A DNA stretch of 64,000 nucleotides from Siphonodentalium dalli (taxonomy: Eukaryota > Mollusca > Scaphopoda > Gadilida > Siphonodentaliidae): NCBI GenBank assembly GCA_032622095.1, contig CP136066.1:204870978-204934977 (forward strand). Direction: 5' to 3'. The translations under genes were made by a program, and so were the position numbers. This document shows positions 1 through 64,000 of this stretch, one piece after another. Below the pieces are notes generated by a model. It was given only the letters and a program-made list of their open reading frames with translations, searched no databases and was not told the origin of the DNA. How positions within the stretch are numbered: the stretch's first letter is position 1; each line of letters begins with the position of its first letter.

Positions 1-1
1 T

Positions 2-75
2 TACAGTAATGCTCTAAGTAATCGACTTCTTAACCACAGCAGAATTATGGGTAACTTTTCAGGAAAGCTCATTAA
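2..75. repeat. TA-palindrome MITE, left-arm fragment
   Basis: Starts TACAGTAATGCTCTAAGTAAT and continues through CACAGCAGAATTATGGGTAA, matching the left arm of the palindromic family seen complete at 17,716 and 18,152. The match breaks off after about 75 bases, so this is a truncated copy. Confidence 0.7.
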
Positions 76-148
76 TTACTGTATATCCACTATCTGGAAC
101 ATTCAAAATCTGGATGTGGACAATTTATAAATGGCTACCTGTGTTACA

Positions 149-411
149 TGGTTCTTATTCGATCATAGAACGATGATGTTGGGGTGTTAATTGGTTCTTG
201 TTCGATCATAGAACGATGATGTTGGGGTGTTAATTGGTTCTTGTTCGATCATAGAACGATGATGTTGGGGTGTTAATTGGTTCTTGTTCGATCATAGAAC
301 GATGATGTTGGGGTGTTACTTGGTTCTTATTCGATCATAGAACGATGATGTTGCGGTGTTTAATTGGTTCTTGTTCGATCATAGAACGATGATGTTGGGG
401 TGTTAATTGAA
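149..411. repeat. 43-bp minisatellite, about 6 copies
   Basis: A unit beginning TGGTTCTTGTTCGATCATAG recurs at exactly 43-base spacing (149, 192, 235 and onward) with only a few substitutions and one extra base in the fifth unit. Each unit holds the imperfect dyad TTCGATCATAGAACGA. No coding role is supported. Confidence 0.9.
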
Positions 412-523
412 CTTCAGCCATTTTTATTTCTCCCTGACAATAGTCCACGTTCTCCCTAATAACCAAAATGGGGAGAAGTGATTTCTCCCACATTGAAACC
501 TCAAGGCTGGTCCCTGTTTGATC

Positions 524-805
524 CAAGCCTTGAAATAGTGTGTCTGTCATTTGCAGAATGAGGTCCCCAGAGGGTGAATTTAGTGATGCTATCCCGCATA
601 GCGGGCTAGCATCACCAAATTCACCCTCTGGGGACCTCATTCTGCTTACACCTCAGCAGAATCCTCATTCTGCTTACACCTCAGCAGAATGAGGTACCCA
701 GAGGATGAATTTGGTGATGCTAGCCCGCTATGCGGGGTAGCATCACTAAATTTACCCTCTGGGGACCTCATTCTGCAAATGACAGACTCACTATTTCAAG
801 GCTTG
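524..805. mobile_element. hAT-type MITE (CAAGCC family) with exact 8-bp TSD
   Basis: Termini CAAGCCTTGAAATAGTGTG and its inverted match close a 282-bp element. GTTTGATC lies directly on both sides (516-523 and 806-813), a perfect 8-bp target-site duplication, which is the hAT hallmark. The interior is two head-to-head palindromes containing GAATGAGGTCCCCAGAGGGT around CCCGCATAGCGGGC. No transposase is encoded, so it is non-autonomous. Confidence 0.88.
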
Positions 806-1108
806 GTTTGATCCCATGGACAAAAAGAAGTCATGAAAATATATGGTATTAAACTGTCATGGGATTATTGAGCCATCAAAGGAGCCACATGGGAATTAAT
901 TGAGCTGCCAAATGAACCACATGGGACAAACTTTATCCCATAATCAATAGGATTGTAATGATATATTCAGACATGATATGGTACGGATCACCATACATGA
1001 TCAATGACATGATACTTATCACCATACGAAATTAGTGTTCTCAAATGATTTGCCACCTGAATTACCAGAACCAACATATTTATTATAATAGAAATAGAGC
1101 TCATTTTA

Positions 1109-1363
1109 CAAGCCTTGAAATAGTGTGCCTGTCATTTGCAGAATGAGGTGCCCAGAGGGTGAATTTAGTGACGCTACCCCGCACAGTGGGCTAGCATCAC
1201 TAATTTCACCCTCTGGGAACCTCATTCTGCTGAGGCCTAAGCAGAATGAGGTTCCCAGAGGGTGAATTTAGTGATGCTAGCCCCACTGTGCGGGGTAACG
1301 TCACTAAATTCACCCTCTGGGAACCTCATTCTGCAAATGACAGGCACACTATTTCAAGGCTTG
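1109..1363. mobile_element. hAT-type MITE (CAAGCC family) with exact 8-bp TSD
   Basis: Same inverted ends (CAAGCCTTGAAATAGTGTG) as the copy at 524. TCATTTTA stands immediately outside both ends (1101-1108 and 1364-1371), giving a perfect 8-bp duplication. The interior palindromes differ from the first copy by scattered substitutions. Confidence 0.88.
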
Positions 1364-1387
1364 TCATTTTAACTAAAATGCAGTTGT

Positions 1388-1456
1388 GTCAGATAGCGTC
1401 ACTAAATTCTCCCTCTGGGGACCTCATGCTGCAAATGACACACTATTTCAAGGCTT
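1388..1456. repeat. CAAGCC-family MITE, right-end fragment
   Basis: Contains GCGTCACTAAATTC, CTCTGGGGACCTCAT and ends ACTATTTCAAGGCTTG, which is the right end of the CAAGCC family. The left end is missing. Confidence 0.7.
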
Positions 1457-1639
1457 GGTATCTATAGCAAAATAAAATATTCATCTGGAGTCCAATATAC
1501 TGCATGGAGATTGCACAGTTTTATGAGGGTAATCCACTCATTTATCAGGGCAGGTGGGAATTCAGGATACAATATTAATGCTACCATGCACTGATGCAGA
1601 ATGTTCAAGATTACCTGACAAGGAGTCATTTCATGCAGA

Positions 1640-1806
1640 AAATGAACCCTTTCTATACTGAATGGATTCTCCCTTTCAGTTACAAAAGTATACATTGGAA
1701 TAGTCTATCATTCATTTTTAGGGGTGTCCATGTAAAAAGAGCAGATGACAGTATGACAAAAATATAATAGAATTACAGAAGGATTCGTATTCTTTGGTGG
1801 GAAATG
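1640..1806. repeat. Family C TTAA-MITE, truncated
   Basis: AACCCTTTCTATACTGAATGGATTCTCC and a following AGGGGTGTCCATGTAAAAAG stretch resemble the TTAA-flanked element at 44,649. Its far end is disrupted by the neighbouring TTAA element. Confidence 0.5.
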
Positions 1807-1810
1807 TTAA

Positions 1811-2268
1811 CCCTTTACCCAACAAAGCGGCCAAAAACGCCCAAATAAAGCTTCAACAGCCTAAAATATCTTCGGTCTGTCTCAATAACACCATACAAAT
1901 ATGGATATCATTGGAACCGGTTCATTGACCACATTGTGATGGTTACAGTTATGCCCTGTGCCAATGCATTCTCTTATATATGCGAGTCGACCATAGGTTG
2001 CCTCGCATATATAAGAGAATGCATTGGCCTAAAAAAAATCTTTTTTAACACTTTTTACCATTTTTTCTTTCATTCTTTAACAATTTTATAATTTTTTCTT
2101 ACATTTTTTAACATTTTTTATAATATTTTTGTACATTCTTTGACAATGTTATCATTTTTAATATGTGTTAAGCCAATGCATTCTCTTATATATGCGAGGC
2201 GACCTATGGTCGACTCGCATTTATATAAGAGAATGCATTGGCACAGGGCCGTTCTGTTGGGTAAATGG
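1811..2268. mobile_element. piggyBac-like MITE, family A
   Basis: TTAA at 1807-1810 and 2269-2272 flank ends that read CCCTTTACCCAACA and its (slightly degenerate) inverse. TTAA duplication with CCC termini fits piggyBac-derived MITEs. Inside are two copies of a ~66-bp palindrome beginning CCAATGCATTCTCTTATATA, separated by a T-rich spacer with a short duplication relative to other copies. No ORF. Confidence 0.82.
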
Positions 2269-2353
2269 TTAAAATAACAAGTTCAACAAATGTATCTGAA
2301 CATTTCCTTAGGGAACTACTCGTCAATAAGAATTAAGTGTAGAAAGGGATAAA

Positions 2354-2727
2354 CAGGAGCGCCCGAAGCATCCAAGGGCAGGGGGGGCAGAGCCTACAAA
2401 AAGGGCACTTTTCCGCAAAAAAGGGGCATTTTCTCCGCAAAAAAGGGAAAATAACCATAAATTCATTGTGGCAAAAATCCCTATTTTAATGGTATTTGTC
2501 GGTTTTTATGGCCGTTTTGTGATAAAATTGACAAAAAATTAATATTCCTTGTGAAATTGGTGGTATTTGGACCAAAAAAGTAACATTTCGCTATAAAAAC
2601 ACCAGATTAAACACACAAAAAGCATTTTCTGTCTCCAGAAAAAGGGCAAGTCCTGCCCCCGCTCGCCCCCTTGGTCAAGGGCAGGGGGGTCAGCTGCCCC
2701 CTCTGCCCCCCTCTTCTGGCACCCCTG
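2354..2727. mobile_element. hAT-type non-autonomous element, 374 bp
   Basis: Left end CAGGAGCGCCCGAAG and right end CTTCTGGCACCCCTG are imperfect inverted repeats of the hAT CAGGGGTGCC type. GGGATAAA lies on both sides (2346-2353, 2728-2735), an exact 8-bp TSD. The interior is G/C-tract rich and non-coding. Confidence 0.82.
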
Positions 2728-2986
2728 GGGATAAACAAAATGTTGGAGTGACTCCAGTGAAGTTATTTTTTCTGTAATTGGCTATATATGTTTGTGTATT
2801 TGGTTGGCATGACAGCTAGGTGGTAATCAGTTTGCCCACATAGAGAACTATAGCCATGATGGTAATCAGTCCACCACACAGAGAGATCTACACACCATGA
2901 ATAATTGTGAAAAATCAATCACCAAACAAGTGTTAATGAGCTGAAAATCGATTTAATTAGACAGGTGTTTTTAACAGAGAGCTGTG

Positions 2987-3428
2987 AACAGTCTGACTGT
3001 TGGATGTTAAATTATTTTATCTCTCCATGTGTGCTATAATGTAGGTTTCATTTTCGCAGCCAAAAGGAAACCTTTAATAGCAAGCCTTTCATGGAAGTTG
3101 CGCTGGTGCAGCATTAAAGATTATGTGCCAGTGCATTCACTTATAAATGCGAGTCACCCACAGGGAGCCCCGCAATAATAAGAGAATGCACTGTTTACAA
3201 GGTTTTCAAAGTCAAGGTCAATCTTGATAGGCCAATGTATTCTCTTATATATGCGAGGCTCCCTATGGGAGACTCGCATATATACATGTAAGAGAATACA
3301 TTGGCACAGGGTTTTCACAAAATTTCAGGAATCTCTAGCCATGGAAGGGTTAACAGTCTGACCTTATGTTAAATTATTTTATCTCTCCATGTGTGTTGTA
3401 ATGTAGATTTCATTTGCGCAGCCAAAAG
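2987..3428. repeat. About 80-bp direct duplication flanking a family B MITE
   Basis: The stretch with AACAGTCTGAC, ATTATTTTATCTCTCCATGTG and GCAGCCAAAAGG occurs at about 2987-3066 and again at 3350-3428. Between them lies a degraded family B TTAA-MITE (about 3072-3349) with two palindromic cassettes and a right end ATGGAAGGGTTAA. Confidence 0.7.
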
Positions 3429-3474
3429 GCAGGTTTTATCCTCAGCAGGCTTTATATGGAAATGTACAGTAATG

Positions 3475-3629
3475 CCCTAAATAATCGACTCCTTAACCAC
3501 AGCAGAATTATGGGTAATTTTTCAGAATTTAGTCGGAAATATGGCTTGTTGCCATTCATCGGAAAGCTCTCCCTGAGAGCTTTCCGATGAATGCCAACAA
3601 ACAGTGAGTCGATTATTTAGGGAAATACT
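3475..3629. mobile_element. TA-palindrome MITE, right arm shortened
   Basis: Left arm TACAGTAATGCCCTAAATAA through CATTCATCGGAAAGCTCTCC is complete to the centre. The right arm mirrors only about the first 40 bases and then skips to GTGAGTCGATTATTTAGGG, so most of that arm is deleted. Confidence 0.75.
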
Positions 3630-3675
3630 AGTAGCACCACATTTAACCCTTGCTGCACAAAGATTATTTTTTAAT

Positions 3676-4452
3676 GGGGCCGCCTGATCAATGGGGCTGC
3701 CTGATCAATGGGGCCGCCTGATCAATGGGGCCGCCTGATCAATGGGGCCGCCTGATCAATGGGGCCACCTGATCAATGTGGCCACCTGATCAATGGAGCT
3801 GTATGATCAATGGGGCCACCTGATCAATGGGGCCGCCTCATCAATGGGGCCACCTGATCAATGGGGCTGCCTGATCAATGGGGCCACCTGATCAATGGGG
3901 CTGCCTGATCAATGGGGCCGCCTGATCAATGGGGCCGCCTGATCAATGGGGCCACCTGATCAATGGGGCCGCCTGATCAATGGGGCCGCCTGATCTATGG
4001 GGCTGCCTGATCAATGGGGCCGCCTGATCAATGGGGCCACCTGATCAATGGGGCTGCCTGATCAATGGGGCCGGCTGATCAATGGGGCCGCCTGATCAAT
4101 GGGGCCACCTGATCAATGGGGCTGCCTGATCAATGGGGCCGGCTGATCAATGGGGCCGCCTGATCAATGGGGCCACCTGATCAATGGGGCCGCCTCATCA
4201 ATGGGGCCACCTGATCAATGGGGCTGCCTGATCAATGGGGCCGGCTGATCAATGGGGCTGCCTGATCAATGGGGCCACCTGATCAATGGGGCTGCCTGAT
4301 CAATGGGGCCACCTGATCAATGGGGCCACCTGATCAATGGGGCTGCCTGATAAATGGGGCCACCTGATCAATGGGGCCGCCTGATCAATGGGGCCGGCTG
4401 ATCAATGGGGCCGCCTGATCAATGGGGCTGCCTGATCAATGGGGTCACCTGA
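3676..4452. repeat. 17-bp satellite array, about 45 copies
   Basis: Unit TGATCAATGGGGCCGCC repeats almost without interruption for about 780 bp. Variation is concentrated at one position block (GCCGCC, GCCACC, GCTGCC, GCCGGC). Each unit contains the 6-bp palindrome TGATCA. Confidence 0.95.
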
Positions 4453-4469
4453 TTGGCCTAACAATATTT

Positions 4470-4695
4470 GCCTTGACCACCTTGTAAGCCAATGCATTCT
4501 CTTATATATGCGAGGCTCTCTGTGCATTGGCACAGGATCTTTAATGCTACACCAGCACTGCTCCCATCATGAAAGGGTTAAATATGCTGTCTCATATATG
4601 CGAGGCTCCCTATGGGAAACTCACATATCTAAAAGAACGCATTGGCACAGGGTTTTTGCAAAATTTCAGGAAGCTCCATTCATGGAAGGGTCAAG
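4470..4695. repeat. Family B TTAA-MITE remnants, rearranged
   Basis: Contains AATGCATTCTCTTATATATG, GCACAGGATCTTTAATGC, CATGAAAGGGTTAAATATG and AATTTCAGGAAGCTCCATTC, which are family B modules. They are collapsed and out of the usual order, so this looks like two overlapping decayed copies. Confidence 0.6.
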
Positions 4696-4771
4696 ATTTT
4701 GTTGTATAAAATAACACATTTTGGAATGAGAATTAATTACCACATGAAAGATAATATCTTGTTTCATATTG

Positions 4772-5352
4772 TATTCTCCACAGGCCCCTGGGGAAAAATA
4801 CCAGATATACTACTATATTCTATACCAGTGACAAGGTTCACAAGTCCGATTTTTGTATCCTATACATTTGTATCCTCAATAATTCAAAGAAATTGTCAAT
4901 TCAGCCAAAATATGCCCCAGTGTACATGTATGTTGTGGGGCATAATATTTCCTTTCGTTTGATTTATAACTTGACACGAAGGCGACATATCATACGGAGA
5001 AGTGGCAAGTTCAGCATTGTGATTGTAATAATTATATTGAAATCTGTGTATAATCACTACTTACTGGACAGAGAAACTGACGACTGCTTTTTGTCGGTAT
5101 GTTTCGCTAATGTTTGATATGATACTAGTATCTCGACTTACCTTCATTTGATACTATCAAGTTATACATCAAAAGAAAGGAAATGTCATGGCCAATAAGA
5201 CATATTGAAATATATTGTGACTGAGATGAACGATTTTGAGAATCTGTGATAGATGGTGTGTTTTTCCCAAAATCGGACTTGTGAACATTGTCACAGGCGT
5301 AGTATATAATGGTATATCTGCTATTTTTCCCCAGGGGTCTGTGGTATTCTCT
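4772..5352. repeat. Inverted-repeat element, about 580 bp
   Basis: Left arm CACAGGCCCCTGGGGAAAAA, then GTTCACAAGTCCGATTTT, is mirrored by AAAATCGGACTTGTGAAC and TTTTTCCCCAGGGGTCTGTG at the right end. Inner segments (AGAAAGGAAAT and CAAGTTATA) also pair. Arms are about 200 bp and imperfect. Short open frames here are by-products of the repeat. Confidence 0.65.
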
Positions 5353-5692
5353 ATACATATATTTCTTATAGTTTCAATGTTTTAAAGAAACCTAGAGGGA
5401 GAGCAATAACAATCACATGTACATACAGTTAGTGGCAACAGGGATGGGTTTTGGGGAGTCTGCCCCCCCCCCCCCCCCCCAACTTTGACAGAAATTTTCA
5501 ATTGTTGAACATTTCATGCCAGTGTGACAGGAATAATGTGATGTTACCCTTAGGCGTTTCTATGTATTCAATACTTTCCTATCATTAACTTTTTCCCATT
5601 AATCATATTAAGTAGATACCGGTATAATGTGTTATTATCTGATTCACCTCATATTTTTAATTATTCTCATATTGTTAATTATTCTCTCAGGT

Positions 5693-5772
5693 TACAGTAA
5701 TGCCCTAAATAAAGGACTCCTTAACCACAGCAGAATTATGGGTAATTTTTCAGGATTTAGTTAGAAATATGC
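5693..5772. repeat. TA-palindrome MITE, left-arm fragment
   Basis: TACAGTAATGCCCTAAATAA followed by CACAGCAGAATTATGGGTAA and CAGGATTTAGTTAGAAATATG, then the match ends. Truncated copy of the 17,716 family. Confidence 0.7.
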
Positions 5773-5796
5773 TAGGTTGAATTTGTGTTCTGATAG

Positions 5797-6750
5797 TTAG
5801 ATATTACAACACATAATTAGTGCGAAATTGTTTGTTTTCAGAACAAAAGTTTTAAAATTCCTACTTTTGGTAAAAAAAAATTGGACTATAAAATAGTCAT
5901 TAGTTGGAAATTTCCAACAATTGGAGAGTTTGAGATACCAGTTTGAAAAATCCAACAGGAGGGGATTAAATTTACCCGACATCCCCCAACAGAGATCCTC
6001 TATCAACATTATTGAGTACAGACCTATTACCACTGTAACGACAACCAGAGTCAACAAGTAAAGTACAGTGCATGGGAAATGTCTGGGTTAAACAATATGT
6101 TACAGTGTAGTGCATTTACAAGAAGGATGTTTTTAATTCATGCATCATGGTGCATGAATTCAAAGTGTGCAAATTTAAAACTGAGCAAAATATAGTACTG
6201 CGCGAATTTAAATACCAGTAACGTAGTTGAAAATTTCATGCCGGACACAACGTTAACATTAGTTGGAAATTTCAGACCAAAACGTACATTGAACTTGTTT
6301 TCATTGTTTGATATTCCAACACATACTTAGTGTGACAAAATTTTGTTTTTAGACCAAAAGTTAAAAAAAATCCTACGTTCGGTCATATATTTTTTTTGGA
6401 CTACAAAATAGTCATTAGTTGGAAACTTCTAACCATTATGGGGTTGTTAATTTGGAAATTTCCAACAATTGGAGAGTTTGAGATACCAGTTTGAAAATCC
6501 AAACTGGGGGGGGGGGTAAATTCCCAGACTTGCTGAAACTTGGGTTTTTGGTCTGGGTTAAAGGGGGAGGGGCAGTTGAAAATATAAAGATGGACACCCC
6601 TCTCCCACAATGGAGTTTGTCTAGTCATGTCCCTGTGTACAGATCGACCATTAGCACTGCAATGACAACAAGAGTCAACAGGTGAAGTACAGTGCAGGCA
6701 TGGGCCTTGTGTGGGTTAAACTATAAGTTACAGTGCAGTGCATTTACAAG
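5797..6750. repeat. Two diverged direct copies of a dispersed repeat
   Basis: The segment with ATTGGAGAGTTTGAGATACC, preceded by AAATAGTCATTAGTTGGAAA, occurs at about 5797-6130 and again at about 6308-6750. Both copies later carry a stretch with GAGTCAACA and GTACAGTGCA. Related sequence in reverse appears near 38,090-38,170. Family unknown. Confidence 0.6.
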
Positions 6751-7195
6751 CAGGAAACGAGGCATAGTTACGACAGTGTGATACGGTTGTTGGAGCAACG
6801 AGCAGACATTGGATAAATAAAAGTGTAAATTATTAACGTAATCCAATCAATCACAGGGCACTAAGCCCTGAACGTCTCCCGACCATGAACGTATAGGTGA
6901 ATAATTAATACTTTTTAAATGTAAAATCAATTATAGCCCCCTTTTCACTGATGCTCACGTGTCAATGAATCAATCATTCTAACAGGATTTAATGGTACTG
7001 GAATCCATTCAAATGATCAATCAGGGGGAAACCTTTATTCTGCTTTAGAGTATCTGAATTGGCATCCAAACTATATATATATTCAGACAGAATCGGCTTC
7101 AGAATCTTCTATTCATACCCCATAGTTCCTACTTCTCCTGAAAGAGAAAGCTGCGTTCATCAGAATTTCATGCTCAGGCCAAGCCAGCAGATATA

Positions 7196-7263
7196 GGTGT
7201 CACTAAATTCACCCTCTGGGAACCTCATTCTGCAAATGACAGACACACTATTTGCAGGCTTGG
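7196..7263. repeat. CAAGCC-family MITE, right-end fragment
   Basis: GTGTCACTAAATTCACCCTC, CTCATTCTGCAAATGACAGA and ACTATTTGCAGGCTTGG match the right end of the hAT-type MITE family. No left end is present. Confidence 0.65.
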
Positions 7264-8618
7264 TTCAGGGGCGATTTATGTTTATTTCACACCACTTGGT
7301 GTGAAGCCAAGTATTGTTTTAGGCAACAATAAGGGCCGAAAATTGGCCCCGTCGGTTCCCAATGGGAAATAGTCAGGTTTTTCCAAATTTCTAACCCCAA
7401 AATTCACAGGAAGTTTCTTGTTTTGTGAACAAAAGACAGAACTTCCCTTACTTTTATGAAAAATGCAAAATCAATTTTATAGCCTCATTTTAACTGATTC
7501 TGATGTGTAAATGAATAAATCATTCTATCACAGTTTTTATGCAGAATTAGTTAGCCCAATTTTCACTGCTTCTGATGTGTAAATTAATTAGTCATTCTAT
7601 CACGACTTTAATGGTAGCCATTTAAATGTTTAATCGGGGAAAGCCTTAAAGAATAAAGCCTTAACCATTTCTATACTAAATACTCATTGATGCACAGTTC
7701 CCTTAGAACATGTTCAGTTAATAATAATCCAGTGCTTTCAGGGTGAATAATGGCTCAAGTTCAATTTATACCCCAAAATTCTATGATCAAGTAAGTGTTA
7801 TAGCCCATTTATCCCACAGGGTTAAAATAAAGACAAACAATGGAATGCGGTTTTAGCTACCTGTTTAGCAAAACATAATTACAGGAAGCCGATACATGAA
7901 TAATAATAAAAACAATTAACAATTTTTGAGGCGCAATAACCGCCGCCATCAAAAACAAACCCCGAAAGGTGGGGGGGGGGGGGCAAAGACATCAACCCTG
8001 TGTGCTCTCCAACAACCACGAAAAATGGGAGGGAGGGAGGGTTTTCAAAAATTGGTGACCGTCTTCTTCGATCGATAAGTTGGAAAGAAAGTTGACACCG
8101 ACCGCGCCGCTCACCCCTACGTGTAAAAATATAGTTCTCCCCATTCCTGCTCAAGAGTTATCCCAATCGCTTCGTGGCCTAATTAACATTTTTCCCAAAC
8201 TCTCGCGATTCATGATTATGTTGTCAATTTGTCCAAATACTTTGTCGCTTTATTTTATTTTGCTTACTTCTTTGGAATTCCATGCGGTATGGCGTATTGG
8301 TAGCGTAGTGATCTATCAGTGAAATATTTCGCTACCGAACATGTTTGCGTTTCTAAAAGTTTCTGGTTTAAATCTCCGCATCTGTTTAACCCTTTGGGAT
8401 AAAATACGTCGCTCTTATACGACTATGTTTTATAAAAGAATTATAATGAGAAAGGACACCATTTTAATCTGAAAATACAGTTTAAATATGTTGTAGGGAC
8501 ATGAGAGAGGTATTATAGTCCAATAAATAAAGAGAATGATACAATTTAGGGAGAATTAAGATTCTCTCAAGTAACCCTCTCGAAGGCTGGTCCTTGTTCA
8601 CAACTCAGACAGAGTTCC

Positions 8619-9130
8619 TCACCGAGAGCTTTCCGATGAATGACAACAATTAAGCCATATTTCTGACTAACTTCTGAAAAATTACCCATAATTCTGCTGT
8701 GGTTAAAGAGTCGATTATTTAACCCTTTACCCAACAGAACGGCCCTGTGCCAATGCATTCTCTTATATATGCGAGTCGACCATAGGTCGCCTCGCATATA
8801 TAAGAGAATGCATTGGCTTAACACATTAAAAATTATAAAATTGTTAAAGAATGTAAGAAAAAATGGTAAAAAGTGTTAAAAAAAGATTTTTTTTAGGCCA
8901 ATGCATTCTCTTATATATGCGAGGCGACCTATGGTCGACTCGCATATATAAGAGAATGCATTGGCACAGGGCATAACTGTAACTATCACAATGTGGTCAA
9001 GGAGCCGGTTCCAATGATATCCATATTTGTATGGTTTTATTGAGACAGACCGAAGATAATTTAGGCTGTTGCAGCTTTATTTGGCCGGTTTTGGCCGGTT
9101 TGTTGGGTAAAGGGTTAAGGCATTACTGTA
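8619..9130. mobile_element. TA-palindrome MITE right half, split by a nested TTAA MITE
   Basis: The arm runs from GAGAGCTTTCCGATGAATG through CATAATTCTGCTGTGGTTAA to TCGATTATT, is interrupted at TTAA by a family A element (8723-9114), and resumes at 9115 as TTAAGGCATTACTGTA. The left half of the palindrome is missing. Confidence 0.8.
8723..9114 (-). mobile_element. piggyBac-like MITE, family A, nested
   Basis: TTAA at 8719-8722 and 9115-9118; ends CCCTTTACCCAACA and TGTTGGGTAAAGGG. Relative to the copy at 13,830 it is in the opposite orientation: the ACCGGCC-rich end is at the right. Two palindromic cassettes (about 8751-8818 and 8899-8966) bracket an A-rich spacer. Confidence 0.88.
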
Positions 9131-9152
9131 CTTCTCCAGAAGGAGAATTTAA

Positions 9153-9656
9153 AGGCCCACTTAATTTTCGAGTCACTGATTATCTTTCTATAGTGCCTTG
9201 ATATACGGTTTTAATAACAATCTATGCCATGAAATATGATTAAAATACTATAATTCATCATCATATAAAATGTCTGTGTATCAGAAGATGCTCATAGAGA
9301 AATAGGAAACAGCTGAAATCATAGAAAGATTTCCCCCATTATGGCTCCCAGAATGCAACAGAATTCAAACTAAAAATGTACTCTCAATGGAAGGGGAATA
9401 ACTCTATCTTTAAGATATAGAGTTATCCCCCCCCCCCCTCCATCGAAAACAATACAAGTTTGCACTACAATTCAGATGAAACTTAAGCACAACAATGCGT
9501 CGGCAACTCAACAAAAACAACATGTTCACAGTTTATTACACCGGATACTGCGGTAAGTCCATAATACAATGTTTTGGAGCTTCCTCTTTCAAATGATATG
9601 TAATATGGCACATATTTTATATATGTGATCTGGGGGTTCGAAAATTAAGTGGGCCT
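9153..9656. mobile_element. TTAA-flanked MITE, AGGCCCACTT ends
   Basis: TTAA at 9149-9152 and 9657-9660 border inverted ends AGGCCCACTTAATTTTCGA and TCGAAAATTAAGTGGGCCT. Length about 504 bp. The interior contains a short inverted pair around GATATAGAGTTAT and a C tract. No ORF. The TTAA duplication suggests a piggyBac-type origin, unrelated at the ends to family A. Confidence 0.72.
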
Positions 9657-9660
9657 TTAA

Positions 9661-11251
9661 GCTTTCCGCCCTCATATTTCCACCCTCATGAGTGATTTAT
9701 GTTTATTCGATCCACACCCATTCATGTGATACCGGTGTGTATCTGACAATTAAGATCCCTGCCAACGAACAAATATTTGTGTCCCTCAAATGTTATCACC
9801 TTTGCACACTCAATAAGAGCAATGCTATAAATCACTTGAACCGTACATTGATATCTGAGTAGCGGGCCCTGTATTTACATCAGTGTTGATTTGGGTTCCG
9901 CCCGCCAATTTTCACGAGAGTAATGGCCCTTTGTTGGAATTACCATGGGTGTATTTTGCCATGCCCTAGTGATGCTCTTGTTTAAAATCATTCACTAAAC
10001 AATTAGTCTTTTGGGTTGCCCTCATTTATAATTTATCTATCTGACCGGTCTACAACTGATATTGCTCACAGCAGACATGGACACCATAAAACAAAAACAA
10101 ATTCATATAAAAGACAGTCAAAGGTATTCTAGGCTGTTATATTATACTGCTTTGGTTATCATTATATCTTGACATTTGTAAACTGCCATGGAGTAGACTG
10201 CTCTGGACATCATTAATGAAGTTTCGACTACCAGAGTCCAAGACAGGGGTACCTCTACTGTAGGCCTAGGATACAAGCATCCCCCAGCTCATATATTATC
10301 AGGCTCTGAATGCCAAATGAAATTATAAAATTTGCCAAAATACATGTATTTTAGTTTATTATACAGCAATTAACCAATCACTGAACTATAACATGATATG
10401 AGGGTTGCTTCATCAGAAGAGCACATCACAAGAGGATTAGCAATGTGAAAAAACCACCAGACTAAATACGGGTAATCCCTCCACACATCGATACTAATGC
10501 TATCAGATTAACCTGCATCTTAATAAAGGTGCTAACTATTCATAAACCATCTAAAAAATCACTGATATAATTATAATTCTATTGTAAAAGTTTCTTGAAA
10601 TGATTGGTATTAATTGACCAATATTTTTCAACTTTCTCGAGGAATTAAATAGTGACTATAGCCAAAACTTTTGCCAAATGAAAATATTTTTTGCCAAATG
10701 TGAACACTGTATATTATGGGTATCACAAAACAAGTGTTGAATGTAATTCTAGATCAACAAAACTCAGTCAAAATCAGAACTTAACAAAATGCACACAATA
10801 GTGTGATATAAATATATATAAAGTGACATGCATCTTTAAGGGGGAGGTCAAGTGATCAATTTTTAATGGGGATGTCCAAGCAAATCTGCAGAGCAAAAGT
10901 TACAGTGTTGCACATACTTCTGAGTGTGACTTAATGTTGTATTGGAAACAACAGGTATCTATCTGGTGGGTCCGCTTGGAACTTGTTTAACTATAATGTT
11001 GGTGTATTTATTTTTGAATTTTATATTGATTTTTCAAATGTAGGTCATGTGATGTACGTAATTCCAGAAACAATTCTCAAAAATATATTTATTGCAAAAT
11101 TTTATAATTTACCAAGCGCACCTGCCACTTAAACATTATGACTGTTCAATGATATGCCTGCTTTGGTTTCTGGACAACTGCTTCATACATAACTTTTGCT
11201 CTGGAGATTTGCATGAAATTCCCAATTCAAAATTGTTCACTTGACCTACCC
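9661..11251. other. No gene seen; old dispersed repeats
   Basis: AT-rich sequence with frequent stops. About 9890-9985 carries a block with CCAATTTTCACGAGAG and TTTGTTGGAATTACCAT that recurs near 50,515-50,745. Nothing else in this interval is recognisable. Confidence 0.5.
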
Positions 11252-11605
11252 ATTAACCCTTCCATGACTGGAGCTTCCTGAAATTTTGTGAAAACCCTGT
11301 GGCAAATTTCATTCAGATTTGATAACCTGTGACTGAGATATTTGTACGGACGAACAAAAAATTAACAGTTGCATGCAGATAAACGAAGGAGGATAACTCT
11401 AAAATGGAAACCCCAAACAAAATGACTGAACACTCCTCTGACTCATATAGTGGTGAATATCGATCCATACCAAATTTCAATGAGATCGGACAACCTGTGG
11501 TTGAGATATCTGCTCTCGGATGGAAGGACAGATGGACAGATGACTGGAAGCATGTAATCCAGTATATATACCCACCATTTCCTTCGGTCATTGGGGTATA
11601 ATTAT
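11252..11605. repeat. Family B end joined to a dispersed repeat
   Basis: TTAACCCTTCCATGACTGGA at 11,253 is a lone family B left end. It continues into a repeat with GATTTGATAACCTGTG and ends CATTGGGGTATAATTATTTT, a repeat style common in mollusc genomes in my experience. The overlapping open frames on both strands have no protein features. Confidence 0.5.
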
Positions 11606-11735
11606 TTTGGTAGAAAGGTAAAAGTCAACATGGTAACATTAGTACTCAAAACAAAGGCAGGTGACAGGTATCACATATTAATTGAGAAGTTAACTGAGAA
11701 GGCAATGAACAGCAGGTGACGTTTTCATGCATTAA

Positions 11736-11996
11736 CCCTTTGAGTGCCAGGTCCGATTTTTATATCAACCCATATACCCTGTGCCAATGCATTCTCTTAT
11801 ATATGCGAGTCGACCATAGGTCGCCTCGCATATATAAGAGAATGCATTGGCCTAACAATTTTTCATCATTTGTTATTATTTTTTACAATCTTTTACAATT
11901 TTAATAATTTTTTAAAAATCTAAAAAAATAAAAAATTTACCGATTTTACAGACCGTAAATTAGGGCCGATGAGATCGGCCCCTGGCATTGAAAGGG
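11736..11996. mobile_element. TTAA-flanked MITE, family D
   Basis: TTAA at 11,732-11,735 and 11,997-12,000. Ends CCCTTTGAGTGCCAGG and CCTGGCATTGAAAGGG are inverted. It holds one ~66-bp palindrome (about 11,784-11,851) identical in plan to those in family A, although the terminal repeats differ. Confidence 0.82.
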
Positions 11997-12000
11997 TTAA

Positions 12001-13660
12001 AGACAAGAATAGAAGGTAATTTGTAACTGTATAATCATAATTGTCAAAGTGTTGATTATGCAGAGTTGAAGCATCTCATGAGTAGCATGACGCCATGTCA
12101 TTATCACTTTTCATAACAGAGACAATGCCTTGACAAGTATACTTTATTATCAGCAGACAACTCCATGTTATAATGTAATTATAGGCCATTCATATCTTCC
12201 TCTATCAAGGGTTATAAAGTCATATAATTACGACTTTAAAAACTCTGTAAGGACAGCTAGGGCATAAAAGTTGTTAATTAAGTCTTTTGATTTGAAAAAC
12301 GTGTACATAAACAGGATAATGACAGCACTCAAAGGAGAACTTAGGAGTGGTGGCTCAGTCAGTAAGCTTCATAGCATATTAGGCTGTCATAAAATTTCCA
12401 GCAATTTTTAAGCTGTTTCAATTCGTGATCCACACAAATTGTTAACCAGTGAATTTACCCCTTTACATGCTGGCTTTCCTCCTGCAATAAAACTGATCTA
12501 GTGAAATGACCAGGGACGTGGCTAGAGGGTCTCCATTGGGGGGTGTCCATCTTGAAATTTCCAAACTCCAGCCCCCCCTCTCTGAACCAGACCAAACTTT
12601 ATATACCCCAACATCACCCTTCTATAATCCATTAAGTATTACTGTATACACCTGTCAGTAAGCCTGGGGGGGGGGGTAATTTGTAAACATAATAGGGTTG
12701 TATGATGAGTTCACAAGTTAATTTAGTTACACTAATACTTCTTAATCAAGCTAATTCTTATAAAAACACAGTGGGATGCAGGTGAACATACATGTACATC
12801 ACTCTTCTGCATTAACAAAGGATCCTACAAAAACACCAAGTCATTACTCCACATCCCATTGGATTTACTCTGATAGAGGTGTGAACTATAAGTGACACAT
12901 CCTTTGATTTTACTGATTTGATACCTCTTTGATTGATCCAACAACAAAGAATATATTATGATGTGTATAATTCACAACAATATTAACACAATTGTATACT
13001 ATTATACATCTTTATTATTTAAGAAAAACAACTGGAAAAAATAATGTGCTTAATAAGTATCGTCTCCTATTCTACAGGAGTGAAAGACATGATTGTATTC
13101 ACCTTCAAAATGCTCAAAAATGAGCCCATTAATAAAACATTTATAGTGAGCATATGGGGACCACTATGGAAATAAGAGGGATTGTTTTGTCCTTCTTTAA
13201 GTGTTATCCCTGGTAATGATATATTTAATTATAGAGGCTGATCAGTATTAATAATAAAATTTAATAATATTAATACCACCGACTAACCATATTAAAACCT
13301 TATTGGTTAAATCTTTTTTTGATTATAAATACACATTTAGATAATGAGCTCACAGAGATATGTTAATGTCGACCGCTTTTCCATCTAAAATTATTTACAT
13401 TGCTTTTTCAATATGTATACATTTGTCAACTTTGTATAAATTGTATAGATATATATCATTGCCATTAAATAATCTAAAAAAAAAGAAGCAGGAACACCAT
13501 TATAATCAGTAAATATACTTTAAATATGCTGTTCAGAGACATGCGCATACTGGTAAATGTATGAGAGAGCATGCAGTCACTTCTCCCTGGGACTAAAATA
13601 TGGAGAAGTGGCACATTTTCGGTCACCCTCTAGGCTGGTCCTTGTTTGAAGGGATGTACA
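12001..13660. other. No gene seen
   Basis: AT-rich sequence without long open frames or splice-bounded coding signal. A G tract at about 12,666 and a GGGGGGTGTCC stretch near 12,538 resemble parts of other repeats. I see nothing I can name. Confidence 0.45.
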
Positions 13661-13667
13661 GATATAT

Positions 13668-14247
13668 AGTAATGCCCTAAATAATCGACTCCTTAACCAC
13701 AGCAGAATTATGGGTAATGTTTCAGGATTTAGTCGAAAATATGTCTCACTGAGAGCTTTCCGATGAATGGCAACAAGTCATATTTCAGACTAAATCCTGA
13801 AAAATTACCCATAATTCTGCTGTGGTTAACCCTTTACCCAACAAACCGGCCAAAACCGGCCAAATAAAGCTTCAACAGCCTAAAATATCTCCGGTCTGTC
13901 TCAATAGAACCATACAAATATGGATATCATTGGAACCGGCTCCTTGACCACATTGTGATAGTTACAGTTATGCCCTGTGCCAATGCATTCTCTTATATAT
14001 GCGAGTCGACCATAGGTCGCCTCGCATATATAAGAGAATGCATTGGCCTAAAAAAATTCTTTTTTTAACACTTTTTACCATTTTTTCTTACATTCTTTAA
14101 CAATTTTATAATTTTTAATGTGTTAAGCCAATGCATTCTCTTATATATGCGAGGCGACCTATGGTCGACTCGCATATATAAGAGAATGCATTGGCACAGG
14201 GCCCTTCTGTTGGGTAAAGGGTTAAGGAGTCGATTATTTATGGCATT
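13668..14247. mobile_element. TA-palindrome MITE split by a nested family A MITE
   Basis: Left arm TAGTAATGCCCTAAATAATC to a shortened centre, then a right arm through CATAATTCTGCTGTGGTTAA. A family A element interrupts at that TTAA, and the arm resumes TTAAGGAGTCGATTATTTAT. Uninterrupted copies read GGTTAAGAAGTCGATTA or TTTAAGGAGTCGATTA at this point. Confidence 0.85.
13830..14221 (+). mobile_element. piggyBac-like MITE, family A, nested in palindrome
   Basis: TTAA at 13,826-13,829 and 14,222-14,225. Ends CCCTTTACCCAACA / TGTTGGGTAAAGGG. Two palindromic cassettes begin CCAATGCATTCTCTTATATA and carry mirror-image centres (GTCGACCATAGGTCGC and GCGACCTATGGTCGAC). Confidence 0.9.
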
Positions 14248-14587
14248 TAGCTGAATGGAAGTCTTGAATGTATATTCCGAGACCTTTTCTGAACGTCGGG
14301 AACATCATGATAATCAAGAAGGTAAAATGGGTGCATATATAACAATCTGGCATTAATTGTCTGAATCTGCATGATGATGAAAATTAAATTTCCCCATTCA
14401 TAGGACAACCGGATGGGCGACCGGATGCAGTGCTAATTTATCGTGACAAATATATTATACAACTTTCAAATTTCAAACTGTCACTGGGTATAATGTCTGG
14501 CAGGTCAGACTGAGGGCCTTGCAGGTTCAAAATGATTTCTAAAAGTGGCAATACTGCAGCATGCAGTGACAAAATACCTGACATATA

Positions 14588-15018
14588 CAAGCCTGAATTT
14601 AGTGGGTCTGCCATTTGCAGAATGAGGTCCCCAGAGGGTGAATTCAGTGACGCTATCCTGCACATCAGGCTAGCATCACCAAATTCACCCTCTAGGAACC
14701 TCATTCTGCTTAGGCCTCAACTGCTATGGGAGACCTAGTATCAAATTGAAGTTCCCCAGTTGAAGTTGGTGATATTCACCAATTAGTCACCTCGATTATG
14801 CATTTTATCTTCTGCAAATTAGGGGGATATAGAAACTTCCCAGAAGGGAAAAAGTTAATTTGAGACTATAGATACCTCCCAGAAGATGAAGCATAAGCAG
14901 AATGATGTCCGTAGAGGGTGAATTTTGTTAAGCTAGCCCACTGTGCAAGATAGCAGCACTAAATTCACCATCTGGGGACCTCATTCTGCAAATGTCAGAC
15001 ACACTAAATTCAGACTTG
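14588..15018. mobile_element. hAT-type MITE (CAAGCC family, long form), exact 8-bp TSD
   Basis: Ends CAAGCCTGAATTTAGTG and CACTAAATTCAGACTTG are inverted. GACATATA lies on both sides (14,580-14,587 and 15,019-15,026). The 431-bp body has a palindromic module at each end and a middle with GTTGAAGTTGGTGATATTCA; the same long form recurs at 34,590-35,490 and 47,452. Confidence 0.87.
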
Positions 15019-15034
15019 GACATATATAGCAGAC

Positions 15035-15288
15035 CAAGCCTTGAAATAGGGTGTCTGTCATTTGCAGAATGAGGTCCCCAGAGGGTGAATTTAGTGACGC
15101 TACCCAGCATAGCGGGCTAGCATCACCAAATTCACCCTCTGGGGACCTCATTCTGCTTACACCTCAGCAGAATGAGGTTCCCAGAGGGTGAATTTGGTGA
15201 TGCTAGCCCGCTATGCAGGGTAGCATCACTAAATTCACCCTCTGGGGACCTCATTCTGCAAATGACAGACACCCTATTTCAAGGCTTG
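15035..15288. mobile_element. hAT-type MITE (CAAGCC family), exact 8-bp TSD
   Basis: TAGCAGAC at 15,027-15,034 and 15,289-15,296 flanks a 254-bp element with ends CAAGCCTTGAAATAG / CTATTTCAAGGCTTG. Its left TSD starts at the base after the right TSD of the element at 14,588, so the two insertions are back to back. Confidence 0.9.
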
Positions 15289-15546
15289 TAGCAGACTCAA
15301 CTTCAGCTTGGTATTTCCCTGGTAATTAATGCTGGACTAAATTCAGACTTGGACATATATAGCAATCTGAATGTCGGCTTGGTATTTCCATGTTAATTAA
15401 TGCTGGACAGTGACCAGAGCTACTGGAACATATCATATAAATGTTCTTGTTTTCAGGCCACTTGGTAAGATCAGAATCTTCAAATGTGTTCTCAGTACAA
15501 CTAACTCTCTTCAAGAAACTGGAAATGTATCGCTACATGACACAAG

Positions 15547-16548
15547 TATGTTTTTATCCTGAATCCATGGATTATAGGGAACCAATGCACTCGCAGTGGG
15601 TAAATGTGGTTTTTATCCTGAATCCATGGATTATAGGGAACCAATGCACTCGCAGTGGGTAAATGTGGTTTTTATCCTGAATCTGTGGATTATAGGGATC
15701 CAAGGCACGCGCAGTGGGTAAATGTGGTTTTTATCCTGAATCTGTGGATTATAGGGATCCAAGGCACTCACAGTGGGTAAATGTGGTTTTTATCCTGAAT
15801 CCATGGATTATAGGGAACCAATGCACTCGCAGTGGGTAAATGTGGTTTTGATCCTGAATCTGTGGATTATAGGGATCCAAGGCACTCGCAGTGGGTAAAT
15901 GTGGTTATTATCCTGAATCCATGGATTATAGGGAACCAAGGCACTCGCAGTGGGTAAATGTGGTTTTTATCCTGAATCTGTGGATTATAGGGATCCAAGG
16001 CACTCGCAGTGGGTAAATGTGGTTATTATCCTGAATCTGTGGATTATAGGGATCCAAGGCACTCGCAGTGGGTAAATGTGGTTTTTATCCTGAATCCATG
16101 GATTATAGGGATCCAATGCACGCGCAGTGGGTAAATGTGGTTATTATCCTGAATCTGTGGAATATAGGGATCCAATGCACGCGCAGTGGGTAAATGTGGT
16201 TTTTATCCTGAATATGTGGATTATAGGGATCCAAGGCACTCGCAGTGGGTAAATGTGGTTTTTATCCTGAATCCATGGATTATAGGGAACCAATGCACTC
16301 GCAGTGGGTAAATGTGGTTATTATCCTGAATCTGTGGATTATAGGGATCCAATACACGCGCAGTGGGTAAATGTGGTTATTATCCTGAATCTGGATTATA
16401 GGGATCCAAGGAACTCGCAGTGGGTAAATGTGGTTATTATCCTGAATCTGGATTATAGGGAACCAAGGCACTCGCAGTGGGTAAATGTGGTTTTTATCCT
16501 GAATCTGTGGATTATAGGGAACCAAGGCACTCGCAGTGGGTAAATGTG
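15547..16548. repeat. 59-bp minisatellite, about 17 copies
   Basis: A unit reading roughly TTTTTATCCTGAATCTGTGG then ATTATAGGGATCCAAGGCAC then TCGCAGTGGGTAAATG repeats head to tail. Variation is mostly at fixed positions (ATCCATGG or ATCTGTGG; GATCC or GAACC; ACTCGC or ACGCGC). Two units lack three bases. Open frames crossing it on both strands arise from the periodicity. Confidence 0.95.
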
Positions 16549-16583
16549 AAAAAGGTCTAAGTCTGTAAAAACATCACCATTAA

Positions 16584-16828
16584 CCCTTTTATGACTGGAG
16601 CTTCCTGAAATTTTGCATAAACACTGTGCCAGTGCATTCTCTTACAAATAAGAGTCTCCCATAGGGGAGCCTTACATATATAAGGGAATACATTGGCCTA
16701 AAAATATTGACCTTGATCTTGTAAGCCAGTGCATTCTCTGATATATGCGAAGGAGACTCGCATATATAAGAGAATGCACTGGAACAGTATCGTTAATGCT
16801 GCACCAGCACAGCTCCATCATGAAAGGG
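16584..16828. mobile_element. TTAA-flanked MITE, family B
   Basis: TTAA at 16,580-16,583 and 16,829-16,832; left end CCCTTTTATGACTGGAGC, right end CATCATGAAAGGG. Two shortened palindromic cassettes (AGTGCATTCTCTTA...) are separated by a spacer containing TTGACCTTGATCTTGTAAG, typical of family B. Confidence 0.8.
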
Positions 16829-17165
16829 TTAAGAACACGGAGAAATAGATATAAACTTTGTTCTTATATTCATTATTGATAGTTCTTCAATAACTAAATT
16901 TTGAGTGTTGAAACCATTGTTATGTAAACAAAACTGTTAGTGATTTGTCAACAAACATCTCTAAACTTGCAGTAAGTTAAAATATTTTATCCTGAATATT
17001 ATTTTCAGAATATATTTCAATGCTTTAACTTTTTCCAATGTTTACTGTCAAGTTGTTATTAAACTTTGCTATCATATTGGACTAATTGGACTTGTATTGG
17101 TAATTCCACTGTAACAGTAAAAGTTTACATAACAATGGTTTTGATATGCAAAATCTCAGTATTAA

Positions 17166-17556
17166 CCCTTTACCCAACAAACCGGCCAAAACCGGCCAAA
17201 TAAAGCTTCAACAGCCTAAATTATCTTGGGTCTGTCTCAATAAAACCATACAAATATGGATATCATTGGAACCGGCTCCTTGACCACATTGTGATAGTTA
17301 CAGTTATGCCCTGTGCCAATGCATTCTCTTATATATGCGAGTCGACCATAGGTCGCCTCGCATATATAAGAGAATGCATTGGCCTAAAAAAATCTGTTTT
17401 AAACACTTTTTACCATTTTTTCTTATATTTTTTAACAATTTTATAATTTTTAATGTGTTAAGCCAATGCATTCTCTTATATATGCGAGGCGACCTATGGT
17501 CGACTCGCATATATAAGAGAATGCATTGGCACAGGGCCCTTCTGTTGGGTATAGGG
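17166..17556 (+). mobile_element. piggyBac-like MITE, family A
   Basis: TTAA at 17,162-17,165 and 17,557-17,560 with CCCTTTACCCAACA ends (one mismatch at the right). Two palindromic cassettes and the AACACTTTTTACCA spacer are intact. It is very similar to the copies at 13,830 and 21,971. Confidence 0.88.
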
Positions 17557-17715
17557 TTAATAAGAACAAGCCAATATATTTTTGCATGTACTTGTTGATG
17601 CTAATTGTTTTGCAGACATTTCTGTTTTTTCGCATGAACACACTTTGAAGGCCTTTAGTCCCTTTAAAGAAGTGAGTGTTTTTGTTTTGTTCTTCTTTGT
17701 TGAGAGAAGACAGTA

Positions 17716-17930
17716 ACAGTAATGCTCTAATTAATTGACTGCTTAAACACAGCAGAATTATCGGTAACTTTCCAGGATTTAGACGGAAATATGGGTTGTT
17801 GCCATTCATCGGAAAGCTCTACCTGAGAGCTTTCCGATGAATGGCAACAAGCCATATTTCCGACTAAATCCTGAAAAGTTACCCATAATTCTGCTGTGTT
17901 TAAGGAGTCGATTAATTAGAGCATTACTGT
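17716..17930. mobile_element. TA-palindrome MITE, complete
   Basis: A near-perfect 215-bp palindrome from ACAGTAATGCTCTAAT to ATTAGAGCATTACTGT, with a centre at GGAAAGCTCTACCTGAGAGC. The CAGTAATGC ends next to a TA-type flank suggest a Tc1/mariner-like or similar TA-targeting origin; the superfamily is inference. Confidence 0.85.
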
Positions 17931-17967
17931 GTGTGTTTGATTAAAATTATTATATAGAGAATACCTA

Positions 17968-18107
17968 CAGTTTATGTTTGAATACCAAAATATCTCATGA
18001 GTGTCTAGAAGGAAATATCAAATTTTCACGAGCGGCTGCAAGATGCGAGTGAATTTCTATATTTCCTTCCAGACACGAATGAGATGTTTCATGTATTCAA
18101 ACACTTT
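17968..18107. repeat. Inverted repeat element, about 140 bp
   Basis: TTTGAATACCAAAATATCTC and GAAGGAAATAT on the left pair with ATATTTCCTTC and GAGATGTTTCATGTATTCAAA on the right. The loop contains CACGAGCGGCTGCAAG. Dispersed element of unknown family. Confidence 0.6.
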
Positions 18108-18151
18108 CAAATCACTTTCAAGTGATGACGTCATGACATCATTTGGCAAGC

Positions 18152-18367
18152 TACAGTAATGCTCTAATTAATCGACTCCTTAAACACAGCAGAATTATGG
18201 GTAACTTTTCAGGATTTAGTCGGAAATATGGCTTGTTGCCATTCACCGGAAAGCTCTCGGGGAGAGCTTTCCGATGAATGGCAACAAGCCATATTTCCGA
18301 CTAAATCCTGAAAAGTTACCCATAATTCTGCTGTGTTTAAGGAGTCGATTAATTAGAGCATTTACTA
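18152..18367. mobile_element. TA-palindrome MITE, nearly complete
   Basis: TACAGTAATGCTCTAATTAA to AATTAGAGCATTTACTATA, with centre GGAAAGCTCTCGGGGAGAGC. The terminal few bases of the right arm have drifted. Arms are otherwise almost identical, suggesting recent origin or arm-to-arm correction. Confidence 0.85.
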
Positions 18368-19257
18368 TACATTGAAATAACAGAATGCTACAATAAGTAA
18401 CAATATCATATTTCCCTGTAGCTTCTTTCATGTACATGTACATACGACGCTTTAAGTTTCGGTAATTTTCCCTTATTTTATAGGCAAGCATATAATAAAA
18501 TGTGTTTGTTGTGAACATCGTCATAAGAGATTTGACTAAGTCTGTTTCAAAATTCTAATATTTGTGATAGTTTTCATTATCTACAATGTAGTTTGACCTG
18601 TATTTTATGGATGTATTGTTCCAAATTAATCTAAAGTTATCATCCAGGAACAAAAATTTATCCCAAATTCCATCGTTGGGATAGTTACTCTGGTAAAAAT
18701 AGATCAAAACCCAAAATCAAACACAACCTGTGTTTTATTGTCTTGAACCAAAGTACCAAATTTCTTTTCATTGAGTTGAGTAGAACTCAACTTATCATTC
18801 GGAAAGGAAACAATAATGGACGGATAGCTACGTAGGCGAACAGATAGACCAAACACATAACACGCTCCATCATTAAAAGGGTTTTTTAGAAATGAGTGGC
18901 GTTGTCATATTTATTTATGAGGGTCGTTAACACAGAATGATATCTGAATAAATGCCACGGGATAACATAACAAGTGCATTTAATTGAGATAATTGTTTTA
19001 GTAATGGCCATTTACTTTGAGATCAATAAGGCATTAGGAAAATGTAGACATTGTGAGCGATTAAAGAGAGGCCTTTATATCGTGCTAATGCATAGTACTT
19101 ATCCTTCCATATATCCTGGTGTAACAGTGTGTCATTTTTCTTGGTAGACATCAATATTTAATAATGAAGGATGCACCGAAGGACGATTTTATATGGTGAA
19201 CTTCATAGTAAATTAGTGTGCTTTACATCAGTATTAGCACAGCCACAGGGCATTGAT

Positions 19258-19469
19258 TACAGTAATGCTCTAATTAATCGACTCCTTAAACACAGCATAA
19301 TTATGGGTAACTTTTCAGGATTTAGTCGGAAATATGGCTTGTTGCCATTCATCGGAAAGCTCTCGGGGAGAGCTTTCCGATGAATGGCAACAAGCCATAT
19401 TTCCGACTAAATCCTGAAAAGTTACCCATAATTCTGCTGTGGTTAAGAAGTCGATTACTTAGAGCATTA
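19258..19469. mobile_element. TA-palindrome MITE, right tip replaced by SINE
   Basis: Left end TACAGTAATGCTCTAATTAA is intact; the right arm runs to TTACTTAGAGCATTA and then passes directly into the SINE-like sequence at about 19,470, so the expected final CTGTA is missing. Confidence 0.8.
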
Positions 19470-19945
19470 ATAATAATGTATAGCATTTGTAAAGCGCCTT
19501 TCCCATGAGGCCCAAAGCGCTCAAAGTTTTACAATTATTACCCTGATGAGCCTGAACATTCAGTAACCATCTAATGCTCCCCGGGGACAGGGGGAGGTAC
19601 AGCCGGGAGTATGCGAGGATACCATATGGCTAGCATACTGACAAGATCTTTCACTGCTCATTATCAGGTACCCTTGTAATGCATGGGTGGTGCAAAGCAG
19701 ACACAGTACGAGCGACCTTGCTCAAGGGTCACAACTTGGCGCGAGATTCAAACATTATACAATCCAACAATTGCACATCGCTCAAGTCGGCCAAGCCACT
19801 GCTGTGTGGAAACTCATAACAGACCACCAGCCAGCCGCGAACTCACCTCGCTGTGTTGACAGCGAAGACAAGTCCAACGCGCTAACCACTGGACCACGAA
19901 GTCCAGTGTACTGTACCTTGCTAAGGAGGAAGCAATCTATGGTCT
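19470..19945 (-). mobile_element. tRNA-derived SINE-like element
   Basis: Read on the minus strand, the head has GTGGTCCAGTGGTTAGCGCG, a good A-box match to tRNA genes, followed about 50 bases later by GTGAGTTCGCGGCTGG, a weaker B-box-like stretch. The body ends with AAAGCGC modules and a TAATAATAATG-type tail (on the + strand at 19,470). This order of tRNA-like head, unrelated body and short A/T-rich tail is that of a Pol III SINE. Confidence 0.6.
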
Positions 19946-20222
19946 AATGAGTGCATCAGGATTAGCATACTGACAATAAATATTGACTCCCAACCAGGTA
20001 GTCGGTTAAGAGTGATTCCTACACAACAACTGTAGCATGTGATCACTTGCCGAAAACAACAGCTTTTGATGATCAATGACAGAGAGGGAGTTCAAATGCA
20101 AAAAGTCCATCATACTAACCATGCCACTACAAACGTATTATTTGTCAGTGATGCCAGAGTAAATGATTATGTGAAACCAGTGGATGCTATTCACTCCATT
20201 TACACAAATATTCACTTATTAA

Positions 20223-20636
20223 CTGTTCCATGACTGGAGCTTTCTGAAATTTGGAAAAAGTCATGTGCCAATGTTTTTCAATGTTTCCAATGGTGCTCAG
20301 ATCAAGTGATTATACATCAGGGAAGGTTTTAGGACACAAATGTGCCTCCGCTTTCCCAATGGGAAATAGTCAGGGTTTTCCCAATTTCAGACCCTTATCC
20401 CTTTCATGAAAGGGGCTGCGCTGGTGCAGCATTAAAGATAATGCGACAGTGCATTCTCTTATACATGCAAGTTTCCCATAGAGAGCCTCCCATACATAAG
20501 AGAATGCACTGGCTTGCACGGTCAAGATCAACATTGTTAGGCCAATGTATTCTCTTGTGTATGCGAGGCTCCATATGGGAGAATGCATTGGCACAGAGTT
20601 TTTGCAAATTTTCAGGAAGCTCCAGTCATTGAAGGG
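20223..20636. mobile_element. TTAA-flanked MITE, family B, with internal insertion
   Basis: TTAA at 20,219-20,222 and 20,637-20,640; ends TGTTCCATGACTGGAGC and CTCCAGTCATTGAAGGG. Longer than other family B copies because of extra sequence at about 20,270-20,400, including TTTCCCAATGGGAAATAGTC, a motif also seen near 7,360. Confidence 0.7.
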
Positions 20637-20681
20637 TTAAATTCCCATATTATGTTATAAAAATATTTTTCAAGTCCTTAA

Positions 20682-20914
20682 CCCTTCCATGACTGGAGCT
20701 TCCAGAAATTTTGCGTAAACCCTGTGCCAATGCATTCTCTTATATACGAGAGTCTCCCATTTCATATAAGAAAAATACATTGGCCTAACAATATCTACCT
20801 TGACTGTGTAAGCTATGCATTCTCTTATATATGCAAGGCTCCCTATGGGAGACTCGCATATACAACAGAATGCACTGGCACATCTTTAATGCTGTGCCAG
20901 GGCAACTTCTGAGG
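20682..20914. mobile_element. TTAA-flanked MITE, family B
   Basis: TTAA at 20,678-20,681 with end CCCTTCCATGACTGGAGC; a degenerate right end reaches TTAA at 20,915-20,918. Two partly decayed palindromic cassettes are present (about 20,726 and 20,813). Confidence 0.65.
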
Positions 20915-21070
20915 TTAAGTTACCAGATTTATAAAGGAATAAACAATCTAATATACAAAGAAATGAGTTTCGATGATGGTGTGTGTTGTCAATTTGGATA
21001 TAATATTTGTATAAATATTATTCTACATTTTTATTTGATCACCCTACCTGTATGTTTCACATCACTTTAA

Positions 21071-21415
21071 CCCTTTACCCAACAAACCGGCCAAATAAAG
21101 CTTCAACAGCCTAAAATATCTTCGGTCTGTCTCAATAGAACCATACAAATATGGATATCATTGGAACCGGCTCCTTGACCACATTGTGATAGTTACAGTT
21201 ATGCCCTGTGCCAATGCATTCTCTTATATATGCGAGTCGACCATAGGTCGCCTCGCATATATAAGAGAATGCAATTTTTTCTTACATTCTTTAACAATTT
21301 TATAATTTTTAATGTGTTAAGCCAATGCATTCTCTTATATATGCGAGGCGACCTATGGTCGACTCGCATATATAAGAGAATGCATTGGCACAGGGCCCTT
21401 CTGTTGGGTAAAGGG
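21071..21415 (+). mobile_element. piggyBac-like MITE, family A, internally deleted
   Basis: TTAA at 21,067-21,070 and 21,416-21,419. The first cassette stops at GAGAATGCAA and joins directly to TTTTTTCTTACATTC, so the end of the palindrome and part of the spacer are deleted. The second cassette is intact. CATCACTTTAA occurs on both outer sides. Confidence 0.85.
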
Positions 21416-21970
21416 TTAACATCACTTTAATGATTATGAACGTAGTATAAAACTAAAGGCATGCGACAATTAAGATTGCCATATACTAACCTGAACTTGT
21501 TTGAGCCGTAGTATCACATGAGGGTGTCTCTGTGGTGCAGTTGAATCAACACTGGATCGCATACTTTGGAGCTAGAAATAAAAATCTGTATTTAGTGCAC
21601 ATCCGTTCGTTTATTTTTTTGTGAAATACCAGGAAATACAGCAAAATACAGAATATTTCACAAAATTCAATAAATAAAATTTGTATTGTCCTTGAATGTC
21701 AACCTCAACTTTAACAGAGAATTTCTTCATAACATTTTCCCCAAATGGACTCATTTATTTTCCCTTGGCAGAAACCCTGCTAGTAATTAGTAATTCAATA
21801 GACAATGTTTCTGCAATATATTATGTATGTGTTTCTCACTTGAATTTTAGAAATTAGCCTATTATATGAATTAGAGTGATAACGGTAAGTCTCATTTCTA
21901 GGAATAAATGCATAATCCATTGAACCAAAAGATATCTGACAATAACTTATACGCATTTCCAATACCTTAA

Positions 21971-22362
21971 CCCTTTACCCAACAAACCGGCCAAAACCGG
22001 CCAAATAAAGCTTCAACAGCCTAAAATATCTTCGGTCTGTCTCAATAGAACCATACAAATATGGATATCATTGGAACCGGCTCCTCGACCACATTGTGAT
22101 AGTTACAGTTATGCCCTGTGCCAATGCATTCTCTTATATATGCGAGTCGACCATAGGTCGCCTCGCATATATAAGAGAATGCATTGGCCTAAAAAAAATC
22201 TTTTTTTAACACTTTTTACCATTTTTTCTTACATTCTTTAACAATTTTATAATTTTTAATGTGTTAAGCCAATGCATTCTCTTATATATGCGAGGCGACC
22301 TATGGTCGACTCGCATATATAAGAGAATGCATTGGCACAGGGCCCTTCTGTTGGGTAAAGGG
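21971..22362 (+). mobile_element. piggyBac-like MITE, family A, intact
   Basis: TTAA at 21,967-21,970 and 22,363-22,366; ends CCCTTTACCCAACA / TGTTGGGTAAAGGG. Both cassettes and the spacer are present. Almost identical to the copy nested at 13,830. Confidence 0.9.
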
Positions 22363-22379
22363 TTAATTACATATAACAA

Positions 22380-23695
22380 AAATTTCAAAGTTACTCTTGA
22401 GAAACTTGATCAAATTGACCTCTCAGTAAAATTCAAAATACTGACTCGACATAAATTTAAGCCCTAGATTCGCTCTCAAGGCATTGGATTTTCAAATAAT
22501 TAGCCACGTACCCCCCCCCCTCATCATCAGGAGGGGACACCCCCTTACAAACCTTCTCCGATTTGGCCTTTGGCATATCATTACCTGAAAACATGCAGGG
22601 TTTCCGCCAGTCCCACGGACCCATTCCCCCCGTCGGTTGTTGCATGAAATCCCGCTCACACACAAATAAATGACGCTATTAAAAACTTTTTCAATCTCGT
22701 CTGTGTCGACAGGCTATATATCTACACTTATTTTTATTAATATTGACAAAATGAAATCGACACTGTCCATCTCCCGAAAAAACAATATGAAAGAGCGTGT
22801 CAAATAGCGACATTATTGAGAACACCATTCATTTGACCCATCTTACATGCATGGAGGATAAACACGAACATTTACCCCCCCCCCCCCCCCCCCCCAATAT
22901 GGAGATAATTTTCAAGGTACGGTCAATAATAGTTTAGTTGTCCCGTCTGGGTCCCCAAGCACAATAATCAACGACGCACATGTTCACATTTCCCGGCAAA
23001 AACTCAATTATATTTTATAACACGTTGGCTAAAACTCTGTTCTATAGCTGCGGTCATCAGTCATTGGACTAATACCTACTATTGAACAAGCTACGCATTC
23101 CGGGTAAAAAATTTCTCTACCATTTGTATTTCGCCACTATAAATATCTCCTGCAGTATGATGTCACTGCGCACAAATAGTTTTATGATTGACAGAATATA
23201 TAATCCTGTCAGTTTCATTTTCACGGACGCTACTTGAAATTCTAAGAAATACGTTATTCAATTCTCCTTGCTAGGTATTATTTGGTCAATGCGTAGATGC
23301 TTTTTAGTGTTTAGATTCATTATACCTGTTAGAATCTTATTGTATGTTATAAATTTGTAAACACTGAATTGAACTCGTAGCTCGTTCATGTACATGTATA
23401 TAGTCTTCAATCAGACGGCTGTCTTACGTACGTAATTAAATGACTAACTATTTGGATACCATCAACAGAATTAATGCACCCACGGAAATGATCGACTTGC
23501 ATAATACACGTAGCTTTGTGGCACACTCAGGTGCAAGGAAATAGCTTCTTTTCAGTGTCAAATAAATAAAATTTCGCCCGACAGAACGAACCATGGTCGT
23601 CCCGTCGCGTTATGTGTTTTCCCAATACGGACTCATTAATTGCCCCCTGACGGAAACCCTGAACATGTGTCCCCAAAATATCCCTGGATATGTCG
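22380..23695. other. No gene seen
   Basis: C tracts at about 22,511 and 22,876 and scattered repeat fragments with GGAAACCCTG (also near 21,770 and 23,650). An open frame on the minus strand at 22,457-22,663 has no recognisable domain and overlaps these repeats. No supported coding exon. Confidence 0.45.
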
Positions 23696-23697
23696 CT

Positions 23698-23900
23698 GAC
23701 AAGCCATACTAGTATTTCCGACTAAATCTTGAAAAATTTCCCATTATAATGCTGCTGTGGTTATATACAGTAATGCCCTAAGTAATCGACTTAGAGATTT
23801 TCCGATGAATGGCAACAAGCCATATTTCCCGACTAAATCCTGAAAAGTTACCCATAATTCTGCTGTAGTTAAAGAGTCGATTACTTAGGGCATTACTGTA
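23698..23900. mobile_element. TA-palindrome MITE, rearranged copy
   Basis: A right-arm fragment (AAGCCATACTAGTATTTCCG, about 23,700-23,764) is followed by a copy whose left arm keeps only ACAGTAATGCCCTAAGTAAT before jumping to AGAGATTTTCCGATGAATG. The right arm is complete to GGGCATTACTGTA at 23,900. Confidence 0.7.
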
Positions 23901-24123
23901 CTGGTCATTACTGTACGGTAAATGAATAAACTGACCTTCTCTTGGTGGCATTTGTATGCATGTTCCTGCTCTTTCCTGGATAGCCTATTATTGGCCTGTA
24001 TTCCACCTCCTTTTGGCATGTTTGTTTTTTAATCTGGAACATTAATGGACATTAAATTTGAATCCACAATATTTACATCTTTAAGAATATTTTCATCTTT
24101 AAGAGTGATATGTGCTCATATCA

Positions 24124-24290
24124 GGCCTGAAAATATGGTGCCGGACATTTACAGAATGAGGTGCCAAGAGTGCTACCCCGTGGGCTAGCATCACCAAACT
24201 CATCCTCTGGGGAGAAGATGAATTTGGTGACACTAGGGGAGCGTCACTAAATTCACCATCTGGGGACATCATACTGCAAATATATAACAT
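24124..24290. repeat. CAAGCC-family MITE, degenerate
   Basis: TTTACAGAATGAGGTGCC, CTAGCATCACCAAACTCATC and CACCATCTGGGGACATCAT are recognisable but decayed modules of the hAT-type MITE family. Ends and TSD are not clear. Confidence 0.55.
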
Positions 24291-24299
24291 GTATAATAT

Positions 24300-25490
24300 G
24301 TTGATGCCTGATTGGTACCTATTGGAGTAAATCAATTTCTGAATTTTAATTTCTACTTTCTGAATTACAAACTTCATATCATGCACAGTTCTATTTGAAT
24401 TTGAAAACAAGATGCAAGACAGGCGCTTAGTTAGCTATATGTATTTTAATATCTGTGATTAATTAGGTTTCACAAAAAGAGAAATTGCATTAGTTTCAAT
24501 AATTAACACCTCATACTCAGTAGTTAACAGTACGTACATGTACCTCATACTACATGTAATACTAGTACATTCTGTTTGGGGGAATATCTAAATACTAACC
24601 CAGATAATTGTTCACATAGCATTCATTTTCATAAGAGCATCATGATAATTATAACAAGTTCCGAATTCAAATCGAGTTGAGCTCCAAAATACATATAATA
24701 CTATTTGCTTTTGAATTTTCCCCGGTATCGAAATAGGTCGATTAATATCTGAACTACTAGTACCATTCTACGAGCATTCTGTAACACAAAGAGATGCATT
24801 GAAGTAATGATACGGTAGTTGCCTGTCAATTTACTGAGCCACATTTTCTTGAAATATTACAAAATAAAGTTCTAACTGTTTTTTATACCAGTATCAGGGG
24901 GGAGGGGGGGGGGGGTAATAAAAAATTTGCAAGAAGGTATGCCAAGGTGGGTGGGTGGCCCGAGGGCCAAAAAAACACATTTTTTATAACCTCATGCAAT
25001 TTTTTTACTAAAGACCTTTTATGCCCATATTTGGCAATCGTAACAGTTTAAAACATATTATAAGAATTTAAAACTACAAAAACACCATATTCATGTTACT
25101 GGGACCTCATATGGGCATTAGTGGAGATGACATTACTTAACCATGTTACATATGCATATCCAAAAAAAAAACACTTGAATGTGAAGTAAAATTTTTATTA
25201 AGAATAAGACAAGGGCTAAGAAATCTTCTCTTGGTTCTCATAGGGCTAAACAAATAATATGTTAGGAAATGACCATTTATTTCACCCCTGTACAATTATT
25301 TAATTTTGAGGAAATCCCCCCTCCTATACTATCATTCCCCCATATGTTTATTTGGTTTCCAAGGGTACTGTATCTAATACATCTTCATCAAGTAAATGTG
25401 ATATATCATACATATAATTTTTATTTTCAACATCTCTGCGAAAATAAAAAATGTATTTTTTTGACAAATTACAGACGGTAATTATATGCA
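24300..25490. other. No gene seen
   Basis: AT-rich. A G tract lies at about 24,895-24,915. Short open frames here show neither domain nor splice signals that I can support. Confidence 0.4.
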
Positions 25491-25491
25491 A

Positions 25492-25711
25492 TTAGGCCAA
25501 AGATAATTATATGTCTGGTTTGGGTTACAAGCCGAAAAAATAGGGGTCCGTAGGTGGGCTTTAAATGTTTGAGTTTTTTTGTGTTTTATGAAATGTTTGG
25601 AGAAAAGATAAAATAGATTTTCTTGAAAACCATGAAAAAACTATTGGGTAGGGGGTTTAAAATAGGGTCGTTAGGGAAACCCAAACCGTAAAAAAAAAAA
25701 ACTTTGGCCCT
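25492..25711. repeat. Possible MITE with TAGGCCAAAG ends
   Basis: TAGGCCAAAG on the left and CTTTGGCCCTA on the right are inverted, with GGTTTGGGTT and AACCCAAACC further in. About 220 bp. Flanking 8-mers match only in part, so the class is uncertain. Confidence 0.45.
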
Positions 25712-27160
25712 ATCAACAATATATGACCCAGGGATGTCACGGTGTCAAGAGGTTAAAGATGTACATGTACATGTATAGCTTCATGCAACTAGAATCCACT
25801 ACCAACTACCCGGTATACATGGGGAATGTACCATACTTATTTCAGTGTACCGTCTCTTGTGTCAAATACTTTGCACTTTTGATTCAGGTATCACAGATTT
25901 TATAAATATAGGCAATATATCCAAATTTATAAATTTTTATTAAGAAAATTCTTTTCATCCAAAAAACAAACATATTAACCTGTATTAACTACATATAACT
26001 CTTTTAACTTATCATGTTCTTCATATATGGTATGTTCTGCTTCATGTCTTTCAGGCCTACACTTTTTAATGGCAAAAATGTGTAATCCCTGCAGAGTGAG
26101 TCATGATTCATGGCTCCCACCCCACCCCAAATCCCATCCCTCTAAATATGGATTAAGCTTTAGAAAGTAATTAATTTAATTGCAGTTTCTACATGTACAT
26201 AAAGCCAGCTTATAATAACATTTGTATGTGTCCAACTCAAAGAGTTGAAGACCTTCACGTGAGTAACATTTGGTCGTCTCTATAAAAATGCCACTTGAGC
26301 TTGAAGATTATGAAAATTGAAACTTTCAATGAAACTGAAAGGGAAAAAAGGCACATCTCTTGAAAAGGGTGTTGTTAGCAGAATCAAATTAATAACCATA
26401 TTAACTAGTATTACTCACACTGTGTTCTCAAAATGTAAAGTATTCCACAGAAGACATGGATATAATATAATCCTGAACTTAGAATCGAAACGCCGTCAGC
26501 AATCAGTTAGCATTATAGCAGTCATATTTACAAAGTGTGGCGACACGAGTTGCTTGCCAGCTGATTCCATGACGACCATTAAACAAATTGATACATTCGA
26601 GTGCACTTCCAAATGAAACTGAAAGTTTCAATGAAAATATAGAAATATGCTGCGGGGTCATGGTGCAAATATATAGACATGTAAAATATAATTAATCAGA
26701 TATATGAACGGGATATTCTAGGGTTTCTTTAGGGATGAAATCGACAAGAAAAGTCTGACAGGTGCGCGCGAGATCTTCTTTTTGAAATCACAAAAGGTGC
26801 ATTTTCCGGAAATGATGCACGAAATATGGTGACTTAAAGTTGTTAACTTCTGGAAATGTTTCCTTTTAAATTTCACACTTATCGACTTGTAAGTGACCAG
26901 GGCTACTGTTAAAATGTGAAGATGCAATTTTACTAAGCATATAGCTACTTATTTAAGTTATTTTTTATATTTTTTTACCCCACAAAGTCAAAGTTTGTGA
27001 AAAACTGCGAAAGAAGTGAACAGTTTGTCACTTTTGAGTTTGACAAACTAACATCGTCACTTTGACTTCACCGACCAACTGGCAACATATGGTCTACATA
27101 ATTGAGTCTCTAATGGAGATTAAGTCATATATAGTTGATAATCAACGTCCAGTTCACTTT
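25712..27160. other. No supported gene; one unassigned 99-residue open frame
   Basis: A + strand frame at 26,317-26,616 encodes 99 residues with lysine-rich start and CGDTSCLPADS near the end. I recognise no domain, and a TGAAACTGAAAG motif stands at both its ends (about 26,330 and 26,615), suggesting repeat context. I do not call it a gene. Confidence 0.35.
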
Positions 27161-27162
27161 TT

Positions 27163-27350
27163 AGCTCACCTGAGACAAAGTCTCCGGTGGAGCTATATAG
27201 TCATCACTCATCGTCCGTCGTCTGTCTGTCCGTCCGTCAAGAATCATCTTCTCCGCCAAAACTGTAAGACGGAATGGGTTCATATTTGGTGTGGTTCCCT
27301 AGGTGAATCACATTCAGATTTGTTCAAATGAGGTCATCAGGTCAATTAGT
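27163..27350. repeat. Dispersed 'TAGCTCACCTGAG' repeat
   Basis: TTTTAGCTCACCTGAGACAA, then GTCCGTCGTCTGTCTGTCCG and GGTTCATATTTGGTGTGG, then GAGGTCATCAGGTCAA. Related blocks occur at about 33,950, 35,560, 37,690, 48,600 and 54,550. A widespread mollusc-style dispersed repeat by my reading; not coding. Confidence 0.6.
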
Positions 27351-27859
27351 TGAGAAAGCAGGGCCACAACTCTATTCCTTCATAGTAATTCTTAGAACGA
27401 CTTCTTTTCCAGAACTATAAGTAGCGATGGGAAGCCAACGACGTAATTACGTTTCCCCATTCTGCACAATGCTAAATTATCAAACTTTACCTCACCAGTA
27501 TATCAAGTTAAACATGCCAAATGTCATTATTTTTCAGCTTATTGTGTTCATGGGTTATAGGATTATCATTTTATGTTGCAAAGGTTTATTTTTAATACAA
27601 GTGCTAAATATGAGAACGCATGGAATACAGCGGTCAAGGTGACTTTCTTGTTTACGTATGCCCGCCGCCATTTTGAATTTTAAGATCTCGAAGGCTCTCT
27701 TTGCGGCTTATTGGCTGGTTGTGAGAGTGACCTACCAATGAAATCATGTGGAAATAAAAAATTTGCATAATCTTGAATAGTTGGCCTGTCGTGTCAAGCT
27801 CGAAAAAATATGTTTTGATGCAAATTATTCTAGTTTGATCGCTGTAAAGTAGCAAGAAC

Positions 27860-30140
27860 GTTGCCTATTTTCGTGCAAATTTCACTATGCGCGCTGATTA
27901 AGAGGTCATAAAACACCCTAACGAAGCCAAACGAAGATAATTTCTTTCATAAACATAATCCTTAGATCGTTATCTTCAAGAATATATTGGCATTTAGCGC
28001 GCGCTCTGGAGCGCTTTTTGTATTTTTGGCCTCAATGTAGGATCGCGCATTCGCGTTTTGTCAACAAATCCATGTGTTGCGCTGTTGACGTCATCAAAAA
28101 TACGCAGCATTCTCCATGAGTTCCATCTCACATTCAAAAAGCATACTCTAGACTACAATAATAATAAATTGGCATCTGATATTTAATTTCAAGTACCCAA
28201 TCTTGATTTAATATTTTGATTTGTTTATTTTTGTTGTTGTCTGAAAGTTGATACTGAGTGATAGATGAAACCCACTAACCCAGTGGAGGAGTTGTGTGGA
28301 ATTTACTGGAAAGGAAGTTTTGGCACTGTGGCATTATAATGCCACTGCCACAGGTTCAAGAAGTATTTGGCCCAAGTTTCTGGGTGAATTGAAACTATTT
28401 AGTCTTAGATGTTTTATTCCCATTTCAATATAAATTATTCTTTCATCAAATTCATTGTTTTAATTAACTTTTATACTGGTTTACTACATGTATCTGATAA
28501 TGGTACGCAGGGGTGCAACGATCGATGGGGAGGGGGTGTAATGTTATACAGTGAACATTGTCGGGGGTCTCACTAAGTCTAACGCTGAATAGGTCATTGT
28601 CACATGGTTTCTGTCAAAAAGACACCCATGCAGGACCCCCCCAAACTGTCAAAAAGACACCCAGAACCCCCCAAACTGTCAAAAAGACACCCAGGATATT
28701 GTTTGTATACCAACAATGGCGGCTTTAAAAAAAATTTAGTGTGTGCCAAAGTAGACTTCGGGTCCAATTGGACTATAATCAAGGATACGGAACTGCGCTG
28801 GCAGTCAGACTCAAACTTTGTCAAAGCCCATTTAAATTCCGTTGATATTTCACTCCGACCACAAACAAATAATTATCATAATATTAATAACAGACGACTA
28901 AACTATATTCCTGTTGTTTGGTGAGACTTTGATATCCTGGGCGTCCCTTTAACAGTCCCAGAGATCCCGGGCATCCCCCCGCCAGAAACCATGCGACAAT
29001 GACCTTTTAGGTGTCCTCAGGGTTCGGTAAACGGCCCCATTCCCAATGGGAAAAAGGCACCTTTATTCCCAATTTACAACCACCAAATTCCCAATTGCAG
29101 GCAGATATATAATATCATCGGGTTTATTGAATAATTATCAATTTTTTCTGAGTTTTGTTGACTCAGTCGATCGATAAACGGCTGAAAACCCGTAGTAAAT
29201 CAGCGACATCGGGAAATGGCGACCTAACTGTTAGGTTAACATGTGAATTACCTCCCCTCTACCAGTCAGCGCATTTATGAAAGAGGGATGATAACTCTAA
29301 ATAAATTGCCGATTTAAAACACGTGTACAGTAAATACAAGTAAATATAAGTTTATCATGTCACATGTCCTTGCAAAGTCTTAGTGTCCCCATTAAGTAGT
29401 ATTTAACATGTGTACACAGCAAGGACTTGCATAAAGTTTAAAACAACTTGTCAATTTAATTCACTCCGAACTGTATTCAGTAAACTAATTGCATAGGTGA
29501 TGTAAAAACAGCAATTCACAATGACACCGCCGCGGCGCTGCCTTGATGAACATGAAAGATGCCGCCGACGTTATTCACACTTTCCCTGAACATCGTGATT
29601 TATAGCAATCACTGGGTCGCAGCGAGGGACCCTGGGCAGTGGGCTGGCTGCCACTCAGTGATTGCTAATCATGTTGTTTACATTGTTGTCATGTGAGAGT
29701 GCAGTGAAGTGAAAAGAACTCACGCATGTTTTTTTAAAATATGTCTTCGATGAGCGGTAATCACCCGTGTTGGTTACCATAGTCTCATTGTCTCTTCAAT
29801 ATTGTAGTACCGTACTGGTAGCTCAATATGGGAATGATAACACGGACACATTGATTTGGTATTAATTATTTTATTTTATTTATTGAATTACAACTAGATA
29901 CCTACCGGTATCCATCTTTGGGTGTTTCATTACCGTTTTTCCGTCAAAGTTTGGTGGATGACTTGAATCCTTCCGTTGTTATCTGTGAATTTTCAACTTA
30001 CCTGAGGCTGAGGAATGGACCTCAATGGGCTGGGATTTTACTCCATCTTTGAGTTACCTGTGTTTGAGTCGCGTTATACACCGAAAATTACGGTATTAGT
30101 ACTATTTACTTGTGTGTAACAGTGATTAATTGAATTTTTC
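27860..30140. other. No supported gene; minor repeats
   Basis: Contains three copies of a 29-bp unit (28,620-28,696; CCCCCCAAACTGTCAAAAAG plus ACACCCAG), a hairpin AGCAATCACTG / CAGTGATTGCT at about 29,605-29,669, and a TTCCCAATGGGAAA motif at 29,040. The open frame starting at 28,604 begins inside the 29-bp repeat and has no recognisable domain. Confidence 0.45.
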
Positions 30141-30716
30141 TAAAACATGGGGACATGACAATCTGCGGGATGGGATGGGATATGGGACAAAACGACAATC
30201 TGCGGGACAGAATTTCAAATTGCGTGGGACGGCCGATATCTCGAGGAATACAGGGCGTAGGGGGCTCATTTTGATGTCTAACGAAAGGCCCACATTCGCC
30301 CTATCCACACATATTAACCCCACCACTGACCGGACACCAGAAGTTGCTTTATTTGATCGACAATTGACCTAACATGGGGTGGAATTTGGAATAGAATGAC
30401 AATCTGCGGGACAGGATTTTCAAATTGCGTGGGACGGCCGATATCTCGAGGAATACAGCGCATAGAGGGCTACTATTGGTGTCTAACGAAAGGTCCACAT
30501 TCGCTCTATCCACACATATTAACCCCGCCACTGACCGGACACCGGAAGTTACATTATTCGGTCGACAACTGACCTAACATAAAATGCCACAAACACGAAA
30601 AACTGCGTTCGACATATTAATGTTTAGAATTTAGATTTCTCGATGAATACACTAGCAAACAACAAGTTTTATGTATCAAATAACGCAGTGGAATACTGTG
30701 CATTCGTTTTTAGCTA

Positions 30717-31059
30717 CCGCTATTCTCAAAGTAATTGACCAGAAAAACGGGGTGATACCCCGGTCATGACTGCGGTGATACCGGTAATAAACGGTAGCGG
30801 TATCGAGACGGTCATGGCGTGGAGTTACGGTATTGGGCGATAACGATACCGTGGTCTTTTAGCGGGCACCGCATTAATTTTGTTGAATACCGCAGTGATT
30901 TTCATGGAACTCTTTTAGGGGAAGTATTTACTCACACATACTTGTTCGCGTTAACAAGCGGTATCAGTACCGTGGTATTGGAGGATACCGCGGCATAGTA
31001 CCGCCATATTAACGGGGTGACACCACGTTATTGGTGGTCAATTACTTTAAGTATAGCGG
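30717..31059. mobile_element. TA-flanked MITE inside the foldback left arm
   Basis: A 343-bp insertion with ends CCGCTATTCTCAAAGTAATT and AATTACTTTAAGTATAGCGG, bordered by TA on both sides (30,715-30,716, 31,060-31,061). The opposite foldback arm lacks it and shows one TA at 33,282-33,283, so the arm supplies the empty site. The interior is rich in ACCG/CGGT motifs. Confidence 0.85.
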
Positions 31060-31479
31060 TACAATATGGCTGTTTTAGTGCGAATATTGTAATGGCGAAC
31101 ACGCAAACACGCTCCGATAAAACAGCTAAAAATAGACTCGATGTTTACAATTACAGGATCGATTTCAGCCGGTATATTCAATATAATAGGGCGTATAGTA
31201 TATCAAAATGTAGAATTAGACACAGGGAATGTATTTTTTTCCAAATGGGTCCAACAGGCGGTGAAATTGTTGCAGAAATTCGCTCCAAGATATTCGCACT
31301 TATTTTTATTTCAGTTGTGACTAAAAGCCCAGATGCCGGAGCCCAGCGACTAAAAGCCAAGTTACAAAATAGATCAACTGGTTTGAACGAATGAATATGT
31401 CAATGGTAAGACTATTCAAAAGAATATTCAAATCAAATAGTGTTTATAGACTTAAAAACTTATGTGTCCGCCATTCATA

Positions 31480-32875
31480 TGCGGTGGAGGTTCTCATATT
31501 ATCTGCAAGTCATACGCGGGGGAGGTTCTCATATGAACATATTATCTGCCGGTCATACGCGGTGGAGGTTCATATTATCCACCGGTCATACGCGAGGGAG
31601 GTTCTCATATTATGCTCCGGTCATACGTTGGGGAGGTTCTCATATGAACATATTATCCGCCGATCATATCCTCCCTCGCGTATGACCGGTGGATAATATG
31701 AGAACCTCCCTCGCATATGACAGGCGTATAATATGTTCATATGAGAACCTCCACCGCGTATGACCGGCGGATAATATGTTCATATGAGAACCTCCCCTAT
31801 GTATGACCGGTGGATAATATGAACCCCCACCGCGTATGACCGGCTGATAATATGTTCATTTCAGAACCTCCCCCACCTATGACCGAACGATAATATGAGA
31901 ACTTCCCTCGCGTATGACCGGCGGATAATATGAACCTCAACCGCGTATGACCGGCGGATAATATGTTCATATGAGAACCTCCACCGCGTATGACCGGTGG
32001 ATAATATGAACCTCCACCACGTATGACCGGCGAATAATATGTTCATATCAGAACCTCCCACACGTATGACCGGAGGATAATATGAGAACCTCCCTCGTGT
32101 ATGACCGGCGGATAATATGAACCTCCACCGCGTATGACAGGCAGATAATATGTTCATATGAGAACCTCCCCTACGTATGACCAGAGGATAATATGAGAAC
32201 CTCCCTCGCGTATGACCGGTGGATAATATGAGAACCTCCCTCGCGTATGACCGGCGGATAATATGTTCATATGAGAACCTCCAACGTGTATGACCGGCGG
32301 ATAATAATTGTTCATATGAGAACCTCCCCTACGAATGACCGGTGGATAATATGAACCTCCCTCGCGTATGACCGGCGGATAATATGTTCATATGAGAACC
32401 TCCACCGCATATGACCGGCGGATAATATGTTCATATGAGAACCTCCACCGCGTATGACCGGTGGATAATATGAACCTCCACCGCGTATGACCGGCAGATA
32501 ATATGTTCATATGAAAACCTCCCCTACGTATGACCGGAGGATAATATGAGAACCTCCCTCGCGTATGACCGGCGGATAATATGTTCATATGAGAACCTCC
32601 CCAACGTATGACCGGAGGATAATATGAGAACATCCCTCGCATATGACCGGTGGATAATATGAACCTCCACCGTGTATGACCGGCAGATAATATGTTCATA
32701 TCAGAACCTCCCCCGCGTATGACTGGAGGATAATATGAGAACTTCCCTCGCGTATGACCGACGGATAATATGAACCTCCACCGTGTATGACCGGCAGATA
32801 ATATGTTCATATGAGAACCTCCCCCACGTATGACTGGCAGATAATATGAGAACTTCCACCGCATATGAATGGCGG
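31480..32875. repeat. Minisatellite core of the foldback element, with orientation switch
   Basis: Alternating short and long units (about 31 and 39 bp) containing CGTATGACCGGCGGATAATA, with or without TGTTCATATG, and GAGAACCTCC. Units point one way from 31,480 to about 31,666 and the other way from 31,667 to the end, so the inversion centre is far off-middle: about 0.2 kb against 1.2 kb. Long frames in this interval simply translate the repeat. Confidence 0.9.
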
Positions 32876-33949
32876 ACACATAAGTTTTTAAGTCTATAAA
32901 CACTATTTGATTTGAATATTCTTTTGAATAGTCTTACCATTGACATATTCATTCGTTCAAACCAGTTGATCTATTTTGTAACTTGGCTTTTAGTCGCTGG
33001 GCTCCGGCATCTGGGCTTTTAGTCACTACTGAAATAAAAATAAGTGCGAATATCTTGGAGCGAATTTCTGCAACAATTTCACCGCCTGTTGGACCCATTT
33101 GGAACAAAATACATTCCCTGTGTCTAATTCTACATTTTGATATACTATATGCCCTATTATATTGAATATACCGGCTGAAATCGATCCTGTAATTGTAAAC
33201 ATCGAGTCTATTTTTAGCTGTTTTATCGGAGCGTGTTTGCGTGTTCGCCATTACAATATTCGCACTAAAACAGCCATATTGTAGCTAAAAACGAATGCAC
33301 AGTATTCCACTGCGTTATTTGATACCTAAAACTTGTTGTTTGCTAGTGTATTCATCGAGAAATCTAAATTCTAAACATTAATGTCGAACACAGTTTTTCG
33401 TGTTTGTGGCATTTTATGTTAGGTCAGTTGTCGACCGAATAATGTAACTTCCGGTGTCCGGTCAGTGGCGTGTTTAATATGTGTGGATAGGGCGAATGTG
33501 GACCTTTCGTTAGACACCAAAAGTAGCCCTCTACGCGCTGTATTCCTCGAGATATCGGCCGTCCCACGCAATTTGAAAATCCTGTCCCGCAGATTGTCAT
33601 TCTATCCCAAATTCCACCCCATGTTATGTCAATTGTCGATCAAATAATGCAACTTCTGGTGTCCGGTCAGTGGTGGGGTTAATATGTGTGGATAGGGCGA
33701 ATGTGGGCCTTTCGTTAGACATCAAAATGAGCCCCCTACGTCCTGTATTCCTCGAGATATCGGCCGTCCCACGCAATTTGAAATTCTGTCCCGCAGATTG
33801 TCGTTTTGTCCCATATCCCATCCCATCCCGCAGATTGTCATGTCCCAAAACATGGAAAATTCCCAATTTTGGTCTGTAAAGACCCATTTTTCCCAATTCG
33901 AACGGACCCGTACCCATTCCCAAAATAGGCAGAAAAATCCCTGAGGTTG

Positions 33950-34140
33950 ATTAGTTGAGAAACCAGGGCCATAACTCTTTCCCTCCATAGTAATTCTTTT
34001 AAACATCTTCTTCTCAAATACCATCAGGCCAAATGGGTTCATATTTGGTATGAAGGATCCTTGGGTGACTGGGGTTCAGATTTGTTCAAATGAGGTCATT
34101 GGGTCAAATGTGGATGGGGCCAGGGACATAACTCAAAAAC
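33950..34140. repeat. Dispersed repeat, GGTTCATATTTGG type
   Basis: AGTTGAGAAACCAGGGCCATAAC, then CAAATGGGTTCATATTTGGT, TCCTTGGGTGACT and CAAATGAGGTCATTGGGTC. Same family as at 27,163 and 48,600. Confidence 0.55.
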
Positions 34141-34589
34141 AAAATTCAGATTCAACTCTTTAACCAAAAAAGAAAAGAAAAGAAATTATATATTAAAAAA
34201 TAAAAGAATATTTAAAAAAAACGTGGAATTGTTTTTTTTAGTAAAATAATTTTAACTCCATGGTCAATTATATATATATATATATATTGTTTAACATTTT
34301 TTGAAAATTGAAAAACTAATGCCATTACATTTCTGAAGGTTGTGCCCCCTGGCCCTTCACTCAAGTTCACTGCTTCTTCCACCCGGGCCTGATCCCAAAA
34401 ATAAAATTTACTCAAATTCTTGACAGAGAATCATTAATAAGAAGCATTTACTTTGGCTATAACTGTATGCTGGGTATGCCTACACAATAATGTCAAGTGA
34501 AATCTGACATTTTTATAAACATTCCCTGGAGATCTACTTGAAGTCATTAATTCCCAATCTGTCATGTATTGTTCAAATCAGGGCAAATA

Positions 34590-35490
34590 GCATGCCTGTC
34601 ATTTGCAGAATGAGGTCCCCAGAGTGTGGATTTAGTGATGCTATCCTGCACAGCAGCCTAGCATCACCAAATTCACCCTCTGGAGACCTCATTCTGCTTA
34701 GGCCTCATCTTCTGGGAAGTATCTATAGTATCAAATTAACATTGTTGTTAGTTACATTTCCCTTCTAGGAAGTTTCTATATCCCCTAATTTGCAGAAGAT
34801 AAAATTCATAATTGAGGTGCCCAATGGGTGAACATCACCAACTTCAACTGGGGAACTTCAATCTTATCCTAGTTCTGCCATAGCAGTTGAGGGCCTTAGC
34901 AGAATGAGGTCCCCCAGAGGGTGAATTTAGTGATGCTAGCCCACTGTGCGGAATAGCGTCACTAAATTCACCCTCTGGGGACGTCATTCTGCAAATGACA
35001 GACACACTATCACACTATTTCAAGGCTTGATTGTGTAATACATTGTGTTGCTTGAGGCCAGGCATGCACAATGTAGGAACAGACACGCTTTTAGTGATGC
35101 TATCCCGCACAGCAGGCTAGCATCACCAAATTCACCCTCCGGAGACCTCATTCTGCTTAGGCCTCATCTTCTCGGAAGTATCTATAGTATCAAATAACAT
35201 TGTTGTTAGTTAAATTTCCCTTCTAGGAAGTTTCTATATCCCCTAATTTGCAGAAGATAAAATTCATAATTGAGGTGCCCAATGGGTGAACATCACCAAC
35301 TTCAACTGGGGAACTTCAATCTTATCCTAGGTCTGCCATAGCAGTTGATGGCCTTAGCAGATTGAGGTCCCCAGAGGGTGAATTTAGTGATGCTAGCCCA
35401 CTGCGGGATAGCGTCACTAAATTCACCCTCTGGGGACCTTATTCTGCAAATGACAGACACACTATCACACTATTTCAAGGCTTGATTGTA
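34590..35490. repeat. CAAGCC-family long MITE, two tandem copies
   Basis: A ~430-bp body with CATTTGCAGAATGAGGTCCC, ATCTTCTGGGAAGTATCTAT, CCAATGGGTGAACATCACC and ending CTATTTCAAGGCTTGATTGT occurs twice, with right ends at about 35,031 and 35,486. The second copy starts inside the module (CTTTTAGTGATGCTATCCC), so this looks like a segmental tandem duplication rather than two insertions. Confidence 0.75.
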
Positions 35491-35926
35491 TAATACATTG
35501 TGTTGCTTGAGGCCAGGCACATACAATCTAGGAACAGACACGCTATTTGCAGGCTTACTCCTTTGGTGATAGTGATTCAGATTTGTTCAATCAGGGTCAC
35601 CAGGTCAAGGAGGTGCAAGGCCAGCTACATTACCCTTTCTCTCCATAGTAATTCATGATATGTCTTCTATGCAAGAATCAAATGGCCTATTTTGCTTATA
35701 TTTGGTATGCAATTACCTTGGGTGACAGATTTGTGAAAATGGGATCACAAAGTCAAATAAGGGCAGAGCCAGAGACTTAACTATTTCACTACATAGTGAT
35801 TCTTAAAATATTTTGCAAGAACTAGTTGGCTTATATAGCATGGAATGTTCTTCCTTGACTGCAATTCAGTTTTAAAAAAATGGGGTCACCTGGTCAAATA
35901 GGGGCCAAGCGAAGGACAGTTTCCCT

Positions 35927-36807
35927 CAGGGTTGGCTGATTTAAATCAAGCGATTTAAATCATTGATTTAAATCAAGATTTAAATCAATGATTTTTTTCA
36001 AAAAAATCATTGATTTAAATCAAATTGTTTTAAATGATTGCATAATGTCAAGAACTTGCAATATCTAACAAGGTTTTTTGTTAACTATAACATGATTATG
36101 ATTAAACAATATACAAAATTGGATAATAGATATGAAATTGTGCAGTAATTGTCAACCCTATAGAAACAGGCATACTGCATGGTACCGTGACTACAATCAG
36201 ATTCAGCACTCCTCATTACACTATTAAATTTCCTTTCCTTTTCTGATTGCCATACATGTAAATGCCAACCAAGTAATTCAACCATATACTCTGCCATCTA
36301 AACTACTCTAGTTGTCTAATGTCCATACTTGATACATGTATATGGTGTGATTACATGTACATGTATGTCCTCAAGTCACCAAGGAGGTAAGGTGATTGAA
36401 AATATATTCAGTTCTCAGCTAAAATTGACTAAATTTAGTAGTAATCTTTAAGCACAGGTCTAACTATCCAGATATCACAACATTGCATGGAACTCACATG
36501 GACCTAGTGTATGCACAATTAAAGCACATGGTTGATATATCTGTACTGCCATGATATTTGTGCTTGATACATGTAGTTATACAAAAAATAATAAATAATA
36601 ATAGAATTTTGATTAATCCAGCCTTGGATATAATAAGCAACACCTGTTAGAACCTTTATTTATCAAAGACATTGCACAATTGCATATTTTCATAACAATT
36701 AGAAAAAAAATCAAAAAAATCGATTTAAATCAAATAAATCTGATTTAAATCAAATAAATCGATTTTTTTGATTTATTTAAAAAAAATCAAAAAAATCACC
36801 AACCCTG
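35927..36807. mobile_element. hAT-type element, 881 bp, exact 8-bp TSD
   Basis: Ends CAGGGTTGGCTGATTT and AAATCACCAACCCTG are inverted, of the classic hAT CAGGG type. GTTTCCCT flanks both sides (35,919-35,926 and 36,808-36,815). Subterminal regions are packed with GATTTAAATCAA repeats, possible transposase-binding motifs. The interior has no intact transposase. Confidence 0.88.
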
Positions 36808-36821
36808 GTTTCCCTCTTAAT

Positions 36822-37650
36822 TAGGCCCCTGCAAATTGGATTTTTTCTATCAAATCGAATACCGAATCGAATCGGGTAAATGGTATTTGATTTCGAATCA
36901 AATTTGAATCGAATCAGACATTGTGTTGACATGTGAGGAGTTCATAAACAAAAGTAAATACTAATGAGAGAATTCATCGTACACACCGGCATTAATCACT
37001 TGTGTAGGTTGTGGGATTGTCAACCGGAACTGATTCATTTTATCCACGGAAACAGCCGAATATGGACGATGTAATACGGAAATAAGTTGGGTTTACTCAA
37101 AATCGGGAATGACACATCGGAACGAGTCATTTGCACCGCTGGTGGTGGTTGTTATAGCTATATAATATCTATGTTATAATTGATATCACAACTTTTGTGT
37201 CCGACTAAAAGGTTCAAGGAACAGTCAAGCTGTGAGCATAATATTATAATCAAATGGCGATATCAATTCAAATCTTGATAGTGGGAAGCATATTTAATAG
37301 CTCAGAGACTAGTATGCCGATCTGTGGGGCAGAAAATAAATTGATTCAACAATACCATCGTTATCTAAAGGTGCTCAGACTCATCACCTCTTGTTTTTAG
37401 CATTATAGACCCCATGGGATGGCACAATAGTGTTATTCCGTCAACGGGCGAGCCGACGAATCGTGTGTGTGCGACAGGAAACTGGTAAAAACGCTGACTT
37501 TAAACGACATCATTTGACTCAACCGTCGGCGAGAATGCCACGAGATATTTGATTCGAAAACAACGTCAACAAGAATCGAAATAAAATTGAATCGAATCGC
37601 AGAAACGATTCGAAATTTCTAATCGAATTCGAAATATTCGCAGGGCCCTA
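36822..37650. mobile_element. hAT-type element, 829 bp, exact 8-bp TSD
   Basis: Ends TAGGCCCCTGCAAATT and AATATTCGCAGGGCCCTA are inverted; CTCTTAAT flanks both sides (36,814-36,821 and 37,651-37,658). Subterminal AATCGAATCGAA repeats are shared with the element at 51,362, so they are the same family. The left TSD overlaps the right TSD of the previous element by two bases. Confidence 0.88.
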
Positions 37651-37959
37651 CTCTTAATATGCTTCCTCCACAAGGACCATCAGGTCTATTTTACTGATAT
37701 TTATGATATGTATGAAGGGTTCTTTGGTGTCTGGGATTCAAATTTATTCAGATGGGTTACCAGGTTAAATAGGGTGGGACCAGGGACATAACTATGTGTC
37801 TCTATAGTAATTCTTAAAATGTCTTCTCAAGATAGGTTGGACTATTTAGCTTACATATAGTATGGAGGAATCGGGAGGATCCTTTAGTGACTGAGATTCA
37901 GATTTGTTAAAATGAGGTCAAGAAATGGCGGGCTATGGGGAGTTAACACTTTTGTGTCT

Positions 37960-40900
37960 AATAAAATCATTGAAATACCAAATTCATTAAAACATCTACC
38001 TTGGAACCACCTGACTGATTAATCTGACATACATGTCTTGTGTTTTGGGTCCATGGATAATTGGCTTTAAACATGTCTAAATGGTTTTTAGAAAAAGGCG
38101 CTTGTGAGATTGGGAATTTGTAACAATTGAGAAAGTTTGAGGTGTCGGTTGTGAAATTCCAACCTAAGAGTTGGGAGTCTGGAACCCGGTCGGGAGGGGA
38201 CTTGTTGAGCTGGAGGAGGGTTGTGATCAATAGTGTATAGTTGGTAATTTCAAGGTGGATTTTCACCAATCTACATACTTGAAGTCTCTCTAGCCACATA
38301 TCCTGTTTAAATCTACTTCTTTTAAAGTGATTATGAAAAGTTCTGACTGTTGTGGTCTCCAGAGTCCCAGTCTTATCAGTCTTTGCAGTCTGGTGAGCGA
38401 CCCCACAGTCATTGACTGTCTTGTTTATTTTTGTACTAGTAGCTGCTCAGACGAGTCGTGAAGGATTCATATTATTATTTATTTATTAGTGTGGCGGAAC
38501 GCTCTTTAAGTTCTATCAATGGACGATATTTATGGGAGTCCCTTTTCACATTTATTATTTATTTGTGCTTAAGCGCAAATCATTTGAGAAAAAGAGACAA
38601 AAATCATTTGTTCTTAAGCATGCAGTGGACGGTTTTTCCAATGAGCCAAAGACTGGAACACTTACATTAGGTCTAAAATAGTAAAAAAAAGATAGTGTCA
38701 GATGTTTCTGGTAATATGCCCCCCCCCTAGTCCAGACGAATACAACTTACAAATGAAGGGGGCTGCATGCGATCTCTACCCCATATAAAGTCGGGCCCCT
38801 TTTAACCTCTAGATCATGCCATGAATCTCTACTCTGTCTGACATCTGTAGAGATCATATTCCACCAGTAAAAAACCTGGGAACTTTTTGATTTTTTGACA
38901 GGGAACCTAATAAAGTCGATAAAATTATGCAGGGAATATATTTCTTAGTTATAACTTGTTTCTTGATAATGTATTTCATTGCATGTGAAGGTCCCAACTC
39001 GAAATTGCATGCTTTTTTGAGATTTTTGTGAGCCAATATCGCAGTAAACATCAATTTAATTACCTAGGAGATATTCCATAATTGTGAGCGACACAAAGCA
39101 AAATCGCGCACAAAGTCACTTAAATCGTGAAAGTACATTATTAAGGAACAGGTAATAACTAAGAAATATATTCCCTGTGTTATTCTTTCGACTTCAAAAA
39201 GTTCCCAGGTTTTGTACCGGTCAAATATGATCTCTACGGGCGTTAGACAGAGTAGAGATTCAAGGCATGATCTACCTCGACTCCAGTGAAGTCGACCCCA
39301 AGAATGACAGAAACATTGTTTAAAATCATTCTTTAATTTTTTATGAAGATCAATACGATAAAAATATGACAAAAGACAAAAATAACATAATATTAATAAT
39401 CCTTTAACAATTAATTTATAACTTAACGGCATCGTCGCTGTCACTTTCACTGTCGGCTATTTCTAATAAACTTACTTGAGAAAAGCAAATATATACAGAA
39501 AGTTCAGGGCAGCTACACCAAACTTAAAATGAAATTTGAGGGCAGAATCATCAAAATTTAATTTAAAATGACTTTGGGCCTACCTGTGTTGTATACCTGT
39601 TTTTGATGTGTCCGGCGACTTCATTTGTCACATTTCACATGTATGGAGGATTTGACTCCTGTCTTTCTTGAAACAAGAGTTTTTCAGTACATGCAGTTAT
39701 AAAGGGCATTTCTAAAGCCGAATTGAGGAATATATGAAATCAGATAGCTGGGCTAAGCTTATATAGTTCTATTAATCCAAAGTGAGAATATTGAGTTTGC
39801 TTCATTTGCTAAGCAGCAATCAACAGTACTTAGGTGATTCTCCCTTAAACGAACAAATTAATTGTTCAAAATCTGGAAAAATTAAATTGCTCATGTGCAA
39901 TGACAATATTTGTACGAAAAAATTATTTCTTGGAATGGCCGCACCCGAAAATGAAATTTGAAAAACAACAGAAAATTTGCATTGAGTTTGGGGCAAATGT
40001 TGTGGTGCGGAGATTGTTGCAGTGTGGACAAATTAACGTTTCGGAGATAAAAAAATTCACTCAATATTTATACAAAGTGTTTATTACAATATATAAAATG
40101 ATCTTTGTGTCTTGTCTTCTATATATTTTGGACCTTCTGTATGTCTGTCTGTGTGTATGTGTCTTATAGACTCGAAAACTGCTCGACCGATTTGACTCAA
40201 ATTCGGTATGTAGGCATACTTTGATCCCGGGAACAATATGGGCAGGTCCAATTTCACGTGCTACCATGTCACTGACCTTGACCATATACGCTCATATAGG
40301 CATGCTTATCTGCCCAGACGGAGGCAATCACAAAGAAATCCATAAATAGCCCAGACAATGTTGGGCACATCAGCTAGTTTTTAATATTTATGTAATATAA
40401 TAAAACACAAAACATATTATTTTCATTAAATAAAATAATACACATCATGATTTATATAAAACACAACATTAGATTACTATGAACAAACTGAGATTTTGCA
40501 TGTGGGAGTCCTCGGAAGGAAAGCCTAGTCCCAAGTTTTAATCGCAGATAATAAGTCCAACATACAACCTTTTGTTGATCTTATTATTTGAACATTTCCC
40601 ATCAATGAATATGAATCCTTCTGCAACGTCAACAAGAGCATGGAGAAATTTTTGTTTAGTAGCTGCACATGGGTCGTATCAGATTGATTTATAAATTCAC
40701 AAGGTGTCTCAAATAATTATTTTTTCAGGTAAGAGCTTGTAACATGGACACTCAGCATCACACTTATTAAGATTTATGTCTTGGACTTCAAATTGCAACA
40801 ACCAATGAACCTCTACCATGGAATATCTGAAAAACAGATCATCATACCTTCCCTTTGTAAGTTTTTACTGTATTTCTTTCTTATTTCCATCGATATAACA

Positions 40901-41130
40901 TGGAAAAAGTTACAAGTTGGCAGTTTATGTATTTCTCTGATGCCCTTAATAATTATTTGATATCAATAATCTCCTTCTTTAAAAACACGGGGGGAGTGGG
41001 GTATCCTTAGTCCCATTGGGACAGTCACACCTCTAGTTTGGATTAACTATCAGATATTCGCACCCAATTAAAATACTATTTTGATGAGAACATTTTATCG
41101 TATGAATAGGAGATCAATTCCAAAAGATAC
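37960..41130. other. No supported gene
   Basis: Contains a reverse copy of the AATTGAGAAAGTTTGAGGT repeat (about 38,100), two inverted related stretches around 38,850 and 39,200 (TCCCAGGTTTT... and AACCTGGGAAC... with TAGAGATCATATT), and short open frames. Minus-strand exon-like pieces at 39,418-39,475 and 40,709-40,826 are discussed as rejected candidates. Confidence 0.4.
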
Positions 41131-43640
41131 TGAATGTACTGAATTAATTCCCACGACCTATTGATCTTTGTTCAATAATTATAAGAAATTCAAGTCAAAG
41201 ATAAATGCACATGAGAAGCTCTTTGGCTCTTAAATGTCACCTCTATGTTACTAGTAATGCAAAAAATAATAGTACATATGTGAATGTACTGAATTAATTC
41301 CCACGACCTATTGCTCTTTGTTCAATAATTATAAGAAATTCAAGTCAAAGATAAATGCACATGAGAAGCTCTTTGGCTCTTAAATGTCACCTCTATGTTA
41401 CTAGTAATGCAAAAGATAATAGTACATATGTGAATGTACTGAATTAATTCCCACGACCTATTGCTCTTTGTTCAATAATTATAAGAAATTCAAGTCAAAG
41501 ATAAATGCACATGAGAAGCTCTTTGGCTCTTAAATGTCACCTCTATGTTACTAGTAATGCAAAAGATAATAGTACATATGTGAATGTACTGAATTAATTC
41601 TCACGACCTATTGATCTTTGTTCAATAATTATAAGAAATTCAGGTCAAAGATAAATGTAGTGTTGAAACGATTAATCGACTAATCGAAATCGACGCGATT
41701 AATAAATTAGTCGATTCCGAAATCGGCTAGTCGACTAGTCGGAACACACCCACCACCATTATGCCATCGAGAAAGCAGTGCCGTTGCTGCCGTTACCGAA
41801 TTACTGGACAATTTAAACAATCAGGCTATCGATATACACAATCACAATTAGCTTGTTAAAGCCTTCTTTGTTGTCCCTTTGATGCGATAACTGCTTTCAG
41901 TACTTGGTGGTCATGCACGAGCGCGAAACCCAATGACCTCAACTCAATGTATTTGTCGGCGCCGCGGCGACTTATTCTTTGAAGTTGAGACGGCCGGCTT
42001 TGATAATCAACTTCAAAGAATCAGCGCCTATCGCAACCGTGTCTATTTCGGCGTGACGGAATTGATCTGAGTGATAACTGGTCAACGTGTTTGCAGGTGT
42101 GCAGGACTCAACTTCAATCAAGTTAGTTGCGATGTGACATTATTAAGTTTTAAGTTTAATAACAAGTCCAATATATTATAGTTTATTGAAGCACTATGTC
42201 AGTATACCTTTAAAGTTTATTTGTAAAAGTGTGTGATATTTTTTACAACCACCACATTCATCAACTGACGCATGGGTGAGCGTATACGATCGCACGTTCT
42301 AGATATATTGTTATATAGATATAAATATAAAGCCAACCCGCGGTCGGCCATGCTATGCATCGAATAGCATCGCGTATTTCGAACTAAACTGACGAGTCAC
42401 TTCGGAAATCCCACGTCGTTTATGGGCTGTGTTTGTGAACAATTACAATATATTTTAGCACCTCAAACTTAAATCCTTCGCGGAATTGGGCGGTGACAAA
42501 GCTGTTCCCAGAAACGTAATCTGGATGACGCAAATTCCTGGAATCGGGCTAAATATAGAACTTACGACATCGCATTGAAATGTACTATTAACATCGCCGG
42601 TCTGCGCAGTTTATTTCTGAAACTGACACGATCGATTGTGTATTCGGGGACTCGCGAGTAAAATTGTATATATTGTATATATATTTGCAATGTACCATGC
42701 ATGCACGAGAGACAATTATGTACGCGATCAAATCAAACAGTGAAAACACGTGCATTTTGGCGGGAAAATAACTGTCCGTGATTAAGCTATGTCATATCGT
42801 GACCTTGCAATGAATACAAGGAACAACATTATGTACGCAATGCATGGCCCATTTTTAATATATATATATTTTTTTAATATATGCGGACTCTATATATAAA
42901 GGGAACTTTAACACATTCCGTGTCCGATATATGTACATGACATCTGCGAGCATAAAGGGCTTGTACGCACTATACAGCTGTTATAACATTTATTTTGTAA
43001 CTTTTGTTTGATTCTGTCGGAGATGAAGTTCGTTTCTCAAAATATCTTGCATTTCTTCATGTACACCCGTTTGTGAAGTCAATCGGTGACAAGCACACTG
43101 GGCAAGTTTGAAAACAACGAATCAACGATGTTCGAGTGTATGTAAGAACCGGTACGGCCCGGTAGACCATACCGTATCAATTTTAAAGGAACATTTTTAC
43201 ACAAAACATATAGAATAATGCACTGGTTTCTGATTGTTGCACGCGCTTCCACTCCGTAATCCGTAGCATTTCCGCGATCGATCAGGTGTTTGTCACCACC
43301 GTTTAGATACATACCGGTACATCAACTGGATGGTAATTTGATTGTCATAAAACATCATATACCTGGGACAAATTAATAACCTATTAACCTTCAGTGATAT
43401 TAAGCCAAATAATCACGGCAAATAGTGTTAAATCACGTCTTGCTTTGCGTTCGAAAATGCAAAGTTGGTTACGGGTACTCAAAACAAATTATATACGTAT
43501 ATGAGCACAAAACGGTAAGTTTCGGAAGGGGTCCGACTATAGTCGACTAGTAGTCGATTCCCTCTGGCGACTAGTCGATTCCTCAAAACCACTAATCGTT
43601 TCAACACTAGATAAATGCACATGAGAAGCTCTTTGGCTCT
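41131..43640. repeat. 150-bp tandem repeat, 4 units, last one split
   Basis: Units starting TGAATGTACTGAATTAATTC begin at 41,131, 41,281, 41,431 and 41,581, exactly 150 bases apart and almost identical. The fourth is interrupted at 41,658 by a hAT element and resumes at 43,610 with GATAAATGCACATGAGAAGC. Confidence 0.92.
41658..43609. mobile_element. hAT-type element, 1,952 bp, exact 8-bp TSD
   Basis: Ends TAGTGTTGAAACGATTAATC and its inverse (AATCGTTTCAACACTA) are flanked by GATAAATG on both sides (41,650-41,657 and 43,610-43,617). Subterminal CGACTAGTCG and TCGATT motifs are dense at both ends. Base composition is more GC- and CpG-rich than the surroundings. No transposase frame is intact, so it is a non-autonomous derivative of an element whose ends are also seen at 57,277. 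Confidence 0.9.
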
Positions 43641-44331
43641 TACGTCACCTCTACGTTAATGAAAAAACAGACTACTGATGCAAAATCGCTGACGAGAATA
43701 GAGTTAAGTTGGTATACTTTGAATCAAATCCAAACTGTGATGAAAATGATTTGATTTGGAAGACTGAATCTTTCAATCGTTAATTAAAATTTAATTCGAT
43801 GAATCACAGGCTCTAGTTTCAACTCCTCAATGCTTTGGAATGTCCATTGTCGCATGTTATTAATACAAACATTATTACCACTTTAAAAACAAAAAGACTT
43901 TTTAAAAAAGGACACTAATTTTAACAATATCTGTGTATATTTATAGTTTAATTTCATAGGAGGTTAAATGCATCAAACATTTTGTTTTTGTCTCCACCTT
44001 TTAGATACATTGATTTCGATTAATGCTGGCTTAGAAGAAGTGCAGACCATGCTTGTACCAGCATGCACATAAAAAATAATACCTGTTTGGAGGGAGTTGA
44101 TCACTCACATATTCTCAAAAACACTCAAAGCTTCATATTAATGTAGAATTTGAAGTTTAGAGACATATTATAACATGCTCCGCATAGCGATGTGACACTG
44201 AGTTATAAATGTTAGAACTTTCTTCAAATTGCCGCTGGTTGAGCCTAACATTTGATTAACAGTAATTAGAATTCAAGAGCTAGAGTGCATATAATTGTTT
44301 CCAAAGTTGTTAGTCATGATTTTTCTTTCAG

Positions 44332-44583
44332 ACTAATAACAACTCACACCAAAATGCTGACATATCAGACAAAAGTCGCCGACGGAAATCTCCATCGAAC
44401 CTCATCTATGTTGTTGTTGTCATACTCTGCTTGGGGGTGGTTCTCACAACTCTCAATATTTATCAAATGCATCAACTCAAAGAAGAACACCAGTACCACA
44501 GAGAGGGTCCACCATCTGTTATCGAGGGGCATGTTGGTAGATATGTTGCCAAGCAACCTATACTTTGGATGTCGGCTAAACAT
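44332..44583 (+). CDS. TTLL: TTLL exon with transmembrane segment
   Basis: Acceptor TTTTTCTTTCAG precedes ACTAATAAC; donor GTGAGT follows CAT at 44,584. It encodes 84 residues in phase 0: a hydrophilic start, KSRRRKSPSN, then LIYVVVVILCLGVVLTTL (a clear membrane span), then QMHQLKEEHQYHREG and the end AKQPILWMSAKH. No in-frame ATG precedes the membrane span and the upstream frame is closed, so an earlier exon must supply the start. By the positive-inside rule the basic flank would be cytosolic and the rest luminal or extracellular. Confidence 0.85.
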
Positions 44584-47500
44584 GTGAGTGTTTGTTTACA
44601 TAAAATTGTTCAATGATATCTGATGCCTGTTAGGTAATTGTATTTTAACCCTTTTTATACTAAATGGATTCTTCCAACCAGTTATAATAGTGTAAATTGG
44701 AATGGTCTATTATTAATTTGGAGGGGTGTCCACAGACGACAGACAGAAAAACAAATAATACAAGAGCAGAAGGATCACAGTCGTTTATTTTCTGAACATT
44801 ACCAGCGGGATAACTACTCATCAATGAGTGTTTAGTATAGAAAGGGTTAAATTAAAAAATATAAAACAAAGACATTTTCAGCATCAACATGTCATTCCAA
44901 ACACTATGTACTTTAGGCCAAACAAAATGGTTTTGGTTCTCATGCCCCACTGCATTGAATAAAAAGGGCCGCATTAGGCTTTTTCAATGCAATGCCTGAT
45001 GTTATGACAAAAAAACTTACAAAAAAATAAATTTGAAAAATAAATAAAAAAATTGGGTTTTGTTTTTGATTTTTATAAACATGTCCATAGTAGATATGTG
45101 TTGAATATTAGTGTGCATTGAGCTCTAACATGTAATATGTTAAAAGTGACTTGCAGGCTTGCAACATGAAGTAGATGACTACAGTTAAGAAAATGATTAG
45201 CTGATCCTCATGCTCTTCTTACAATTATCTGTTTTTAGACAACAATAACAATAGTGAATGTCAGGGGCATTATATAATGTTAGGTAATCCCAGTCATAGA
45301 CTGGTAATACAATGTCATTTTTATAGAAAGATTAAATGAGTTTATAAGTAATGTTTAGAGCACAAGAATAGTTCTTTACCAGAATAAATCGAGTCGGAGA
45401 CAAGATTTATTCTGGTAAAGAACTATGTGCACAATTGACCGCACATAATGCGATTATCTCGAAATATGCAATTGATCGTGCATTGAACACGACGTACAAT
45501 CCGTGATCGTCGTTGAATGTGAATAAATATGTCCGAAACGACACAGATTAACAGGTGACCCGTTTTCACAAACCAAGTCACTCGCAGATGTGTTTGGAAA
45601 TTCAAATGTGGAAGTCGCATGAATGTGTCTTACTATTATTATATACATTGTATAAGTGGATCATGAATTCTGAAGAAGTCTGTCTGCCAGAATGGTGACA
45701 TGGAATTTGGACCTGTAACCAACAACCAACTACTTTTTGCCAAAGGTAATGCTGCACATCATTATTATGTGACAAACGTGTCGCCTTTTCAAGAAACTGT
45801 TTCGAAATTACTACCATAATAGTCCATTGGTTCCTCCAGATTCTCCAGATACAAGTTCTGTTGTTAGTTATATCGGATATGTGGAGCGCTATATAGTGAA
45901 GTGGTGATTCTGTTGGATTATTGGATATATCACTATTTAGTGGTTCTAAATATAAATGTTAATTCGTTTAGTTTCATCGTTGGATTAGTGGTCCTGAGAA
46001 TATTTTCGGAACTGGATTTTTGTGGAATAATTATAATAAATGTAATTATTCTACTAGTTAATAAATAATTCAACCAATGCATGTGTTACTATTGCCACCC
46101 CCTCCGTTCGTCCTGTTGATGTATATATATATATATTGTATTTTTGGTAAATCACACCCAATTCCCAAGGCTGGCAAACTAATATTTCAGTGATATCCCA
46201 TTGTTCGACACGCGCCACTCTTAACAAACAAATCGCGCGGTCGTTTCAATGTAACTTCAGTTATTATACAAGAGGACATGCACACCCACCCGCACTCCCC
46301 TTATACACCGTCCCTATATATGTGCCTGCTTAGTATATTAGAGGTGCATGACTAGTAACGGCGTATAATGGCAGTGTGTTTGGGGGAAGCAGAGCGCTGT
46401 TCGTGCCCATGTGGCCTCTGGTAATTGAAGCTACTTCGAAGCGCCCGTGCAATTTGTCTTCTCTGAGTTGCGTGTGCCTAACAATGGGGTAATCATTGAA
46501 CTATTCCTTCGCCAGCCTTGGGAATCGGTGTGCTTTACCAAAAATCAGGGAATGCTTGCAACAATGGGATTGTGCTCTAAATATGCATAACAGTTCCCTC
46601 TACATTTCTGGTTATTACTACACAAAGGACGGTATCATTGTCCATGCTTACTATGTGCAGAAAAAAATAAAAATAAAACCCTCCCTCCCTCATTGATTTG
46701 AAGAAAAAAAAAAAATTGCCCGAGAACCAAACATCAAGATTTCTTTATACATATCATAGACATCTTATCTTACATAGAAGCTGTGTTATCTGTTAACGTT
46801 TCACTACTCCATCAAAATGTACAACTTTAACCCTTTCATGACGGAAGCTGCGCTGGTGCAGCATTAAAGATCCTGTGTAAGTGCATTATATTATATATGC
46901 GAGTCTCCCATAGGGAGCCTCCCATATATAAGAGAATGCACTGACTTAGAGGTTAAGGTAAATAGTGTTTGGGCAACGTATTCTCTTATATATGTGAGGC
47001 TCCCTATGGGAGACTCGCATATATAATATAATGCACTGGCACAGGATCTTTAATGCTGCACCAATGTCATGAAAGGGTTAAAGTTGTAAGCCTCGCATAT
47101 ATAAGAGAATGATGCACTGACTTAGAGGTTAAGGTAAATATTGTTTGGGCAACGTATTCTCTTATATATGTGAGGCTCTCAATGAGAGACTCGCATATAT
47201 AAGAGAATGCATTGGCACATGGTTTTCGTAAAATTTCAGGAAGCTCCAGTAATGGATGGGTTAAATACATATGGTCCTCAAATTATGTCTCATAATTTTG
47301 TTGAAGGGATATAAAAACACAACTGTGTGGAATATTTCAGACTAAAGTCGTTAATATAGCGCTGAAAAATGTGCTTTCTTCCTTACAATTATACCCCCAT
47401 GACCAAAGGAAATGGTCGGTATACTGGATTGCATGGGTATATATCGGAGGGCAAGCCTGGAAATTGGGTGCCTGTCATTTGCAGAATGAGGTTCCTAGAG

Positions 47501-50500
47501 GGTGAATTTAGTGATGCTATCCCGCAAGATGGGCTAGCATCACCAAATTCACCCTCTGGGAACCTCATTCTGCTTAGGCCCCAACTGCTGTGGGAGACCT
47601 AGGATCAGATTGAAATTCCCCAGTTGAAGTTGGTGATGTTCACCCATTACGGCATTAGTCACCTCGGTTGTGCATTTTATCTTCTGCAAATTAGGGTACA
47701 TAGAAAAAGGATAAAGAAAAAGTAACTAAAAACAATGTTAATTTTAGACTATATATACTTCCCAGAAGATGAGGCCTAAGCAGAATGAGGTCCCCAGAGG
47801 ATAAATTTGGTGAGACTAGCCTGCTGTATGGGGTAGCATCATTCACCCTCTGGGGACCTCATTCTGCAAATGACAGGCACACTATTTCCAGGCTTGTCAA
47901 AGGGGAGATTTGGGCTGGGGAAAGCACCCTAAAAGGCACCCGCTGCCCCTCATGTGGAAACCCTGTGTACACATGTACATGTATCTACAATGATAATATT
48001 TCAATAATTCTTTTAACACTTTCGTCTGCCTGCTGAATATTGTACACGTAGGTCAATAAAATAAATTTCTCTCCTTTTCAGAAAGAAAGTGGTTATCTGA
48101 AGCATGTGTATAATATATTTGAGAGAATCGGCTATGATACAAAAGGAGGATCAAATTCTGGATGGGATGTACTCTGGGCACATGACTATCCATTTGTCAC
48201 TTTAGCGAAACAAATTTCTAATCTTAAACCACATCAGAAGGTCAGTTCAAGTTTTATCTCCATCACCAATTTCATACTTCTCTCTATCACCAATTTCATA
48301 CTTCTCTCTATCACCAATTTCATACTTCCTTCAGGCCATAAAAATAAGATGATAAGATGATTTTCTGATTTTTTTTGTTGGAAAATTGGGGCTTGGGGTA
48401 GAATTTTATTTTTGGTCCAATAACTCGTCCTATAGTTTGGCGAGGTCGGTTTTGCGGATGGGCGTCCACAGATGGTGATAGCATGATAACTCTCTTTTTT
48501 TTATATTCAGTATACAAGACTTGCTAAAAAATGTCATGGCGGAATTATGGCCCTTATTTAGTTTATTTCCGTGAATTTTGTTCGGAATTGCGATATCTTG
48601 AAGAAATATCAACTCCAGTAGAGCTTTAGTCATCACTCCATTGTCTGTCGTACCATCCGTCCGTGCGTCAACAATTCTTTGAACATCTTCTCCAGATCCA
48701 TAGGACAATTAATTGAACATCTCCAGATACATAGGACTGAATGGGTTCATATTTGGTGTGAATGTTGTTCCCTAGGTACCTGGCATTCAGATTTGTTCAA
48801 ATGGGGTTACTGGGTCAAATAGGGGCAGAGTCAGGGACATAGCGCATTTCCTCCATAGTAATTCTTAAAACATCTTCTTATCAAGTACCATCAGGGTTAT
48901 TTATTTTATATTTGGTATGGAGGGTCCTTGGGTGACTGGGATTTAGATGTCAAATAGGTCCAAAAAAACAAAAAGTTAAATATATATATTTTTAATTTAA
49001 TTTTGGAATATTTATTTTTTTGCAGACCCCATGTGATATTGTTTGCATATTTTGTTGCAGGTAAACCATTTCCCTGGCAGTGGTTATATAACCAACAAAG
49101 CTAGTCTGGCTGTATCAACATTCAACTTTGTACCTCAAGCATTCAAGCTCCCAGATGAAAAGGACAAACTTATACAACATGTAAGTTTACAATATTATCT
49201 GTAGACCTATTGGTTCTGGCTAAAAGCGTTAAAATGATTTTTAAGGATAATTTAGTTAAAGGGGGACTGTACAATAAATCTGGCCATTTATGGGACCATC
49301 TCCTATTATACTCAACAGAATATGTGCAACAAATGAATGAATTTGAGCCATGAAAGAGTGCAAAATATGCTCATGTGCTACTAATCCGTCACTCAAATTC
49401 ATTCATTTGTTTCATATATTCTGTAGAGTATAATAGGAGATGGTCCCATAAATGGTCGGATTTAGTGTACAGTCCCCCTTTAACCCTTTCTTTTCAAATG
49501 TTCTCATAATAAGTTCAACAACGACCATATGTGACCCGCCATATCAAATCCAGTAGTAAGTCGGGATTTTTTTTACCCTATGCCAATGCATTCTCTTATA
49601 TATGCGAGTCGACCATAGGTCGCCTCGCATATATAAGAGAATGCATTGGCCTAACAATTTTAATAATTTTTTCTTGTATTCTTTAACAATTTTATAATTT
49701 CACCCATACAGAGCCCCAGACAAACATGAGCAGACAACACTCTTCTATATGCTTCTATATATGTGTGGGGCTCCCTGCAGGGTAATGGATGTTTTTTATT
49801 TTATGTCCTAAAAATTGTCAGAAACATTTATTTTAAAAAAATGATAAAAAACTGTTAGGCCAATGCATTCTCTTATATATGCGAGGCGACCTATGGTCGA
49901 CTCGCATATATAAGAGAATGCATTGGCACAGGTTAAAAAAAATCCCGACTTACGACTGGATTTGATATGGCGGGTCACATATTATAAACTCATTGACGAG
50001 TAGTTCCTTAGTTCTTTGTTGAACTTATTGTATGAACATTTCCCTCCAATGAAATTCACTCATTCTGCACATTTATATTATCTTTTTGCCTGTCTGTCAT
50101 CTGCTCATTTTTCTTGAACACCCCTCCAAATGAATAATAGACCATTCCAATATATACTTTATAACCGTGCGGTAGGATCCAATTAGTTAAGAATGGGTTA
50201 AAGTTCACTTGCGGACCATTTTCAGAATATCTGCTGAGAACTGGATATATTAGAATTGACTTTTCTTAAAATATTTAATTGAATTTGACTCTGCCGACTG
50301 TGGTGATCATCAATATTTTTGTCTCGTGTTTTATTTGCTGAAAAACGGGGTGTATTATGTTATAGTCTGAACATTTCCTTCGATTCATCCATCAGTCCAT
50401 CCATCCAATCGCTTTTGGTTTCCGGATGATGACTTTAGATAGTGTTACCATAACTGAATGGAATTAAATTTATTATGTGGGTTTCTAGCACAAAATACAG

Positions 50501-53500
50501 GTCAAGTTCGAATTCGGGTTCCACCTGCCAATTTTCACCAGAGTTATGGCTCTTTTTGTTGGAATTTTCGTTTTTGGATGATAAACTTAGGTAAGTCTGA
50601 ACTGAATGGAATGAAATCTATTATGTGACTTACTAGCCAAAAAATTCAAATTTGTCACTTCCCTCCAATTTCACCAGAGTTAAGGCTCTTTGTTGGAATT
50701 ACCACAGGCATATTTTGCAATGCCCTTTCGATGCTCTTGTTTAAATTAATAAAACATTACATGTTTCATTATGGAATCTATTTTAAGATTAAGGAACATC
50801 CAGAAAAGATGTGGGTTCAGAAGAGTAATAAGCATAGAGGCATACACATCAAAACTATAGATAGTAAGTACTGTAAAACCTGTCTAAACTGACATACACA
50901 TCAAAACTATAGATAGTAAGTACTGTAAAACCTGTCAAAGTAATAAGCATAGAGGCATACGCATCAAAACTATAGATAGTAAGTACTGTAAAACCTGTCA
51001 AAGTAATAAGCATAGAGGCATACGCATCAAAACTATAGATAGTAAGTACTGTAAAACCTGTCAAAGTAATAAGCATAGAGGCATACGCATCAAAACTATA
51101 GATAGTAAGTACTGTAAAACCTGTCAAAGTAATAAGCATAGGGGCATACGCATCAAAACTATAGATAGTAAGTACTGTAAAACCTGTCTAAACTGACATA
51201 CACATCAAAACTATAGATAGTAAGTACTGTAGAACCTGTCTGAGTAATAAGCACAGAGGCATACGCATCAAAACTATAGATAGTAAGTAATGTAAAACCT
51301 GTCAAAGTAATAAGCATAGAGGCATACGCATCAAAACTATCGATAGTAAGTACTGTAAAACTAGGGTTCTGCGAATTGGAAATTTTGATCGAATCGAATA
51401 TCGAATCGAATGCTAGAAATCAAATCGAATATCGATTCGAATCATATCTGTATGTTGTATTCTCAATTGGGCATGTTTTGTCAACGATTAGACGATTTGT
51501 GAAACGTTCCATGAACTACATGCACGAAGTTAAATCATAACGTATGTGGCGATGAACCGTCATTTGCAATACTATTAACTTCAATTAATAATTGATTAAA
51601 ACGTCCAATCGGCCGTCACGACGATTAATATATAACCACTAAACGGATTATTGGAACTAAAATCACGCAAAATTTGTACAGATTGCATATGCATGCAAAA
51701 TTGCAAATCAACATTCGGAATCACCCGTTTTTATAAACTTGAAGATGCAACAACAGTCGCAGTGTAGCCTGTTTATGTAGTGCTGGATGCTTCTTGGACA
51801 GATGATTCCATAGGTGGGTCGTTGTCCCAGATGCTTGCGATTTATACACCATGTTGCATTCATCATATGTGTAAGCCTGCAGCTTTATCATGTTTAAAAT
51901 AAACATGAATAACGGATGACGTTTTGTCAAGTGTCAAAAACGCTCCGAAATTGAAAGTAAACTTCAAAAGAAAACACCGCGAAAATGCAGTTTTCGATGC
52001 CGGGAACACGTGTTGTTTAAATTCTGAGCTATATTACATAACGCGGAATCTGAGACGGATAGACCGCGGATAACGCTAGCGGTTGATCAGTCTCATAGCT
52101 ATTATAATTTACGTGCGTTGTCGGTCCATCGACGATCTCCGAGCTTTTGGCTACCATGTTCAAAGATAGAAATCAGACGTATTTAGTTGTCATATAGTGG
52201 CTAATTGCTGTCTATACTTATATTTAATATATATAATCGCGATGTACAATGATAATTATAAGAAACATATATACATCATTTTCTGTAATTAAATGGCACA
52301 AAACAGCTAAGATCGACGTGTGTACCTGCCCGTAAACAGCCTACTTTTCCATCATTGTATATTCGAAATTTCGAGTTGGCAATTTCGAATCGAATTCGAA
52401 TCGAATTTGACTTTCGAATCGAATATCGAATATTCGCAGGACCCTATGTAAAACCTGTCATGAGTAATAAGCATAGAGGCATACACATCAAAACTATAGA
52501 TAGTAAGTACTGTAGAACATGTCTAAACTGACATACACATCAAAACTATAGATAGTAAGTACTGTAAAACCTGTCAAAGTAATAAGCATAGAGGCATACA
52601 CATCAAAACTATAGATAGTAAGTACTGTAAAACCTGTCGTGAGTAATAAGCATAGAGACATACACATCAAAACTATAGATAGTAAGTACTGTAAAACCTG
52701 TCGTGAGTAATAAGCATAGAGACATACACATCAAAACTATAGATAGTAAGTACTGTAAAACCTGTCTGAGTAATAAGCATAGAGGCATACGCATCAAAAC
52801 TATAGATAGTAAGTACTGTAAAACCTGTCTGAGTAATAAACATAGAGGCATACACATCAAAACTATAGATAGTAAGTACTGTAAAACCTGTCTAAACTGA
52901 CAACTAAATTTTATGCTAGAGTTGACAGTGGTTAGCATAATTTTTTGGTAATTAATCGATTCTGATAACTAATGGGTCTTTTGAAGAAATGTTGTTGTTG
53001 CATTCTGATGATATGGGGACCATCGAATTGGATTGTGTACCTTTAACGCCTTTTCTATTGATATCAAGTCGTACAAACAGTGATTGTTGAAATATAAGAC
53101 TCAATGTTGCAAAAATTATTTTCATTTTTCAAAATGGTGATGTTCACCCATTAATCACTTCAATTATGCATTTTATCTTCTGCATATTAAGGTATATAGA
53201 ACTGAACAGAATGTAAACAGTAACTAAAAACTACTTTAATTTGAGACGAGATACTTCCCAGAAGATTAGGCCTAAGCAGAATGAGGTCACCAGAGGATGA
53301 ATTTAGTAATGCTAGCCCACTTTGCTGGGTAGTATCACTAAATTCACCCTCTGGGGACCTCATTCTGCAAATGACAGACACACTATTTCAAAGCTCAATT
53401 TGGTGTGATCTACATGCATATCATTACTTTGTCTACTGTCTACTCTGTAACCAAACTCTTCTATTATTAATGTTTCATTGCAGCCCTGGACCTAACCAGT

Positions 53501-56500
53501 TCTATTATTAATGTTTCATTGCAGCCCTGGACCTAACCAGTTCTATTATTAATGTTTCATTGCAGCCCTGGACCTAACCAGTTCTATTATTAATGTTTCA
53601 TTGCAGCCCTGGACCTAACCAGTTCTATTATTAATGTTTCATTGCAGCCCTGGACCTAACCAGTTCTATTATTAATGTTTCATTTGCAGCCCTGGACCTA
53701 ACCAGTTCTATTATTAATGTTTCATTTGCAGCCCTGGACCTAACCAGTTCTATTATTAATGTTTCATTTGCAGCCCTGGACCTAACCAGTTCTATTATTA
53801 ATGTTTCATTGCAGCCCTGGACCTAACCAGTTCTATTATTAATGTTTCATTTGCAGCCCTGGACCTAACCAGTTCTATTATTAATGTTTCATTTGCAGCC
53901 CTGGACCTAACCAGTTCTATTATTAATGTTTCATTGCAGCCCTGGACCTAACCAGTTCTATTATTAATGTTTCATTGCAGCCCTGGACCTAACCAGTTCT
54001 ATTATTAATGTTTCATTGCAGCCCTGGACCTAACCAGTTCTATTATTAATGTTTCATTGCAGCCCTGGACCAAACCAGTTCTATTATTAATGTTTCATTG
54101 CAGCCCTGGACCTAACCAGTTCTATTATTAATGTTTCATTGCAGCCCTGGACCTAACCAGTTCTATTATTAATGTTTCATTGCAGCCCTGGACCTAACCA
54201 GTTCTATTAATGTTTCATTGCAGCCCTGGACCTAACCAGTTCAACTACATTTGTTCAGGAGTATGTCGCCAAGCCATTTCTTATTGATGATAGGTATGAG
54301 CAACTTTTATTTATGCCATAATTATACCCCCATATTTTATCAAAGAAAAATAGGGGATATAATGGAGTGACTGTGTCCGTCTGTCTGTCCATCCATCCGG
54401 GCATATATCTCATCCATGGGTTAACTGATTTTTGTTGATATTCGGTATATGAGACTTGCTTAACAATGTCTTGATCGAGTTCGAAAACCGGCCAGGCCAT
54501 TAATTTGTTCATTTTTGTGAAATTTGATCATGATAGCATGATAACTTGAAAAAATTTCAACTGATTTTTAGCTCAACTTACCTTGTAAGTTTGAGCTATT
54601 GCCATGATTTGGCGTCCGTCGTCCGTGTGTGTGTGTGTCCGTCAACAATTTCCTTTGGCGCGGGCTACAGGTCGTACCTTTGTTCTGATCTTTATGAAAT
54701 TTGTCATGAATATTGACATGTACATGGGAACGAGTCATTTTGGTGTCATTCGGCCAAAAAACATGGCTGCTGGCAGCCATCTTGGATTTCAAAATTCAAT
54801 CCATTGGCGCGGGCTATAGGTCGTACTATTCGTCTGATCATCATGAAATTTGTCATGGATGTTAATATTGACATGTAGATGGGAACGAGTGATTTTGGGG
54901 TCGTTCGGCCAAAAAACATGGCCGCCAGCAGCCATCTTGGATTTTACTCTTTGCATGACTAAATCCTTTGGCGCGGGCTACAGGTTGTAGCTTTGGTCGG
55001 AACTTCATGAAATTTTCATGGATGTTAACAATGACATGTAGATGGGAACGAGTCATTTTGGTGTCGTTCGGCCGAAAAACATGGCCGTCAGCAGCCATCT
55101 TGGATTTTACTCTTTACATGACTAAATCCTTTGGCGCGGGCTACAGGTCGTACCTTTTGTCTGATGTTTATGAAATTTGTCATGAACGTTGCCATTGACA
55201 TGTAGATGGGAACGAGTCATTTTGGGGTCATTCGGCAACAAAAGCATGGCTGCTGGCAGCCATCTTGGATTTCAAAATTCAATCCATTGGCGCGGGCTAC
55301 AGGTCGTACTATTCGTCTTATCATCATGAAATTTGTCATGGATGTTAATATTGACATGTAGATGGGAATGTGTCATTTTGGGGTCGTTAGCAGCCCTCTT
55401 GGATTTTACTCTTTGCATGACTAAATCCTTTGTCGTTGGCTACAGGTCATAGCTTTGGTCAGATCTTCATGAAATTTGTCATGGATGTTAACAATGACAT
55501 GTAGATGGGAACGAGTCCTTTGGGGTCAATTGGCCAAAAAACATGACCGCCAGCAGCCATCTTGGATTTTACTCTTTGCATGACTAAATCCTTTGGCACA
55601 GGTCAGACATTGCAATTAGCACCTTTCCTTTCCTATATACTGTCAACCATTAAATTATTCCCCTACCTATCAATTTGTGTAGGAATAATTAACACTGTCC
55701 ATCCACCAATAGACATGTTCTATCCGATGCGAAAACTCAAGTATTTTTTTTTCGCTCATGTTCATATTTTATTTGCAGGTTTATGATGACCCTCCCCTCA
55801 CCTGTATAGTTCTTGGTATCGATCGGTTAATTGGTTTAGAAAAAAATTAACTCTTCACAAACATGCTATCCGATGCATTAAGTCAAATACTTTTCTTCTG
55901 ATCTGCCTCATATTTCTTACCTAGATTTTTCTGATCACACTCTTCATCTGTATGGATTTGATATTGATTAATTAACCCTTTTCACTCTTGAACCAGGTTT
56001 ATTAATGCACACTCTATAATACTAATATTTAATTAGTTTTATACCATTAATAGATGTAATGTCCTGTTTTGAAATTAGGAAGATTCCATCAATAACTCAA
56101 ATATCTTTCCTGCATGGTTAACATTAAAGAATGAAATATGAAGCCACTCAAACATTTCCTTTGTACTTCCTTTCTAGTCATATGACTTTTAATTATTATC
56201 ATACACCCCTTCTCTGCCCAGTCTCTCTGCTTGTGGAAGAAATGATATAAATTGCACAACTATATTTGAATTTAATTACATTCTTAGACATCTCCTAAGC
56301 AAGCAGTATTTGTTTATCAGAGTGAGTGATAGACTTAAGTGTGTGAAAATTTATTTTGATCTTTGCATGACTAAATCCTGATACAGGCCACATCCCTCAT
56401 CCGATTGTCGACAAACTCTAGATGGGAGCTGTCTATTTTTGTGTCTATTGTTTCACAAAATCAGGCAACCATGCGCTCTATGGTCAGCAACAATCATGAC

Positions 56501-59500
56501 TTAAAATTTGTACAAGAATCAGAATTGATTCTCGCAAATGACACCCTCAAAGTGAAACATGAGAATCAAGTTTGAATCTCGCATACATTTATCTCTGCTT
56601 TGTTGTATAAAGACATCATATGATAGCTATTAGGCCAAGGTGTTTTTTTTTCAATTGGCCAACAATAAATCTTTCAAAATTGAAAGCTATACATGTACAA
56701 TAAATATTGCAATTCTGAATTTCTGTCACATTCACATCAACTCATTTGACTGAAGATACAGGGAGAGGGCAAACTTTTTTTATGATTTGAAAGTAAGATA
56801 ATACTGTTTAGAAATTGTCTCAGTGCACTGTGCATTGAATTTTCAAAACTTTCCCAGGGATGCCCTTCAAACCGTCTCTAACTTGAAAGGAGTGATACAA
56901 CATACCCCCCCCCCCCCCCTCTCTCAACCAACTTGTGGCATAATCAGGATTTGAATTTGATTCTTATACCCTCAAACTTGTGAATCAGCTCTGATTCTCG
57001 CAAATAATGGATGGATTTTAATGCCTGAACAACCATGACTGTTTTGTCACCATCTAAATACTATAATTGTCTTTGTTTCAGGAAATTTGACATTGGTGTT
57101 TATGCCATATTGACTTCAATAGATCCACTGAGAGCTTACATAATCGAAGGTGACTTTCTTATTCGGTGAGTTTTATTTCGACAAATCCAGACAAATCTCA
57201 AATTTATTATTATTCTATGACAGAGTTCCTGAAAATGTTTGCAAAGTGTAAATATGTGGTGAAAAGCATTAAATTATAGTGTTGAAATGATTTTTCGACA
57301 AGTCGATGTCGACACGATTAGTGCTTGTAGTCGATTAAAAATTACTGGTTGATTATTCGGATTGCGTTGGAGACATGTGCCTTTTCTCAGTTATGTAAAA
57401 TTGTTACATGGTAGACTATACAAGATGCGAGGTAATGTCAAGGAAAGTATTAAACTATAGATAGTTTGTCTCCAAAATCTGTCTCATCATTTCTTTGATG
57501 ATTTACCTCGTGCTTGTGAACATCACAAAGAATTGCAACATTGTAGCACCAATGCCTTTGATCGCAGAACAACAAACGAAAATAGTTGTTTGATGTACTG
57601 ACCCGGTTCAAAGCCCATGCCTGTGTTTAAGCCCACCCATATATTTTGGCCAAATTCCTTGCACAGGGGTATATTCGTGTTTAAGCCCACCCCAAATTTT
57701 GTTCAATTTCAGCGGTGGTAAGTAAGTATTTGCTAATAATACTTCCCAAATAAATAATTCCAATATAACGGGAAGTACCAATATAACGGGAAGTATATTC
57801 ACAAACGATTGGTGACGGCGAGAATGCCACGAAAAATGGAAAGTTATACTTCGTAGGTATTAGTGATAATAAATAAAATAAAATAAAGTGAATCTTAAAA
57901 TCTCATTTGTTTATTCAATTATACTTCCTGGGGGAAACCAATCGTCAACAGACATCAAATACAAAAGAATGCACTCGCTAACGGCGTATATCTGAGAACG
58001 CGGTAAACATCAGTCACTTCAAAGAGTCACGTGCGTCCATCGCACACATGTCAACAACAGTACTCTAAAAACATATTCTTTGTATGTCGGTATGTTCCTA
58101 CATGTGGCCAAACACAAAAAGAACTCATTCCCTGGTTTTGTAAACACACGGTGGGTATAATAATGGGGCAGAAGGGGGACTTGTCATCCACAACACCCCA
58201 ACAGCACAAGATGCCTTCAAAAAAAGAGATACCGATGTCGTATTGGTACCCGGTAAATAATCATTATTTAAAAAATTTAAACTTCTATTTTTCACGTTTT
58301 ACGATATAGACTATAGTATAAACATTAATCTGTGTCAACGGTTTGGAAGCGATAGGCTAACTCTAAACATTCAAACACGTGTTTTTTTGTATACGTATTT
58401 ACATCGTAATTTTGTTAATTAACTAGACTCACTGGAGCCGTCACTATTGTATTGTAACTCTTTGTAGACAACGTGCCATGAATAGAGCACTGGGTTCATT
58501 GTTATCGGATTAAGTCACTCTCTTATATGTTGCATAATATTTCCCTGTACAATTTTCAGACATTTTTTAATTATTATCTTTGGCTTCGATGACGACAGCA
58601 AAGTTGTGTTGTTGTGGGGATCACGTACATCTGAAGATTGATATAAACTATAGATATAGACTATAGATAGTGGATTTATCCAGCTGTCTGAAATGGCAGA
58701 AATTTGATGACCCATGATGCTTACAAACTGTCATTTATGGGAATTTTGGGCAATAAAACAAGACAAGAAGTAATATTTTAATATACACATCAAAATGAAA
58801 AAAATAGTTTCTCAAAGTAACTTATACTTAACTTTATTTAATCTGGAAGCCGTGTATATTTCCCTGAAACTCTGTGTTGGATCGACTTTATTTTATGGAT
58901 CCATTTCTTCAGTTTTACTGTCCCGATTTCTTGGGATTTTTGGTTTGCAAAGGGTCATATTCGAGTTTAAGCCCACTTGGATTTTTGAGCTCAAATAAAA
59001 CAAAGGCCCCCTGGGCCTAAACGCGGGTCAGTATGGTAATAGATGTTAAATCTGTTCACTTTTAATAATTCCTAATGTTACTGTGAACCAACACCACATC
59101 AACTGTAGATCTGTTCAACAATCAACATAGTAATGACAGTGCGCAGGCCTGTAGGTGGCGTACCTTTAAACACCACTCTATTAATACCGTACTGACCCGC
59201 ATAGGCCCAGGGGGCCTTTGTTTTATTTGAGCTCAAAAATCCAAGTGGGCTTAAACTCGGATATGGCCCTTTGCAAAAATGCAAACCAAAAATCCTAAAA
59301 ATCGGGACAGTAAAACTAATGAAAGCCGATCTGACGCCGATTATTTGGGAATTTTTTAAATGTGAATATTAAAATATTATAATAACACTTTAAGTCTTGT
59401 AGTTTTATTGGACAACATTCCCATGTTAAAATGACACTATTATGTAAGTACATGTAGTCTTGACTGACAGCCGTCTTGTTCCCAAAGTGTATGCTTGGAG

Positions 59501-62500
59501 TCAGGAATGCCCTGGTTATTATGTAAGCGGCAATGTGGGTTATCTATAGTCTGACTATAGTTTATATCAATGTTCCGATTTAATCCGATTAGGACTGATT
59601 AGGAAAACAATATGCCCGGCGCTTTATTCGTCATCCATTGTCTACATACATGGCGACTAATTGCATGTTTAACAAAAGCCAGTGAGTGTAATTATTTAAC
59701 AGCACTGACAAGGCAGTTGTATTTCTACTAAAACGGCATTCTGAACTCCTCGACCTGTGACCTCTGGGGGCAAACGGTGACGGAATCTGACGAGGTTTGC
59801 CGAATGCTAAAACGTATAAAAAACGTATACAAAAGCACGTGTTTGAATATTTTGGTTTCGAGTGAATAAAGTTGACGCAGTTTGGAAGACATTTTTGTTA
59901 ATTGACAAGTTCCCCCTTCTGCTCCATTATGATACCCACTGTGTGTTTACATAACCAAGAGGCCAGTTCTTTGTGTTTGGCCACATGTAGGAACACATAG
60001 GTCTACGTTGTCACTGAACACGAAAAATATGTTTTTACAGTACCGGTACTGTAGTTGGAACAGGTGCGCTTTGATTAAACTTAAAAGTATTGCACGCTGT
60101 TAGCAAGTGGGTTCTATTGTATTTTATGTCTGTTAAACGTTTGGTTTCCCCAGGGAAGTATAATTGAATAAAGAAATGTGAATTTAAGATTCACTTTATT
60201 TTATTTCATTTAATATTATCACTTACCTACGAATTATAACTTTCCATTTTTCGTGGCATTCTCGCCGTCACCGATCGTTTGTGAATATACTTCTTGGAAT
60301 TATTTATTTGGGGAGTATCATTAACAAATACTTACTTACCACTGCTGAAATTGAACAAAATTTGGGGTGGGCTTAAACACGAATATACCCCTGTGCATGG
60401 AATTTGGCCAAAATATATGGGTGGGCTTAAACACGGGCATGGGCTTTGAACCGGGTCAGTACGGTAATGATAAAGCGAAAATTTAAAGGGACCTTTTTCT
60501 CGAAGTAATGTAGCTATTTACACCAGGCACTGGTTATCACTTCTCGGAAGTTCTCATTTAACGAGAGTACAGATTCTCATAGACGTGATTTTTCCTTAAT
60601 TTTTTTCATACTTTTAATTCATTAAACTATTTCTTTTACATTATGAGGTGCTTTCGATCTTGTTCCAAGTGAATCATACTTGACAATAGTCTCAACATAC
60701 CCAACGGCACTGTCATTACTATATAATAAATGTCCAATTGAAAGTCATGTGCTTTTTGTTGAAAACATCGGGAGTTACGAAGTATGTGGCCCACACTTCG
60801 GGTCTGTTTTGAGTCACACACATGTCGCCATCATACATATAATATGGGTTCATTAAGGGTTGCCGACTAGTTGATTAGTAATCGACTAATGGCTACTGAC
60901 TAGTCGACTTGAAATTTTCTCATCGTTTCAATACTATTAAGTTATTTAAGAAACAAATACACTGTGCATTTAGTGTTTAGTAAAATTTTACCACAAAGAA
61001 CCTGTAAGACGAAGCGGAGTCCTACAATCAGTTTCTGCGGTCAAATTCTACTAGACACACAGATGCACAGTGTTTTTATTTCTTTTGTAATTTAATTGTA
61101 TGTTTTCATTGAAATGGGTGTTGAATGGGTCACCGTAAATCACTTTCCCAAAATAATCGCCATGGTGTTGAGTGTTTTGCTTATCGCAAACTCTTTACGT
61201 GATGTATATAAACAAATGCTTGGTTCAAAAGTGTGTTGTGTGGGTAATATCACATTCATACTATCTTTATACTATACTTCCTTGATGAAATTCATAATTT
61301 GGTAACTTTTATTTCTAAATTATAACCTACAATCAAGACCATCCGTCACTTGTATCTTTAGTGCTGTTATTTCAAACAGAAGTTTATCATAAAATTCAAT
61401 TAACCACACCTAAGTAAACTTTATACTACCAACCATTAATAACAACAACACAGATAAACCCTTTCTTTACTAAATACTCATTGACAGGTAGTACTACACT
61501 TAGGGAAATGTTCAGATAATAAATTATATAATAAACAACGATAGGTTGTTTGTTGAATTTATTATCTGAACATCATGGTGGGGAATCACATGGTTTCAAG
61601 TTGATGAGTATTACGCATTCAAAATGGCCAAGGCGATCCAAGACACGACCAGAAGCGAGGAAAAAAGGTAACTATGGTTGCCACGGCTATGAGTTTTCAT
61701 AATCGACCGTTATAATCAACGGTTAGTCGATTAATCGTTCATATATGCGGCCCATATTACACCCAGGTAAACACGTGATAACTGCTAAATTACAATGACT
61801 ACTTTACATCCAGACTGGTATAAACTGTCAGTCAGCAGGCTTGTCATTCTGAGGCCCCTGCCTGTCATCGGCCACCTAAACTCAAATTTGCGTGGCAGGT
61901 AACGTCCTCATCGCTATTCCCGCAGACGAGAAATTTTATATCTGTCCAGTCAATCAATGTTCCCCCGTGAACACGCATCGTGGTGCCATTGAAAGTGTGT
62001 GGAATTGTCGCATACTTTTTGAAAACGGACTATAGTTAGTTTTGAAGAGAATCCCATTGTGTATCGATTGCGTCACCTGACATATATATAGCACTTAATT
62101 TGATTTCGCGGGCTTAGGTGTCTGCTGTACTTTTAGTTTTGTTATTCAAAGTGCGTGCAGGCTGTTACCACTTTGGAGAATGTAATGCATGTAGCACTAA
62201 TAAGTGACGACTCAAACTTGTTACTGATAACTGTCCAGTAACTTTGAACATTCCATGTCCCGCGAACACTTCGTGACTGTCAATAATGGTGAACATTTTA
62301 CAGTATGAAATTTGAAAAATGAAATATAGATCTATGCATTGCGATGCACATTGTTCATTATTGATATAATGATCGCTAATTAAATTCACAGTTAAACATA
62401 ATTTATAAACAACGATAAGCCGTGACACGGCATAAAAGCAAAGGATGTCACACGGAACTCTTTGAAGATGACCGCCAAACTTCGACTGTGACATCAAAGG

Positions 62501-62592
62501 ATCAAAAGGAAGCCGCATCAGAAGTGGTGAGAGAATAGGCATGGGCATTTGCGCATAGTACTGCTTATATAAACAACCATACCCACACCCAC

Positions 62593-62630
<38 letters not shown>

Positions 62631-63369
62631 TTGGGCGATTAGTCGACGAATGTAAATAACCGTCGACTACCACACCTGTCGAAGGTTAGTCGATTAATCA
62701 AATAATCGTGGTAAGCCTATAATAAACTAAGATGTGATATATTACATAGTATTTTGACAGCTACGAGCAGATGCTATACTATTTTTCAAACAAGCTGATA
62801 CCTCATTTATGTCCAAATTAACATTTGTTTGCTCTAACATTCTGACCAAAGTTGTCAGTCGAAAGATTTTCCAAGATGTATGGACTGGTGTATTCCACGC
62901 ACCTCCGACTGGCAACTTTGTTCACAATGTTATAGAAAACCACTAAGTATTTCCGAACAAATAAGGTATCAACTGGTTTCAAAAATAAACCAGCATATGC
63001 TTGTAACAGTCAAACTGCTATGTTTTGTGTGAGTTCCTCATATATTCTTTTTTTGTGCGTTTGCACATTTTGAATTCGTGGTACTCACCAACCTCAAAAC
63101 CACGTGATTCCCCTCCAGTCAATAGGTCTCCTTATGTACTTTTATTATGTTGTCGGCTATTATTTTCTGAATTCCCCCAAGATGAATAAAAGACCATTCC
63201 AATATATACTTTGTAACTGAATTAGGAGAAACCATTTAGTATAGAACGGGTTAATCACTATAATTAGTTGCTTGTTTTTTCCAGGTTTTGTCCAAACAAA
63301 TATCACCCATTTGATCCCAGTGATCTCAATAAATATGTGGTTGGTGATGATTATATGCCAGTATGGGAG
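44332..63369 (+). CDS. TTLL: TTLL-family (tubulin-tyrosine-ligase-like) enzyme, membrane-anchored, partial, 7 exons seen
   Basis: Joining 44,332-44,583, 48,082-48,240, 49,061-49,180, 50,788-50,863, 54,224-54,293, 57,082-57,165 and 63,285-63,369 gives 846 bases, 282 codons, with every phase compatible and GT/AG at each border. Order: basic N-terminal stretch and transmembrane segment (about residues 24-42), linker, then the first part of the TTL ATP-grasp domain with VNHFPGSGYITNK, WVQKSNKHRGIHIK, FVQEYVAKPFLID and RKFDIGVYAILTS. TTLL enzymes ligate tyrosine, glutamate or glycine to tubulin tails. From memory the closest group is invertebrate ttll-15, which I could not test. The start codon and the C-terminal half are not in view. 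The introns are full of MITEs, and the intron between exons 4 and 5 has arrayed splice sites. Confidence 0.9.
44649..44846. mobile_element. TTAA-flanked MITE, family C
   Basis: TTAA at 44,645-44,648 and 44,847-44,850; ends CCCTTTTTATACTAAATGG and TTTAGTATAGAAAGGG. Lies in the first TTLL intron. Contains GTGTAAATTGGAATGGTCTA and AGGGGTGTCCA, shared with fragments at 1,640 and 63,180. Confidence 0.82.
44851..46138. other. TTLL intron sequence; one strong hairpin
   Basis: No coding signal. A hairpin at 45,369-45,425 pairs TAGTTCTTTACCAGAATAAA with TTTATTCTGGTAAAGAACTA (22-bp arms in full) across a 13-base loop. Short minus-strand frames (45,423-45,817) show no domain. Confidence 0.55.
46139..46546. 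repeat. MITE with about 35-bp inverted ends
   Basis: ATTTTTGGTAAATCACACC then ATTCCCAAGGCTGGC on the left mirrors GCCAGCCTTGGGAAT then GGTGTGCTTTACCAAAAAT on the right. About 408 bp, in the first TTLL intron. The TSD is not clear to me. Confidence 0.72.
46831..47077. mobile_element. TTAA-flanked MITE, family B
   Basis: TTAA at 46,827-46,830 and 47,078-47,081; ends CCCTTTCATGACGGAAGC and ACCAATGTCATGAAAGGG. Two palindromic cassettes (about 46,875-46,940 and 46,977-47,040) with the AGTCTCCCATAGGGAGCCTC centre. Confidence 0.8.
47082..47260. repeat. Family B MITE, half copy sharing TTAA with its neighbour
   Basis: Starts inside a cassette (GCCTCGCATATATAAGAGAA) directly after the TTAA of the previous element and ends GAAGCTCCAGTAATGGATGGG before TTAA at 47,261-47,264. 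The left terminal repeat is absent. Confidence 0.65.
47452..47896. mobile_element. hAT-type MITE (CAAGCC family, long form)
   Basis: Ends CAAGCCTGGAAATTGGGTG and CACACTATTTCCAGGCTTG enclose the same 430-bp body as 14,588. The flanks TCGGAGGG and TCAAAGGG match at 6 of 8 positions, a decayed TSD. Lies in the first TTLL intron. Confidence 0.78.
48082..48240 (+). CDS. TTLL: TTLL exon, start of TTL domain
   Basis: Acceptor TCTCCTTTTCAG, donor GTCAGT. 53 codons, phase 0 at both ends: KESGYLKHVYNIFERIGYD, then a WDVLWAHDYPF motif and ending NLKPHQK. 'GWDVLWAHDYPF' and the 'HQKVNHFPG' junction are TTLL signatures. Confidence 0.92.
48243..48334. repeat. 24-bp pyrimidine-rich repeat beside a TTLL donor
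   Basis: Three copies of TCTATCACCAATTTCATACT plus TCTC begin just after the donor at 48,241. Without splicing they would extend the reading frame to a stop at 48,358. Confidence 0.75.
48590..48960. repeat. Dispersed GTCCGTCC / GGTTCATATTTGG repeat
   Basis: GTCGTACCATCCGTCCGTGC, GAATGGGTTCATATTTGGTG, CAAATGGGGTTACTGGGTC and TTATATTTGGTATGGAGGGT. Same family as 27,163 and 33,950; intronic. Confidence 0.55.
49061..49180 (+). CDS. TTLL: TTLL exon, VNHFPGSG motif
   Basis: Acceptor TTTGTTGCAG, donor GTAAGT at 49,181. 40 codons, phase 0: VNHFPGSGYITNKASLAVST, then FNFVPQAFKLPDEKDKLIQH. This is one of the most conserved N-lobe segments of TTLL enzymes. Confidence 0.94.
49260..49479. mobile_element. 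TTAA-flanked MITE, AGGGGGACTGTAC ends
   Basis: TTAA at 49,256-49,259 and 49,480-49,483; ends AGGGGGACTGTACAATAAAT and a near-perfect inverse. A 220-bp palindrome-like element with GGACCATCTCCTATTATACT in both arms. Its right TTAA is also the left TTAA of the next element. Confidence 0.82.
49484..50197. mobile_element. Family C-like TTAA MITE carrying a nested element
   Basis: Begins CCCTTTCTTTTCAAATG after the shared TTAA and ends TTAGTTAAGAATGGG before TTAA at 50,198-50,201. Interrupted at 49,528-49,981 by another element. AATAAGTTCAACAA and TTGTTGAACTTATTG pair across the nested copy. Confidence 0.68.
49528..49981. mobile_element. Palindromic MITE with TATGTGACCCGCC ends, family E
   Basis: Ends TATGTGACCCGCCATATCAA and TTGATATGGCGGGTCACATA are perfect inverted repeats. 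Inside are two ~66-bp palindromic cassettes (about 49,583-49,650 and 49,857-49,926) identical in plan to those of family A, though the ends are unrelated. Confidence 0.82.
50510..50745. repeat. Dispersed repeat, two sub-copies
   Basis: TTCACCAGAGTTATGGCTCT with TTTGTTGGAATTTTCG, then TTTCACCAGAGTTAAGGCTC with TTTGTTGGAATTACCACAGG and GATGCTCTTGTTTAAATT. Matches the block at 9,890-9,985. Confidence 0.55.
50788..50863 (+). CDS. TTLL: TTLL exon whose 3' end seeds the donor array
   Basis: Acceptor ATCTATTTTAAG; donor GTAAGT at 50,864. 25 codons plus one base: IKEHPEKMWVQKSNKHRGIH, then IKTID. In TTLL enzymes the K...RGI segment belongs to the nucleotide-binding region. The last ~40 coding bases and the donor are repeated 15 more times downstream. 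Confidence 0.9.
51362..52446 (-). mobile_element. hAT-type element, 1,085 bp, inside the donor array
   Basis: Ends TAGGGTTCTGCGAATT and AATATTCGCAGGACCCTA are inverted. TGTAAAAC, part of the array unit, flanks both sides (51,354-51,361, 52,447-52,454) as an exact 8-bp TSD. Subterminal AATCGAATATCGAATCG repeats match the element at 36,822. A BED-finger remnant on the minus strand shows it derives from an autonomous hAT. Confidence 0.92.
51721..51930 (-). pseudogene. BED-type zinc finger remnant of a hAT transposase
   Basis: The minus-strand frame includes YDECNMVYKSQASGTTTHLW, then NHLSKKHP, the spacing of a BED finger (CxxC, aromatic, HL, KKH). The first cysteine of CxxC appears to be tyrosine (YDEC). 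The rest of the transposase, including the catalytic core and dimerisation region, is absent. Best read as a decayed N-terminal piece in a non-autonomous element. Confidence 0.7.
52902..53130. repeat. Dispersed repeat, inverted relative to 63,610
   Basis: TTGTTGTTGCATTCTGATGA and ATGGGGACCATCGAATTGGA read in reverse match GATTCGATGGTCTCCATATC and ATCAGATTCCAACAACAATG at 63,630-63,675. Intronic copy between the two splice-site arrays. Confidence 0.5.
53131..53393. repeat. CAAGCC-family MITE, right-half fragment
   Basis: GTTCACCCATTAATCACTTC, TACTTCCCAGAAGATTAGGC, GAATGAGGTCACCAGAGGA and an ending CACTATTTCAAAGCTC match the second half of the long form at 47,452. Left end absent. Confidence 0.65.
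53459..54241 (+). repeat. Tandem array of 3' splice site plus exon start, 19 acceptors
   Basis: Unit TTCTATTATTAATGTTTCAT then TGCAGCCCTGGACCTAACCAG repeats at 41 bp, or 42 bp where the acceptor reads TTTGCAG; the last interval is 38 bp. I count 19 copies of GCAGCCCTGG. Each has a branch-like TATTAAT, a short pyrimidine run, the AG and the first ~17 exon bases. The last copy, at 54,221-54,223, opens the real exon. Confidence 0.95.
54224..54293 (+). CDS. TTLL: TTLL exon, FVQEYVAKPFLID motif
   Basis: Acceptor TTTCATTGCAG, the last of 19 copies; donor GTATGAG at 54,294. Completes a split codon from the previous exon and encodes TLDLTSSTTFVQEYVAKPFL then IDD plus two bases. QEY...PFLID is the conserved ATP-grasp strand of TTLL enzymes. 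Only this acceptor leaves the frame open when joined to the first donor. Confidence 0.92.
54300..54640. repeat. Dispersed repeats 'ATTATACCCCCAT' and 'TAGCTCAACTTACC'
   Basis: GCCATAATTATACCCCCATA, GACTGTGTCCGTCTGTCTGT and GTTGATATTCGGTATATGAG, followed by TTTTTAGCTCAACTTACCTT and GGCGTCCGTCGTCCGTGTGT. Typical dispersed repeat block of this window; intronic. Confidence 0.6.
54645..55605. repeat. Tandem array of about 150-180-bp units, 6-7 copies
   Basis: Units share TTGGCGCGGGCTACAGGTCG, ATGAAATTTGTCATGGATGT, TGACATGTAGATGGGAACGA and GCAGCCATCTTGGATTTTAC. Starts near 54,651, 54,802, 54,968, 55,130, 55,285, 55,430 and 55,590. Units differ by substitutions and short deletions. Intronic; open frames are products of the repeat. 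Confidence 0.85.
55606..57081. other. TTLL intron, nothing recognisable
   Basis: AT-rich. A faint echo of the preceding array occurs near 56,365-56,440 (GCATGACTAAATCCTGATAC). A C tract stands at about 56,906. No coding signal. Confidence 0.45.
57082..57165 (+). CDS. TTLL: TTLL exon, KFDIGVYAILTS motif
   Basis: Acceptor CTTTGTTTCAG, donor GTGAGT at 57,166. Completes an arginine codon, then KFDIGVYAILTSIDPLRAYI, IEGDFLI and two bases of the next arginine. K-F-D...V-Y-x-L-x-T-S is the hallmark of the TTLL central domain. Confidence 0.95.
57277..60936. mobile_element. hAT-type element, 3.66 kb, with nested palindrome
   Basis: Ends TAGTGTTGAAATGATTTTTC and CGTTTCAATACTA are inverted and related to the element at 41,658. 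Flanks TTAAATTA and TTAAGTTA match at 7 of 8 positions. Most of its length is a later insertion of a 2.9-kb palindrome. Lies in the TTLL intron between the last two visible exons. Confidence 0.82.
57598..60459. repeat. Large palindrome: two inverted copies of a TA-flanked element
   Basis: Copy 1 runs 57,598-59,031 and copy 2 runs 59,192-60,459 in opposite orientation, both starting or ending CTGACCC / GGGTCAG next to TA. Outer arms share CCGGTTCAAAGCCCATGCC, GTGTTTAAGCCCACCC and GTTTATTCAATTATACTTCC; inner arms share TTTGAGCTCAAATAAAACAA. The 160-base spacer differs. Arms are about 1.3-1.4 kb with small indels. Confidence 0.85.
60945..61660. other. TTLL intron; family C MITE fragment
   Basis: AAACCCTTTCTTTACTAAATACTC at about 61,456 and an inverted pair AATTTATTATCTGAACAT / ATGTTCAGATAATAAATT (about 61,510-61,574) are family C-like remnants. 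The open frame at 61,096-61,305 has no domain. Confidence 0.45.
61668..62722. mobile_element. Probable decayed hAT-type element
   Basis: GGTTAGTCGATTAATCG at 61,720 and GGTTAGTCGATTAATCA at 62,684, together with TATGGTTGCCACGGCTA on the left and TAATCGTGGTAAGCCTA on the right (12 of 17 positions inverted), suggest degenerate hAT ends. The flanking 8-mers do not match well. Contains a run of about 37 C at 62,594-62,630. Confidence 0.45.
62723..63284. other. TTLL intron; family C MITE right-end fragment
   Basis: Near 63,180, GATGAATAAAAGACCATTCC, then TTTAGTATAGAACGGGTTAA at 63,236, is a family C end. A short inverted pair around AACTTTGGTCAGAATG-like sequence lies at about 62,835-62,930. No coding signal before the acceptor at 63,284. 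Confidence 0.45.
63285..63369 (+). CDS. TTLL: TTLL exon, last in the window
   Basis: Acceptor TTGTTTTTTCCAG, donor GTAAGT at 63,370. Completes arginine and encodes FCPNKYHPFDPSDLNKYVVG then DDYMPVWE, ending in phase 0. The position matches the 'R(F/Y)...Y...L.N' segment after the KFD motif in TTLL enzymes. The remaining catalytic exons must lie beyond 64,000. Confidence 0.9.
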
Positions 63370-64000
63370 GTAAGTTTTTTGTAATCTCCTTAATGCATTG
63401 CTTGAATTGATTAACGATTTCCGATGTATAGTTAATTCGGTCACAACCTCTACAATTGACATTGAGATTATGGATCATTTAAAAGTTGTTTTCCTCAGTT
63501 AGCCTGCATATTATGCTTCTGCTGTGGCAGCAGTATACAATTTCATGGGTCGTAGGGGGTCTGAAAAAGAGAAAAATAAGTATATGGGTGGCATAACTGC
63601 CAGTGTAGTCTGTGTTAAAGGTACTCAATCCGATTCGATGGTCTCCATATCATCAGATTCCAACAACAATGTTTTTTTAAATGCCGCTCCAGTTATCACA
63701 ATCGATTAATTGCCCAAAAATAAAGCTTACCACAGTCAACTATAGTATAAAATTGCCAAAAACCTGTTATTTATCAACATTTTGTTCAACGAAATTTTGC
63801 TGGTTTGTCAAATATCTGACACAAAAGTTATCCATCTTCATCCGCAATTTGGTCCGAGACCGTCTTCTCATCGACCTTTTACTGGGCCACTAAAAATTGT
63901 TGGTGATGAAAAATAATAGATTTCAAAAATCAATATCTGATCACTCTGAACTTTGATGGGTGGATTCCTCAACTCGAATCAAATATTTTTTACACCTGAA
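63370..64000. other. TTLL intron; dispersed repeat
   Basis: Carries the GATTCGATGGTCTCCATATC repeat (about 63,615-63,700) that is inverted at 52,980-53,050. No further exon is seen before the window ends. Confidence 0.5.

Follow-up and report, generated by a model that had tools for sequence, protein, structure and literature searches.

Minisatellites whose repeat unit spans an exon-intron boundary, termed 'mirages', have been described in amphioxus in Adh3 and in the globin genes BflGb6 (acceptor) and BflGb9 (donor) (PMC3087553). According to the portions of that report at hand, duplication can affect 5' as well as 3' boundaries, units measure 10-160 bp, and RT-PCR is said to suggest regular splicing (PMC3087553). 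A second amphioxus report, as far as its available text goes, places repeats of 60 and 108 bp at two exons of one gene, PGBD5 (PMC3902484). An earlier note on the DNA analysed here had called attention to an intron that begins with an array of donors and ends with an array of acceptors, and had presented it as a phenomenon without described precedent. This claim holds for the double arrangement only: boundary-spanning arrays themselves are known and in print for amphioxus, while the accessible parts of the openly licensed literature yielded no report of one intron arrayed at both ends.

The window (the whole stretch of DNA analysed, 64,000 nucleotides) lies on contig C6 of a genome assembly of 2.2 Gb in nine contigs, a genome unlike that of amphioxus. 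Its plus strand carries part of a TTLL (tubulin-tyrosine-ligase-like) gene, which encodes a tubulin-modifying enzyme, with four exons placed as follows.

49061 to 49180, plus strand: TTLL exon X, starting and ending in phase 0 and in phase with exon A, single-exon homology at E=0.014
50788 to 50863, plus strand: TTLL exon A (76 bp), ending at the first donor, placed by in-phase joining and TTL match
54224 to 54293, plus strand: TTLL exon B (70 bp), starting at the last acceptor, placed by in-phase joining and TTL match
57082 to 57165, plus strand: TTLL exon C (84 bp), KFDIGVYAILTS..., placed by homology and in-phase joining

All four exons are bordered by AG and GT and can be joined in phase, the acceptor of exon A being predicted from the phase to be TTTTAAG. 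Singly, these short exons give no row in a genome-wide PF03133 search. Joined, X-A-B-C encode 116 residues that match PF03133 (Pfam TTL) at E=9.9e-24 over profile positions 11-137, score 84.5 bits against a PF03133 cut-off of 20.1, as expected of a TTLL family member, and match a solved TTLL7 chain at E=1.7e-10. The 3,360-bp intron between exons A and B is thus flanked, as the earlier note had stated, by two TTLL exons, which join in phase as a TTL domain. A ~163-bp tandem repeat (TCCTTTGGCGCGGGCTACAGG...) is found shortly after exon B, at 54651-55597, and also occurs at loci L023, L024 and L040.

Each end of the A-B intron is occupied by a tandem array, the first of which is split by an insertion.

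50824 to 52893, plus strand: donor array, exon-A end and GTAAGT repeated in 16 copies of mostly 63 bp, split by the insertion (TRF and pattern search)
51362 to 52446, no strand assigned: insertion of 1,085 bp inside the donor array, bounded by terminal inverted repeats (TAGGGTYCTGCGAAT) and flanked by a target duplication of 8 bp (TGTAAAAC)
53459 to 54242, plus strand: acceptor array, a unit of TTTCATTGCAG and the opening 16 bases of exon B present 19 times (TRF and pattern search)

The last exon bases of the donor copies run from 50863 to 52871, and their 15 spacings consist of 63 bp (nine), 52 bp (three), 64 bp (two) and one gap of 1,157 bp, which contains the insertion with its inverted ends; TRF reports the 63-bp period at 50893-51361 and 52532-52893. 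We take the insertion to be hAT-like, as left by a non-autonomous hAT-type element. The first exon bases of the acceptor copies run from 53484 to 54224 at spacings of 41 or 42 bp, the last being 38 bp, and TRF describes this array as 41 bp x19.1 with 98% matches (53459-54242). Copies were located by a pattern containing the splice hexamer; since their regular spacing leaves no unit missing, every one of the 16 donors and 19 acceptors is intact. The counts and coordinates that had been claimed for the 16 donor and 19 acceptor copies are thus borne out by TRF and pattern search, with the qualification that the earlier description of the donor array omitted the 1,085-bp insertion, the 52- and 64-bp spacings and a further 59-bp array in the window.

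Like mirages, the units span an exon end and intron start or an intron end and exon start, and their lengths (41/42 bp and 52-64 bp) are of minisatellite order. The donor and acceptor units are no more alike than shuffled units, 260 of 300 shuffles scoring as high, which agrees with the initial description of them as unrelated and supports two unrelated amplifications, each with one splice boundary of the same intron. Searches of the genome against itself, which omit very common words, matched both units only at their own locus (seven of seven places for each). A mobile intron, an introner-like element or a mobile unit is not supported, as both units matched only locally in these searches. Hairpin-forming units were considered as a cause of expansion, and single-strand DNA folds of three units proved unremarkable (z 1.5, -1.4 and -0.5). 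We make no claim of selection preserving GTAAGT in 16 of 16 copies, as an unchanged hexamer would be expected with P=0.07 if it diverged like the remainder of the unit.

Each of the 304 donor-acceptor combinations was translated to the end of exon C. A single pair is stop-free, namely the first donor (50863) with the last acceptor (54224), in which both sites are the copies closest to the body of their exon; another 90 pairs keep phase and meet a stop, and the remaining 213 shift the frame and meet a stop. The 304 pairs proposed in the earlier note are thus correct as a formal count, but 303 of them hold a stop before the end of exon C. On the donor side an in-frame stop comes with the first intronic unit, a 52-bp variant, and makes every distal site unproductive. 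On the acceptor side the period of 41 bp shifts the frame. Use of acceptor 18 or 17 would give an exon of 108 or 149 bp, and use of donor 2 or 3 an exon of 128 or 191 bp.

We consider it probable, judging from sequence, that the arrays represent two mirages at one intron whose exon-proximal sites are mostly spliced and whose other sites are decoys or give rise to nonsense transcripts. On this view the intron would have undergone two independent minisatellite expansions, each arising from a unit that lay across one of its splice boundaries and growing on the intron side. We infer that the spliceosome mostly uses donor 1 with acceptor 19: with exons 76, 70 and 84 bp long and an intron of 3.4 kb, recognition is expected to proceed by exon definition, which favours the splice sites nearest to each exon. 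The competing sites differ little in sequence, and the choice among them should therefore depend on position and not on strength. The other 15 donors and 18 acceptors are probably decoys or makers of nonsense transcripts, and leakage to donors 2-3 and acceptors 17-18, declining with distance and giving nonsense transcripts, is plausible. A point that counts against this explanation is that under a scanning model of acceptor choice the sequence permits 17 of 19 upstream-first choices. Each acceptor copy has its own pyrimidine stretch and AG, and a first-come choice of upstream acceptors is possible and would yield nonsense transcripts. The presence of two arrays at one intron may itself be due to a local cause instead of to two independent events. 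Recursive splicing and microexons between copies were set aside on inspection by eye.

Further arrays are present in the window and its flank. One is a third boundary array, which lies at the end of a coding-like exon.

15496 to 15599, plus strand: coding-like exon, open in one frame, with its end at copy 1 of the 59-bp array
15550 to 16548, plus strand: third boundary array, 59 bp x17, with a CAGTGG/GTAAATG donor (TRF)

The exon at 15496-15599 has no Pfam match and no significant PDB match. A fourth array (45 bp x5, 100% matches) lies ~15 kb downstream at 69779-70001 in window numbering (L022:5779-6001), where it apparently ends a further exon of the same TTLL gene, an assignment made by eye; a TTLL exon follows it at L022:8302-8472 (E=0.076). 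Elsewhere in the window, a 17-bp x46 array (AATGGGGCCGCCTGATC) at 3673-4453 has no splice signal discernible by eye.

TRF analysis of TTLL-paralogue regions revealed more arrays with a donor in the unit. We then assembled 54 exons found by homology: 23 TTL, 21 kinesin and 10 further TTLL exons. The TTL exons are those of 29 PF03133 rows that fall within retrieved regions; the kinesin exons come from 20 regions taken at random from 111 merged regions with 123 rows; and the further TTLL exons come from rows to E=0.5, of which 13 new ones were tested and 10 counted, three belonging to the gene of the A-B intron and being excluded. Two rows judged false by eye were removed (L024:2106, E=0.019; window:1439, E=0.43). 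A boundary was scored as repeated if the 24 bases around it recur nearby with at most five mismatches. The donor-boundary arrays found on other chromosomes, at TTLL-paralogue and kinesin exons and with periods of 30-90 bp, are the following.

L028:3604-4220, donor-boundary array
L053:472-729, donor-boundary array
L057:413-755, donor-boundary array
L045:644-721, donor-boundary array
L023:5841-6020, donor-boundary array
L026:7776-7957, donor-boundary array, found through the array itself and entering only the period comparison below

Donors are tandemly repeated at six of the 54 exons (L028 twice, L053, L057, L045 and L023), and acceptors at none of the 54; one acceptor, at L046, has a single match 447 bp away that is not tandem. 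The A-B intron is not an isolated case in this genome. Several features of the sample qualify the donor count. The L045 donor and one L028 donor have a single further copy at up to five mismatches. At L057 the scored donor is probably not the true one, and the scorer's picks and the likely true site lie within the same 90-bp array. The L023 donor, at an exon with E=0.26 only, was first noticed through its array, and leaving it out gives 5/53; the first 44 exons alone give 4/44. In some cases the sample includes exons that arose as recent copies of one another (L037/L039, L035/L036 and L041/L048). A further region, L059:1-280, looks like a donor array and was left out of the count as it has no kinesin row.

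Whether the donor count exceeds expectation depends on the background chosen. Raw tandem coverage at five mismatches is 7.3% at the kinesin loci and 11.7% at the TTLL loci (6.0% and 10.3% at four mismatches), and against this raw coverage of about 7-12% the 11% of donors represent no excess. We therefore used a copy-collapsed background, as a long array counts repeatedly in raw coverage whereas a boundary is hit once, at the founding of the array. Counting each founding unit once, for periods of 25-130 bp, gives 1.29% (at least two copies) or 0.75% (at least three copies). Compared with 1.29%, the donors are in excess in the full sample (6/54, P=7e-5), without L023 (5/53, P=6e-4) and among the first exons (4/44, P=0.0025). 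For arrays of at least three copies the donor count is 4/54 (P=7e-4). These comparisons carry a slight bias towards excess in that up to two candidate sites per boundary are compared with single background positions. An earlier collapsed estimate with laxer periods was 2.8%, against which 4/44 reaches P=0.03 only. Acceptors, at 0/54, fit the 1.29% background (P=0.50), and the difference between donors and acceptors has P=0.03 (6/54), 0.06 (5/53) or 0.12 (4/44). From these small samples, a donor excess in this genome is likely rather than proven. With no acceptor array in the 54-exon sample, the acceptor half of the picture rests on one locus.

The periods of the arrays bear on a different reading, in which distal donors are regularly used, each donor array serves as a cassette that extends its exon in frame, and periods that are multiples of three have been maintained by selection. 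Among arrays with a TRF period of 25-120 and at least 2.4 copies, the period is divisible by three in six of eight donor arrays versus three of 22 non-boundary arrays (Fisher P=0.003), although the comparison was made post hoc and some of the 22 control arrays are inter-related. Adding two donor arrays outside the TRF criteria gives seven of ten, and with the acceptor array of the window added the count is six of nine (P=0.007). The L022 and L057 arrays are open through every copy, and the full 63-bp unit of the A-B donor array is open in its exon's frame. At the A-B intron, however, the in-frame stop of the 52-bp first intronic unit leaves every distal donor unproductive; a stop is present in the units of L053 and L023, two of the seven that are in frame, and the acceptor array of the window (41 bp), the 59-bp array and the L026 array (40 bp) are not in frame. 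The divisible-by-three bias would fit selection on frame where a distal donor is used, and we regard exon extension as a general account, judged from these sequences, as unlikely.

Two other accounts concern the origin of the arrays themselves. That the assembler collapsed, expanded or invented them is highly improbable: a single assembly is the source, and one amphioxus mirage was aberrantly assembled in a draft, according to the available text of that report (PMC3087553), but variable unit lengths, scattered point differences and a nested insertion with a target duplication speak against simple artefactual stuttering, and similar arrays are found on other chromosomes. It is very unlikely that the arrays are the remains of a Rogers-type gain, in which a proto-splice site is duplicated in tandem and a new intron results. 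Duplications of this kind that carry splice signals have been proposed as a source of new introns, and the amphioxus authors suggested this for mirages in the portions of their report at hand (PMC3087553), yet such a gain requires the same unit at both intron ends, and the two units of the A-B intron are unrelated.

The larger lead offered by this locus is that donor arrays are apparently abundant in the genome. Given the small samples, donors may be preferred sites of repeats, and distal donors may sometimes be used. If there are arrays at about one in ten donors and at fewer acceptors, introns arrayed at both ends would be expected now and then in the genome. A wider hypothesis, which we put forward tentatively and regard as rather doubtful, would make donors preferred birthplaces of minisatellites, with about one in ten multiplied and a bias towards in-frame periods; the proximal copy would be picked, distal copies would contribute in-frame leakage, and doubly arrayed introns would be a by-product. 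Near-identical competing sites that differ only in position make it possible to tell the effect of strength from that of distance, and exon definition from a first-come choice, and the A-B intron offers such a test in an unmanipulated genome. Arraying of about one in ten donors would in addition provide many natural replicates and a possible source of new exon ends, and would allow the idea that splice donors provoke repeat formation to be put to the test.

Several described systems resemble the A-B intron in part. NAGNAG-type tandem alternative splice sites, in the sources at hand, likewise present several competing sites of one kind, but these lie a few bases apart, whereas here the sites are 41-64 bp apart in near-identical units. 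Intron-making repeat expansion in Cryptococcus also involves tandem expansion with splice sites; in the available text whole identical introns are multiplied, in contrast to the one boundary per array seen here (PMC2395259). The variable internal tandem repeats of human duplicated genes include ~30-bp minisatellites at exon-intron boundaries that can alter splicing, and as described in the accessible portions they belong to recent segmental duplicates and are tied to exon/intron changes between paralogues, whereas the genes here are single-locus (PMC2812944). The closest likeness is to the amphioxus mirages, which share minisatellite-like boundary-spanning units of similar length (10-160 bp, compared with 41-63 bp here) and repeated splice signals (PMC3087553). 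In the text available for amphioxus, acceptor and donor cases occur in different genes with 2-7 copies, whereas a single intron here carries 16 donor and 19 acceptor copies.
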